Assembly: GCF_964204865.1 (NCBI RefSeq)
Contig: NC_135251.1
Location: forward strand, 16,244,001 to 16,308,000
Length of the DNA stretch: 64,000 bases
Direction of reading: 5' to 3'
DNA from: Styela clava
Lineage: Eukaryota > Chordata > Ascidiacea > Stolidobranchia > Styelidae
Below the pieces are notes generated by a model. It was not told the origin of the DNA. It saw only the letters and a list, made by a program, of their open reading frames with translations, and searched no databases. The position numbers were made by a program, and so were the translations under genes. Below are positions 1 through 64,000 of this stretch, piece by piece (positions within the stretch are counted from its first letter, which is position 1; each line of letters starts with the position of its first letter).

Positions 1-41
1 TTTCATACCAGACGAAGCATACAGTGCGAATGTCGTCTTAC

Positions 42-125
42 CTCAGCCCCAGGGAGGGACCATGTTTGATCGAGATGAAACGTCGACCAATTATCGCTTG
101 TCAGCGCGGCGTCCACTATGCACAT
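42..125 (-). CDS. possible first coding exon of a gene running off the left edge
   Basis: On the minus strand an ATG at 125 opens a 28-codon frame that runs without interruption to a consensus splice donor (GTAAGA, at 41-36). The predicted start reads MCIVDAALTSDNW and the exon ends in phase 0. No family is recognised. The support is only an ATG, an open frame and a good donor. It could equally be an internal exon or chance. The rest of the gene would lie to the left of this window. Confidence 0.3.
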
Positions 126-2045
126 TTGGACTTTCTGGATTACGAAATTAAACGTAGTCCACGATAATAATGTAGCCCGAGTTAGCCAATAACGCTGTTA
201 GCCACAAATAATATGGAAATTTTTGTTCGCAATCGTTGTCGGGTGAACAATTGTTTTTCTCGAAATCTATTTAATTTAATCTTGGTTAAATTTATCGTTT
301 TCAAGCATATTTTTGCAAGCATTTCGCATTTATAGTAATTCAGATGCAATTAGAATGTTTTTGTTTTATTACTCTATGCTGCTGGCATAAATGTAAAATA
401 TTGTCCTGAAATTTTGAAGATAAAGAATCGGTAATAAGGCCGGCCTTAATTCAATATAACAAGAAGTGAAATACCAGTCACATATCATACAGGTGTCGGA
501 CTAGGGAAGGCAGTACTGTTTCTGTGTTTATAACATAATAGTAAAACTGTTCCCTGCTTATTTTCTCGTATGAATTCCATCAAATTGCTTCAGTCCTGAT
601 ACAAGTATAACACAATAATAACTCAGTATTGTAAGACTCACAGATAAGTTGCAACAGCAAGTTTTTCATCAATGCTACATCTTTTTTATCATGATGGAAA
701 TAAGTGTGGCTTTTTCACTGAAAACCCCTTATCATCCTTGCTATATAGCTTATTCCATTTCAAAGTTTTTCTCTTCTAGATTTGAGCTTTTTGTGACTTT
801 GAGCAAACATACGCATGCAATAAGAAAAAAAAAAGCTCAATGGAATCAGATTCGGAAAAAGTCGATTTGAAAATTTTTGATTCGAGATTCGATTTGAAAA
901 AAAATGTATACTGCAGTGGCAACCCTATTTGGGAGTACCGAAAATAATAGGATAAATTCATAGGGAGAATGCAACTGATACCAACCTGAAGGCGGAATAT
1001 TCGACTCACGTCACATGTTTTGTACGCAATTACTATACAGTTATTTTTACAAAAGCCTTTCAACCATTTATGAGCGTCGACAAGGAAGTATCCCTCGAGG
1101 ACTGTCGTTCCTGATAAGATTGTCAAATGGCCGGTCACTGTGATCACTATGCTCAACGGCGATGTAAGGCTATCTGGAATAGTCATAAGATTCAGTGTCG
1201 CTGTATTGTGAGTTTTGGAGTTCAATGTGACGGGTTGAAAAACAAGCATCAAGAGTAGCTCGAATTTACTAAATAAAATACTCATATATTCAAATAGGTA
1301 GGTAATTGCATTTTATGCTTATCATAGGGGGTGTGCCGCACTTTCATGTGTTTTAGGCCAGTATGGTCTTGTGTATACATCCAGTCTTCAATGTTGATAT
1401 TTACTAACTCCTGTGTTTTTGCTTTTACGAGACGAATAAACATACATACATACAAATGTGACCTGCGGTTACGTGGTTTGCTATCATCGTGAACAGTAAC
1501 CTATTAATTATTTTTCATTCATTACTTTAATCGTGTTTGATGTATTCAAAAAATATGAAATTCAAATTTTCCCAACGACGAAAATTAGCTTGGTACATTA
1601 CCTTCACTAGTTTTCCATTCTCCCGATTTTGCGCACATAGCATCCCCTGCAAGTGAAATACGCGGGATTAATTACTATGCACCGATTGGCCACAGGGCAG
1701 TTGTCATTTATTTTATGGTTGTGTATTATAAACCCCCGCTTTAGAAAGTTAGCACCGGTATGTGTTGTTGAAACAAATCGTAGAATATTCAGTGATGCCG
1801 TTGGCTAATGATTGTTGTTATTCAATTTTACAGACTACGTAACAATGATCAACTTACCAGTTCCTACAGCTTTCGGCAGAAGTCTGGCATATTTGCTCAG
1901 ACCCCAGGTCCTATTTAGATTGCCTGTCACAGACTCGTTCATGAATATAGTTCTTCGCAAAGCCACCCAAAAAGTAAACCAGCTCCGTGCGTGCTTCCTT
2001 GTTTATTTCCGTAACAATCGCTATCGGCATTAGCTTTACGGTGAT
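126..2045. other. stretch without a recognised gene
   Basis: No conserved coding exon is recognised. Two open frames are worth recording but cannot be supported. One, on minus at 1285-776, is 169 codons with no familiar motif. The other, on plus, has an ATG at 1845 after a splice-acceptor-like AG (ending 1833) and possible donors near 1907 and 1972, and reads like a short basic-hydrophobic leader (MINLPVPTAFGRSLAYLL). Either could be an exon of an unknown gene. Confidence 0.3.
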
Positions 2046-2049
2046 GTAA

Positions 2050-2360
2050 CAATTGGTGTCTTCTCGACCCTTGACCCCAGAAAAATTCTCCCTGTAAATT
2101 TTTGATGGCCATTATGGGAGCACAAGAGTGTTTTGAAAAGTCGACGCTTACAAACTGTTTTACGTGTGGATCTATTTAAAATACATATATATATATATGA
2201 AAGGAAATTCAATAACTTGCCACTAACAGCTATCGATACCTAATTTTGGCCTAGTCTATCGCATCAACTATCTATCTACGGTAACTATCTATCTATCTTT
2301 CCATGGACTGATTTTTGAATACTGCAACTAAATTAAGGCTCCTTGGAATACATTAGCCAG
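2050..2360 (+). repeat. dispersed repeat, copy A
   Basis: This block is a diverged copy of 10330-10640, in the same orientation. Shared landmarks in order are a CTTGACCC and ATTCTCCCT segment, a GATACCTAATTTT-like segment, and a TGCAACTAAA-TTAAGGCTC-like segment near the right end. The two copies differ by many substitutions and small gaps; copy A also carries a short CTAT-rich microsatellite near 2280-2300. No coding content and no clear termini are visible, so the class is unknown. Confidence 0.5.
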
Positions 2361-2540
2361 ATGCGCCACATTGCCAAGTTAGTTGTCAGGTTGTACTGTA
2401 TTGGTTTTCAGATAAGGATATTATTATTGTAGTATTATCACAATTGCAACTCTATACAGCTATACAAAGGCAGAAAGGTGTGATACTATACCTGAGATAT
2501 TCATGTCTGGTATACAGGTATATTTTAGTACCACATGCAG

Positions 2541-2888
2541 ATAGGATAGGATTTACATAGGCTATTTATCCAGGGGAGAGGAAAACCGATAGGAGGGCTT
2601 ATCCATATGGCGAACCACGGCCTCTCGCGCGGTTACCATTCCAAGTCGGGTACCGGTATGGGATTAGTTATATTGTTTGTTTTGGGAAGCATGGACTTGG
2701 TGGTGGAGAAAGCCGTACCCGACCAGCGGTTAGGTGAACCACCCAACGACGGCGAGGAGTCCAGCAATCCTCTCGCACATAACCATCCCTGCATGGGATT
2801 CGAACCTGCGAACCCACGCAGAGTAATTAGAGGTGCGGTGGCGAGCGTATTCCTAACGTTTAGCCTGTTAAGCCACACCGCCGCGCCA
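2541..2888 (-). mobile_element. tRNA-derived SINE, near full length
   Basis: This copy is inverted relative to the plus-strand copy at 46691-47046 and is very similar to it throughout. Read on minus it has a GC-rich head, a tRNA-like region with an A-box-like segment and a clear B box (GGTTCGAATCC), a body that ends in GAGAGGAAAGCC-like sequence, and a short ATCCT-repeat tail (near 2541-2553 on plus). Small open frames across it are by-products of the repeat and not genes. Confidence 0.85.
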
Positions 2889-2913
2889 CTTCTAGTTGGC
2901 CTGGCTCAACAAT

Positions 2914-3250
2914 TTTTGCATATGTTAATCCTAACCCCCACCTGACTATGTCACCGAAATTGTGTCATTTTGGACGTCACAGTGGCGTAAAAAGACCCTC
3001 CCAAAGTATGAGGATGATCGTCCAAAACGCGCAGACGATCACTCGAAATCGAGCAAGCTAGTTCTCTCGTTTTTTCGTCACAACGATCACCATAGGAGAG
3101 AGATCGTCGGCGTTAGCAAGTTCGTTATCGGCGGCGCAGATGCCATTTCGGGCGATTGTAATTATACTTTGGCAAGCCATATCACGTGATGGTGACATAA
3201 TTTTTGGATGGCATAGTCAGGTGGGGATTAGGGATAACATATGCAAAATT
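2914..3250. mobile_element. MITE with about 37-bp terminal inverted repeats
   Basis: The left end (TTTTGCATATGTTAATCC..., up to CACCTGACTATG) is repeated as its reverse complement at the right end (CATAGTCAGGTGGGG... to ATATGCAAAA). The element is about 335 bp and directly abuts the SINE at 2541-2888. A target duplication is not obvious. It is a non-autonomous DNA transposon; the superfamily cannot be given from the termini alone. Confidence 0.75.
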
Positions 3251-3348
3251 CATTATGTTACACCCACTGGAAGTACAAAACTATACTAGACCCAGACACT
3301 CAACCATCACTTCAATGTATTATTCTTATAATTTTCTAAGACTATAAG

Positions 3349-4180
3349 ATGAGTAGAAGTCCGTCTCAATATGCTAAGCACATGAAACATCTGAGTGCCA
3401 GAATATTTGGAGAACCTACTCAACAGCAACAATTTCAAGCACATAGAGTCATCAAGCTTATGTCCAAGCAGCCATTCTATAAAAAAACTGAGTTTGTCAA
3501 TTATTATCCGAAGATTTTTGAGACTGGAAGACTATTCATCAAACTCAGGGATTTGGGACTATATGTGTGAGTAGTAACTTTTCAAATGTAGAGATGATTT
3601 ATGATTCAGATATTTATTTTTGTCATGCAAAACCAGTATACAGATATACAATATGAAATAAATAAAAAGTACATAACAAATTAAAAAAACGTATATCGGC
3701 TTGTTGCAGTGGATTAGGGTTCGCGAAAGACTCAAAGAGTCATAGTCAAGTTTATTTTTTCCAACCAGTAATGTAATAAACAGATACAAAAATATATGCG
3801 AAAAAGTAAAGAACATAATTTTACTGGGGAAGGGAAGCCACCAGTCAACGACACTTTGTAGCTGCATTGAAGCAGCAAATATAGCAACCGAACAACTCAA
3901 TATTACACATTTACTAAATTGGACACAATCGTATAAAAAAGGGCAACAAAAAGAATACCAAATAAACTGCAAATGCCACAATGACTATGAGGTAGTATAT
4001 GTCAGCTTGTGGTCTCTAATTATTGTCAAAATTGACTATTGTTTCATAAATCATCATATATGTTTGTGTGATCTTTCTATTTTTAGAGATGAACATTTGG
4101 ACTTCAATGAAGAATACCAACGCTTGAGAGAAGCCAGAGGGAAAGTATTTGTGAGAAAAGACTGGTCAAAGAAAAATTAA
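3349..4180 (+). CDS. MRPS33: mitochondrial small ribosomal subunit protein S33
   Basis: Two coding exons, 3349-3566 and 4087-4180, join through a GTGAGT donor and a TTTTAG acceptor to give 103 residues; the human protein has about 106. The product is a small basic component of the mitochondrial ribosome. Family signals are the start region (YAKHMKHLSARIFGE), the middle YYPKIFETGRLFIKLRDLGLY, broken by no gap, and the conserved DEHLDFNEEYQRL run just after the junction. The stop is only 78 bp before the ATG of RNF146 on the same strand, and no AATAAA is present between them. The intron is 520 bp and holds nothing recognisable. Confidence is high for both identity and exon structure. Confidence 0.93.
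4170..4171 (+). promoter_or_regulatory. candidate trans-splice acceptor for RNF146
   Basis: This AG, inside the third-last sense codon of MRPS33, is the last AG before the RNF146 ATG at 4259. If the pair is an operon, it is the nearest possible leader acceptor. The sequence before it is not pyrimidine-rich, so the site is weak. A bicistronic mRNA or a hidden promoter are alternatives. Confidence 0.25.
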
Positions 4181-4258
4181 TTTTATATAACAACACTACA
4201 TTTCATATTTGTCTCACCTGCCTCATTTGTCAACAAACTTAACATTTTAATTTAAAAA

Positions 4259-5436
4259 ATGGAGGTTGAGGATCAGAACTCTGCAAAAACACAGGAATTG
4301 TCAACCAACCCAAGTAAAAACGACAATGTTCCCTCACTTCCAAGAGACCCCACATTGGATTGCGCTATATGCTTGCAACGTTTTGTTCAACCTATTCAAC
4401 TTCCATGCAGCCACACATTTTGCTTCTTGTGTGCAAAGGTTAGAATTGACTCATATAATACAATTATCTGGTAGGGATAATTAGAGTAGTGATATCAATC
4501 AGCATGGGGAAAATTTCTCGTTTTGAGCCTTCAAAAAACTGACACAGCAAACCTTACTAGTTCTTGTATATCATCTATTCTTTTTTTTTTCTTATATATT
4601 TTTTTAAATTGACTATAAGTAGTGTGAGATATCGCCTTGTATATATCGCATTTCAAGAAAATTGTTAAACAAAGTATTACACTTACAATATTAACTTTTT
4701 TATCATTGATAGTGCACTCGAAAACTTATGCTGACATTTTTAGAAAATGGTCTCAATTCCAGTCCTTGGGCCTGTTTGTCAGAATTTCACTTTATTAAAT
4801 TCTGTAAGGCCTAGAAATATTATTTTTCATCCAAAAATGGATGAATCAAGTGAGTTTTGAATACATTCCCAGTATACCATATTATATGAATGTTAATTCT
4901 AAACATTTGTGATCTATCTAACATAATGTATATTTGATTAGGGTATTGCACTTCAACGACAGCCTTGTGCTCTCTGCAGGACTGATATTCCCGCTGATTT
5001 CTTAACCAAACCTGGACAATTTCAAGCCAAACATCGTTCGAAACCAGGGACAGAAGATATAGCCACGCATATGTGGTACTATCAAGGTCATAAAGGATGG
5101 TGGCAATATGACATCAGAACGTCTGCTGACATTGAGGATGCATATAATCGCAAAGATAAATCCATTGACATCTTAATAGCTGGAGCCATTTATGTCATAG
5201 ACTTAGAGGAAATGGTACAGTATCGACGAGATATGAACTCCAGGAAAAGAAAAATCAAAAGAGATATAGTGGATGCCCAGAAAAAGGGTGTAGCCGGTAT
5301 GACTGGGTCCACCTCATCTACAGACACATCTACAAGTGCATCAACTTTGGGTGCTAGTGACTCCCAGTTGAGACAAGGTCCAATAGGCGATGGAAATGAT
5401 CCTGTTGTTGGATCCCAAACAGGAGGGTGTAACTGA
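4259..5436 (+). CDS. RNF146: E3 ubiquitin-protein ligase RNF146 (Iduna), RING and WWE domains
   Basis: Exons 4259-4438 and 4942-5436 encode 224 residues. A C3HC4 RING finger lies at about residues 35-72 ([17 protein letters not shown]). A WWE domain follows at about 104-167, with [13 protein letters not shown] and the Q-Y-R-R segment. In the known family the WWE domain binds iso-ADP-ribose of poly-ADP-ribosylated proteins, such as axin, and the RING ubiquitinates them. After the basic [19 protein letters not shown] motif there is only a short Ser/Thr-rich tail, so the protein lacks the long C-terminal region of the 359-residue human form. The gene follows MRPS33 with 78 bp between stop and start, and no AG lies in that gap. 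A splice acceptor for a separate mRNA would therefore have to sit inside the MRPS33 coding end (AG at 4170-4171). Confidence 0.93.
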
Positions 5437-6018
5437 CTCCCAAATACACATTATTAGACTTCAAAGTGCTTAGCCTACCGAAATAGATATCTGCGCATCA
5501 AATATATTATTTCCATGTAAAAACATATGCACTTGTTCAAATCAGAATAGCTGTATTATTGAACTTGCAAATCACGGGTACAATGTGTACAGATTTATTT
5601 TTGCCTCTCATAGTTTATAGTTCACTAATTACTTGTTCAGTTAAGTTATCAATTCCTCTAACACAAAATATATTTAGACACAGTCTCCAACACAATGATG
5701 TAAATATTTAAAACCAAACAGCCCAACATTCCATAGCTAGCTGCTTCTGCAGTAAAATACATTAGATAATGGAACCGCCTGAAAACTAATTCTTCAAGCG
5801 CATCACCTGCTCTAACAAGTAGAATACTGATTTCTGTATTATAGAGAAAATGCTATATTTAATATCATCTGCTGTATTCTGATTGGCAGATGTGAATAAA
5901 TTTTCAAATGTATCCTAAGACTCGGTGGTTAGAAATAATATGCTCTTTGTTGCAGTATTGTTTAGCTTGACCAGCCACCCCCTTTTAAAATTTTCAAAGA
6001 ACGAAATAGTGTCTATAG
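5437..6018 (+). other. 3' flank of RNF146
   Basis: No gene is seen. An AATAAA at 5895-5900 could be the RNF146 polyadenylation signal, which would give a 3' untranslated region of roughly 480 nt. The stretch ends at the target-site duplication of the hAT element that begins at 6019. Confidence 0.4.
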
Positions 6019-6442
6019 CAGGGGTGGGCAACTTCTCTAGTCGGGGGGCCAGATCAGATGTGGGAAAATGAAGTCCCCGGCGGGCCAGATTATTACAAAA
6101 AATACCTATCTTTGTTAAATGCTCGACACTCTGTCAACTTCACGTTTCTTGGAATATTTCATGGTTAATAAAACTTAATATAAAATCTAATTATAAATAT
6201 ACCTGATAACAGAAGTAGGAATGTATGCGACGCGCACGCGCTCTGCTTTGAACTTATATTGTTAGTTTGAAAAGTGTGCTAACGCAATTGTTTATTTCCC
6301 CAGCTCGCACTAACAGTGCGGTGACAGTAGAGCGATCGGCAACTTTCAGGAATGATGCGTCGGACCACATTAGAGAGTGTGGTTGGATATAGTCAGCAGG
6401 CCGGTCAGAATCTCGTCGCGGGCTGTATGTTGCCCACCCCTG
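6019..6442. mobile_element. non-autonomous hAT element, 424 bp
   Basis: The termini are inverted repeats (CAGGGGTGGGCAAC left, GTTGCCCACCCCTG right). They are flanked by an exact 8-bp target duplication, GTCTATAG, at 6011-6018 and 6443-6450. The 8-bp duplication and CAGGGGTG-type ends are hAT hallmarks, and TA is central in the duplication. The interior has GGGCCAGAT-type segments near the ends and no transposase. Confidence 0.93.
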
Positions 6443-6914
6443 GTCTATAGAATGCACTTTCACATAACCAGTTTCGTCAAAATCAGGGATTCATTTTTAT
6501 CGATATGACGCTCCCGGAATTTGCATTGCCAACATTATGATGAGTTGTACCAGGCAATGCCGCCTGTCTAGCCACTAGCTAAATAATGTAATATGATTAA
6601 TCGACATTTTTCCAACCGTGATATCTTTAAGAGGAAGTCAGTGTCGCAAGATGTGAATCAAAACCAGATATAACCAGGCAGTTTACCCAGATTAGAAGAC
6701 TTTAAAAATGGGTAGTGCAACTTCTTGCGGATGCCATTCCACGACAATTCAGATTTGAGCCCCCCCCCCCCCGTTTTGAAAACGCTGGTTGCACCGTTGC
6801 CTGACAACAACAACCATCGACAAGGAATTTAAAAATACAATTCTGGGTCGATAAGTGGTTGACTGGAGTATCCCCCCAACATTCATTCAATGAAGTAAAT
6901 TTCAAACAAGAGAT
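6443..6914. other. intergenic stretch with a poly-C run
   Basis: No gene is recognised. A run of 14 C residues lies near 6760-6773. The stretch separates the 3' end of the convergent minus-strand gene at 6915 from the hAT element. Confidence 0.5.
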
Positions 6915-7698
6915 CTATTTGAAATGATCTAATAAAACATTTAAAAATCTTGCTGCTGAATGATGAGGATGTTTATGCTTCTGAGAATTCCATGAAAACC
7001 TGGACAACAAGTTATTCCATATCATGTTAAAGGTGTATCGCAACTCATCCATTGTCTCAGAGAGTTGAACTTCTATTGAACAACCATGTTTGAACTTTAT
7101 CATGGACATCAACATCAAGCTTTGTGCCACACAGATAGTCATGTGTGTCAAATTGTATTTGTGATAATGTCGCTTATTTTGTAATAACACCATGGCTAAG
7201 CTTGCACCTGGAGATCCTCCAGCTAAACTGAAACTAAAAAAATCAGAATGAGCATAGCGAAAATTTTTTGATAAAAACACCCAGATGGAGCCAAAGCTAG
7301 CAGGAATTCTAGTGCTTCCAGCTCCTATTCCTCTAATTATTAATTCCCATTTATATTTCATAAAAATGATAAACTTCAAGCCAAATTTGTATGAAGTATA
7401 AAATCCATAGTCACACTGCTGATGTAGTGCGCTACGAAAATAAAGCAAAAGGTTTATGAGGATATCCTATCAAAATATAAGAATGTGTTTTTAATTACCC
7501 ATGTAAAATTGGCTCCGGTATATTTGCTGGATTTTCATAAGTCAAGCTAGATATAGTAGCATCAATAGTGTGAACAAAAAAAGTAAGTCCGTTAATTGAA
7601 ACAAAATAATTGAAAGCTAAATCATCATCCAAGTCTTCCAGCAAAATTAATACAGATCTTGCAACACTCCAACCAAACAGCAAACATAATTTGTCCAT
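6915..7698 (-). CDS. unrecognised protein, second gene of a tight pair with TOMM6
   Basis: Two exons are inferred: 7698-7499 and 7431-6915, with a 67-bp GTAATT...GTAG intron and matching phase, giving 238 residues. The frame is unbroken across the join, which supports a real gene. Hydrophobic stretches include NYFVSINGLTFFVHT in the first exon and GSIWVFLSKNF and SFSLAGGSPGASLAMVLL in the second, so one or more membrane passes are likely. The segment LDDDLAFNYFVSINGLTFF and the GGSPGASLAMVLLQNKRHYH region weakly resemble the TMEM135/PXMP4 peroxisomal membrane family; this is an impression and not an identification. The C-terminal third is His-rich (HKHPHHSAA). The ATG is 24 bp beyond the TOMM6 stop on the same strand. 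Confidence 0.5.
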
Positions 7699-7721
7699 GG
7701 TATGACAGTTTATATCCCGAA

Positions 7722-7723
7722 CT
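7722..7723 (-). promoter_or_regulatory. candidate trans-splice acceptor between TOMM6 and the next gene
   Basis: The last base of the TOMM6 TAA stop and the next base form an AG. It is the only AG between TOMM6 and the ATG at 7698. Placement at the exact end of the upstream gene is what operons without intercistronic sequence would show. The tract before it is not pyrimidine-rich. Confidence 0.3.
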
Positions 7724-8234
7724 TATTTGACAGCAGGTGCTGGAAGAGATTCAAAAGTCAGGTCTTCAAATGATCCTGTCAATAAAACGCCTGCGCCAAA
7801 AAGTGCGATGTTGATAAGGAATTTCCTGCAATATCAAAACAAAGTAGTTTTTCAATATAAGATCTTATTAACTTTCAAATTAACGAATGCATCTATGTTG
7901 ACTCATTTTTCATTAAAAGAATTTTATGTTTATAGAATTTTCTTGCAAGATGGTCCAAAGTAGCGCTATAATCAAATTTCGCAGCTATGTTGAAGATTTT
8001 TTTGGGTGACCCATCAGCCTTTTCCATGAACAAGGACACTAAAATGTAAGAAACTATGATAGTTTGGAAGGACTGTAATCTACCTACTTGGTTCGGCATT
8101 GCCTACCGAATTTATTACAACCTGGCAGAGATAGAAAATTCACACAAACACATAGCTTACCTCTTCGATGAATTTGTAAACCACTCTTTCACAATGTTCA
8201 TGTATGATTTCTTTGATTTATCTGTAGGAGTCAT
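7723..8234 (-). CDS. TOMM6: mitochondrial import receptor subunit TOM6-like protein
   Basis: Exons 8234-8161 and 7825-7723 join in phase (donor GTAAGC, acceptor TTGCAG) to give 58 residues; the human protein has about 74. The N-terminal half is polar and basic (MTPTDKSKKSYMNIVKEWF). The second half holds one membrane segment, KFLINIALFGAGVLLTGSF, followed by a short acidic tail ending in LPAPAVK. This matches the layout of TOM6, with its NLILNLGLFAAGVWLA segment, a small tail-anchored subunit that stabilises the outer-membrane TOM translocase. The protein is too short for certainty, but the phase match and the L-F-x-A-G-V core are convincing. The next gene on the strand starts 24 bp downstream. 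Confidence 0.72.
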
Positions 8235-8970
8235 TTTCAAGAACTGAGCATTAAGCTAGACTCAATCTAATAATGTTAGTCACTATATAAATCAAAAACA
8301 TCGAATATCGATAATGAAACACAGGCACAATTGATAATATGAAAAGGACAAAATTTATAAAAATATGCAGCATCAACCGGATTCTTCAATTCAGATTGAT
8401 TTCTTACCAACAATTGTACAGTTTGTTATATTGTTAATAGTAAATCCACGTCTCACAGTCACACACACCAAAGGTATGTTGATAAGGTTATTGTAGTACT
8501 ACCGGTACATCTGAGTGGCTTTTACAGAGTTTCAGAAATACCAGGGATGGCCATATTCTAAAATTAACAATTAAAAAAAATATGGCAAATATACATTTGC
8601 AGACTGAAATTTTAATAAGAGCAAAAAGCAATGAATGTGTTTTCTACTTCTATCAGGATAAATTCAATGTAAAATCTGGTATAGTTAAATAGATGGATGC
8701 AAAGTCTTTCTGGACTCATCGATAGAGTTCATGCATCCATACATTGGCTGAGTAGGTTTTCCTCCAACATCCAAGGAAAGATTGATTGGTTGACCCCTGA
8801 CTGACATGGTGACTGGACAAGATAGAGAGAGTTCCTCCCATATGATTAATCACGAAAAATCCTAAATTTTAAATAGTTTTGGCTGGTCGTATTTTCAAAC
8901 TTTTCACAGTCAACAATAAATTCAGGAAATTAAGTCAAATTTATGAACCACAGCAGGCAGCAAAATAATA
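8235..8970. other. spacer between MEAF6 and TOMM6
   Basis: No coding exon is recognised. The stretch is AT-rich and must hold the 3' end of MEAF6 and the promoter or leader acceptor of TOMM6. No clear AATAAA for MEAF6 was found close to its stop. Confidence 0.4.
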
Positions 8971-9522
8971 TCAGCTCTCCCCAGAGCGTGATTTTTTACC
9001 ATATTTGTCGACCTTGTTCTGCCGAATCTTACGCTTTTTATCTTTGCTTGCAGATGCAGAGTCTTGGGTACTGACAGAACTATATCCATCTTCCGAGTTA
9101 TTTTTATTTTTAACACTCGATGTGGAAATTTTGCCATTTGAATCTGAACGTTTTAACAGTTTGTTTCCTCCATTTTCTCTAGATTGTTTTTCTTTGCTTG
9201 AACTAGAGTCTCCATCTTTTCGAGAATCCACTCCACTTACAGCCGCCGCAGATGTGATTGAAGATTTACTAAAAAGTCTTTCAGCTTCTTTAAATTTTCT
9301 GTTTCTACGATCTGATTTGCTATTAGTGTTTTTATTATTTGTCAAATATCTGTCCCATCCTCTAATGATGTTTCCATAGAGTTGAGTATCTTCCAAATAG
9401 CTTCCTTCAAAAGCGTAAATTTGGCGCTCAAGATTTGCTAAAGTTTCAGTTATTTCTTCTTTTCGCTTTACTAACTCTGATAGTTCTGCTCTGGTGTTGG
9501 ATCCTTGGTTTTTATTAGACAT
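8971..9522 (-). CDS. MEAF6: chromatin modification-related protein MEAF6 (Eaf6 subunit)
   Basis: This single-exon frame of 183 residues carries the Eaf6 signature: [19 protein letters not shown], then [27 protein letters not shown] and [17 protein letters not shown], almost unchanged from human. The rest is Ser/Lys-rich, low-complexity and ends in a basic [10 protein letters not shown] tail. MEAF6 is the small shared subunit of NuA4/TIP60 and of MOZ/MORF and HBO1 acetyltransferase complexes in the nucleus; the N-terminal coiled coil binds the partner subunits. The ORF has earlier ATGs at 9573, 9561 and 9546. A strong acceptor (CTTCTGTTTCAG, exon starting 9530) lies only 8 nt before the ATG at 9522, so that start is preferred and the sequence above it is taken as intron or outron. 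The human gene has several introns; this one has none in the coding part. Confidence 0.93.
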
Positions 9523-10329
9523 ATTGAAAACTGAAACAGAAGACATATGACTGTATGACATATTAACTACCATATGAAAATCTTGTTCTTTGGTTTGCAG
9601 GTTTAACCCAAGCTAAAATGAAAATCATTCAGAAATGAAATATCAAATAATTAAAAGTGCAAATGATTAGCCTGCTCCAAATTTTCAGATTTTTGAATCA
9701 ATTATTGAATTAGAAAGACTAAGCACCTAGATTTAGGTTATATTGAAGCAAAAGCTATAATGGCCAAAGAAAATTGGGTGTTATATTGGTATGGGATTTC
9801 AACATATATTATACAGCAAATATTGTTATTTGCTCATGCTTATTGTATTATGTACTTGTATCGGAAATAAATCATTATCTATCTATCAACATTTATGTGA
9901 TCTCAGTGCAGCAGTGATTCTAGTTAGGGTTAAGAGCTGAAATATATGAGAATGTCTGAATGAAGCACCACTTTGGTATACAATTGAGATCACACTGAAC
10001 AAGTGAGGTCGCATACCAAAGTGGCAACCCATTATGCATTATGATTTTTTATAACTTTGTCATATATGTGCCTATGTTTGCCCATTTTGATATCATTCGT
10101 ATTTAAACTATTACTTCGCCAAAAATAAATTACACTTTTATAATACCTAAATACTCATGGACTAAATATATGCGATACACTATTATTCAATGATAGACCT
10201 AAAAAAAAACAGAATTATTGCCCTATATTCTGATACCGTATTATATTTCAAGTAATGAATAAAATTGGTAGGTTGGGTTGAGTCGAGTCAAACTGAAAAT
10301 ACATAGACTATCATAAGCTTCTACGATTG
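9523..10329. other. intergenic stretch upstream of MEAF6
   Basis: This should hold the MEAF6 promoter or outron. A short inverted repeat is present: CCACTTTGGTAT near 9970 and its complement ATACCAAAGTGG near 10014. A related segment with the GCATACCAAAGTGGCA end recurs near 50380-50460. Nothing else is recognised. Confidence 0.4.
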
Positions 10330-10640
10330 AGGTTTTCCCCTACCCTTGACCCAGTGGCCCCAAAAATATTCTCCCTAATTTTTTGACGCTGAATTGGATT
10401 TTTTTTGAAGAGTTTGCACTTATAAATAAACTTGTTATACTGTTAGACTGGCCTATATGTTCAAAAGCATTATTTTTGTTAAAAACAATTAACCACGTGC
10501 CGCTCACAGATACCGGTATCTAATTTTAGCCTAGCCCTGTCAGCCTGTACGTACCGGTGCCGGTACGGTAGACCATCGCAGCTTTTTCGAGACTAATTTT
10601 TGATTATTGCAACTAAACTAAAGCTCTGTGGAAAGCATAA
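10330..10640 (+). repeat. dispersed repeat, copy B
   Basis: This is the partner of 2050-2360, in the same orientation and order of segments. It contains several ACCGGTA-type motifs, which are frequent elsewhere in the window. Confidence 0.5.
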
Positions 10641-10714
10641 CGACTTTTATACGGTACTATTTGATTTACAACTAATTTTTGGAAACACAACTGAAAACTA
10701 ATACGCAAAATCAC

Positions 10715-11200
10715 AAAAAAAGAGGCGCAGTTCTTACCACTTCATGGCAGCTCCTGCCACGAACGAACCGCGGCAGCTCTTGCCATGGTTTTATAGCGCT
10801 ATTCAGTAATCAGTATTAACGGTATATTCACAAATTAATGTACCAGATTTTAATTGATCATGTGGAATTATATCTACTTAAACCCTAACCCTAACCCCAA
10901 ATCAATCAAAACTGTATCCATAAGAAAAACGTTCCAACTTACCCAATATTTGTCACCATAATAGACAGCCCAGTCTTTACGGCCCACCTGCCGCGGTGAC
11001 GGCAGCTCGACATTGGTTTGTGGCAGCTAAAAAGTCAGTTGCCATGAGTTTGGCCGTAGCGGCCATGGTATGAAAATACCGCCATGGTTTTGCGGCAGCT
11101 GCAGATGCCACAGAATACTTGAAACTGCACTTGAAAAAAGAGGCATCGTTTTCACCCACGCTGGAATATCTGTCTGGGCGGCCGCAAAAATTCAATTGAT
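10715..11200 (+). repeat. relative of the interior of the hAT element at 39957
   Basis: A GAGGCGCAGTTCTTACC start, CTGCCACGAACG, GGAATTATATCTACTTAAACC, CAAAACTGTATCCATAAG and a GGCAGC-rich, GCGGCCATGGT-type part follow in the same order as in 40060-40400. The hAT-like ends found around the 40-kb copy were not seen here. This is therefore an end-less or older copy. The TAAACCCTAACCCTAACCCC near 10880 is part of the repeat and not a telomere. Confidence 0.6.
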
Positions 11201-11883
11201 ACCATTCTGTTGTAAGGAGTCTTGCATAATTACGGTGAGTGCAAGGTGACTATAACACTTATAGACACTTTGGGTAAGTGCAAGGTGCCCCGCCGCCACA
11301 GGATGGCTCGTTTTGCCGAAGATGAAAGCAGATATCTAACAACATAACATATTGAAGAATATCTCCACAAACTTGCTTCGCTGTCTAAGTTTTTTCATTC
11401 ATCCCGGTTGGTTCATTTGAATGAAGGATTATAGATAGTGAGCCTAAGAAAAATGGTGTTGACAAAGAGACATACAAATTTATGCGCCACTTTAGATGCT
11501 GTAAAATAGCTTCTCAAAAAAAAAATGGGGGCCACCGCCCTCCCTGGCCACACCTATGTCTCTCTTTTCCAGAAGAAATTTGAAAATCCTATCCTGCGAG
11601 ATAAAAAAAATGGAGTCGGCAGAACTACATGCGAAAGATTATACAACAAATTGAGAGGAGTTAAACATATTGATTCCATAGTTTTGGATCTCACAGTGCA
11701 ACTCTCTACAAAACGTTCATAACTACCCTGAAGAGATGCAAATAAATAGGGTCTTTTTAGGCCGCGAGCCGAGGCAATTTATCTTTCAGTTTCGTAGCGC
11801 ACATAAGGTAACTACCTGAAAATTATTTTAAAATGTTCCTTAGAAATTTAGTAACAAATATTGCCTTGTTCCCACTTCCAAAA

Positions 11884-12169
11884 GTTGCACGTTTTACAAA
11901 AAAGACGCTTTTACTACAATAAATATGTGTTACCATCTGTCATATTTTCTCTGCTTTCCCGGTATCATGGGCCAATAAACGCAGACTTCTACATGACGTA
12001 ACAATCAAATTAGTCAGCTGTAGGTGGTTGCACGTTTTACAAAAAAGACGCTTTTACTACAATAAATATGTGTTACCATCTGTCCTATTTTCTCTGCTTT
12101 TCCGGTATCATGGGCCAATAAACGCAGACTTCTACATGACGTAACAATCAAATTAGTCAGCTGTAGGTG
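11884..12169 (+). repeat. tandem duplication, 2 x 143 bp
   Basis: Two nearly identical units, 11884-12026 and 12027-12169, each begin GTTGCACGTTTTAC and end AGCTGTAGGTG. They differ at only a few positions. They lie in the left inverted arm of the 11758-16084 element. The right arm has one unit. Confidence 0.92.
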
Positions 12170-13331
12170 GATCCCCAGTGGTCGGATGAATATCAGATGT
12201 ACTACTACTGCTCGCTTTTGCGTTCAGTAACCTTTCCATAGTTTTTTTCAGTTATTATTAGTTTAGTTATTCTAAAGAGGTGTTGAAAACTATAAGTACG
12301 GCAAGATATTAAACACTTGTATATCCTTACCATAAATAGCAATTTTAGTTGAGCACTAGCTCATAACACGTTGATAAATTGGTACGGTGCGGTAACTCCA
12401 AGAAAGGCTAGACCTAGAATAATAGGTCACAAACAACGATATTTTCTGGCTTACGTGAAATGTTTATGATTAATTTAATGACTCTTCTTGACTATTCAGC
12501 AGACTTATACTACTACTATATAGGCCACAGCATATTTGGAAATAGAAATTAATGGCTGTTTCTGTAATGCACAGTTGTGTGAAAGAGAAGAAAATAATCA
12601 ATTTTACTAATGTCGGTTGGTTTAAATCTAAATTCATAGAGTCGACAAGAACCTGGGAAGCAATGATAAGTTATGCCGGGAAGGAAAGAAAGAAAGTAGC
12701 ATTGGAAACGATTTAGAGGTGAGAAACCAAGTTGTAGACAGACAGTTGATGTTTTAAAATATAGTCTATAGTCCATACTCATACTGTCATAGGGCATTTC
12801 AGACTGTGATATATCATAATTTAGTGGAGATATAGTCTAGTAATGGTATGCAAACACTGCTGGACTGTAGTACATGCAATGAGCATATATACGCTCATTG
12901 AGTACATCAGATAAAATGCATTATGTATTCAAGGTATTAGTTAGTATTTAGTGGTATTTTTACACTCATGCTGTTCCAAATATGATTTTCTTCCTCATTT
13001 TAGATACTGTACTATAAAAGAAAACGGCAATGTTTCACCAATCCGACCTAACGCAGGCTCTAATCCCTGCTGCTATCAGTGCTATAAAATGGATTAAACA
13101 AGAAGTCTTGAAGAGTATAGATATATGAGAATCATAATAGTTGCAAACAGCTTAGATGGGCTATTCATATTGAAATACTTTAGCACTTTTCTGCAATTGA
13201 AACTGCCCATCAAACTCATGTTGGAGACTTCATTGAGGTTTTCAATTAATTTTTTCTCAACTATGAAGATCTTTTGAGGTTAATGAGGCATTAATAAATA
13301 AAGCTGAGGAATTTGTTTGTTCACTGTAGAC

Positions 13332-14203
13332 CAGGGGTTCCCAAACTTTATTGGACGCGGGCCAAATTTAGAATCGGGAGAATGTTCGCGGGCCGGAAGA
13401 GTTTAGCGCCCGAAAGTTCGCGGCGGTTTAGCTGGGGTTCAGTGGATTCACTTCCATTTGACATTTTTTGCAATCTGTTTGTTTGACTCACAATGGCGCT
13501 TTATGTCGTATTCCTTCAGAACTGGAATATTTCATTGGCAAGAAAGACAAATCGCTGAAGTTTGATTCTTTGCAATACGAAAATATGAAAGCTACCATTT
13601 ATCCCGGAAACGTCTATTTGTAAAGTCTAGTTTTGTTTGTTTCTTTGACATCTGTAAGCTTTCTTATATGGCTGATAACTTAATTACTGCTCTTTGTAAT
13701 CCTACCGTGTTTCCCTGAAAATGAGACCAATCCCGTAAATAAGACCTAGCCTGAATTTTAAGAATGATTATAATATAAGCCTCACCGTAAAATAAGACGT
13801 ATAGTCAGTAGCACCTAGTCGATAGCAGGAAATCTCCCATACACGTTGTAAATGATTAATTTAACAAGTGTGAAAGAGGAATACGTGCCATTTAAGTAAA
13901 TGGATATTGGTTTTCATATTTTTTATATTTGAAAATCTTTGTAATTTTTTTTTGACTCATGAAAATAAAAGACACGCCCCGAAAATAAGCCCTAGGTATA
14001 TTTTTCGAAAGAAAATTGAAATAATCTGTTCTATTTTTGGGGAAACATGGTAATACCGGTACGTATTATTGAGATATCGGCATATTTGAATTGTTACGCG
14101 ATAAACACATGCTTAAACTGTGGTAATGACATAACAACATCGTTTTACTCAAGTTCGGCGGGCCATTTTAAATTGTTACGCGGGCCGGATTTGGGAACCC
14201 CTG
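13332..14203. mobile_element. non-autonomous hAT element, 872 bp, nested in the larger transposon
   Basis: Ends CAGGGGTTCCCAAA and TTTGGGAACCCCTG are inverted repeats. The exact 8-bp duplication CTGTAGAC is at 13324-13331 and 14204-14211, with central TA. Subterminal CGCGGGCC motifs occur at both sides. It has no transposase. Removing it brings together the two parts of the degraded transposon gene around it. Confidence 0.93.
13704..14024 (+). repeat. nested repeat with CCGTGTTTCC ends
   Basis: This starts ACCGTGTTTCCCTGAAAAT and ends GCCCCGAAAATAAGCCCTAG followed by a GAAAATTGA segment. An inverted copy is at 53128-53472. Segments of the type GAAAATAAGACC occur near both ends. It lies wholly inside the hAT element 13332-14203, so it inserted into it or became part of that family. 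Confidence 0.6.
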
Positions 14204-14473
14204 CTGTAGACTATGGGGATATGAAGAATGTAAATGATACCAGGGGCCAGGGCATGTCTATTTAACACTGACAAACATAAGGATTCACTGAAGAAGCATG
14301 TGGCCCTCAAATCAGTTCTTGAGTTGGCAAACTGCAAGTGTAAGAAAAATAGTCAAAATAATTTATGCAAGTGTGCCAAAATCAACTTAAATTGCACAGA
14401 TTTTTGTTTTTGTACTGCAAAAATCACAGTACACTTATATAGGAAAAGTCGATTTTCGAGAGTGGATTTCGAA
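14204..14473 (+). pseudogene. decayed transposon gene, C-terminal end with CXC-type cysteine motif
   Basis: Frame 14234-14563 contains a cysteine cluster, CKCKKN...CKCAKINLNCTDFCFC, with spacing like the tesmin/TSO1 CXC half-domain. Just upstream, fragments in other frames (EEFVCSL before the hAT insertion, GDMKNVNDTR after it) read like the segment that precedes this motif in a group of invertebrate mobile-element proteins known to me only from memory. Frameshifts and the hAT insertion show it is dead. The frame stops being convincing after about 14473. Confidence 0.5.
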
Positions 14474-16478
14474 AACAATTCAGAGGAAAGTGAATTAGAT
14501 ATTGCAGTTGATTTATTAAGTAGGGCCTATCATTTTTTTTTCGGACATTTGTTAGTGTCGTAGTTCTGTTTCTAGAAATAATATTGCCTTTGTTCAAATA
14601 CATAACCACATAAACTGAAAAAAGACTAATTGTTATATTTCTGTTCACTATGTTATGTACATATTGTACATTCATTTAATTTTCTTGACTTTTCCGTTAA
14701 ATTTCTAAGTGAGAAATAACTGATTTATTTGTGTTTTCGTGCTCACGATGTTAATTTGTGACTTCATTGCTCAAAAATGATTACGTTTGATAGCTTCTAT
14801 AAAAAGGATGTAGCTTTTTATGCTGTTCTTGTTGTAAACTGCTTGTGGTTATTACATAAAATTTATTCGCTAATGTGAATCAGCGTTGTTGGTGTCGCTG
14901 CTTTCGAGGTCACTCGCGACTCCTGTCACACAATTAAAGTATTTTTCGTAATCTACCTATTAAATTATGATTGACTGAGGAAGTCCGATTTTGATAGGAA
15001 AAACATTACTGGAATACATTTGTGTTAGTGTGCTGTAGGGCTCTCGAATTGCATAGTTTTTATGTATGTGTTGTAAACTTATGGTTATTGAATTTCCGGG
15101 AACCTCTTATATTCAATTTTGCATCAGGATTGTGGAACAAGCTGTAATGAGTTCAGTATGTTCATTTTCACACAAAATTGACGAATTTATTTAGTTACCA
15201 GATGTGCGCTACGAAACTCATTTTCTGGGCGTTTTCAAGGCTTCGTCTCACGGCCCATATCGGTGGTAAAGATCTGCAAGTGTTTAATAACTTACTTATA
15301 CATTTTTTAAACAACGTCTCAGGATAACTCAACTAATAACAAGAGAGCTACGCACAAATATATGGACACGTCAGACCAGAGCGAATCAGTCCTTACCGGT
15401 ACCTTTGACGCTACCGGTACCCTCAAAAAAGTTCTGAATTTCCAGTAGCAAGAATTTTGCAGAATCAAAACGTACAGCCAGTCATGACACTGACTAAAAT
15501 CCGTGTTCCCATGGATAAAAAATGATACAGCAAAATTTTAGACGAAATATCAAATTTCATAGAATTCACGCAAAATTTTGAAATAAATAAAAGTAATAGC
15601 CTTCTAGCGAAAAAATTAATCTTTAACCACTGAAAATTTCAAAGCAATTGGTCCAGTATTCGAAGAAAAAAGCGACTTTTTAAAAACGTGTCAAAGAACA
15701 AGAACAACAACATAATATTGAAACGATCGTTATGTCCACTACGTGTCCAATAACTAAACAGGGCTATGGAAAGGCTGCCCAACTCAACGCAAGGTCGAGC
15801 AGTAATAACTAATATTCATCCGCTCGCTAACAGCTGATTCGATTCAATTGTGACGTCATGCAGAAGTCATTGCCGAAAATGTAGAGAATATAGGACAGAT
15901 CGTAGCACATATTTCTTGCAGTAAAAGCGTCTTTTCCATAAAACGTGCAACTTTTGGAAGTGGCAAAGCAATATTTGTTACTAAATTTTTAAGGAACATT
16001 TTAAAATCATTTTCAGGTAATTACCTGATGTGCGCTACGAAACTCACTTTCTAGGCGTTTTTCAGGGCCTCGGCTCGCGGCCTATTTGTAGTATTTGACA
16101 ATTGTATTCAGCATTTGAAATATAAAAATTTATAATTGAAAAAAAATCATAAATGTGCGAAGTGTCAGTTGACAACTGTTGAAGATTTCTCTCAAGAAAA
16201 TTATTTTCTGAGCGATCTTTTTATTGGATACTAACATAACAAAGACGGTGTTTTTAAGTTTTATTCAAAAGAAAAGGTAACACTTGAAAAACATGACTAT
16301 CATTAGGTAAGTTAATGTGCAAGTAATAATAGAATGAATTATCTATCAACCTATAGTTAGTATTGGCAGCTGGCAGGGCAATTTATTTAAACACCACAAT
16401 GTTAAATGGCAAAAATTTGTTAATAAGTGCATTTAAAGGGGTAAATTGGTACAAAGGGTAATGCCATTTACATGGTAT

Positions 16479-19400
16479 TTACTGAGAAATGGCCAAAGTA
16501 ACTTCAGTCGACATTGCCTCAGAACTGGAGTCAACCAGCAAAGGCAGTATAGCCTTATAACTGTGCATCTTACAGATGCCAGAGTCATCCTGGCAGTAGT
16601 ATAAAACACTTTCAATGAAAATGTTAAGCTGAATAGAATTAATGCCTTTCGGCAATGGCTCGAGTTTGCTAACATTAAATGAATAAACACCTTTTCCGGA
16701 TATGTTAAAGTTTTCAGACTGAAGAAGATAAATTAAGTTAGGACTTTTGTCAAAACTGTAACTTATTTGACACACAGACGGAGCATCTGGATTCAGATGA
16801 AAACCAGGGCATGTAACACTGATATTGATCGTTCCGTTGTAATTGACAATTCTCTGATCCAATATAATTGCATTGACTTTTTTACTGGTCAACGGTTTCA
16901 CTGACATTTTTATTGGTCCATCAAACTCATCAATTGAAAGGTTTTCAAAATACTTTTCAATATTGAAATCAACCTGAATTGTAGGAAAATTCGTATATTG
17001 AATTGAAACAAAGCCTTGAGGAAATGCAACAATAAATTTTATAGTAGCAATAACTTTGCTATGATTTCACATAAAAAAAGACTGTGAAAAAGTAGCTATT
17101 AAAGTTGAGTACTATGACAGCTATTTTAACAAGATGCATGTATGCAGCTTTACTCATATTTCACTATTACAAAAGGCATATCCTGATAGGCATAAGTTGC
17201 CGCTTTCAAAATGCGCTCATATTAGTAGGATAGGAGTCTTTGCATCGCAGCTGGAATTTGCATTGGTTTAGGTGTTATTAGGGCTAAGCAGAGTGTACCA
17301 ATCTTAGCTAGCCAATACCATACAAATCCTTGAAGTCCTGACAGAACCGGGACCTATTGTTAATTTAAGTGTCAACTAGATTTACTGCTACCATGACAAC
17401 TTACAGAATTTGTTTCTTCACTGCTCAGTGAAATAACTTTAATTTTGTGATTGTTCGTGTCAGCTATATACAAATTCTCACAAGCTGGATCGCATGCAAG
17501 CCCACTTGGCTCATTGAGTATCAAATTTTCCCTTCCATTACCTGCCATGGTTTTACATGTTTTTTCTTTCGGATTGAGAATCTTTATCTGAAAAAAAAAA
17601 TAGGAATTCGGATCTTAAATTTCTTATGCAGGGTGACTGAAAAAACAGGACCCATAAATTTCCTGATTACTGCTATGAAAATGAAGAAAATACAAACTTG
17701 AACTTCTGTTTGTGTATGATTGTATTCCTCTATAATGCTCCAAATGACATGGATTCTGTTTTTCATTTTGGTCTGTATTACACCTATATTTCTTTTTCAA
17801 AACTGTGTTACGTTTGTGATTGATATTAGATATTCAGAAGCAAATTACCATCTAATATAAATTTCAGAGAAAAATGTTGAATATAGTTGATATATTCATG
17901 GCATGACATGATACATTTATAATCCGAGGAAGTAGAGATGAGAAACAACCTCCCTGAATTAAAATTTATCCATGAATTAAAAATATCGTTTATCCCACAT
18001 CAATTTTACAATTTTAGAACATTTTACTCAAAAATGCCTTTTTTTAAAATTTGTACCTTATGATTATATGTATCTGCGATGTATAATAAATCCCGCTTAT
18101 GATCCCATGCTACACCTATAGGATGTTGAAGTTTTGCTTCTCTACCTTTACCATCAGTATCACCATATGAAAAGAGATTCTAAACAACATCAAAAATCAT
18201 TAAAAATGAACAAAATGAATGAATAAAAATGATTCCAAGCACCAGTAGCATTTTTGATATATTTGTACCTCATTATAATTATTTAAATAACATTGATGTA
18301 ACAAAAAGTAAAAATTTCAATTGGCTAACACTAACAGTCGAACTTAGAAAAAAAAATGGCCGTTCATTATATACATATGAACAGGTCTCAGCAAGAGATT
18401 GATAAAAATTGGAAAATGTAAGTTTAGTGCCTTAAACAAGGCCATGCCAATCAAATAATAAGTAAACTAGTTTTACTGCTTATAGATATTTCCAACAAAC
18501 ATACCATGGGGTCGATGTCTCCCCCTACAAGGCCCTGAACAGCTCCATTTGTAAGATTTATTCTTCTGATGGTGCTGCTTTCACTGTCTGCTACATATAA
18601 TGTGTGACATTCTTCATTCAAGGATAACCCACTTGGCTGGGCAAAACCTGCCTGTAAAAATAGTAATTCATTTCATAGCGATATTTTTCTAATAGTTTGC
18701 TCACAACATTATATGTGAAAATGCGTACTTTTTAATAATGGGGTGAATAAGTGTCCATTAATCACATTTAACTAACCCATCTACCATGATACATACGGGT
18801 ATATTATTATATATACCTACTTTGTGTGGATAACTGTTGTTTCTGTTTTCTTCTTTTCCATTCCCGGCATATCTAATACAAGTTCCCATTTCTAGTTCAG
18901 CTCCTGTGATGTATCAAATGAATAGTACTTACATACAAATTCAGCAATTTAAATTATTTTAGAGAAGTCTACAGAACTTTTGGTGATCAGTTAAGCAGAA
19001 GATAATGTCAAAGCAGATTTAACAACACTAAGAAAACAAAAAATAGAGTTTTTGAGTTGACTGTGAATCAAGAAGTTCATACATATAAACAGAGATTCCA
19101 TCGATCTGGAACCCAAAATAAGGCCGAATTTCTGCATTGTGAGCAGAAATATTTGGCTTTACTATGGCCTCCAGGTTAATGTCACAATTACAGACGTCAC
19201 CGTGTGCGAAGCACTCACCCTTCAAGCTTCGTTTAACTTTTAATTCTTTCCCGTACTCATCACAAAAAATGTTCTTACATTTGCTCATTTTTAAATTTAG
19301 GCTAAAATAACCATCACCACGACAAAACCTAAGGATCGCCACACTAACAATGCTTCATGCCTATCTGTGCCTTGCTTCTTTGTGTTTCAAATAAGATTGT

Positions 19401-22400
19401 GCTTTTTTTTTTAATGCCACAATAAAGTTTTGACGATAAAACAAACAACACAAAGCTTTCTTTATGAAGTCAAAATAAGGACACGCAAGCCAAAAATAAG
19501 GAAGCAAGCTAAAAATAAGTCAAAAATGAGGACAAATCTTAGAAATAAGGATGGTATGGAATCCCTGTATATAAATGAAAACAGCGTCACAGCAGTACTG
19601 TTTGGGTGATATCTTGCTAACATTTTGACCCATTTATACTAGACCTGAAACAAGTTTTGAAACTAACTATGTTGAAGTTTTTACATACCTTTTTGATAGT
19701 CTGTTGTTTTTAGACAAAACGCCCAAATTTGATGAGACCCCGACATTGCAATATACAAAATACTTCGTCCATCTGGAAATCGAGGGCTTCCTCCTACAAT
19801 GACATCCCATGGTGAACTGATTGGCTGTTCTAATCCCTGTGCACCTCCTTCTAAATCATGCCCTTGAACACCAGTCCCAGCTACTGTCACAACTCTTTTC
19901 ACTATTAAATCAATCTAAATGTACACAGTGTTCCTATTTGTTGTTGAAAGTAAAAAAAGATATTGATACCGGTATATGTAGGACAGAGACCTGAGTCAAA
20001 ATTATGAAATGCCCAGAGCTTCCAAAGTCGAATTGCTTCAACTGAAGCCTGCTTGCTAATGCCAAATTTCACTAATAATTTGTGATTGGAGCCAGTTGAC
20101 ACTGGAGTCCTGAGCAAGACTACAGATTACCATCTCACAACTTTGAGTCATAGTTGTATGATGCTCAGCTACACATCCATGACAAAATATGGGATTATCA
20201 AGTCAACTAAATATAAAAGTCACAAAACAATTACCGGTACACTTTATATAATGTTGAGTTTAGATATATTGACATTGCATCTAATATTCTTCAAACATAT
20301 TAGCCTTAAAAAGTTGAAATAATAGACCAAGATTATGTACTCTATTCAATTTTGCTATTAAAATAATATCAAATCTAACACAGTGTTTCATAAATATAAG
20401 CATTACCTTTCTGATGCTATGATTGTTGCAATCGGCCACAAACACTGTATTTTTTCCATGCCATGCGATACCTTGAGGTGAATTAAACTTGGCGTTATCA
20501 AAAATTCCATCAACGAAACCAGAACCTTCGCCACCAATAATGTGACAAATTGAACCATTTAATGATGATATGATAATTCTGTTGTTACCACTGTCAGATA
20601 TTGCCATTCTTTCACCTGAGACGAAAATAAAATGGAAATTTTAATTAATTTAATTCCCCTCCTCACCCAAGATATAATATATTGGGTAGGCAATGACAAA
20701 CCGTAAAGATATCAGTCCTTTCAAAATAATAGAAGCTCTATACATATTGTTAGATGTTTGTGGCTGCTTTTATGGGGACTTCTGCAGATTCAAATTACCT
20801 GCATCATCAATCGCAATCTTGCCAGGAAAACGTAGTTTCGTTTTGTCAGTTCCAGTTTGTATGCTACTGTTGTCCAGGTATGTCAACTTTGAAAGTGGGG
20901 ATTTATTAAGAGCATTTCTTAAATTATAAAATGTTAAAGACACGTCAACAAACATTTCTACATAAGATGTATGAGATTCTCCTGGTATAGAGAAAAGCAC
21001 CTGAAATAGGAATAAAAACTAATGGAAGTTGAAGGTGAATAAAAGTGAAGCTGTTGAATTTTATCTAACCTCTTCACAACATCTCTCAAAATAGACCTTA
21101 TTCATTAAAAACCCATCCTACGCGCAAAAAATAAAAGTGATGTAAAAAATTTTTTTTAACATTAGCTCTTATGGGAAATGTGATCACCAGAGCAGAAATT
21201 TGCATTTTTTGTAATTTTCTAGATATCTTTCATTGTATACGTGAGCAGTTTTGAGGATAGGATATTTTTTACATCTTTTTTGATATTTTTATCATGATAA
21301 ACATGGTCAAGATTCTTGATATCGTTCATTAAAATTTTAATGAGCGTGGTGTTTCCGATGACGTCATTATCACTAGACCATGAGATTCTGCCAACGCGCC
21401 GTGCTCTGTGGGATATGCGCTGCAGATGCGGCCCTAATGTCGCTTTGGGTCCGTGTCCGTCCGGTACTGGAAGCGTTTAACATTGACAATCTATAACCCG
21501 TACCATTTCTATCACGTTTGTTTACTGGTTTTACGCATATATACAGCTGTACAGCTAGCAATCATTTACTGAAGGCATGCTGACGTGTTATTTAAACTAC
21601 CGGTACCGTACCAAGGCTGCAAGAGGTGAAAACTAAATTATTTAGTAAATACTGAAATAGGCCTACGAACAAAAATGTTGGCCATCTTGCCAATAGGCAG
21701 GACAAGTTGTACGCTACCGGTATACAAAAAAGATGAATATCTCCAACCTATAATGGTACAATACCGGTCTCGTAACTAGGTTAAAAAAACATGACTGAAT
21801 ACGAGAGGGAGATTTATTTTGTCAACCAGAATACAAGCATTGAATCAATAAAAATCATATACAAAACACAGTTATTCGGTATAGACTGGGGAGCGATACG
21901 ACCATCACAGTCAACTCCCCCCTGCCCACCATGTTTGCTATCAAGATTAACAGTTAATTAAGATGTTTTAACAAAAACTCCTCGGAGGAAGGGTTGACTA
22001 AGTTACGGAATATTTTTGGATTCGGTTAAAAATGTAGTCCATTATTAAACACTGCTTTTTTTGTAGATTTTCACTTAGTGGACACTTAGCAAGTACGACA
22101 GTTAATTTATAAAAAAAAATTGTAAATTAATAACAAGTCAGCTCGGGTATTCAAACATGCGATGATTGAAGTAAGAAAAAAATTTGAAGTCACGTTTAGG
22201 ATATTACATTAAACAACAATGGAAAAGGTACATTGGAAGCAGTCAAGCTTCAAATGCTAATGGCATTAATGAAAAGAATATGCGAAATGAAGACTGAAGT
22301 TTTCATCTGAGACATTGGAAGATGCTAAAACCTTATAGACTTGATAGTGTAGAAAGCCTTCTCACAATGCAGTAATAATGGGACATATATTTATAATATC

Positions 22401-24753
22401 ATTATACAGGCTTTAAGTTGAACTATATGTTTAATTAAAATATCTATCTTTGCTAATAAATGCTGAAAACCATTTATTTCAATCTGCTGAGTGATTAGAG
22501 CCAGAAATTTGCTGTAGGGACCATCACCAGGGCTGAATTTACCAATAGGCTAGGCAGGCTGAAACCTAGAGCCTCGAAATTCGGTTTCAAAGTTTGTAAT
22601 TCTTTTGAAAACTTGACAAGTTTAAACCCTACAAAAAGTATATATATATATCAAGCTTTTCAGAGTAGAAAATTCTGTACACAACTAGTTTCAACCACAT
22701 TGTAAACAGCCATTATTGCGTCGTTTGCATCATAATAAGGGAAATTATTATTATGCGCATTCTGCTGGAAGTTTCTATGTTAACGTATGGCTGTAGCGGT
22801 TGTTTGATCAAAGAAATTGAAAGCAAAACTGCCTCAAGTAAATTATCATCCTTTTAATTAAAAATTCACATCCATGAATGGGGAGAATGAAAAGTTTAAT
22901 ACTTTCATATTTTTGAATTTTAAGCAATTAAATGTGGTGTTGTTTAGAGAGAAATTCTGAGCGCAAAAATATGAAGGGGCCTCTCATGGTCTAAATCCAG
23001 CCCTGAACATCACCAATTTTGGGATAGGTACCGTACATGGTAGGTACCGTCAACATATGAACTGAGTTAGGCTATTGGATTTTGAAAGGTGTACCAGAAA
23101 TGTACATACAGAATTCATGAAATATATAACATCCAATTAAAACCAAAATAGGTCTTTCGTTGAACGCCAGTTGTGGTCCCGGTACCGGTATTCTGGTATC
23201 ACAAGCAGTTGGAGCACATATCCCACAGAGCACGGCGCGTTGGCAGAATCTCATGATCTTGGGAGAATGACGTCATCGGAAACACCGCGCTCATTAAAAT
23301 TTCAATGAACGATTATTAAAAATCTTGACCATGTTTATCATAATAAAAATATCAAAAATGATGTAAAAAATATTCTATCCTCAAAACTGCTCACGTATAC
23401 AATGAAAGATATCTAGAAAATGACATAAAATGCAAATTTCTGCTCTGGTGATCACAGTCCCCATAATAGCTAATGTTGAAAAAAATTTTTCACATCACTT
23501 TTCTTTTTGCGCGTAGGATGGGTTTTCAATGAATAAGGTCTATTCCTTATTTCATATTCATACGACAAACAATGTACCACAAATGAATGCTGTATGTAGC
23601 TCACTGGTATTGCTTTTCCAGCATAAATATATTATTAAAGGGAATGCATATACCTGAATGCTGAATTAACTCTACATTGAAACAAAAATAAAATAAATCA
23701 CATCAAATATAAATTAAAAACATTATGCTTAATTACCTTTCCGCTGGGACTAATAAGTATTAAAGTTGGCCAACATGTCACACCAAATTCTTCCCAGATT
23801 TTAATTTCACAGTCATTGACAACTGGATGTAGAATATCATTTCGAAAAATTGCACTGTTTATGTTTTCATCCATCTAGTGATACAATAATGAAAATTATG
23901 AAGTGAACGTGAATAATGAGTTTCTTCTTCAATAAATTTAATAAGTATCTATCTTATAAATGCTAAAATTATGTTTCTCACAAGTTTTCTTGCTAGTGAG
24001 CTACTGGGTTGACAGAAAAAAGTCATTGAGTAATATTATTACTTACCGTAAGAATGTTTTTTGATATAAATGTAGTAACAATAATACATATTGAGAGATT
24101 TCATTGTACCTTTTCATTTGGAAATTTGGCTGAGTGTATTCCCACTACTAAAAACCCTGAAGTCACTGGATGGCTTTTCTCCAAGTTATGTAAAAATGGC
24201 ATAATGTGCATACAATTTATGCAACAATATGTGAAAAAGTCCATCAAAACTAACTTTCCAGAAAAATCGTCAAGCTCAAGTGAACGATTGGTGTTGATCC
24301 ATTTGCAATCTGCAAGATATTAAAACATTTGCATCGGTTGAATGAAACTGGTTATGGTTTGATTTTTCTGTATTTTTGTACAGAATAAGAAATTTAAAAA
24401 AACAAAACAATGATATTTTACATTAAATCATTTAATTAATTAACAAATATCTTATAAGTTTTTTGAAAGAAAATCAGGAATCAAAAAAGCTAATAATTTT
24501 CTTCCTAACCTATAAATATGAAGAATAAAAAATTGGCATTATGGATTTAGGATAGGAGAGGATTTACATGCTCTCCAATAAAATGAAATTTCTCACCTTT
24601 AAATAAATTAGATGACCTTGATATTTTATGCCATGCAGAATTATTTTCCACTTCGTCTAAGAATTTCTCCAAAGTTAGTTTCTTTATACTTATATCCTTC
24701 TCTTGTTCCACCCGTCCCATAAGAAGCATGCTGGCAGTTTCTATTGACTCCAT
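16479..24753 (-). CDS. NHLRC2: NHL repeat-containing protein 2, thioredoxin-like and beta-propeller
   Basis: Eleven exons were joined in phase: 24753-24597, 24309-24110, 23874-23737, 21000-20799, 20615-20407, 19914-19689, 18903-18821, 18651-18505, 18179-18057, 17587-17405, 16973-16479. They give 720 residues, close to the human 726. An N-terminal thioredoxin-like domain has [10 protein letters not shown] with a CxxC pair at Cys82/Cys85, then [13 protein letters not shown] and [13 protein letters not shown] repeats follow from about residue 230, with [48 protein letters not shown] and [15 protein letters not shown]-terminal beta domain ([13 protein letters not shown]) closes the protein. In human it is a cytosolic protein needed for viability, linked to the FINCA disease. 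The start ATG matches the family's N-terminal length. The largest intron carries a 2.45-kb element (21091-23543). Confidence 0.95.
21091..23543. mobile_element. 2.45-kb element with about 340-bp inverted terminal repeats
   Basis: The left end ATAGACCTTATTCATT is mirrored by AATGAATAAGGTCTAT on the right. The arms (21091 to about 21430, and about 23212 to 23543) match along their length. Shared landmarks are CCCATCCTACGCGC, GTGATCACCAGAGCAGAAAT, ATTCTGCCAACGCGCCGTGC and TGACGTCAT. It lies entirely in NHLRC2 intron 3. The 1.7-kb interior shows no transposase. No target duplication is clear, so the superfamily is unknown. Confidence 0.82.
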
Positions 24754-25646
24754 TTTAATATATAACAACAACTTTATAATAATAAGTACCGGTATATTTT
24801 GATTTTCCGAATGTAAACTGAATGAAAACACCCGCACAGGAAAACAAGTTAGAATATCAGGGTGAAAATTGGTGATTGCTGGAATGCATTGCGAGATTGC
24901 GTGAACATTTCTTAAGTTTTTTCTTAACATTCCGCGATGTTTCTCTCATAACTCTCATTGAGCCAACTCAACTTGCCGCGTATTAGTATTATGTTTAAAA
25001 ACCTTTCTACACCGCGAACAGGTAACATTAAAAAAATGTAGTCTACTGATGGACCGGCAACGAAATATTGACATGAATAGAGCAAAGATGCATTGGTTGA
25101 TAAAATAACGCAGATAAATAAGATTAATTCACAAAAATGTACTAGGTTAGGCAGGTAAAATAAACAATTTTTTCTAATAGTCGAACGGCGAATTTTGTTT
25201 TACCGGATGAGGAAAAGGGGGTTCGCAATATGGCTCTCCTCTGGATAAATCTGTAAATGGGAAAATATTACCATATTTATCAAGTTTTATGCGTTCACCG
25301 CCGGTTTTATCGATGGAAGAAAAGACGCCCAGGTACAGAGAAGTGCGTATTGTTTACCACACGGTCAAAGTTGTTGGTTTCGAGTAGATCAAATTCATAA
25401 ATGTTGCGATATTGTCCCTGTCCAGCCGGAATGAAACAATACAGTATATATTTAATATGTTTCAACGATATACGCGATTACTCAGTAAAGTAATTTTTGA
25501 GCATGGAACGGAAACATGCATTCGTACTTCATTCTAGGATTTTTCGGATTGTTTGTTTACATGCCGCATAACACGCACAGCGGGCATTTAGTTTTGTTTT
25601 TGAAAAAATTGCACACAACCTGATTACAAAGTGAAACGCCTGAGTA
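24754..25646. other. region between the divergent NHLRC2 start and the 25.6-kb exon
   Basis: This is upstream of NHLRC2 on minus and of a plus-strand exon candidate, so it is probably a promoter region. No TATA box or other motif can be assigned with confidence, and no coding frame is recognised. Confidence 0.35.
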
Positions 25647-25709
25647 ATGACGGCCGTGAATATTCATGTTTATTTGTTTGTGTTTGTGACTTGTTTTCTT
25701 CCTTCTTCG
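25647..25709 (+). CDS. possible first exon encoding a signal peptide
   Basis: ATG at 25647 opens 21 codons (MTAVNIHVYLFVFVTCFLPS and one more Ser) and meets a perfect GTGAGT donor at 25710. The hydrophobic core and small residues at the end look like a secretion signal. No downstream exon in this window clearly continues it. ALKBH4, the next gene, has its own start and a stop codon upstream in frame. The exon may belong to a gene whose other exons were not recognised, or be chance. Confidence 0.35.
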
Positions 25710-26462
25710 GTGAGTGAACGCGTTTAATACGTTTTAAACTTATTTTATTAGGTTTTGTTCACTTTCCAAATTCTTCGTCTTAATCTTTCGTGTATACCGG
25801 TATATGTTTTTGTTTTTTGCGAATATATCGAAATGAAATCTTATCTAAGTTGCTATGCTAATAAACGCTGTTTCGCTGTCAAGAACGGTCATCTTGCCTG
25901 TGCGCTGGCCTCTGCAAGTCGTGCGACACGTTTCACGCAAGGTCAGAAACGCGAAAAGTATAAGCGGAATTTTTAACTGCATTATTTACGGCAATCGTAC
26001 AAATATTTTTCTGAATTTTCAGTCGTGGGGATCGGTACATAAAATAATAATAATAGAGTAAATTTAAAAATAATAGAGACAGAGGGTTAAGATCTACGTT
26101 TCTCATTATTACATTGCTGTATTTCTTTTTTATCGCTGGGTCAGTAGCTTGAGATTGTAGCAGTTATTACCCCTACAGTCCTCATGTAGTAGTACCTAAT
26201 AGTATAGTATAGGATTATCACTTATAGAGACTCTTTGAAATTGTTCTGTTCTTTTTGAACATTCATTCTTTCACTCGATCACGGTGAAAAGTGCCACTCA
26301 TTTTTTCTTGGCTTTATAGGCATTCCTGTTATATGATTTGTTTGTTTCATTGAGTGTTGTGTATTCAGATTGTCGAAATAAATTGTATTAGTGTAGAAGT
26401 ACATCAAATGGATGTTGTATACTGAGCTCAGGAGATATCATGCCAATTACAGAAATTCGAAA

Positions 26463-27320
26463 ATGGAAGAAAACAAAAACGAAGAATGTGCTTGTGTAGG
26501 CATAAGAACTTGCCTCAAATGTGAAATGATTCATAAATCTGAAACTCTTTCACAAAATCAGAGAGAATGTAAACATTATTATTATAATCATGCCACCAAA
26601 AGTGCAGAACTGACGACAATCACCCAAAATGAAATTAACGAACTTCCACATTTTTTCGAATTTCCTGGTGTGATTGTCATTAATGACTTCATATCTCATT
26701 CCGAGGAAATTGCATTGGTGAATGCCATAGATGGTGAAATATGGAAACTGTCGCAATCCGGTAGAAGAAAACAAGACTTTGGTCCAAAAGTTAATTTTAA
26801 AAAACAGAAATGTAAAATTGCTTCGTTTTCTGGACTGCCCTCTTATTGTAAGTTTGCTGTGGATAGATTATCTTCAATCAATGGCTTGAATGACTTTAAG
26901 ACAGTTGAACTCTGTAATCTTGAATACTCTCCTGAAAGAGGTTCGGCAATTGACCCTCATTTTGATGATAGCTGGTTATGGGGTGAAAGACTTGTAACTT
27001 TGAATTTGCTATCTGACTCATGGTTGACAATGACTTGGGGGGGAAGTTCTATCAACTGGAAAAATCTCCCTTGTATTGGTATGATCGATCCAACTGATAT
27101 AAAAGTTAAGATACCACTTCGTGCAAGGTCTCTTGTTGTATTACACGGACCTGCTCGACACTCATGGAAACATGGTATTTTAAGGGAAGATATAAAAAAT
27201 CGCCGGGTTTGTTGTACATTTAGAGAACTTTCATTTGAATTTTTAAATGGGAATCAAAGAAATCAAGGCTGTAATTTATTAAAAATAGCTAATACTTTTT
27301 CTGGAAATGTTGTTTTATAA
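26463..27320 (+). CDS. ALKBH4: alpha-ketoglutarate-dependent dioxygenase alkB homolog 4
   Basis: One exon encodes 285 residues. The N-terminal Cys cluster CACVGIRTCLKCE matches the family (C-x-C-x5-C-x2-C). Then come WKLSQSGRRKQDFGPKVNF, ERGSAIDPHFDDSWLWGERL with the iron ligands His166 and Asp168, and GPARHSWKHGI with His237 the likely third ligand. A 2-oxoglutarate-binding arginine lies in NRRVCCTFRE. In mammals ALKBH4 is an Fe(II)/2-oxoglutarate enzyme reported to demethylate actin Lys84 and to act on other substrates. The ORF extends 17 codons further up (ATG 26412), but the start at 26463 matches the family's N-terminus. A splice-acceptor-like TATTCAG near 26371 could take a spliced leader. 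AATAAA at 27625-27630 is a possible polyadenylation signal. The human gene is split; this one is not. Confidence 0.95.
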   Translation: MEENKNEECACVGIRTCLKCEMIHKSETLSQNQRECKHYYYNHATKSAELTTITQNEINELPHFFEFPGVIVINDFISHSEEIALVNAIDGEIWKLSQSGRRKQDFGPKVNFKKQKCKIASFSGLPSYCKFAVDRLSSINGLNDFKTVELCNLEYSPERGSAIDPHFDDSWLWGERLVTLNLLSDSWLTMTWGGSSINWKNLPCIGMIDPTDIKVKIPLRARSLVVLHGPARHSWKHGILREDIKNRRVCCTFRELSFEFLNGNQRNQGCNLLKIANTFSGNVVL

Positions 27321-28661
27321 CTATTGATATTCTTCTCAGGTATGCATTTAAATGTATTTACAAATTGTGTTTGTCAAAACGATAAAAATTGAAAATTTTA
27401 TTAAAAGGAAAATATTCCACCAGGTATTATAAAAGTTGAATGACAGTAATTTCGATAACTTCGACTGTTCTTTCTTGTTAGATCTTCACACTTCTGCGAT
27501 TTTAAACATGCTTTGTTTGACCTGATCCTCCGTGCCTAGGGTAATACTAATTTTTGCACATTTGTAGGCCTATGTACCTGTCTACATTCAACAGGCTGGC
27601 GAGCTTGTTATTTATTTAATAGGCAATAAATTTTCATAAAATGTTTGAAAGAGTAAATCACTATGTTCTGCCCTTGTTTGTTTTGAAAGAGATGCTGTGT
27701 TATATTTTTTTGCATTCTGTGTCTCAAATCCCAAACGCTTTAAATCAAATCTCACTTATTGGATGAATGTCATCATGAATTGTGTAATTCCAGATGTTAT
27801 GAACAGTATTAAAAGACATGAATTCAAAACTGAATACCTTATTATTTGTTGTATTAATGTGTCAAATATTGTTCCGTCTTGCATCAGTTTTAGGACTCAA
27901 AGTAAATCCATGTATTGTTTTCATAAAATGTTGTTTGTCATGATAAATACCAGATTTTTCCCATTATTATACCAATCTGTTACAAATTCGAAATAGCCAA
28001 AGTTGTTTCCTAGAAGACAATTGCATTGACCTGAGTCTTGTAGTCTCACACCAAATTTTGTTGATTTTTTCTTATATTTTTTGTTTCAAATGTGAAAGTA
28101 AATTTATTTCCAATATTTTGTTCATAGCACTTGTTTGATTCTTTAAAATAATTTAACATTATTCCCAAATTTTACATATGTTACAATTTACATGCTCGTT
28201 TTTTTTTGTCCAAATATGTTGTTGGCGTTTTCGGTAACGACCTTAGTCTGTTTTAATATAAACAGATAACCACTGCAGATTATTTTAAGTGATGTTTAAT
28301 ATGAACAAGTGTATGATGTATATTGTGCTTAAGAATAACCACCATTAAGTTCATTCATAGGTAATTAATAATTGGGTACCTATTGCTATTTCCATACATG
28401 GATGGACTGGTAATTGGATGAGAGGCCATGGTTTGCTATATGATTGAGCTGTCTTATTAGCTTTCCTCTTCTCTTTGATAATATAGAAATCCCATCCAGA
28501 AATGTCTTGTTTTTGATAATGTGAGGGTATGCTATATACTTTTCATTGCATAATTATTAATAAAAGAGACTATTTTCAAACATTTTATAGCAAAAGTGTA
28601 ATTAATTTTAGTCCATTAGCCGGTGCCCCCTGGCACAGATTTTTATGCTTGCTTTGAAATT
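27321..28661. other. ALKBH4 3' flank and GCSH 5' flank
   Basis: No gene is recognised. A SINE 3'-end fragment on plus lies at about 28408-28475 (GAGAGGCCATGGTTTGCTATATG, broken by changes, then TTTCCTCTTCTC). An acceptor-like CCCCCTGGCACAG ends near 28638, just before the GCSH start. Confidence 0.5.
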
Positions 28662-29171
28662 ATGGAAAGATTGGTTAGAATTGGTTTATCAAAGCGAGTT
28701 CTGATTGTGAGTAAAAACATATTGCAGAGGAAATTCAATCAGCCATTGACATCCACTTCAGTAGGATTTGTCAAACGCTCTTTACACATTTCATCCAGAA
28801 GTCTTACGACATATTTCACCAAAGAACATGAATGGATAGATGTGAAAGATGGTATAGGAACCATTGGTATCACAGAACATGCTCAAGATCAACTTGGTGA
28901 TCTGGTTTATTGTGAGCTTCCTGCTATCGAAACTGAATTTTCCAAAGGCGATGAGATGGCTGTAATTGAGAGCGTCAAGGCGGCTAGTGATCTATATTCT
29001 CCGGTATCCGGCAAAGTTGTTGAAGTAAATAAGAAGCTGGAGGATGAACCACAATTGATTAACGAATCTGCAAGGGGAGAAGGGTGGATTTTGAAAATGG
29101 AGGTCTTGGATAATGATGAATTGAAGGATCTGTTGAATGAAGATGAATATAAACGTTTTCTAACTGAATAA
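28662..29171 (+). CDS. GCSH: glycine cleavage system H protein, mitochondrial
   Basis: A single-exon gene of 169 residues, against 173 in human. An N-terminal Arg/Lys/Ser-rich stretch of about 48 residues without acids after Glu2 is a typical mitochondrial presequence. The mature part starts near TTYFTKEHEWIDV. It contains GTIGITEHAQDQLGDLVY and the lipoylation motif AVIESVKAASDLYSPVSG, with the lipoyl lysine at Lys106. It ends in GEGWILKM and DEYKRFL. The H protein's lipoyl arm shuttles the aminomethyl group between the P, T and L proteins of glycine cleavage. The open frame continues upstream with no ATG, so 28662 is the start. AATAAA at 29289-29294 is a likely polyadenylation signal. SUCLG2 starts only 250 bp downstream on the same strand. 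Confidence 0.95.
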   Translation: MERLVRIGLSKRVLIVSKNILQRKFNQPLTSTSVGFVKRSLHISSRSLTTYFTKEHEWIDVKDGIGTIGITEHAQDQLGDLVYCELPAIETEFSKGDEMAVIESVKAASDLYSPVSGKVVEVNKKLEDEPQLINESARGEGWILKMEVLDNDELKDLLNEDEYKRFLTE

Positions 29172-29420
29172 CAAATATATAAATTGTTTGTACATGTCTA
29201 TGGCGTTCTTGACCTTAGACCTTGCTGGACTAACAAGTGGGCTTTTTCGATTTCGTCCGACATATTAATTATTAAAGATCAATGAATTAATAAAGTAGAT
29301 CATCACATACATGTTTGTTGTTCCAAATATTGAGACTTTTATTGCATTTTACATTTCTTGCTTTAGATCTCATCCAATAATTACCGTGTAAATAGTTTAT
29401 ACTGAGTAGTTATTTTTACA

Positions 29421-32400
29421 ATGTCTTCTCTCAGACATGCTCTGAAACGAGCCACCAGATGCGGACAAGTTTTTACTCGAGTGAATTCCCAGGTGAGATA
29501 CTTTTTTACGACGCTTATCCATGCATCTGGCTACGAACAATGCCTTGTAGAATAAATGATATGAAGTGAGCTACAATTATTTGAAAGATTGAAAACTTTC
29601 TGGTCTAACATTTCCTACCCAATTTATTTCACCCTGGTGCTCGAATCGAATGTCCGGAATCAGACACACCCACTTTTTGGACCAGAAAGCCTGTATTACT
29701 CTTCCTTAGATCATGCTCAGCATATTTGTGTAAATTTAATATAACCATTATTATTTCATAATATTTTAAGTAAGTCCTTAAATTTTTAGTTTGAAAGTTT
29801 AAGCTGATTTTGGCTAATTTAGAAGAGTGTTCTTGGTGCTGTGCCAAATTTTGTTGAGTTGTCATAATTATAATTAATAATGAAGCATTCAGATTCTAAT
29901 TTACTAGTTCTAACTAACCCACCGAATAAACTGAATTATACAAAAAGATAGCTATATTACATGTTTGCCATTGAATTACAGCCAGTAATTTATCTTGGCT
30001 TCATTTACATAGGTGTAACATTCTTTTTTCCAAAGATTTATTTTATATACTCTGTGGAGCAATCAAATTGAACTGTATGGAATGTAGCGTGGGCCAAATT
30101 GAACATTGTTTTATCTCAGAATTGGTTAAATTTATCAAAGCAAATATACAAATTTCTTTTCTAATCAACTTATACAATTATTAATCTTAACATAACAAAT
30201 ATTTTACTGTTAAAAAAACTTAGTAAATATACATGTATAGTGTAGTATTGTAATGTTACAATTAAAAATGCAAGTTATTATTTTCGATAGTGTACTCGCA
30301 GGGATGGCCAATACCGAATAGTTCACTATTTCGAATACATTCGAAATTATTTTTTTCGAATATGAAATTTCGAATACTTCGAAAATAAAATCCACCAATT
30401 GAAGCTTATCTAAATGTATGTAGGAATTTCCATACAATAAGCAATGGAATAACTGCTATCTACAAGTTACAACCTAGCTATATTACCAGGCATATCATAT
30501 TTGCAGATTATTGCAGTATATATTTTATATACCATGAGTCATGTTAACAGAAATAAATTAATACGACAATAGTGGTATCGATGATGGATTTGAATATTTG
30601 CGCAACACAAAATCATCCTCTTAAAATGCCCATACTTTTAAATACCAACCATAACCAAATTATTTGTCGAAAAGCGGGATAAAGTATGAGGTATTTTTCC
30701 GGCTTGTGACAATTTTTTCGTGAGTACAAAAATACGAATCAAAAATTAATTATATTCGGGAACTTTACCACACATTTTAAGTCCGCAGATCGCCGTTGTA
30801 TGTTTGAGTAATAATACTTTTAATATTTTATAAATATGAAAATAGGAATCAAAAACTATTTATAATCGGGTAGTTTACCACACATTGTAAGTCCACAGAT
30901 CGCCGTTGTATTTTGTAAATACGAAAATAGGAATCAAAAATTAATATTAATCGCGAGTTTGCCACACAATTTATGTCCACAGATTGTCGTGATATTGTGC
31001 CGAATATAATTAGTTTTAATTCTTATTTTAGTACTCACGAAAAATTGTCACAAGTTTATATTTTATTCCGCTCTTGGGAACTAATTTGGATAATGGTTCC
31101 CATTGGTTTGTATTTAAAAGTATGGACTTTTTACTAGGATGATTTTGTGCTGCGCAAAATATTCGAATCCATGACCGATACCACTACTTAAAATGCCTTA
31201 CCGTGTTAATTTAATTCTATTATCATAACTCAAATGTTGGTAAATCGGGCAGTTTACCACATATTTGAAGGCCACAGATCGCCGTTGCATTTTAAAATTA
31301 TTAGTTTTATTATTTTGAAAACACGAATCTGAAATTAATTATAATTGGGTAGTTTACCACCTATTCCATGTCCACAAATACCCGTTGTATTTGGCATTAA
31401 TACTTTCATTATTTTATCAATATAAAAATAGGAATCAATATTTAATAATATCGGTCAGTTTACTACACATTTTATGTCCACAGATTGTCGATACAACCAT
31501 GAGTTACGTTGAACAGAATTAAATTAATACGGCATGACATTTTAAATGCTGGTACCAGTCATGGATTGGATTATTTTGCGCAACAAAAAATCATCCTGGT
31601 AAAGGATGAATACTTTTAACTATCGTTATCAGAATTATTTGCCAGAAATTATTTTCTAATAAATCGACTTGTTTTTCCAACTTGTGACAATTTATTGGAT
31701 ATCGTAACAATGACGGCTATAAATACCGTATTTCCCGGCTAATAAGTGCACATGGCAAATAGGACGATGTCTATTTTTAGCACTCAAAGAAGGTTTTTTT
31801 CCATATAGGCCTCCAATAAGACGGGTCGAAAAATTCGATAATAATTTTATATGTTCAGAACCAGATCATGTTAGTTTGGTAGAATCATACTCACAGAATT
31901 AACTATTTTTAACAATTGAGCGGTAAATTTAAGTTGTAAAGCGACAATCATTTTGGACAACCTATTAACCCGAATGTTGAAATAATTTTGGAATGTGATG
32001 ATAAGTACTACACTGTACGTCCACAGGTTATTTCACAGCTGTGTTTTCCTGTCCCTGTCCTGTTTTTCTGAATCAGCAAAACGAAAGGGTCACAAATCAC
32101 TTTATCGCGGTGGCCGTGTTTCTCTTTAAAGTAACTATAACCGGCCTGCGAATAAATATCATGATTGGCAGACCCTAGGACCCAAATATAAGGTTACACA
32201 AATCATGCTTGAGAAGACTCATGCGAATAATAATTAGGCCACATAGAAATAAAATAAACATACTTTCTCAATTTTTCGACGTAATGGAAATGAATTTGTA
32301 AATTAAAAGCCTCGTACACGAATGTCGGCAATGTCCACGTGCAAATGTTTCACAACACTATGCGACGTACTGTCGCAAAGAATATAAACAAAGTGCCGAT

Positions 32401-35400
32401 TCTATTTCATCGTCATTACGTGAAACAGCGTAAAAAGTCGTTTAAAGATTCCCGTAAAACGAAACACCACGTTTACGGCGAAAAGTGACAACTATTCGGA
32501 ATTATTCGAAAATCAGCCGAAAAGGTATTCGAATACTTTGATATTCGAATACATTCGAATATTCGATTCGTTTTGGACAACCCTGGCTACTCAGTTACTC
32601 ACAGTACTCCCATCTTATTATGAAAACCCAGGTTTGTTCATACAAAAGTTCATGAACTATTTTTAAACTAACTTTTTCCAATCTCTCTGTTGAGCAAAAG
32701 GCTCCAGGCTAGTAGCAGCCGTTGATACATAGTGGTCAGTGCCTTAATATTTGTTGTGCATCGTAATTAACAGAATTATTTCGCGAGTTCTAATTGAGTG
32801 CCAGTCATTGTACAGCATTCTTTTTTTGACTTTTTGGTTATTGGTACTTACGTTACATCCTCATATAATGAGGATATTTTGATTTATTTTCTTACAGTAT
32901 CCAACGACAACATACATCAGTCGAAGGAATCTTAATCTGCAAGAATATCAAAGTAAAAAGTTGATGGAAAGATTTGGAGTCAACGTTCAAAAATTTGATG
33001 TCACTGATAATGCAGAAGCAGCTGCAGAAATCGGAAAAGGCCTAAGTAGGTTTAAATCCAAGTTAATTTTCTATAGTTATTCCTGGATTTATTTAACATT
33101 TACAGTTTTGTTTGTAAAATCAGCACATTATTTAAGACGTCTGAAAAATATTTATGGAATCTTAATAATCAAATTATATTGCTATTTTTGTAACAAATAA
33201 GTCTCATATTATTATGGTTTATGTTAATTCAGTTCGGGGTTACTCAGACTGGGCCCTCGCCATAGGCTCCCAGGGGGCCACAAGTAAAAAAAGTTTTGAG
33301 TATTGAAACTCAAGTAAATGGATGTTCGCAAAATATATTTATGTATCAATCACTCGAAACAAGTCCTTTGCTAATAGCTATCCTGACATCAAACCCAGCA
33401 AATCACATTTGCCAAGCTCAGACCATGAGTACTCAGCAATATTCTGCATGGATATGCCTTAGTACCTACAAAGCATTCACATCATATGTAGCCTACAGGG
33501 TGACCCAAAAACTGTCAATCATACGCAAACAGGAGTTCAGGTGTTAAATAAATTTTTCTCATTTTCTTATACGTAATTTAAAACGCTGTTTTTAGGGAGG
33601 TCACCCTGTGGGCTGTAGTTAGTACATGGGGTTAGTATGGTACATTATTTAAAATCTCATATCTTTTTATTTAGTGCTGAAAGGTGCTAATGAATTAGTT
33701 CTGAAAGCTCAAATTCTGGCAGGAGGTCGAGGGAAAGGTCAGTTTTCCAGTGGATTAAAAGGAGGAGTTCATTTAACGAAAGATCCTCAAAAAGTCGCAC
33801 AATTATGTAAAGATATGTTGGGGTACAATCTTGTTACAAAACAAACAGCAAAAGATGGTGTAAAAGTGGTGAAGGTAAATATTGGGTATTTTTCAAAACC
33901 AAAATTTTGACTGCTATTATATCTTTCTATAAAATCCATGAATCTATGTCATCTCATGTTTGTATTTCATTTATCAATTAATTTTTATCAATCTTGAATA
34001 TTGTTCTTAGATAATATGGATTCTTATTGAATTTCTATGAAGGTGATGGTGGCAGAGGCTTTGGATATTGAGAGGGAAACCTATTTTGCTATTTTAATGG
34101 ATCGATCTTATAATGGGCCAGTGATGGTTGGCAGTCCACAGGGTGGAATGGATATTGAGGAAGTTGCTGAGAAAACACCAGATTTAATATTCAAGGTATT
34201 GGGATACAAAAAATTTTCAGTATTAATTTTTTTTAACACTTTATGGTAAGAATGTTACAAAACGCGCTTTTTCGCGCCAAAAAATGTACGCACCACGTCT
34301 GCTAAGTAAGAATACCGCTCATAAAAACGACTACGGACTGCCTGCTGTTGTTTGGAATTCTATGAAATTTTGACATAACTTAGATAAAATACACAACTAT
34401 GATTTGGTATTTGAATTTTTTCATTAGCGCATAAATTTCCCAACATTCGGGGCTTTTAAAAATTACGCTAAAGTTATACGTACTGCAAATTAATGATATT
34501 GTCTATGGACACCAATAAAATATATATGGACGCATGTATGTCATTCCTAACTTGATACTTACCAATTTTTATGAAGTTTGTTCAATCAGAACATCGTTAA
34601 TTATTACCCGCAACGAGGCACTGTCAAACCAATATGCACAACTCCAGGGTTGATACGCGACGATCTTCCGACGGCCTCAATGATCGTTGCCAGAATAAAA
34701 TCCTAAAATAATCCCAATTTTTCTTAGATATGACGCACATCGAAAGATTAGTGATTGATATGTGTTCTTTTTTCATATTCATTAAAGTTCTTGTTAAAAA
34801 AAAGTCAATTCGCGTACGTTTACGAAACGGTACAAATTAATTCAAGGCACGGGAAGTATCTTAGCACGCGCATCAGTTATCGATTGAATGCCGACATTTT
34901 TCCTCGCAGCGATTTCTCTCGTTTAGCATTTCACTAAGCGCGGTAATATCTTACGAGTTAAGGAATATCAAATGATAATTAATCGTTCATTAAGGTCGGA
35001 TATGAAAAACGGTAAATCAGTTAATTGCCGCGTAGGCGGGCACTTGCGTAGTGGGAAAGTCGTTGCCGACCAGAGGTTATGTAAAGTTCAGAGACTTTCT
35101 CGTACATAATTAATTGGAAAGCAGCTAATTTCATTGAAAAGAATTTGTAAACTTTTTTGCATTAGGTTCTTCTTCTATTCACAATAACTTTTCGTTTCTA
35201 ATTTTTTTCGATTACCTTCAAAAATAGCCGAGATACATTCTGTTGTTTATCGGTCTGACATTTTCGCGGTTTTTAAGTCTGCGCAATACAATCCTTATGA
35301 AAAAATTGGTCTATCGAGCAGTAGTTAAATGCCGATATCTCCGTTAATTCTCGACCGTTTTTCGCAAACTTGGTATTGTTTTTTTATTTTCACTTAGATC

Positions 35401-38400
35401 TATTCACTGGTGCAGTTTTTATTTAAATCGGATGAACTTTAATTTTTTTGTAACATACCTATTTATAGGCTATTCATCATTTTTATATCATTCCTAAGAA
35501 GCAGAAATTGAATATGACGGCTTATTCAGATGGTACATGTCCTCCTGTATGGCTATCAGTCCAGATTGACTATGTATGGGATTAACTAATCAGCATTTAG
35601 ATCAGTTGTTCTCAAATGGGTGGAGGGGGGTGTAGCCAATATTTTGAGGGGGCGTGAAGCTACGGTAATTAAAAATAAAAATATTTGTTAGATTTGATCT
35701 TGTCCGCTTCATTTTGGATATTTACATTTCAAAACTTTTCATTTATTTCATTATTTACGTTCCATCCTAGAATTTCCAATGTGTTTTTTGAATAAAACAG
35801 CCTTTGGCCTTACTGTCTGTTATTTGTAGCTTATTGTTAGCTACCGGTAGTTATTTTTGAGGTGGGGCACGAGACTCTAAGAATTCTTAAAAAGGGCACG
35901 ACTTAAAAAGTTTGAGAACCACTGATCTAGATTAAGATGCAAAAAAGACTTGGTTGGTTTTGTGATATTGAGCAATCCAGTCCAGCAGCAATCTTACAAT
36001 TCATCAGTCATTCCCGAGGTCTGCTCAGGATAATCATTTATGTCAAGTGACTTATCCTGTTTTGCAGGTATAATCCCTGACAACGAAATGTCCGTATTAG
36101 AATAGTTTTGAATTCTATAATTTTATATTGAATATTCTAAATAGATTTGTTTAAAGCAGAATCTTGACATATGCCTCGTTTTTCTCTGAGAGATTTAACA
36201 GAAACCATGATTGCAATGTATTATAATTTATAGGCGAATAAATAACTGTAATCTTGATGAATTTTTGAAATACGGCTTTTTGACTTAATTGATTTGAAAT
36301 ATTGCTCGTGATTGCCTAGCGATTAGAGCATTAGACTTAACTGTGTTGGCATTGCAGATTACACATTCTTTGTTTAAATCCTTGCCCAGGCTGTAATACA
36401 TTAAGTAGGCAATGCCGAACCGGAAAGATTCTGGTCCTTCCAAAAATAATAGCTTCTTGCATATTGTTGAGATATCAGTAGGTGCTTGAACAGGACGTAT
36501 GGAGGATGAATTGTAAGTGTCATAAAATAAAATCCCATCTATATGCTTTGATCTAATAGTAATATTTTTATCTTAGGAACCAATTGACATTATCTATGGA
36601 ATTCGAGATGAACAAGCGATGGAAATGGCAAAAAATTTAGGATTTACTGGATCTAAACAGGAAGAAGCTGCAAATCAAATCAAATCTTTATATCATTTAT
36701 TTGTTAAAGTTGATGCAACACAAGTCGAAATCAATCCTTTCGGAGAAACTCCTGATGGAAGAGGTTTGTTGCTAGGAGCAACCCTGGTTATTCTATTTTG
36801 AATATTTGAAATTCACTTTGGCAAAATGACTAAAACACTAAGCAAAAGTGCAAATGTTCCCATTGTACAAATATGTAAATTGTATCACAATTTTTGTTTG
36901 ATCATTACCTTGCCTTTTCATGCATGGCAAAATGGTATTGTAAATTGGAGTCTTAGTTATTTATGTATGAATTTAGGACCTAAGCATATTGAATCAAAAA
37001 CTAAAATTTAATTCTGCGAATAAGCTATTTTGAGATGTTATTTCACTTGTCATATGACTGAAATCACATGCCAACTCACAATTGTTGGTAACAAATGGAG
37101 AGATAGAGAGATTTTTATCATCACAAACAGCGTCAGCACTTATAAAACAAAGACATTAAAAAAAAAAAAATTAATCATCATTTTGTGTTGGTCAGTAGCA
37201 AATGGTGAAGGTCATAGAACAGGGGTCGGGAACCTTTTTGGTCAAGAGAGCCATGAAAGGTACATATTTTCAATTTCATTTCGTTGCGAGTCATATAACA
37301 TTTTAAAACACTTAATCTAGTCTCAAATTTCTACTCAACAGTTAAAACATACAATGTCAATATACAATTATTATGACTGATGCTGCATGTTGTCGCCGAG
37401 GGCCTTGAATGACAGCTCACATGCAGCACAAGTTGAAATCCACGATACTCGTTACATTTTTTCTTTTGGGCATCTCCGTAGCACTCTAAAAAGTTATATT
37501 TGCTAGTCCTCTTTATATACTACAAATAAACAGTACAAACGGACGGAATACTTTTATTCCTTTATTGCTCCGCGACTCTTATCGCTTCGTAATATCACAA
37601 AATATGTTCCAAAATCCCATAGTTTTGTACAATGCCTATCTGGCATTTTTCTCGCAGAACATGGACATGCGCTAAGCACTCGTTCTCAAACTTATTGGGA
37701 AATTTTCTGCCAATTTTGACTATAAAAGAGAAATCTGGTAACAATAGTAAGCTTAGCCTTCGAATATTGGATTTTTCTGGGAGCCATATGCCGTCACCAA
37801 AAGAGCCATGAGTTCTTGACCTCTGTCATAGAAGCTCGTGACCAGTGATTGGATTCAAAATTTTAAGAATAGGTTCTCTTTTGAATCAGAAAACCATGCC
37901 GGACGCATAGCTCTATGATAATACAAGAACTTAAAATGAGATTAAATGATAAAAGGAACAAGGTAAAAGTCCATTTTAGCCTACTAATGTTGTCGCTACT
38001 TTTTTGATAGATATCTTTGGAAGCATCAAATATAACGCTGCAATGCACATTACCCATTTTCTTCGGTTATCTAATGTCTAAAACAAGAATGGGTTCGCTG
38101 ATTATCATGACATTCTAAGGATAGGTTTGCACAACTTCAATCCCATCATTGTTCATGAACCATAGGAATATGCTGAATATAATTATTAATATATATTAAT
38201 ATAGTTATATTACAAGCAACCATTAGGGTATAGGGTGCTCCAGAAGTATGTGTACCAAACAGTCCCCGAAATCGTAATAGAGCTAAAATAAGGAAACTGA
38301 ATAAAATTATGGCCTAACCCTAACCTGGTACGCATACCACGAAAGTACTGGGTATAGTATCAGTAATACGGTCAGATATGTTTCTTTTGTCACATATATG

Positions 38401-41400
38401 TTCCAACACAAAAAATAAACAAAGAATAATAATAAATATCATTTCCGAATTGTTGGAAATTTCAATTGTTTTAAATGTACAGTAAAATAAATACTTCATG
38501 TTAGATGTCATCAAATATCTTTCAGTTGTCTGCTTCGATGCCAAAATCAACTTCGATGACAATGCAGAATTTCGTCAAGAAGAAATATTTGGAATGGATG
38601 ATAAAACAGAAACCGATCCTAAGGAAGTAGAAGCTACTAAACATAATTTAAACTACATTGCTATGGATGGAAACATTGCTTGTTTAGGTAGGAACTTTGT
38701 AGTAGAAGGTCCTCCACAAATGAACCTTGTTATTTTTCTAATGAATTTCCATCAGTTATGTATTCACTATTTAATATTATTGAAGTCAACAAACGAAGAA
38801 TGATAAAATAATAAAACAAGAGTCGAAAAATTATAAACAATTCACGGTTAATTAGTTTCAATTATGTAGTTATCGCGAATTTTACCTACTGAATGAAAAT
38901 GTAAAGAGACTTTATGGACACCCTGTTTAATATGTAACTTATATTAATTCATATGCTTGATAGGGAAATAAATTTCCTTTTCGTCAGTCGTTATATTATT
39001 TATATGGAATGAAATCATTTTTGGATGTATTATTTTGGTTCTTGAATGACGTAAAAAATTTTAATTGGTTATAATCCCTAAACTTACTAGCATTTAAACT
39101 GTTCTGCGGCTGTATATTTCATTTATGGGTTATGGGTACATATCGTAAAAGGAGGGCTGTTATGACATTGTCAAGTGATCTAGAGTTAAACCCATTAAGT
39201 TCATTATACTTGTATCTACATCTAATGACAAACTTTCATATTTTTTACAGTCAATGGTGCTGGATTAGCAATGGCAACCATGGACATAATTCAACATCAT
39301 GGTGGAAGTCCTGCTAATTTTCTAGATCTTGGTGGAGGAGTTCAAGAAGATCAAGTTTATCATGCATTCAAAATTGTTACCTCAGATCCAAATGTTAGTT
39401 TAGAATATTTGAGTAAAATATGAATTCCGTCTAGTTTTTCTTAGAAATATTTGTATGACCTATTTTGAAATTACAGAGTGACCCCAAAAACACAACCCAT
39501 ATCATTTAGAACATAATTCAAAGAGAACATTTTGTGCGAAGCGTTCTACATTACTGAAACTTTTGGGTACAATCATATATAAACAACGTTTAAGTGTAAA
39601 ATAAATAAAATAATTGAGAAATTTACGATTTCTGTGTTTTGGGTTTCTTTCATAAGGCCCAATGACGGACAAGCTAATGCATATTGTTTTGAAAGTTAGA
39701 TTTACTCTACCTATGTCAATATGGCTAACTAGTACATTATTATTCCAGGTCCAAGCCATATTAGTCAATATTTTTGCTGGAATTGTTAACTGTGCAACTA
39801 TAGCCAAAGGAATCACAAAAGCTTGTCGAGAACTGCAATTGAAAGTTCCATTAGTTGTCAGGCTTGATGGTAAATTGACTTTTTCTCTCAATCACAAACC
39901 AGAATTCTTTATAATTTCACGGCTCAGAATTCGAATCATAGCTTGTTGGTCTACTGCAGTGGTTCCCAACCTTTTTTGGCTCGCGACCCCCTTTAGTGGT
40001 TTACAAATACCTCGTGACCCCCTGCCTCACTTTCTATACTTATCAGTGAAGTAAGCGGCAAAGAGGAGGCGAGGTTCTTACCGCTTGCTGCTGCCACGAA
40101 CGTACCCATGGCAGCTCTTGCCCTGATTATGGCGCTTTTACGCGGTATATTCACAAAGGCGTTTACCAGATTTTAGTGCATCATGCGGAATTATATCTAC
40201 TTAAACCTGAAACCTAACCCCAAATCCATCAAAACTGTATCCATAAGAAAAATGTTCCGACCCAACCCATATTTATTACAATCAGGGACAGCCCTGCCAT
40301 TACAGCCAACATGCCGTGGATACGGCAGCAAAATTTCAGCCGCCATGGGTTTGGCTATAGCGGCCATGGTTTCAAAATCTCGCCATTGCTTCGAAGCCCG
40401 CATGTTTTCCGCATTGGGACGCGCGGAAATGCAGACGAGTTCGTGTGACGTCACAATGTTTAACATGCCATTAACACCTCGCGCCGCGACATTCTGGGGT
40501 CTCTCGACAGCTAGTGAAAATCTTTCGGAGGCAGACGAGAGTCCATTCCAGACTTCTTCACGTTCTTTTGCCAATATTGAACTTGAAGTTTTGTATTATT
40601 TTCTACTGTTTTGTCAGACCTTCGCGACCCCCCTAGAAACCCGCCGGGTTGGGAACCACTGGTCTACTGGAATATGATTTATAGTTGAGCACAACATGTC
40701 TTATGTTTTTACTACATTTTTTTGAGTAGATTTCGTTGTGAAGCATAATATTTATTATGTTTCTGATTAGCTGCCACAATCTTGCTAAATACAAATCAAT
40801 AGTGATGACTGTTGATATTGAGAAAAAATACATCACTTTTAAAAATATTGCAAAGTGTATCATGTATCCGAAGGCTCTTGAAAATTGGGGTCACAACCCT
40901 TCAGTTGGTCGCGTAATGGCTTTATGGGTGGTTGCGACACCCAGTATTGTCAGAACTGGCCATACCTACTCTTTTTGTTTCGCCTCCACTTATCTGTAAA
41001 AAATCTTTTTCGACACTAACTTATATTAAAACAAAATATCAATCAAATTTGGAACAAGTACTGAGGCCCACCATCACCAAAATAGAGCCAAAATTTGATC
41101 TGTTGTGCGAGAATATGTAAGAAAATCTGTCACATTGAAGTTCCTGAGGGTGGCGAAAAAATTTAGTCGTGCCATGTGGGTCGTGATGAAAGAAAGTTTG
41201 AAGAATACTGTCAGTTGCTGTGTCTCCACTCTCCACCAACCATTCTCATGCTTTGAGGCAATTGCAACAACCCAGCCTGGCAACCAAATGAGAAGCAGTT
41301 AAGATTTTTCTGTCTGATAGAAAGTATCTGAAACAATTTCCTTCTATTTTTGCAGGTAATAATGTTGACGAGGCGTTAAAAATATTAGAAGAAAGTAACC

Positions 41401-41468
41401 TACCAATCAAGACTGCTTCCTCCTTTGATAGTGCTGCAGCGGAAGCAGTAGCTTGTGTTAAATCATAA
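29421..41468 (+). CDS. SUCLG2: succinate-CoA ligase, GDP-forming, beta subunit, mitochondrial
   Basis: Nine exons joined in phase: 29421-29492, 32898-33045, 33675-33874, 34043-34195, 36577-36763, 38526-38687, 39251-39393, 39749-39869, 41356-41468. They give 432 residues, the same length as human SUCLG2. The first exon is a basic presequence ([16 protein letters not shown]). The ATP-grasp part includes [42 protein letters not shown] and [16 protein letters not shown]. The ligase part includes [29 protein letters not shown] and [19 protein letters not shown]. Residues such as [14 protein letters not shown]-type and VPLVVRL favour the GDP-forming isoform over SUCLA2. It forms the citric acid cycle enzyme with the alpha subunit SUCLG1. 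Introns 1, 2, 4, 5 and 8 carry transposons. AATAAA at 41909-41914 is a possible polyadenylation signal. Confidence 0.96.
30299..32585. mobile_element. 2.29-kb hAT-like element with internal hairpin and tandem units
   Basis: Located in SUCLG2 intron 1. The ends are CAGGGATGGCCAATACCG on the left and TTTTGGACAACCCTG on the right, with ATTCGAATA-rich subterminal sequence. Flanks TGTACTCG and GCTACTCA share only TACTC, so the target duplication is decayed. Inside, about 30540-30740 is repeated inverted at about 31030-31220 and again direct at about 31495-31720. Between the arms and again after the second arm lie three units each of a roughly 85-110-bp repeat with the core TTTACCACACATTTT and TCCACAGATCGCCGTTG (near 30764, 30874, 30958; 31253, 31353, 31459). 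No transposase frame is seen. Confidence 0.72.
33496..33608. mobile_element. short MITE-like element in SUCLG2 intron 2
   Basis: Ends CAGGGTGACC and GGTCACCCTG are inverted repeats, 113 bp apart. The left flank is TA, which fits a Tc1/mariner-type insertion; the right flank is TG, so the duplication is imperfect. Similar CAGGGTGAC segments occur near 17633 and 39475. Confidence 0.5.
34252..35456. mobile_element. possible 1.2-kb DNA element in SUCLG2 intron 4
   Basis: The only evidence is an exact 11-bp inverted repeat, ATGTTACAAAA and TTTTGTAACAT, around sequence with a higher CG content than the rest of the intron. No target duplication or coding frame was found, so chance is possible. Confidence 0.3.
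35603..35924. mobile_element. non-autonomous hAT element, 322 bp
   Basis: Located in SUCLG2 intron 4. Ends CAGTTGTTCTCAAA and TTTGAGAACCACTG are inverted repeats. Flanks ATTTAGAT and ATCTAGAT match at 7 of 8 and have central TA. Confidence 0.88.
37220..37825. mobile_element. non-autonomous hAT element, 606 bp
   Basis: Located in SUCLG2 intron 5. It begins CAGGGGTCGGGAACC and ends GACCTCTG, with AGAGCCATGA-type subterminal inverted segments at both ends (near 37248 and 37802). The exact 8-bp duplication TCATAGAA is at 37212-37219 and 37826-37833, with central TA. Confidence 0.9.
39957..40661. mobile_element. non-autonomous hAT element, 705 bp
   Basis: Located in SUCLG2 intron 8. Ends CAGTGGTTCCCAACC and GGTTGGGAACCACTG are perfect 15-bp inverted repeats. 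Exact 8-bp duplication GTCTACTG is at 39949-39956 and 40662-40669, with central TA. CGCGACCCCC occurs near both ends. The interior is related to 10715-11200. Open frames across it are not genes. Confidence 0.95.
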
Positions 41469-42057
41469 CCGTAACATCGAGTGGTAGATGCAAAATCTGT
41501 CATAGTGTCAAATAATAACAATGTTCCATAATTCAGTCAGCAATTGAAATTTGTAAAGAAAAGCCCATGCATGATCCAAGTTTTGTGTCATTTCATTTGT
41601 ACTTATATTTACGGTAATTAATTGTAAGATGGAATTGATCGACGTTTGCTGTTGCGCAGTTTCCCCCTCTTAAAGCCCCTCCTAAGAATTGCCTCACACA
41701 CCCTAGTTATCATTTCACATCATGCACTGCAACATAACTTCCAATATATCTTTATGAAATCAAATTTTTTTTCTTGTTACCTTCCACAGAATCCATGATT
41801 ACCGGTATATATGCTAGGCTTGGTGTAAAACAAGTTAAAAAGTTACATATGGTCGACAGAGCATATTACTTTTTGACTTGGTTCATATATTTAATTTCTT
41901 TTTGACAAAATAAAGAATGGTGTAGTCTGTGGATGCAATTATGCGTTAGTTTATCATTATAAAAATAAAATTATGAATAATTTTCTTCGATCTACGTGTG
42001 TTTTTTGCCGAGCTCGGGAATTGAGAAATTCACCTGCGCTAGCTGTGTTTGTATGAT
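41469..42057. other. SUCLG2 3' flank
   Basis: No gene is recognised. The SUCLG2 3' untranslated region probably ends after the AATAAA at 41909. Confidence 0.5.
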
Positions 42058-42283
42058 GGATCTTTTGGGTTTGTCTCCGTCTTTTTATGAACTCTGAGCT
42101 ATCCAGAATCCAACTTTAAATTGTTGGATGCGCAATTCGCCGTTTATTAAAGACTCTATTTTACTTAATAGGATCTTTTGGGTTTGTCTCCGTCTTTTTA
42201 TGAACTCTGAGCTATCCAGAATCCAACTTTAAATTGTTGGATGCGCAATTCGCCGTTTATTAAAGACTCTATTTTACTTAATA
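42058..42283 (+). repeat. exact tandem duplication, 2 x 113 bp
   Basis: Units 42058-42170 and 42171-42283 begin GGATCTTTTGGGTTTG and end TTTACTTAATA. I see no difference between them, which means the duplication is recent or is an assembly artefact. Confidence 0.93.
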
Positions 42284-42384
42284 AAATGACTTGGGACTCT
42301 CACACAACTAACCGCCAGGTAGACTTATCGACTGGAGACTAATTGCTCGTGTGACATACGGTCCAGCAACTCATTTGGATTTTC

Positions 42385-42655
42385 ATCTCGGGGGAGATAA
42401 AAGTCAATAAGACGGCCTAATCATGTGGCGTACCACGGCTAGTTCGTATCTGATATGGCCAGTTATTTGTCCCAGATGCTTGAACTAATGGTGGAGCAAA
42501 CCATAACCACCAGCGGTCACATGAACGGCGGTGGGAAGTAAAGCTATTCCCTCGCACATAGTATTCTCTCCGGGATGCGAACCAAAGCAAGGTCATCAGA
42601 GGTGCGATGGCGAGCGTATTTATAACGCTTGGCATGATGAGCATTCCACCCAATA
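42385..42655 (-). mobile_element. degraded copy of the tRNA-derived SINE
   Basis: In plus orientation it reads tail first: GGGGGAGATAAAAGTCAATAAG, then CATGTGGCGTACCACGG, CCAGCGGTCACATGAACG and CCCTCGCACATA, then AGGTGCGATGGCGAGCGTAT. The order matches the inverted copy at 2541-2888, with many substitutions and a damaged B box. Confidence 0.7.
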
Positions 42656-42659
42656 CCGG

Positions 42660-43890
42660 TGAAATTAACTCCGTACTTTTGCATCTTTTAACACGCTGCT
42701 GTTTATATGAGATTTGTACGCCTTTGGATACGTGCCTGCTGATACATATAATAGAATATCACCACCGAAGGATCGAAATCTTATTGGACTCGGCATTTCT
42801 GGCACAAGGTCATTACACTATGGTTTAGGTGATAGATATGGAATCTTCATTTTTTTTCGACTCGCCGATTTTAAGACCACTAGATCGCTATTTCATAAAA
42901 AAAAATGACTTGAAAAATCAAAAGTATGTAAATGTGATCCACGGTCAATAGACCATCTAACTACCAACCTTCGAGGTCCTGATGTTCGTGCCTCGACGGT
43001 TGGCGCAATGCGCTACGGGTTAGGAACACGAGGTATTGAATTGACTATTCAGAAACAAAAGAGCAATGCTCAAATATATTTTACACCGAGTCGCACACCG
43101 GTGCGGTAGGGTCTAAGAGCACCGCGTTAGGCCTATTTTTGATGGCGGGGCCGGGATTAGTCCCATCAGGCCGCACTTTAACCCAAACTTTTGACTCCCG
43201 TTTATAGGTGGCATTACATGGTTACATTACAAACGAGGTAAAGCTTGGGCTGAACAAATAATGAACAGAGATTTATGTTTGGATTGCAAATGTCGAGTGA
43301 GGATAAACCACCAAGCATGAGGTTCTTTCAAAGTCTATTATGCTTCTGACAAATAATGAGCCGGTTACCACAAGCTCAAGTGAGATAATAAGTCAAACAA
43401 CTGTCTGTTTGTTTTATTAATTGTGATTCGTCTAGAGAAAAAAGCGTTTAGCCAACTTATATATATATATTTATCTCAGATTGAAAGGAGCGGGACATAG
43501 CAAGTACAGCAACCGACAAGTTGTTTATGTGATGAAAATCTGGTATTGCGTGGACAATTATCCACAAAATGAGGAAGTCGTAGGTTGCAAAGCATAAAAC
43601 ACAAAACAATTATTCAGTACCCACACATGAGAAATGCTGTCTTTAAATGAGATCGCAGAAGAGCAAACAGCTATCTAAGTGTGTAACGAAAAGGCGAGAT
43701 ATTGTATTATTGTGGACTATGTCATTAAACCACATTAATTGTAGGTTTTTGTCTATATATATATATAAATTACCTAATTCCACAATTCTTTATTTAAAAT
43801 ATACAACTCGATTTTTATTAATTACAGTATTATTTAGATTGTCTGGTATATATAATATTTGAGACTGGTGTTGTCAACCTAACATAAAAA
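42660..43890. other. intergenic stretch before MGLL
   Basis: No gene is recognised. Contents include a TATATA run near 43459-43470 and 43756-43766. The MGLL promoter or leader acceptor must be near its right end. Confidence 0.4.
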
Positions 43891-46800
43891 ATGAATGCGA
43901 AAAATACTTCAACCGCAGTAGAAAATGGTAAGAATAGATATACATGCTTCTATGGTACTGCAACACGCATATTGAAAATGGGTCTTAGGTTGGAATAACT
44001 GGTACTCCCGCAGTATGTGAACCAAAATGGCGGACACCGGAACGTAATATGTGTACCAGGTTAAGGTTAGGCCATAATTTTATTCCAATTTTACTTATTA
44101 TTTTAGTTCTATTACGAGGTCGGGGTCTAGCCAAGTGACTCACGTGGTATTTGTACCTGAAATTATGGCCTAACCCTGGTATACATACTACGTTTCGGTA
44201 TCCCATCTTGGTTCACATACTACGGGAAACGGGAGTATCGAATAACTATATTATCGACGCTGCATGCTACACCAAGATAACAATTGGTGTTTGCCGAGAG
44301 GGAACCGGTTTGATGAAAAACTCAAGCTTCAGAGATATAATAAATTGAATATTAGCTAACTTTCATCGATATTTTTTCTAACAAAAAACGCACATTTTTG
44401 AATTCACAAATAAAATGTTTCATATGCCACAAAATTTATCAATTTTAAATATGTGATTCTTTATTTTATTGCAGGAACTACGGAAAATGTGTCAAAAAAG
44501 ATCAAATATCCAAATACTTCTTCCGGTATTTCATTCGGCGACGTTGATCATATCGTTAATGCAGATGGTCAATATTTATTTTGCAGATATTGGAAACCAG
44601 ATACAGAAATCAAGTAAATATTTGATTTGATTGTGCTTTCAATATTAAGATAAAAATTGTCTATAAAAATAAGTTAGTTATATTACCTTCAAGTAATCGA
44701 ACGATCAAACAGTTATGAGTTAATTATCATAAAACATGGCTAATGATGATATTCTTTTAGATGATAATACTACAGTCCTATTCCTGTCATGCTGTGGAAT
44801 CGTTACAAAAATCAGTTCAATTTTTATTATTATATAATTATTAATTATGCTTACTAAAATTTTGTATATATTGGGTTTGGGTAACCCACATTTTTGTAGA
44901 TTAAAATTAAAAAAAAAGATAACGTTTCTTATTGTAGAAAAAGAGATTTGGGGATGATAGCACATATACAAAATGAATTCGGTAAACGAATAAAATCATC
45001 TTTAAATAATTTAAATCAAATCTGTCAAGTATATTTTAGGAGTTGTTTTATATTGTTCACAATATTATATTTTCGCATATCCTAATCCTATCCATTTCCT
45101 AATAAATTACACCCATGGGTTCCCAACACCTCTTTTCGTTCCAAGTCTTTAGTTATTGTATAATATAAATTCAGAGCATTGATGTTCCATGCACACGGAT
45201 TTGCTGAACATTCTGCACCTTCAAAAGTACTAGCAGAAAGAATGATGGAGCTTGGAATTTATTCATTTGCCCATGATGATGGTGATTTGAATTCAACATT
45301 AATAGCAGTGCAGTATGTTGCTGAGTACCAAGGGAACTGTTATGTAAAATGATCGCCACGGCCACTCCATTACTGTTCTATTAATCTGGAGTTGATGCTC
45401 CTGTAACTATCATGTATTTTAACTACAGACAGCAGTAAAATAAAACATTCGTAATCGGTGATTAAATCCGGCATACTACCGTCTAGCTATAGTACTAGAG
45501 GTGGGCAAGGTTTTTGAACTAGGGGCCAACAATTTTGCTCATCTAGACTGTCGGGCCATGTAAGTGTGACGTAAAAAGTCAATCTAAAATGTTACATTTT
45601 ATGAGCAATATTTACAATGTTACAAAAGAAAAAGTGGAAAACAATAAGCCTCGTTCCAAAACTAAATTTAATTGCAATCTTAACACATTCCTTGAGCTAT
45701 TTTTAGCTAAAACATCAAAATTTGGTTTTAGTTTAGTTGTGGCAGCATCAGGCGAGCCAGATTGAATTACCAAACGGGCCGGATTTGGCCCGCGGGCTTG
45801 GCCCGCGTAGTTTGCCCATGTCAGAACTATAGTTAGTACTAGCATCGATTTTTTTCATTTCAGTTTCTATGTGCACAATTTTAAAACTAAAATGCTACTT
45901 TCATTTATTTTAGTTGCTCATGGAGAAAGTCAAGGTCTTCGAGGTCATATATTGGATTATAAAGTTATGGTGCGAGACATATGGCAACACATCGATTTGA
46001 TAAGACCGGAGTATCCGGAGGTTCCCATATTCATATACGCTCATTCCATGGTAAACTACGTTTTCTTATTTTTTGAATATGAAAATTACATATTCGGTTT
46101 TTGTAAACGCATTATAGCATAATGAGGTAGGCTACCTTGCGGGTAGGTACAGACAACAGTCAATGGGCGTGAAGTTTATATGCGTCCTATGTATTTAGGT
46201 AACCACTCGAGAATTTACAATAATAACTAAAGAACGATGCGCAAGTATATGAACACGAAAGCCAAAACAAAGTAGTACGGATATGCAATCTGTCACAGAC
46301 ACAGTAGACACCACCCGCAGTCTCCGCGACCTCGCCTTACCACTAACATGAACGCGGACCCGCCACGAGGTGCGCAATGTTTAATTTTGATGACGTCATC
46401 GTACACAAAAAAACAATCTTATAAAGCCCACAATATTTTTTTAATTAAATAAAAGTAGTAGCCTTCCATCGAAATTTTAGTCTTTAACCGCTGAAAATTT
46501 TAAAGCGATTATTTCAGAGCAACAACAAGAACTCTAACAACATCATACTAATAATTACAACAAAGCGATCTCTTTGTCCACTTCGCGTCCAATAATAATA
46601 ATATGTAAAAGTCCTCTGTTTTTACATATTATAAACTAACTACATAGTGATGGCCTAAAAATTTGAAGTAGTAATTCCGCGGGCGGCCGCGGGCGCGGCG
46701 GTGTGGTTCAACGGGTTAAGCGTTAGGAATACGCTCGCCACCGCTCCTCTAATTACTCTGCGTGGGTTCGCAGGTTCGAATCCCATGCAGGGATGGTTAT

Positions 46801-49383
46801 GTGCGAGAGGATTGCTGGACTCCTCGCCGTCGTTGGGTGGTTCACGTAACCGCTGGTCGGTTACGGCTTCCTCCACCACCAATTCCATGCTTCCGAAAAC
46901 AAACAATACAGTATACCTAACTAATCCCATACCCGACTTGGAATGGTAACCGGACGAGAGGCCGTGGTTCGCCATATGGATAAGCCGTCTTATCGGCTTT
47001 CCTCTCCCCCGGGATAAATATGTAAATCCTATCCTATCCTATCCTAAATGAAGTTTGATCTTTATGTGCAGGGAGGTGCGCTTGCATTGATCGCAGCTCA
47101 CGAAAGGCCGAACTTCTTTCGCGGTATTCTCTTATCAGCTCCCTATATCACACCAAGTGAAGCCACAGCTACTCCAGTGAAGGTAATTTATGAATAATTG
47201 ACTATAGAATACACAACATTCTCAACTCAAGTAGCATCACATGTTACCCCAAGTCAATGAAAGTGGCTTGTTTGTCAACTTTCGTGGTTATCTAATTATG
47301 TTAAAAGCTGATTTTCATTTTACGAAATACTCACGAAATTACAATAATTCTAAAAAATAATTGATCTATAATACACTTTACCACAAAAGCAATATCATGT
47401 ATAATCAAGCAAGAAATATTTCCGAAAACGTAACTTCGTATCTTTTTTTGCCAATCTTTGCAATTTCCACTAAACTAATTTCATCAGTAAGCCTTAAAAA
47501 TTTAATATATACGCATTTTCATAGCAATGCTATGATGGGGCATTGAGAAGTTGTTACATAAATGCAAGTTGATTTGACCTTAATTGCATTTTCTGACAGT
47601 TTTCATCGGATAAATTGATATTTCGAAGTGGATTCTTTGGGGACGCCCAGATATCAATAGCTCACTCAATCGTCACTCATTTATTTATTTGATAAAACAG
47701 GTTATCTTGGCTAAGATTGTTGGGCGTCTTGCACCAAAAATTCGGATAGCACAAATGGAAACAGACTTCCTTTCAAGAGACGAGAAACAGGCAATTTAAA
47801 AAAATATTCTTTGTTATTATGAGCGCCTGTAATAAGCTGTAAGTGAGCAATTGATTCTGTGGGTTTGCCAAAATATAGTAATCGAAATTTGAGAAACATT
47901 TCATTTACCATTCATTTCATGAAGGATATGCACAGAGATCGGTAGGAAACCAATGATAGACAATGATGAAATGTATTCCTTGTGTAGATGAAGTATCCAG
48001 AAAATATGACATTCTGATTCCGAGAATCATTTTAAAATCATAACATTGAAATGCCGAGTGATTTTGGATTTAGTGGAATACTTTCTTCAAATCAAATAGT
48101 GTGATTCAACCTTTATATCTGATAATCTGCGTGGGTTCGCAGGTTCCAATCCCGTGGGGGATAATTATGTGCGAGAGGATTGCCGGACTCCTCGCTACCG
48201 TAGGGGTGGTTCACGTAACCGCTGGTCGGTTACGGCGTCCCCCACCATCAAGTTCATGCTTCTGAAAACAAATAACTGGCTAACTAATCCCATACCCGAT
48301 ATGAACTGCTAAACCATATGAGAGGCCGTGGTTCGCTGTATGATTAAGCCGTCTTCTCGCCATTCCTCTCCCCCAGGATCAATATGTATGTAAATCCATC
48401 TTTTCCTATATAGCGTTATTAAACATTAATAATATCAAATAATGTCACACTTCCTATGAATTCAGTGTACTTGCACCAAACATGGTAGCCAAAAGCAAAC
48501 AAAAAATACATTCCATACTTTGAAAATGAATAGTTTAATTTCGATTGTATTATTGCTATGTTTGTCAATTAGGCTAATAGCTGTTATGTACACTATCATA
48601 ACGAAAGTCGGATCTGTGCAAAATTTTAAGTCTTATAAGCACTGCAATTTTACGTTTGTAGGGCCAACACCATGAAATCATGTATCTATTATGATCATTT
48701 CGCCTATCCTTGTTTAATTAATGTTTCTGATTTTGGTGATATTGAGCGTGAAAAATTCACAAAAACGAATTACGGTTCAACCCTACGAATACGCATTAAA
48801 AACATGTATTTCACAGATGGAGACTTACATGAATGACCCGCTAAACGACAAGTTAGGAATGAGAGCCAGTTTTGCAATTCAGTTTTTGGCTATTGCTAAG
48901 AAGATGAAAGAAATCCTGCCACAAACCACGGGATCGTTCTTTGTCGCACATTCAGAAGATGACAAAATTTGTGACGTCAGTGGGTCAAGGTTCATGGCTG
49001 AAGTATCCAAAAGCGAAGATTTAACTTTGAAGGTATGAACAACTAAGGTCGTTTATCTTTGTAAATCTTCCTCTTTACCGTTACCTGAACGAAATTAATT
49101 GATCAACCAATTCTCGTGATCGTGATGAGGGTAACATATTCTCAATTGTCAGTAGTAATTACATGTGGAAGGATTTTAAGCGAAAGCAATAAAAAAGCCA
49201 TGACAAATTTTATTCTCGTTTATATTTGGTATGTGACCCCTTATTAATTTCAGTTTTAGTAAAAGTTTTATTATTAACACACAGATCTACAATGGTGCAA
49301 TGCATAAGCTCGAACGTGAAACTCCAGAATTTGTCGAGGCCTATTTTGATGAAGTTTTACAATGGATAAAAGAGCGAATGTAG
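43891..49383 (+). CDS. MGLL: monoglyceride lipase
   Basis: Eight exons joined in phase: 43891-43927, 44475-44613, 45175-45281, 45914-46050, 47072-47182, 47701-47790, 48817-49032, 49285-49383. They give 311 residues; human has 303. Shared landmarks are [27 protein letters not shown] (oxyanion-hole HG), [15 protein letters not shown], then [18 protein letters not shown]. The triad is Ser139, Asp256, His286, with the same spacing as human (122, 239, 269). The nucleophile elbow reads A-H-S-M-G, with Ala for the first Gly of GxSxG. The enzyme hydrolyses monoacylglycerols, in mammals including 2-arachidonoylglycerol. The exon 6 to 7 join needs a GC donor (CAG then GCAATT at 47791); using it gives an alignment of identical length to human, while reading on meets a stop five nucleotides later. 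SINE copies sit in introns 4 and 6, and hAT elements in introns 1 and 3. Confidence 0.93.
44001..44239. mobile_element. hairpin MITE with hAT-type target duplication, 239 bp
   Basis: Located in MGLL intron 1. Ends GGTACTCCCG and CGGGAGTATC are near-perfect inverted repeats, and the two halves continue as complements (AGTATGTGAACCAA with TTGGTTCACATACT; GGTTAAGGTTAGGCCATAA with its counterpart). Exact 8-bp duplication GAATAACT is at 43993-44000 and 44240-44247, with central TA. A related segment without clear ends lies at about 38222-38340 in SUCLG2 intron 5. Confidence 0.82.
45493..45824. mobile_element. diverged hAT element related to the one at 6019
   Basis: Located in MGLL intron 3. GAGGTGGGCAAG near the left end and TTTGCCCATGTCAG at the right resemble the CAGGGGTGGGCAA family. 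GGGCC-rich segments lie inside. Flanks AGCTATAG (45485-45492) and AACTATAG (45825-45832) match at 7 of 8, with central TA. Confidence 0.65.
46691..47046 (+). mobile_element. tRNA-derived SINE, full length
   Basis: Located in MGLL intron 4. A GC-rich start is followed by an A-box-like TGGTTCAACGG (46704-46714) and a perfect B box GGTTCGAATCC (46773-46783), as in a tRNA-type polymerase III promoter. The body includes GTGCGAGAGGATTGCTGGAC and CGTAACCGCTGGTCGG. It ends TCTCCCCCGGGATAAATATG and an ATCCT repeat of about four units (47026-47045). The tail stops only about 26 bp before the MGLL exon 5 acceptor. Confidence 0.9.
48125..48400 (+). mobile_element. SINE copy lacking the 5' part
   Basis: Located in MGLL intron 6. 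It begins at the segment GCGTGGGTTCGCAGGTTCC, just before the B box, and continues through GTGCGAGAGGATTGC, CACGTAACCGCTGGTCGG and GTTCGCTGTATGATTAAGCC to TCTCCCCCAGGATCAATATG. The A box and head are missing. Confidence 0.85.
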
Positions 49384-51326
49384 AAATACTGCATTTTATT
49401 TTTTAAATTTTATAATTAATTTTACCATCAAGTTCAATCGTGGTTAATCTAACTTTTGTCTCGATGATGACTTACGGCATGGTATGCCTCATAACCTACA
49501 GCCTACATGCTTGTGGCAAATCTGTGAAGTGAAAAAAAAAAATTACACAACAATACTTGAAGTATTCGGAAAATCGAACCCATTTCATGCAGTTCATGTT
49601 TCAATACGATTGCTCGACTTAAAATATGCTCTCAAAAACGCTCCGCAATTTTCCAGGTCCTTGAAGCCATCTATTTCAGCAATCAGATATTGATTCAGAA
49701 ACCTTAACCTATTTTGCTCTATTCGCTTGTAAATGATTTCTGTATAAAATGCCACAACGCCATCTCATTTAGCTATTCAAATAAATACTCACAACCATAT
49801 CAAGATACCATAAATGTATTTTTTCACGTATTATGCAATTCAGTTTTATTCAAATTAGTATACAATATCATTAACAATCTAATTTCAAATAAAATAAATT
49901 TACATAATGAGTTTATATATATATATACATACGGTAAGTTTTTTTCTCTATTTTTTCCTTTCCATTCTCTATAATAAACAGTGAAATAACTTTGCATTGT
50001 CTTTTGTAGGATAATCTCTGGTATACAAAACTTCTTTCAGACTTTAAAACGTGATCATGGTGTCGAGCTTTCTTCAATTGAATATAGGCGCAATCTCAAT
50101 GTATGTTGATGTGTAGAGTATCCTCATAGTCACAACCGATTCCTGTGATGAGCGACAATAAATACCACTCCAGATTAATGAATAATAATAAATAATAACG
50201 AATCTCGTGATTTTTAATTACAAAGCAAATAATGCAATGTATGTTTTTGTGGATCTTTTGCTAAAACGTACACGGAATTAATAGTGCCACTTCGATATGC
50301 GATCCTGGTGATTTTAGTATCAACCAAATCCAACGGTGACAAGGTTAGAGTAAGGAACTAAATTTTATAAGAATGTCTTTATGCAATTGAGATCACGTTA
50401 GGCAAGTGAGATAACGTACGAAAAATGTTTTATAACGCCGAGATCGCATACCAAAGTGGCAGTGGATTAACTACTGTTAGAACGATATTATGAAAACCAT
50501 GCTGATAGCTTCGAATCAAAATCAAAAGTAGGATGGCGTCAAAATCATGTTGCTCCGGGTATATTTATTGTCACCAATACTTTCTGCAGCATGTTATCGT
50601 TGTTTTCAAAACAATTTTAAACATTCCCTTGCAACCTATGTCTTGATTCAATTTCTTTTGTAAGAGTGATCATTACGGTTGAAGCTAGAGAGATAATAAA
50701 AGTAAAGGGAAAGAACGTGCACTTCTCATATAAACGGTTTTGAAGAAAACAATACTAAATTATCTCGATCTTTTCTTCGAAGACTCTTGTTCAGCATATT
50801 AGGAAATTCAAAAATATTGACAAAGTATAGTGAGACGTGAGTGTTGTTTAAATGTGGGGACCGCTGTACTTGAACTACGGTTCTCGTAGCAATCAACCAG
50901 CTGCTCTGTCTCGCGTGTTGTGATTAGGGATGTCGGAATCGACTACGGAATCGATTTCGATGCATTGAAATAGATTCTTAGTGTTAAGAATTTGATTGTA
51001 AACAAGGTTAAACGCACGCTGCTGGTTGCTGCATTCTCCTGCCTCACTCGCTCGTTTGCGCTGGCATGTTTCGTCTCTTGCGAGGACGGCTCGAAGCGTT
51101 GCGCGACGTTTTTCAAAAAAATTCATGTTGTGCGACATGATTTGCTTTTATGATACTACACCGGACTAGTTTATATTCACAAATGCATTCGTTAGGCTGT
51201 TTAGTGTTGTGTCCGTCAAACGCCATTTATTTTGTACATTGTAGCCCACTTCATTTAGTTTTGCGATAAGACATTTTGTAGGCTAGTCTGCTAGTACTGT
51301 GATTTCAGACCTGTATACTGATAGTC
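49384..51326. other. MGLL 3' flank, no gene recognised
   Basis: AATAAA occurs near 50157 and could end an MGLL transcript, although that is far from the stop. A segment at 50380-50460 resembles part of 9970-10030. Near 50925 a TAGGGATGTCGGAATCG sequence looks like a transposon end, but no partner end was placed with confidence. Confidence 0.4.
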
Positions 51327-52888
51327 CAGCGTTTCCCAACCATTGTTGGTCGCGGACTATTTTCTCATCGGTGAAAACCTTTGCGGACACAATGTGCGTT
51401 TATTGCAACCGTAACGAATTTCGAAATCAGAAATTTGCCGCAGTTACGCGTTTGTTAAGAGAGCCGACTTTTTTAGTGTGTAATGGCCTTTTCTGTCGCA
51501 CAATATTCAATCCGTGACAATGACGAGAATTTAAAATGTCTTTCTTTTTTAACTTAATTGTGTTCATGGTAACTCGCGGTTGCGTCGACTTACGATAAGA
51601 TGAAAGCATTACTTCTTTAAAATAGAACGACAATCTGCAAACATAATAATGTGAGAATATATTGCCCGATTGTATTTAGTTTTGATACATACTTTTTGCG
51701 ATCTTGCGAATTTGTTATCGCCGTTAGAAAAATCCTACTATCTGCAATAAGTTTCCAGAAAGTACCACTTGATTTAGTACTTATAAAAAATATTATTTAA
51801 ATTCTATTAGTAAATCAAAAATACATAATCATCGCATTGCTTTATTATTGATTTAATTGGGACCATATTAATCTGCGGTTGTGTTGACGAAATAAAATCA
51901 ATAATACTCAGATAATATCATGGCAATCCGTGGACACAATAATGCGTGGTGAAGTGCCCAATTATATTTTGTTTTGGTTCGTATTTTTGTAAATTCGACA
52001 AATCTGATATGTTCGTACAACGCCTATGGCGCCACTGTACGTACTTATGTACGCTACTATACGTACCAATAGGAAGGCAATAAAGCAAAGAAACTCAAGG
52101 AAAAATGCTCCTATACTACGATCGCACCAGAAATTTTGCGATTTGCAATGTCTAAAAAAGCGATTTAAATTTGGTCGGTTTTATTTTTATTATTGCCGCT
52201 TTTTAAATTGGAAAACTTGGGTTGCCACCATTGACACGTATCAGAAAAATAATTTATTCCTCGTTGTTCGAACTCGCAAGAAACACCACTTGGTAGAAGC
52301 GTGTACAGACTCGTGTTTTCGTCGGAAACTTGCCAGTGAGTTGTGAACTCCGATCGTTTGATTAAGCGACGCGCAAGTGACCTGTTGCTGTCCCTTGTTA
52401 CCAAATTTTCGCATAGTTAATTCTTATTCTAATAGTTGAATATTCGAATATATTACCAGCCCTAATTGACTCGAATAATGATATGCGAATTAACTTGCAT
52501 AAACCAGACATCGCTAGAGGACCTGAACTAAAGGACAAAGTTGAAAACCTAAAAATACGCGCCCGTCCACCAAACACAGTCAAATAACACAATAAAATAA
52601 AAATACGCGATACAGAATCAGGCAATACCTTCAATAAATCTATTCAATTATGCAAATACTGATCAGAATGTGAACAGGGCAACACTTTATAAGAAATAAA
52701 AAATTGATAGTTTTTTTGTTGTCACGGTTGTGACGTTTTATGTAAATTTTAACGTAACTCGACATTTGGCTGATTGTTCAGTTTCGCAAAGACGTTTGCG
52801 GCCCGCAGTGAATTTCTGGCTCGTTGCGGACTCATTCAAATGCTCCGCGGACTCATTTGAGAGCGCGAACTCTGGTTGGGAAACACTG
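51327..52888. mobile_element. 1.56-kb hAT-like element
   Basis: Ends CAGCGTTTCCCAACCA and TGGTTGGGAAACACTG are inverted repeats, with GCGGACT segments inside both ends. The flanks TGATAGTC and GCTTAGCA both have central TA but match poorly, so the duplication is decayed or the ends come from different insertions. Interior pieces (TGTCGCACAATATTCAATCC, ACATTTT-type) resemble the 30299-32585 element. A TATTCGAATATATTACCAG piece near 52440 may be a nested element. Confidence 0.65.
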
Positions 52889-52921
52889 GCTTAGCACGAT
52901 GAGCCACACCGCCGCGCCAGA
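52889..52921 (-). mobile_element. SINE head fragment
   Basis: GAGCCACACCGCCGCGCCA is the inverted 5' end of the SINE family at 2541 and 46691. It abuts the end of the hAT-like element, so that element may have inserted into or recombined with a SINE. Confidence 0.6.
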
Positions 52922-53127
52922 ATAAGAATGAATATATTCTCATTTTTTTATTATTATTAAAAACATTAATTTCTATAGACAAAATACCACATAAATAAAA
53001 TTGCACTTAAAATAAAAATACGAGTTCGTGATAATTTTTTTTTTCCATATAGACTGTCAGTTTACCATTTTGCAATATTTTTTTTGAGTAATAATTAATT
53101 GTTTCCACGAAAAAGATTAGGTCTGAT

Positions 53128-53472
53128 TTCAATTTTCTTCCGAAAAATAAAACTAGGGCTTATTTTTGGGGGATGTCTTTTATTTTAATTTATTAAAAAC
53201 AAAATTACAACGTAGAGAAATACGAAATTTTCAAATATACAAAATATAAAAACCGATATGCATTTACCAATAAATAACACGTTTTTATTAAGAATAACTG
53301 CAAAACATAGATTATTATCAACCATTTAAAACGTGTAGGGGAGATTTTTTGCTATCGACTAGGTAAAAGCAAAAAATTTTGGTTATTGACTAGGTCTTAT
53401 TTTAAGGGGAGGACTCATATTAAAATCATTTTCGGAATTGAGGCTGGGTCTTGTTTTCGGGGAAACACGGTA
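53128..53472 (-). repeat. inverted copy of the 13704-14024 repeat
   Basis: It ends GTTTTCGGGGAAACACGGTA on the right and starts TCAATTTTCTTCCG on the left, with TAGGGCTTATTTTTGGGGG inside the left end. This is the reverse of the copy nested in the hAT element at 13332. Internal TCGACTAGGT segments are shared. Confidence 0.7.
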
Positions 53473-54767
53473 GTTATTTTTTTAGTATTTTTATCATATA
53501 TGAAAATTGAAAAAATTGTGGCCTTCCATTATGTTTTTTTAAATTTAAATTTTCAAATTTTAATTTTTTGAATATCTCGCACGTAATATATTCTTACGGG
53601 TAGTGCGGAAAAATTCCTGATGGGTTATTCCAGTTCAGATGAAAAACATATCTTCGATTTGTAATACTTATATTTATTTATTATTTGCTCTTATCACATT
53701 TATTTTTGTAGATGATCAAATTGAAAGAAAAGTGATGTTCTCATTTGATTCCGGTATTTACAAAAAACTGGAACGGGATCATATAATCAGCAGCTCCGCC
53801 CCCTTTTTTGTTTGGCCATAGCAACTTCTTGGGCAACTTGTTATGATAACGCTTTTTCACTGGAGGCGGCAGAGGGAATCGGCGTTCTGTATTGCTGATT
53901 TATTCCCGTTGCCTGCGTTCAAGGTGTAGGGTAGACTCGAGTCTGTTAGTTTTGCATCCCAGATTTGAAAGCACACGGAAAAGAGAAAGAATATTAGAAT
54001 TAGACTGCTTGAAAAAGCTTCGAATACCATTCACAAAGCTAGAAGGTTTTGTACAATTATGAATGTAGGTGTAAATCGGTCTTTCATAAATATGTAAATC
54101 TTATCCTAACTGCAGAACTGTGCCATACCGTACTGTTATAGCATTCTTATTAAATATATTGCATTGAATAATTTATATTTATCCTTAAATCAAAACTATA
54201 TCAATAAATTCACTGGATTATTTATAACATAGGTATTATTCTCAACAATGCTTTGAGAGGAACTGCTATTATCTCCCTGTTCCTTTTGATTTGTTATTCA
54301 TATTCTGTGGTGTTATTATGGTTCTTAATATAATTTATTGCTTCAATGTTATCAGCAGTCTTCTAAACGTGTTATGGAAGCAATTTGTTTCTTATTCATT
54401 CATGAAATAATACTTTAAATACGTATAGATGGAATTCGTTATTAAACAAATTCAGAAATTGTGCAAAATTCATATGGGAAAAAGTTGTTCCAGTAATGAA
54501 GTTAGAGAATAATAGTTTGTGCCCTTTAACATTGAACGATCAAGGATACAGAATAAGTAATACTTAAATAAAAGTGGTTTCCATCTCACCTGCCTAAGTA
54601 GATACGAATCTGTTAAATGCAAAGAAGAATTGGACACTACTGTGAAATATTAGTTTAAACCAAATGGCTGCTCACTTTTACCTGTGTTATTAAGTTTTTT
54701 TAACCAATTGATACCCATTGTGTTTTTAGCCATGTAAGTAACAAGTAAATTTTATTCATATCTGAAC
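53473..54767. other. 5' flank of CFAP97
   Basis: No gene is recognised. A SINE-tail-like piece (TAAATATGTAAATCTTATCC) lies at about 54088-54112. The CFAP97 promoter is presumably close to 54700. Confidence 0.4.
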
Positions 54768-57077
54768 ATGACATCAAGTTCCGAGTCCTCACCTGATGAT
54801 ACACCTCGTCCATCAAAGTTTGAAGACTTTGATTTTTTCGATTCTGACAAAGATGTAGGAGATGAGAAAAAAGTATCTAATACATCAAAATGGAGCGCAA
54901 AAACAGTAAATTCTTCTGAAAGAAATCTGCATGATGAACTTCATGGCAGTGGCATGAAGAATGATCAACTTGGTATGGGTGACCTGCATAAAAGTTATGA
55001 TTTATCTGAATCTGAACATAAAACAAGTAAAACTTATACTTCAAGTACAAAGGTACAGATCAAACAAATTTCTCAAACGACTACCAATTCTAAACGAAAA
55101 CCTAAAGAACAGTTAACCGTCCATGTTCCAGTTCAAGCGTCAATGAATAAGTATAATTCCTCGTCGAGTGACGACGATTCCTCAGGTTCTGTGACAGATG
55201 TTTCTCCCTTGCCATCACCAGATATTACACCGAGACCACGTACAATTCCCCATGATGAAGAAAGTTCACCAAACAAAAGAAACAAAATGAAAAAAGAAAC
55301 TAAAACGAAATTCACAATTAAAGAAAGTGGTATTGAAGATGGGGAACGTCCTCATGCTCGTCGCGCGAATGGAGAAACTTTATCTGTTGAAGATATTTTT
55401 TATTCTAGTGACGGCACCCCTTTAAGCAGTGGTGAAAGAGATACTCAAGCCATAAGAAGAAAACGAGTTCAGCGTAAAAAAAGGAGTCGCTATGAGGAAA
55501 TTCAACAAAGGATGGAGGCGTCATCTCGTCATCATCGGAGGAGATTATTAGATGTCGCAGCAGAAAATTCTATGGATTTAAGTCAATTACTGGAAGTGGT
55601 TTTAGAGATGGAGCAAGAAGAGAAAGCCAGGAGGATGTATCAAAGCCACAAAGCATCTAAAAGTGTTTTACCTCCCCCTTTGAAACCATCTCATAGAAAA
55701 AACATGTCCTTCTCCAATCAACAAGTTCGTGATATCGACTATGAAAATCAAAGATTGCTTCAGCGTTTAGCCCAACTTAACACTCGACAACGGCCATCTA
55801 GTGCTTCTAGTGTGAGATCATCTGCATCTTCTTATAGAAGTAATGCAAGCACAAGTAGAAGCAACAGAAGACCAGCAACAGCAAGGAGGTGGGTATGAGA
55901 AACGATCCATATGATATGGATCTTTCATTGTAATTTAAAGTATTTGTATTAAGCCAACACTGCGGAATATATCTACTTTTTGGGGTTATAAAACTTGGGA
56001 TGGGTGTATCACCTTAACTCATGCCATGTACTCGAAAGAAATTGGATAGTCACCGAATTTGAAAAATTTTGGTATTCCCTGATACCCTAAATTGCAGTAA
56101 CCACCGCTATTGCAGGACCTTGCTTGAAGCAAGGTGTTGGAGCACTCCATGAAGAATAATACCGTCATTATGCATTTCCAATCAGAGATAACCAAAACTG
56201 AATATTTACTATGATGAATACACTGTAAAGTATCATAGTATTTCTGAATAATTTCACTAAAGAACTCATAGAAGTCCATGTAAATTAAACAGTGATTTGA
56301 TTGGTTCACTTTTTTTTTAGTTTTCTAAAATTAAATGAGGGCAATTTTGGTCATAACTTTGAGATTTTGAATTTAATTATATTAGAATATTTCTGCGGTA
56401 TCGATATCAGCATTTCTGAGAGTCCGATATATTACGAGTGTTTTAAATTGATCGAAAATCAATTCAATTGGCGCCCGAATTACGGTGATTTGATATAACA
56501 TTGAAAGGCATCCTCAAATGTCTTTTTTAAAAAATCATTTGCTACTGATGCCTTGAATTATTATGAACTAAATATTGTATATAAAGCCTCGTAATCTGAC
56601 AAATATTATTTTATATATTCATTTGCGGCAGTATAACTCTCTATTGAACGTTCTATTTGAGCAAGTTTGTATCAGCAAACTATCTTACGATTGGATAATT
56701 CAATATCTGTATGATTTTTTTTTTTTTATATAATTTTTTTTGCAATATGTACCTAATACAAATCATGCATTAACAGACCATCCCCGGCACAAGGACCAAG
56801 GGTATATCACTCAGCTACAAACAGGATTCGTGACCAACAAAGGATTGAAAGAGAGAACCTGACAATTCTGAAAAGACTGCAATCAACAAAAGCAACTGGC
56901 ATTCTCAAAAGGGAAAATTTATTACGGGATTATGAGAGACAAACTGGTAGACCGGTTGAACCGGGACGACAGCGCAGAAGACCGAGATCTGGTCAAACAA
57001 GACAAGGGGATTATGAAAATGGGTCTATGCAATTTTCGCAAAGGAAGGCAAAACCAGTTTGGCAAGATTCTTGGTGA
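54768..57077 (+). CDS. CFAP97: cilia- and flagella-associated protein 97
   Basis: Exons 54768-55888 and 56777-57077 join in phase (AG then A) to 473 residues; human has 532. The long N-terminal two thirds is polar and Ser/Asp/Lys-rich, and predicted disordered. The Hemingway/CFAP97 domain spans about residues 308-415, across the splice junction: NMSFSNQQVRDIDYENQRLL in exon 1, then VYHSATNRIRDQQRIERENL and TILKRLQSTK in exon 2. The C-terminus is Arg-rich and ends KPVWQDSW. In Drosophila the related Hemingway protein is needed for motile cilia and sperm flagella. AATAAA at 57364-57369 is a likely polyadenylation signal. The gene converges on KDM8, with 1.7 kb between stops. Confidence 0.92.
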
Positions 57078-58789
57078 ACATTAACTGTTAATCTTGTTGA
57101 ATCGAGCTTTTAAATAGGTATATGTCTAGTAATATGGAAGTTCCCAATTTCTTACAAATCAAATTACTGGTGTTATCATCTCCCGTTTAATGATCATGAT
57201 AGATATTATCATTTTGTATTTTTAACATGCTGTTTTTAAATGGCCTCGTAAACAAACCCTCTCCCAAATGTGAAAAATTTGCTAGAATCAGATTACCTGA
57301 CAAGCATGTGGTGTACAGACAAGAGGATAATAATGTCATTCAAATATATTATGTATAATTTTAAATAAAGAGCATCTTTCACTTAGTTGATAATACCAAT
57401 TCAAAATCATAGGCAGCGATAAGTTTTATCATTTTTTTTGTATAATCAATTGAAAAGTCTTTTTTATTCCAATATTAGAGTAGAATAATAAACTCTGTTT
57501 TCCATTTTTTCACATTTTAATTGCTTTCGCATTGCATTTTTGTTTCTTCCAACTTTTATTTCGGTAACATGCAACACCAAATTAAATGACAAGAAAATGG
57601 AATTTTCTATTCGATGGATTGATATGTGTTTGACAATAGTTAAAAGTGATCTATTTACCTAGCAAAATGTTTTTATACCAATGCACTATGACTATATGAA
57701 TCTGAATATCTACAAAAATGCTACCGGAACAATATGAAAAATTCATGACTACATTTTTTCTATCCTTAATTTTACAAAATTCTATTCAGGCATTCCCCAT
57801 TATACTGAGAGATATTTGGAGCTTTATAATGTTCATAATTTTGGCAGATTCATTGAAATTTTCGAAGCCACCACCAGATAAGGAGTTTACATCCCTGAGA
57901 GCTGTAAATAATTTTCTGCATGCACTGTGTAATGGAGCAAAAGTAATATATTTTATTTGTTATAGTGATCTTCATAAACTAGTTGTTTAAATAAAACAAA
58001 ATCACAGATTGTGAATAGTGGTTATCTCTTCTGCAAAGGAATTAGAATGGTATGATAATTGCTAAGGTTACGACTTCTTCTTCATTTATAAACAGGCTTG
58101 TAGTGCGTTAGAGGTAGCCTCGTCATGACGTTTTTGCTGGTATTTCACTGCAAACTGTTTTCTTAAATGTTTTCTTAAAGAAGTATATGCCAAGTCCACG
58201 GGTCTCGGTATCCTGAATCTCCTTGTTACATATTCACAGGCAACTAAATAGTACAATTGTTGAGATTATATTTATTAGTAGTTCAACATGTATGATAAAA
58301 TAGGCACAATGTATTGTTAAAAAGGTGGCATATTGTTAAAGGAAAACTGCATTCATCACTCTATAAAACCAGACAGTAACTACTGACAAGAAAGAACAAT
58401 AACACAATTTGACGGGAAATTCTATCATTCATTAGTATTCAACACGTTCAGTATCCATATGAAGTCTCAGACGAATTTGAAAGTCAAATTGATATCGTTG
58501 ACCTTGCATATATTGATTTTTTTTAAATTGGTACATTACATGCGGTGCTTCAAAATGGCCACTGCTACCTGTGACAGGTAAATGTTGCTACATATACCAT
58601 TGAATCTGTGTGCAAAATAATTCATAATATTTTGTTTGTGCTAGATATGCCTTTGTTAATTTGGAAAATGAATATAAATATTCAAGCCAAATTGACATAA
58701 TGGGTGTAGGAGTGATGCCACTAAACCCCAGTCAGAATCCAGAAGCATAATATTCAATATAATCTACAAACAAGTTTTATTTATAAACA
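57078..58789. other. convergent 3' region between CFAP97 and KDM8
   Basis: No gene is recognised. KDM8 has a polyadenylation signal (TTTATT on plus, 58776-58781) only 8 nt past its stop, so nearly all of this stretch is CFAP97 3' flank or spacer. Confidence 0.5.
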
Positions 58790-60070
58790 TTAATTCCACC
58801 AGAAACTTACAGAAAAGCTTTTATCTAGCGATCTAACATAATGCCAGTAACCAGGAGGTATATAAAGCATCTGGCCAGGCAGTAAAATACATTCTTCCCT
58901 ATGATTACGATCCATTTCAGTAAAAAGTGGAAAATTTGTATCATCTGGCTTTTCAACATCAACTTTTGATGTGTTGTTTAACATTCCCTCATGGGGGTAG
59001 AGAGCATTCTCATGTGAAGGATGATATAACCGTACATATTTACGTCCCGCAACTTGACATAACAGATTGTGTTTTTTGTCATAATGACATGGTGAAACAG
59101 TGCCACCAGGTCCAAACCAAGCATTTATTTCGGTATCAGTATCAGGGTCCCAATCTGGCATTTTTGAAATACAGCAATAATCTGGAATACATATGTCATT
59201 TCTAAGCAGTGGGATTTGATCAAAAAGTGTATGTTGTGCTAAATACGCTTTTGATGTACAATCATCATTAAATATATATTTTTGAATGAAATTTGAAATA
59301 GTCATTAATTTTTGACCCCAACTTTCATCAGTGTATTTAGCACCAAGTTCTACAGGTACAAGTCGGTGTCCTGCAATATTGTTAAGATACTGAAAATTCC
59401 ATTTAGCCATAGCAGGCCAATGATCAATGCAATCGCTAAGCACCATGGGAAGAGCATGGTTCATAAAATCTTGGAAAGAAATTAAAGATGGATTTGATAA
59501 GACTTTTATTGGATTATGTACTTCTGGATCTAGTTCATAATTTTCAGTGTTTTGGGTCTCAATATATTTCGGTTGGGCAGGTTTAAAAATTTTAATAATT
59601 TTGTGTAATATACCATTCATTACATTATGGCCCATTAGCAAGCCCATGTCAGAGACTCTACAAATTTCTATCAAATCGTCATCTGTTGTGGCATTATAGC
59701 CCAAACACGAAGCTTTGAAGACACAAGCAAATGAATATAGTTTTTGCCACACAAGCGGGACATTTTTCCAATGAAAAGAATTCAACTTTTCCCATGTTAA
59801 GTCTAGTATCATTTCTGCATTGTCAAGACATTTTTCAATATTGTTTTCATATAATAATGTGCAACATTCTTTTAAAATGAATAATGAGACATTGTCAATC
59901 TTATTGCAACATACATGGAGACATTGTACTATTGTATGCTCCATTTCTGAGTCTGTGCTAGGTAATGTTTGCTTAAGTTCAGATTTGCGAGTAGTAAAAT
60001 GTAGTATTGCTTTCGGAGATTCAAGGTTAATACTCTTTTCTGAGGTCAAGAGTTGGTCCACCATCTTCAT
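58790..60070 (-). CDS. KDM8: JmjC-domain hydroxylase/protease KDM8 (JMJD5)
   Basis: This is a single-exon gene. With the ATG at 60070 it has 426 residues (424 from 60064; human 416). The N-terminal helical part aligns with family through [14 protein letters not shown] and [15 protein letters not shown]. The JmjC part has [45 protein letters not shown] and [14 protein letters not shown] and ends FSVSFWWN. Iron ligands are His329, Asp331 and His410; human has 321, 323 and 400. Reported activities are arginyl hydroxylation and cleavage of methylated histone tails. The frame runs up to an ATG at 60124, but the family N-terminal length favours 60070 or 60064. Either start lies inside the last codons of NUDCD2 on the same strand, in a different frame. 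The 3' untranslated region is very short. Confidence 0.94.
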
Positions 60071-60509
60071 AATTCCCTGTGATCTCAGCGTTACTGAAAT
60101 CGAATCCTGGATTTTCGAGTTCAAATCTTTCGAGAGTCAAATTTTTTTGCATTTGATCTTTCGTTAAAGGGTCTACAGCAAATTCTCCACCCTCAAATAA
60201 TGATGGCCAAAAACAATTTTCTTTCTTGCGACTGCGTTTCACAAGCAATATTCGGATTAATTTTTGATCTTCCACACTCCAAGTTGATTCGTCCACCAAT
60301 ATTCCTTGCGGTAGGGGGCTGTTAAATAATTCCTTCCCCCTCACAACGCAAGATAAATGCTGGGGTTCAATCACCACATTTACTTCTTTCCCCCTTGTCC
60401 CTTTCTCAACATCAACAACAACAACCACGTCCTGCACAGTTTGATACCAATTACCCCAGGGAGTCTTGCAACATGCAACACCGCTTCTTTCGTCGAAATC
60501 GCTATTCAT
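60027..60509 (-). CDS. NUDCD2: NudC domain-containing protein 2
   Basis: A single-exon frame of 160 residues; human has 157. It opens [19 protein letters not shown], matching the family start FEERSGVV, so the longer frame to 60578 is not used. The CS/p23-like domain fills about residues 12-105 ([33 protein letters not shown]). The C-terminus has [20 protein letters not shown] and [15 protein letters not shown], typical of the family. NUDCD2 is an Hsp90 co-chaperone-like protein linked to LIS1 stability and dynein function. Its last 44 nt are shared with the start of KDM8 in another frame. That is the clearest sign in the window of a polycistronic unit. Confidence 0.95.
60077..60078 (-). promoter_or_regulatory. 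candidate trans-splice acceptor for KDM8 within NUDCD2
   Basis: GATCACAG ends 6 nt before the KDM8 ATG at 60070, and lies inside the NUDCD2 codons for AEITG. A second AG with a better pyrimidine lead (TTCGATTTCAG) lies about 17 nt further up. Use of either would give a KDM8 message beginning inside the NUDCD2 coding sequence. Confidence 0.35.
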
Positions 60510-62365
60510 TTCAAAATGTAACTCCAAGTAAACGGAAAATTCTACGAGAATAAACCGCTCAACTAGTAGCAATCGCAACCATGTAACAAATGCTTTTCAC
60601 CGAATAGGCTATGATGAACTTATGCTAAAATCATGGTTAATTAACCATGCTAAAATCAATCCTCCACACAAGAGTTCCAGTGGTGGATAAGATTCTATGC
60701 GGAACGTCACCAATCTTCCGTAATTAGTGGGCAAGAATTTCCATTTTTCTAAATGTATTTTACAATCTGAGATTTCATTTTTCTTGTATTAACAATTGTG
60801 TAAATATATTTTTTGGCTACTACACGTTTTCTTGGATTGCATGATGTAACTACGGTATTTATTTCCGCTCAATCAATGACTATTACATGCTACTGAAAAT
60901 TTGCATCGTAATTTCACTGCGACGTGTTAATGTTATCGTCATCTTGAATGTGTTATAAGTTAGATCTAGGCTATATGATATCTCGTTTTCTCTGTTTTAC
61001 TGAAATTGTTTTCGATTTATATTTAGTCTACTGGGTACCGGTAAGCTGGCAAGGGCGACAGGTTCGCCATATGGTTAAGCCGTCTTATCGACTTTCCTCT
61101 TCCCGGGATAAATATGCAAATCTGCTCAGTTCAGCAGTTGGATGGCATTTTAGATTCATATGATAGGCGCTCCATAGTTATGTAATGTACGGTAACTATA
61201 TAATATAAGTAGGCCTACTGTTGTCATGAATCTCATAATTTACTGTGATAAATATTTTTTCAACGTGCAATAGTGAAATAGATGGACAGATTTGACAATT
61301 TTTGATACTCCAAACTCCAAAGTTTACTCTTTGTGCAGTCAATAATTTATTGCTAGAATAGAAATGGTTTCTGGATTATCGTAATTTAGTTCTGTAGTTT
61401 TGTTCCATCTTTGTCAAAAGTTCGTTAATAGGCTAATTCATATCTGCTTTAATTTATATATGTCTATTCCTGTACTGTTGTAGAAATATTTTTGTATAGA
61501 GTTGCAATGCAGTTCTAATTAGTTCTCATTTAAATCCTTGTCCGAATTTATGTTTATATCTCATAAAAGCGCCATGTGTACTCTTCTTTTTCTTCAATCA
61601 AATTAACTTAATAAATAAATTATATTACTGTTGTATCGTTACCTCCCAGTCATACTGTGAACTTTTGTTCCACTTATTTTGTTATTGAAATTTTTTATAT
61701 TATGTGTTTTGTTTGACGAAATAATAAATTCTCTCTTTTTTTATCACTGACTTATACTCCTGTGCTTACTCATCTGTAATTATTTACAGACTTTTTGATC
61801 CACAGACGTTTCGCCCCCTCAGACCATTCCAATCACTAGATGGCATATGGCGATTTGAGTTATGACTTTGACATGGCAGTTTTTTTAAATTATATTAAAT
61901 AAACACTCAAATATTTTAAGATTTAAGTGATTAAGGATATTTATCCACCACATTAGTGCCATATATGGGCAACCTGTGGCTTCTGTACAACCTTAACCCT
62001 GTAACCCCCTACCCATGCCCAAATTTCCTATGAATCCACATGTATTTTTAGGCAACTCCAATGCCAATGTATTATTAACAAAAAGATTAACTCAAACTGT
62101 CTTATTTGGCAGAAAAGTCTGTTGGGTGAAAAGTCTGTTTATCCCCTCACATATAATCACCTCCCATGGGATTTGAACCTGTTCAGGGTAATCAGAGATG
62201 CGATGGCTTACCATGATGCACCGACTGCCGAGCTGATTCTATTTTAATCCTAGTGGATAGGCAGATTTTGCATATGTTAACTATTGCATCGGGAAATCCT
62301 CAAGTCCTACAATTAATTACAACTGATTTCCCAAATTAATATTTGCAGATAATTTGGTTGTAATC
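60510..62365. other. spacer between divergent NUDCD2 and GOLGA4
   Basis: No gene is recognised. A SINE 3' fragment on plus lies at about 61060-61125 (GGTTCGCCATATGGTTAAGC, then CTTCCCGGGATAAATATGC). An inverted, worn SINE piece is at about 62130-62235 (ATGGGATTTGAACCTG). A palindrome GGTTAATTAACC lies near 60635. An acceptor TTTGCAG ends at 62348, just before the GOLGA4 start. Confidence 0.5.
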
Positions 62366-64000
62366 ATGTTTAAAAACTTGAAACAGAAAGTATCTACTGA
62401 TCAAAAAGTTCGAACTCCACAGTCTGCCAATCGGGGTGATGCTTCAAGCACACCCACTGGTCGTACTGGAACATCTAGATTGCCACGACCATCCAATTCA
62501 GCGCCACCCAGGCGATCCAATTCTGAGAGTTTGAATGGTGCCAATGGTGCAGCTACTAAACAAAATAATGAATCCATGGAATCACCAGATATTGTACAAC
62601 AGGTGGGAAATATATCAGGTGATGTTTCTCCCAATCCTTCAAATCATGGAGAAACGGATCAAGCACAAAAAAGTGCTCAGATAGCTACTGAAGCTGAGAA
62701 AAAAGTTCCATTTTTCAAGAGACTAGAATTTTTGACTCCTCTTAAAGATCAAGTTGCAAATAAACTTTCGGAAAGTAAGGAATCAATCAGTTCTCTCGTT
62801 GACGAAGTTCGTGGCAATGTAACAGGTTCTTCCAATGAACGATCTAAACCGGATATTGTTGCACAAACTAACGATCGTCGGCGAAGTGATTCCATTTCAG
62901 ATACAGAAGAAATATCAATGAATCGGAATGCTATTGATGTAAGTGCAATTCCCAAAGAACAACTATTTGCAAAAGTAATGAGACTGGAGAAAACTCTTCT
63001 TAAATATAGAGAAAGATATGCAGAACTTGCTTCTAATTTTCGTGAGGCGAAACAAGAAAGAGAAAAGTTGCAATCAGTTATGCAACAGACCCAAGATAAA
63101 AATCTACGCAGAATTCAGGAACTCAAAGAAGCCGCAGCGTTGGATTTGAAAGCCAAAATGCATCTCGAAGAGGAGTTTCGAGTTTCTCTGGAAGAAAAAG
63201 ATCAAATGATACAAGTGCTTCATACTCAAGTTGCAATTCTTAAAGATGATCCGCAGAAGTCTCCACCACCAGTACAAACTGAAACTGCTCAAGGCCAGGG
63301 AGATGATTCAAAGCTTCAAAAAAGGGTCAAAACCTTAGAAGAACAACTCAAATTTGCTAAAGATACTTGTGAAGGTCTAAGAAGCCAAGGTGATGCTTTA
63401 CAAGAACAACTTAGTGAGCGATTAGAAGAATTAGAAAACCTGAAAGATTCGAACGTTGCGGAAAAGTCGAAACTTATCAAACAATTGCGTGAAGCAAAAA
63501 ACGTTATTGAGAAAATTGAAGAGGACAAAGTCACTGCTGTTGCAGAGGCCAAACGACAAATGCATGAGATTCTTGAAGGTAAAGATATCGAAGTAGAATC
63601 CTTACATCAACAAGTCAAGAAACTGCAAATTGATCTTGATGAATTTAAAATGAAGAAAGAGCAACGGGAAAATTCTTTGTTGGAGGAACTTCAAAAGGCA
63701 GTTACTATTGGTAGAACAGCAGAAGCTCAAAGAGCTGATGCTTTATTGAAAACTGAAACTATACAGAAAGAAATGGAAGGCAGAATTACAAAGATTGAAG
63801 AAGAATTTGATGCGGAAAGAAAAACTTATGTTTCTGAGGTTTCACATGCAAAAGCTGATAATCTTGATATTAATGAGAAACTTGAAAATGTAATGAAAAA
63901 ACACAAAAGTGATTTAGAGGCTCATACAAAAATGCATGAAGTTGCATTGCAAGAACAAGCAAAGAAATATAAACTGGAATTGGATGAAAAAGAGAATCAA
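62366..64000 (+). CDS. GOLGA4: golgin subfamily A member 4 (golgin-245/p230), N-terminal part, cut by the window edge
   Basis: ATG at 62366, 18 nt after a TTTGCAG acceptor, opens 545 codons that stay in frame to the last base. The start MFKNLKQKVSTDQK matches the golgin N-terminus MFKKLKQKIS. A Ser/Pro-rich stretch (about residues 20-190) is followed by coiled coil from about 195: KVMRLEKTLLKYRERYAEL, QDKNLRRIQELKE, HLEEEFRVSLEEKDQMIQVL, LQEQLSERLEELENLKD and AEAKRQMHEILEGKDIEV. These segments keep human GOLGA4 order and spacing. GOLGA4 is a trans-Golgi coiled-coil tether held by a C-terminal GRIP domain, which lies outside this window. More than 1.6 kb of coding sequence shows no intron, unlike the split human gene. 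Confidence 0.93.
   Translation, partial: MFKNLKQKVSTDQKVRTPQSANRGDASSTPTGRTGTSRLPRPSNSAPPRRSNSESLNGANGAATKQNNESMESPDIVQQVGNISGDVSPNPSNHGETDQAQKSAQIATEAEKKVPFFKRLEFLTPLKDQVANKLSESKESISSLVDEVRGNVTGSSNERSKPDIVAQTNDRRRSDSISDTEEISMNRNAIDVSAIPKEQLFAKVMRLEKTLLKYRERYAELASNFREAKQEREKLQSVMQQTQDKNLRRIQELKEAAALDLKAKMHLEEEFRVSLEEKDQMIQVLHTQVAILKDDPQKSPPPVQTETAQGQGDDSKLQKRVKTLEEQLKFAKDTCEGLRSQGDALQEQLSERLEELENLKDSNVAEKSKLIKQLREAKNVIEKIEEDKVTAVAEAKRQMHEILEGKDIEVESLHQQVKKLQIDLDEFKMKKEQRENSLLEELQKAVTIGRTAEAQRADALLKTETIQKEMEGRITKIEEEFDAERKTYVSEVSHAKADNLDINEKLENVMKKHKSDLEAHTKMHEVALQEQAKKYKLELDEKENQ

Follow-up and report, generated by a model that had tools for sequence, protein, structure and literature searches.

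A close NUDCD2–KDM8 gene pair in the ascidian Styela clava: a candidate operon with a possible short out-of-frame coding overlap

Introduction

In the ascidian Ciona, operons have been defined as same-strand gene pairs separated by less than 100 bp, which gives 1,310 candidates, and where 5′ ends were mapped the two genes turned out to be directly abutted (PMC2760879). A single-exon gene comes first in 60% of these operons (PMC2760879), and the median intergenic distance of predicted operons is 1 bp (PMC7986045). Ciona genes that are trans-spliced outside operons have on average three to four acceptor sites (PMC11155486). Flatworms attach spliced leaders at cis-splice acceptors and also within coding regions (PMC12582326). 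Coding sequence shared between neighbours is recorded for Drosophila, where FlyBase holds 18 gene pairs with shared coding sequence in different frames, most overlaps being shorter than 40 nt and 26 of the 36 genes being present on polycistronic transcripts (PMC4528330). A further pair, that of fuhc in Botryllus, has its genes 227 bp apart and produces rare linked transcripts together with a second mRNA that carries no leader, an observation for which the authors favour read-through (PMC3691228). Because that second mRNA lacks a leader, the Botryllus case speaks against an easy operon reading of the pair analysed here.

The pair consists of NUDCD2 and KDM8 and lies in a 64,000-nt stretch of Styela clava DNA, hereafter the window, from whose first nucleotide positions are counted. 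NUDCD2 has been tied to LIS1–dynein and centrosome function in a paper on HMMR that places it apart from HMMR in Ciona and whose passages on the gene do not mention an operon (PMC7226759).

Two intact frames on one strand

NUDCD2 and KDM8 are both intronless and follow each other head to tail on the minus strand. The GC content of the DNA is 35%. NUDCD2 (60027..60509) is a single open frame of 160 aa that runs from ATG 60509 to a TAA stop at 60029-60027. It matched PDB 2rh0 in a phmmer search (E 4.6e-48 over aa 5-154 of 160) and contains the Pfam CS domain (E 5.3e-14), and its alignment with mouse NUDCD2 runs through GNYxxGGP, beyond the KDM8 ATGs and the overlap. KDM8, also known as JMJD5, occupies another single open frame (58790..60070, minus strand; 426 aa from ATG 60070) and matched PDB 6f4n (phmmer, E 7.6e-81 over aa 181-426) as well as the Pfam domains Cupin_8 (1.8e-42) and ARM_KDM8_N (4.9e-11). 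KDM8 is a JmjC oxygenase, consistent with the names of its PDB matches. Its frame is stop-free from 60136 to the stop ending at 58790 and offers in-frame ATGs at 60070, at 60064 and then at 59944, from which proteins of 426, 424 and 384 aa would be made; human KDM8, with about 416 aa, is nearer to the 426-aa than to the 384-aa form.

If translation of KDM8 starts at 60070, the two coding sequences overlap over 44 nt, the NUDCD2 stop included (60027..60070, minus strand), and if it starts at 60064 the overlap is 38 nt; the frames differ in either case. A reading of this DNA made earlier from its letters (the sequence-only reading) had placed the NUDCD2 stop and the two upstream ATGs at these positions and in different frames, and its coordinates are correct. 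In the sequence, each of the two ATGs arises where a NUDCD2 codon that ends in T, one for Tyr and one for Asp, is followed by G. The same reading had named a frameshift error among the findings that would refute its interpretation. Such an error, or one of assembly, was rejected, since the conserved parts of both proteins match known sequences and no frameshift is required. The identities of the two genes are firm and both frames are intact. A broader artefact, either an assembly error or a non-functional retrocopied pair, would agree with the fact that each gene is a single open frame; the conserved domains, intact in both frames without a frameshift, argue against it and make it highly improbable.

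Upstream of NUDCD2 there is an inverted repeat with 27-nt arms that are 78% complementary (61786-61812 and 62112-62138), and a long coding-like frame at 62327-64000 on the plus strand diverges from NUDCD2. The latter had no Pfam match at E 0.01, and we take it to be golgin-like. Rfam gave nothing at gathering score and ARAGORN no tRNA. No relatives were obtained for NUDCD2 and KDM8 in viral contigs or for NUDCD2 alone in prokaryote genomes; since these collections are by description ones of viruses and prokaryotes, this absence is uninformative.

The start of KDM8

The first KDM8-frame ATG beyond the NUDCD2 stop is Met43 of the longest form (59942..59944, minus strand), 82 nt past that stop. 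The sequence-only reading had held that KDM8 would lose conserved-length N-terminal sequence by starting beyond the NUDCD2 stop, and here it was not borne out. ARM_KDM8_N scores 43.3 bits from 59944 and 43.1 from 60070, and Cupin_8 scores 146.7 and 146.4 bits, respectively. The ARM_KDM8_N match covers positions 36-113 of a profile of 125, and a protein that starts at Met43 has 40 residues before the matched stretch, which leaves room for the 35 unmatched profile columns. No Pfam domain was matched in residues 1-42. Because the choice of start leaves the domain scores unchanged, the domains do not support the conserved-length argument, though it may still be right, and N-terminal length was rejected as evidence for the overlap.

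Met43 would be the start codon in an ordinary abutting operon, in which the leader would be joined at an AG of the gap, for example that ending at 59947, NUDCD2 would end near there and the coding sequences would not overlap. This corresponds to the published Ciona pattern of same-strand genes less than 100 bp apart and directly abutted (PMC2760879), with a median distance of 1 bp (PMC7986045). Met43 retains all the domain score and has G at both -3 and +4. What argues against an abutting operon is the stretch that separates the NUDCD2 stop from Met43 (59945..60025, minus strand), which in the KDM8 frame comprises 27 codons, contains no in-frame ATG and displays coding-like codon usage.

For the codon scores, six further genes from the window served as the training set, with KDM8 and NUDCD2 excluded, and the coding reference consisted of 690 windows from eight genes, each gene being scored with itself left out. 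The 27 codons score 3.87, a value that 46.7% of the 690 coding windows do not exceed. Of the noncoding windows, 20,029 are stop-free, and 2.4% of these reach it. The likelihood ratio in favour of coding, stop-freeness included, is about 34, and it is also 34 with GC-matched windows, although the stretch is short, genes vary, the windows are overlapping and normal distributions are assumed for the ratio. In its other open frame the stretch scores -13.2, and with KDM8 and NUDCD2 included in the training the 27 codons score 3.95 (2.3% of 896 windows). KDM8 as a whole has a poor mean codon score of -0.7, and a value of -3.8 was obtained for the 40 codons that follow Met43. In the KDM8 frame both the overlap itself (60070-60026; -0.01) and the 22 codons upstream of it (-0.4) are neutral.

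Since the 27 codons contain no in-frame ATG, their translation would require a start at 60070 or 60064, or else in an upstream exon. Judging from this codon signal, KDM8 probably starts inside NUDCD2. An upstream exon is what cis-splicing would supply, by joining a shared 5′ exon to 60094 and skipping NUDCD2. The KDM8 frame is indeed open above 60094 as far as 60136. However, none of the 113 GTs in 62360-60091 comes near the donor consensus; the best scores 5.8 against 9.0-10.8 for the six donors from which the matrix was made, the latter values not being left-out scores. We consider this route most improbable.

How often such an overlap would arise by chance was estimated from 20,000 synonymous recodings of NUDCD2. 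An ATG-started open frame that enters the end of NUDCD2 in the KDM8 frame was found in 34% of the recodings. The KDM8 frame was open from 60070 to the NUDCD2 stop in 35% of them and from 60136 in 6.8%. Among noncoding 27-codon windows, 15% are stop-free in the flanks of the pair, and over the entire 64 kb the share is 20% (20,029 of 99,439). The product of the recoding and stop-free fractions gives a chance probability of roughly 5-7% for an ATG-started open overlap that reaches Met43, an estimate to which the codon-usage result comes in addition.

Candidate splice acceptors and 3′ end signals around the junction

Candidate acceptors were scored with a matrix derived from 11 introns of three genes, a small set whose boundaries were placed by eye at exon starts and picked at AGs. 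One exon each of NHLRC2 and succinyl-CoA ligase beta was matched to PDB; the remaining boundaries rest on a homology that we assume. When each of the 11 known acceptors was left out in turn, their scores ranged from -1.0 to 11.9.

The sequence-only reading had pointed to acceptor-like AGs close before the KDM8 ATG and inside NUDCD2, and two are present there, ending at 60094 and 60077. Its choice of joining site was the second (60077..60078, minus strand; atcacag followed by GGAATTATG), which has an unremarkable score of -2.9, in the 44th percentile from the top. The first (60094..60095, minus strand; gattcgatttcag followed by TAACG) scores higher, with a modest 1.4, the only positive value among the 18 AGs that end between 60158 and 59900 on this strand. 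With a leader joined at 60093, the first ATG would be that at 60070, after 23 nt. Among the 6,400 AGs of the window, AG 60094 ranks in the top 17.1%; against the 11 left-out known acceptors, of which it beats one, it is weak. Because 12 others among the 102 AGs of 60900-58780 score at least as high, several lying within KDM8 or upstream of NUDCD2, AG 60094 is not outstanding over the whole locus. AG 60040 scores -4.7.

For an abutting operon the relevant AGs are the five of the gap, at 60010 (-7.3), 59972 (-8.1), 59958 (-4.7), 59953 (-4.3) and 59947 (-4.8), all of which score below every one of the 11 left-out acceptors. Moreover, none of the 13 poly(A) hexamers sought in 60110-59877 was present, which leaves the gap without a signal of this kind for the NUDCD2 3′ end. 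Together with the coding-like codons before Met43, these observations make a plain abutting arrangement unlikely. No match to the Ciona spliced leader was found in the window with up to 2 mismatches, a result that says nothing about leader use.

A likely 3′ end signal, AATAAA, is located 8 nt past the KDM8 stop (58776..58781, minus strand). AATAAA or ATTAAA first occurs 430 nt past the stop of NUDCD2 and 613 nt past that of MRPS33, the upstream gene of a second pair described below; in seven other genes the corresponding distances are 8, 79, 91, 99, 286, 354 and 458 nt. The long distance of NUDCD2 is only suggestive, since 34% of random noncoding starts lie at least 430 nt from such a hexamer.

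A second tight pair in the window

A similar arrangement is found on the plus strand near the beginning of the window. Its upstream member is an MRPS33-like gene of two exons (3349..4180), the first read by eye and the last beginning after AG 4086, with its stop at 4178-4180. The Pfam match to MRP-S33 (E 0.0018, 18.9 bits) lies under the curated cutoff of 25, and the name is in part our presumption. The downstream member is an RNF146-like gene (4259..5436), also of two exons, with the Pfam domain WWE on exon 2 (E 3.5e-19); the name and the RING exon are likewise presumed.

Between the MRPS33 stop and the RNF146 ATG at 4259 there are 78 nt without any AG, a condition shared by 8.7% of the 78-nt stretches in the two noncoding flanks of KDM8–NUDCD2. 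If RNF146 is trans-spliced, its acceptor must therefore lie within MRPS33 or above it. Within MRPS33, AG 4086 scores 8.4 and AG 4112 scores -0.6. Against a strict parallel with NUDCD2–KDM8, TTTAAA, a weak variant of the poly(A) signal, is present in the gap at 4251, and AAGAAA occurs at 4169. RNF146 could also have a promoter of its own.

Seven same-strand neighbour pairs were recognised in the window, in a list that is incomplete, includes several presumed names and contains gaps that unfound first or last exons would shorten. Two of the pairs are tight (-44 or +82 nt, and +78 nt); the genes of the remaining five are separated by more than 1.3 kb, the shortest of the wide gaps being the 1.3 kb of ALKBH4–GCSH. 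This distribution of distances agrees with operons, and the operon-like spacing that the sequence-only reading had remarked on at NUDCD2–KDM8 thus recurs at MRPS33–RNF146.

The spacing also bears on the possibility that KDM8 has a promoter inside NUDCD2 and is expressed from a capped mRNA that starts above 60070, without trans-splicing. The overlap would then be real and the operon unnecessary, and both the start inside NUDCD2 and the absence of a strong acceptor would be accounted for. However, a second tight pair among kilobase gaps is better explained by operons, and we regard an internal promoter as quite unlikely.

MEAF6-, ALKBH4- and GCSH-like genes, names that we partly assume, are each contained in one open frame (8971-9519, minus strand; 26412-27320 and 28662-29171, plus strand), which indicates that one-exon genes are common in this window. 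In addition, the stop-free stretches 2550-2942 (plus strand) and 46655-47038 (minus strand) have near-identical translations and are apparently copies of one repeat.

A proposed route to two products

The gene identities, frames, spacing and codon-usage signal described above are observations; beyond them we infer that NUDCD2 and KDM8 are very probably co-transcribed. Our best, though tentative, reading of the locus, to which we give somewhat less than even weight, is that the pair is operon-like and that its coding sequences overlap in different frames by 38 or 44 nt, and the KDM8 mRNA would be formed by spliced-leader trans-splicing inside NUDCD2. A single promoter upstream of NUDCD2 would produce a pre-mRNA spanning both genes. 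NUDCD2 protein would be made from RNA in which the frame of NUDCD2 is preserved entire and whose probable end is the AATAAA past KDM8, and for the KDM8 mRNA a leader would be joined at an AG within NUDCD2, most likely 60094. Given co-transcription and a start inside NUDCD2, the use of 60094 itself is about evenly balanced. With the leader at this site, the first start codon would be ATG 60070 or 60064. The end of NUDCD2 would consequently be coding sequence in one fate of the pre-mRNA and discarded outron plus KDM8 leader in the other. An acceptor within NUDCD2 implies that the NUDCD2 mRNA extends past the KDM8 5′ end, so that each pre-mRNA would give one product.

Both frames could instead be translated from one dicistronic mRNA, with KDM8 reached by internal entry, rescanning or reinitiation. 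Precedents exist in FlyBase, with 159 dicistronic gene pairs in addition to the 18 pairs with different-frame coding overlap, most below 40 nt (PMC4528330), and the context of ATG 60064 includes A at -3 as well as G at +4. However, the KDM8 ATG precedes the NUDCD2 stop and the NUDCD2 start lies upstream, and ribosomes would have to back up or enter internally; a dicistronic mRNA is accordingly very unlikely.

Trans-splicing inside the upstream gene may be generalised, as a rather doubtful conjecture, to a class of operons of negative length, in which the downstream acceptor lies in the upstream coding sequence and the upstream gene acts as a facultative outron. Each transcript would then yield either NUDCD2 or KDM8, and either MRPS33 or RNF146, which would amount to either/or control and not to coordinate expression. 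If this is true, the two products would compete for each transcript and the operon would behave as a switch, against the usual view of operons as units of coordinate expression. An acceptor inside the upstream gene would also complicate gene models and knock-downs.

Comparison with known systems

Each ingredient of the proposed arrangement is already known, and the combination was not met in the literature searched, where a spliced-leader operon with overlapping coding sequences was not found, which is no proof of its absence. A classification of NUDCD2–KDM8 as a different-frame overlapping gene pair would apply if KDM8 starts at 60070 or 60064, a possibility that the codon usage beside the overlap supports. 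In this respect the pair would resemble the multiphasic pairs of Drosophila, which also consist of two same-strand genes with a short overlap in different frames; it differs from them in its proposed leader, since the account of those pairs, in the parts that treat them, mentions no spliced leader and, for polycistronic transcripts, appeals to internal entry, resumption of scanning or some other mechanism (PMC4528330). The SL1-type operons of C. elegans likewise have no intercistronic sequence. In contrast to the present proposal, their poly(A) site abuts the acceptor, and the passages devoted to them describe no coding overlap (PMC12582326). The internal acceptors of flatworms resemble what is proposed for 60094 and 4086; they are, however, described gene by gene in the passages that treat them, and not for a downstream gene that begins there and overlaps the upstream coding sequence (PMC12582326).

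There is also a likeness to the operons of Ciona, with which NUDCD2–KDM8 shares the common strand, a distance within 100 bp (-44 or +82 nt between coding sequences) and a single-exon first gene (PMC2760879). Contrary to the Ciona operons, where the upstream gene ends at the downstream acceptor, the best-scoring acceptor near the KDM8 start lies in the NUDCD2 coding sequence, and its use would generate mature mRNAs that overlap and exclude each other.
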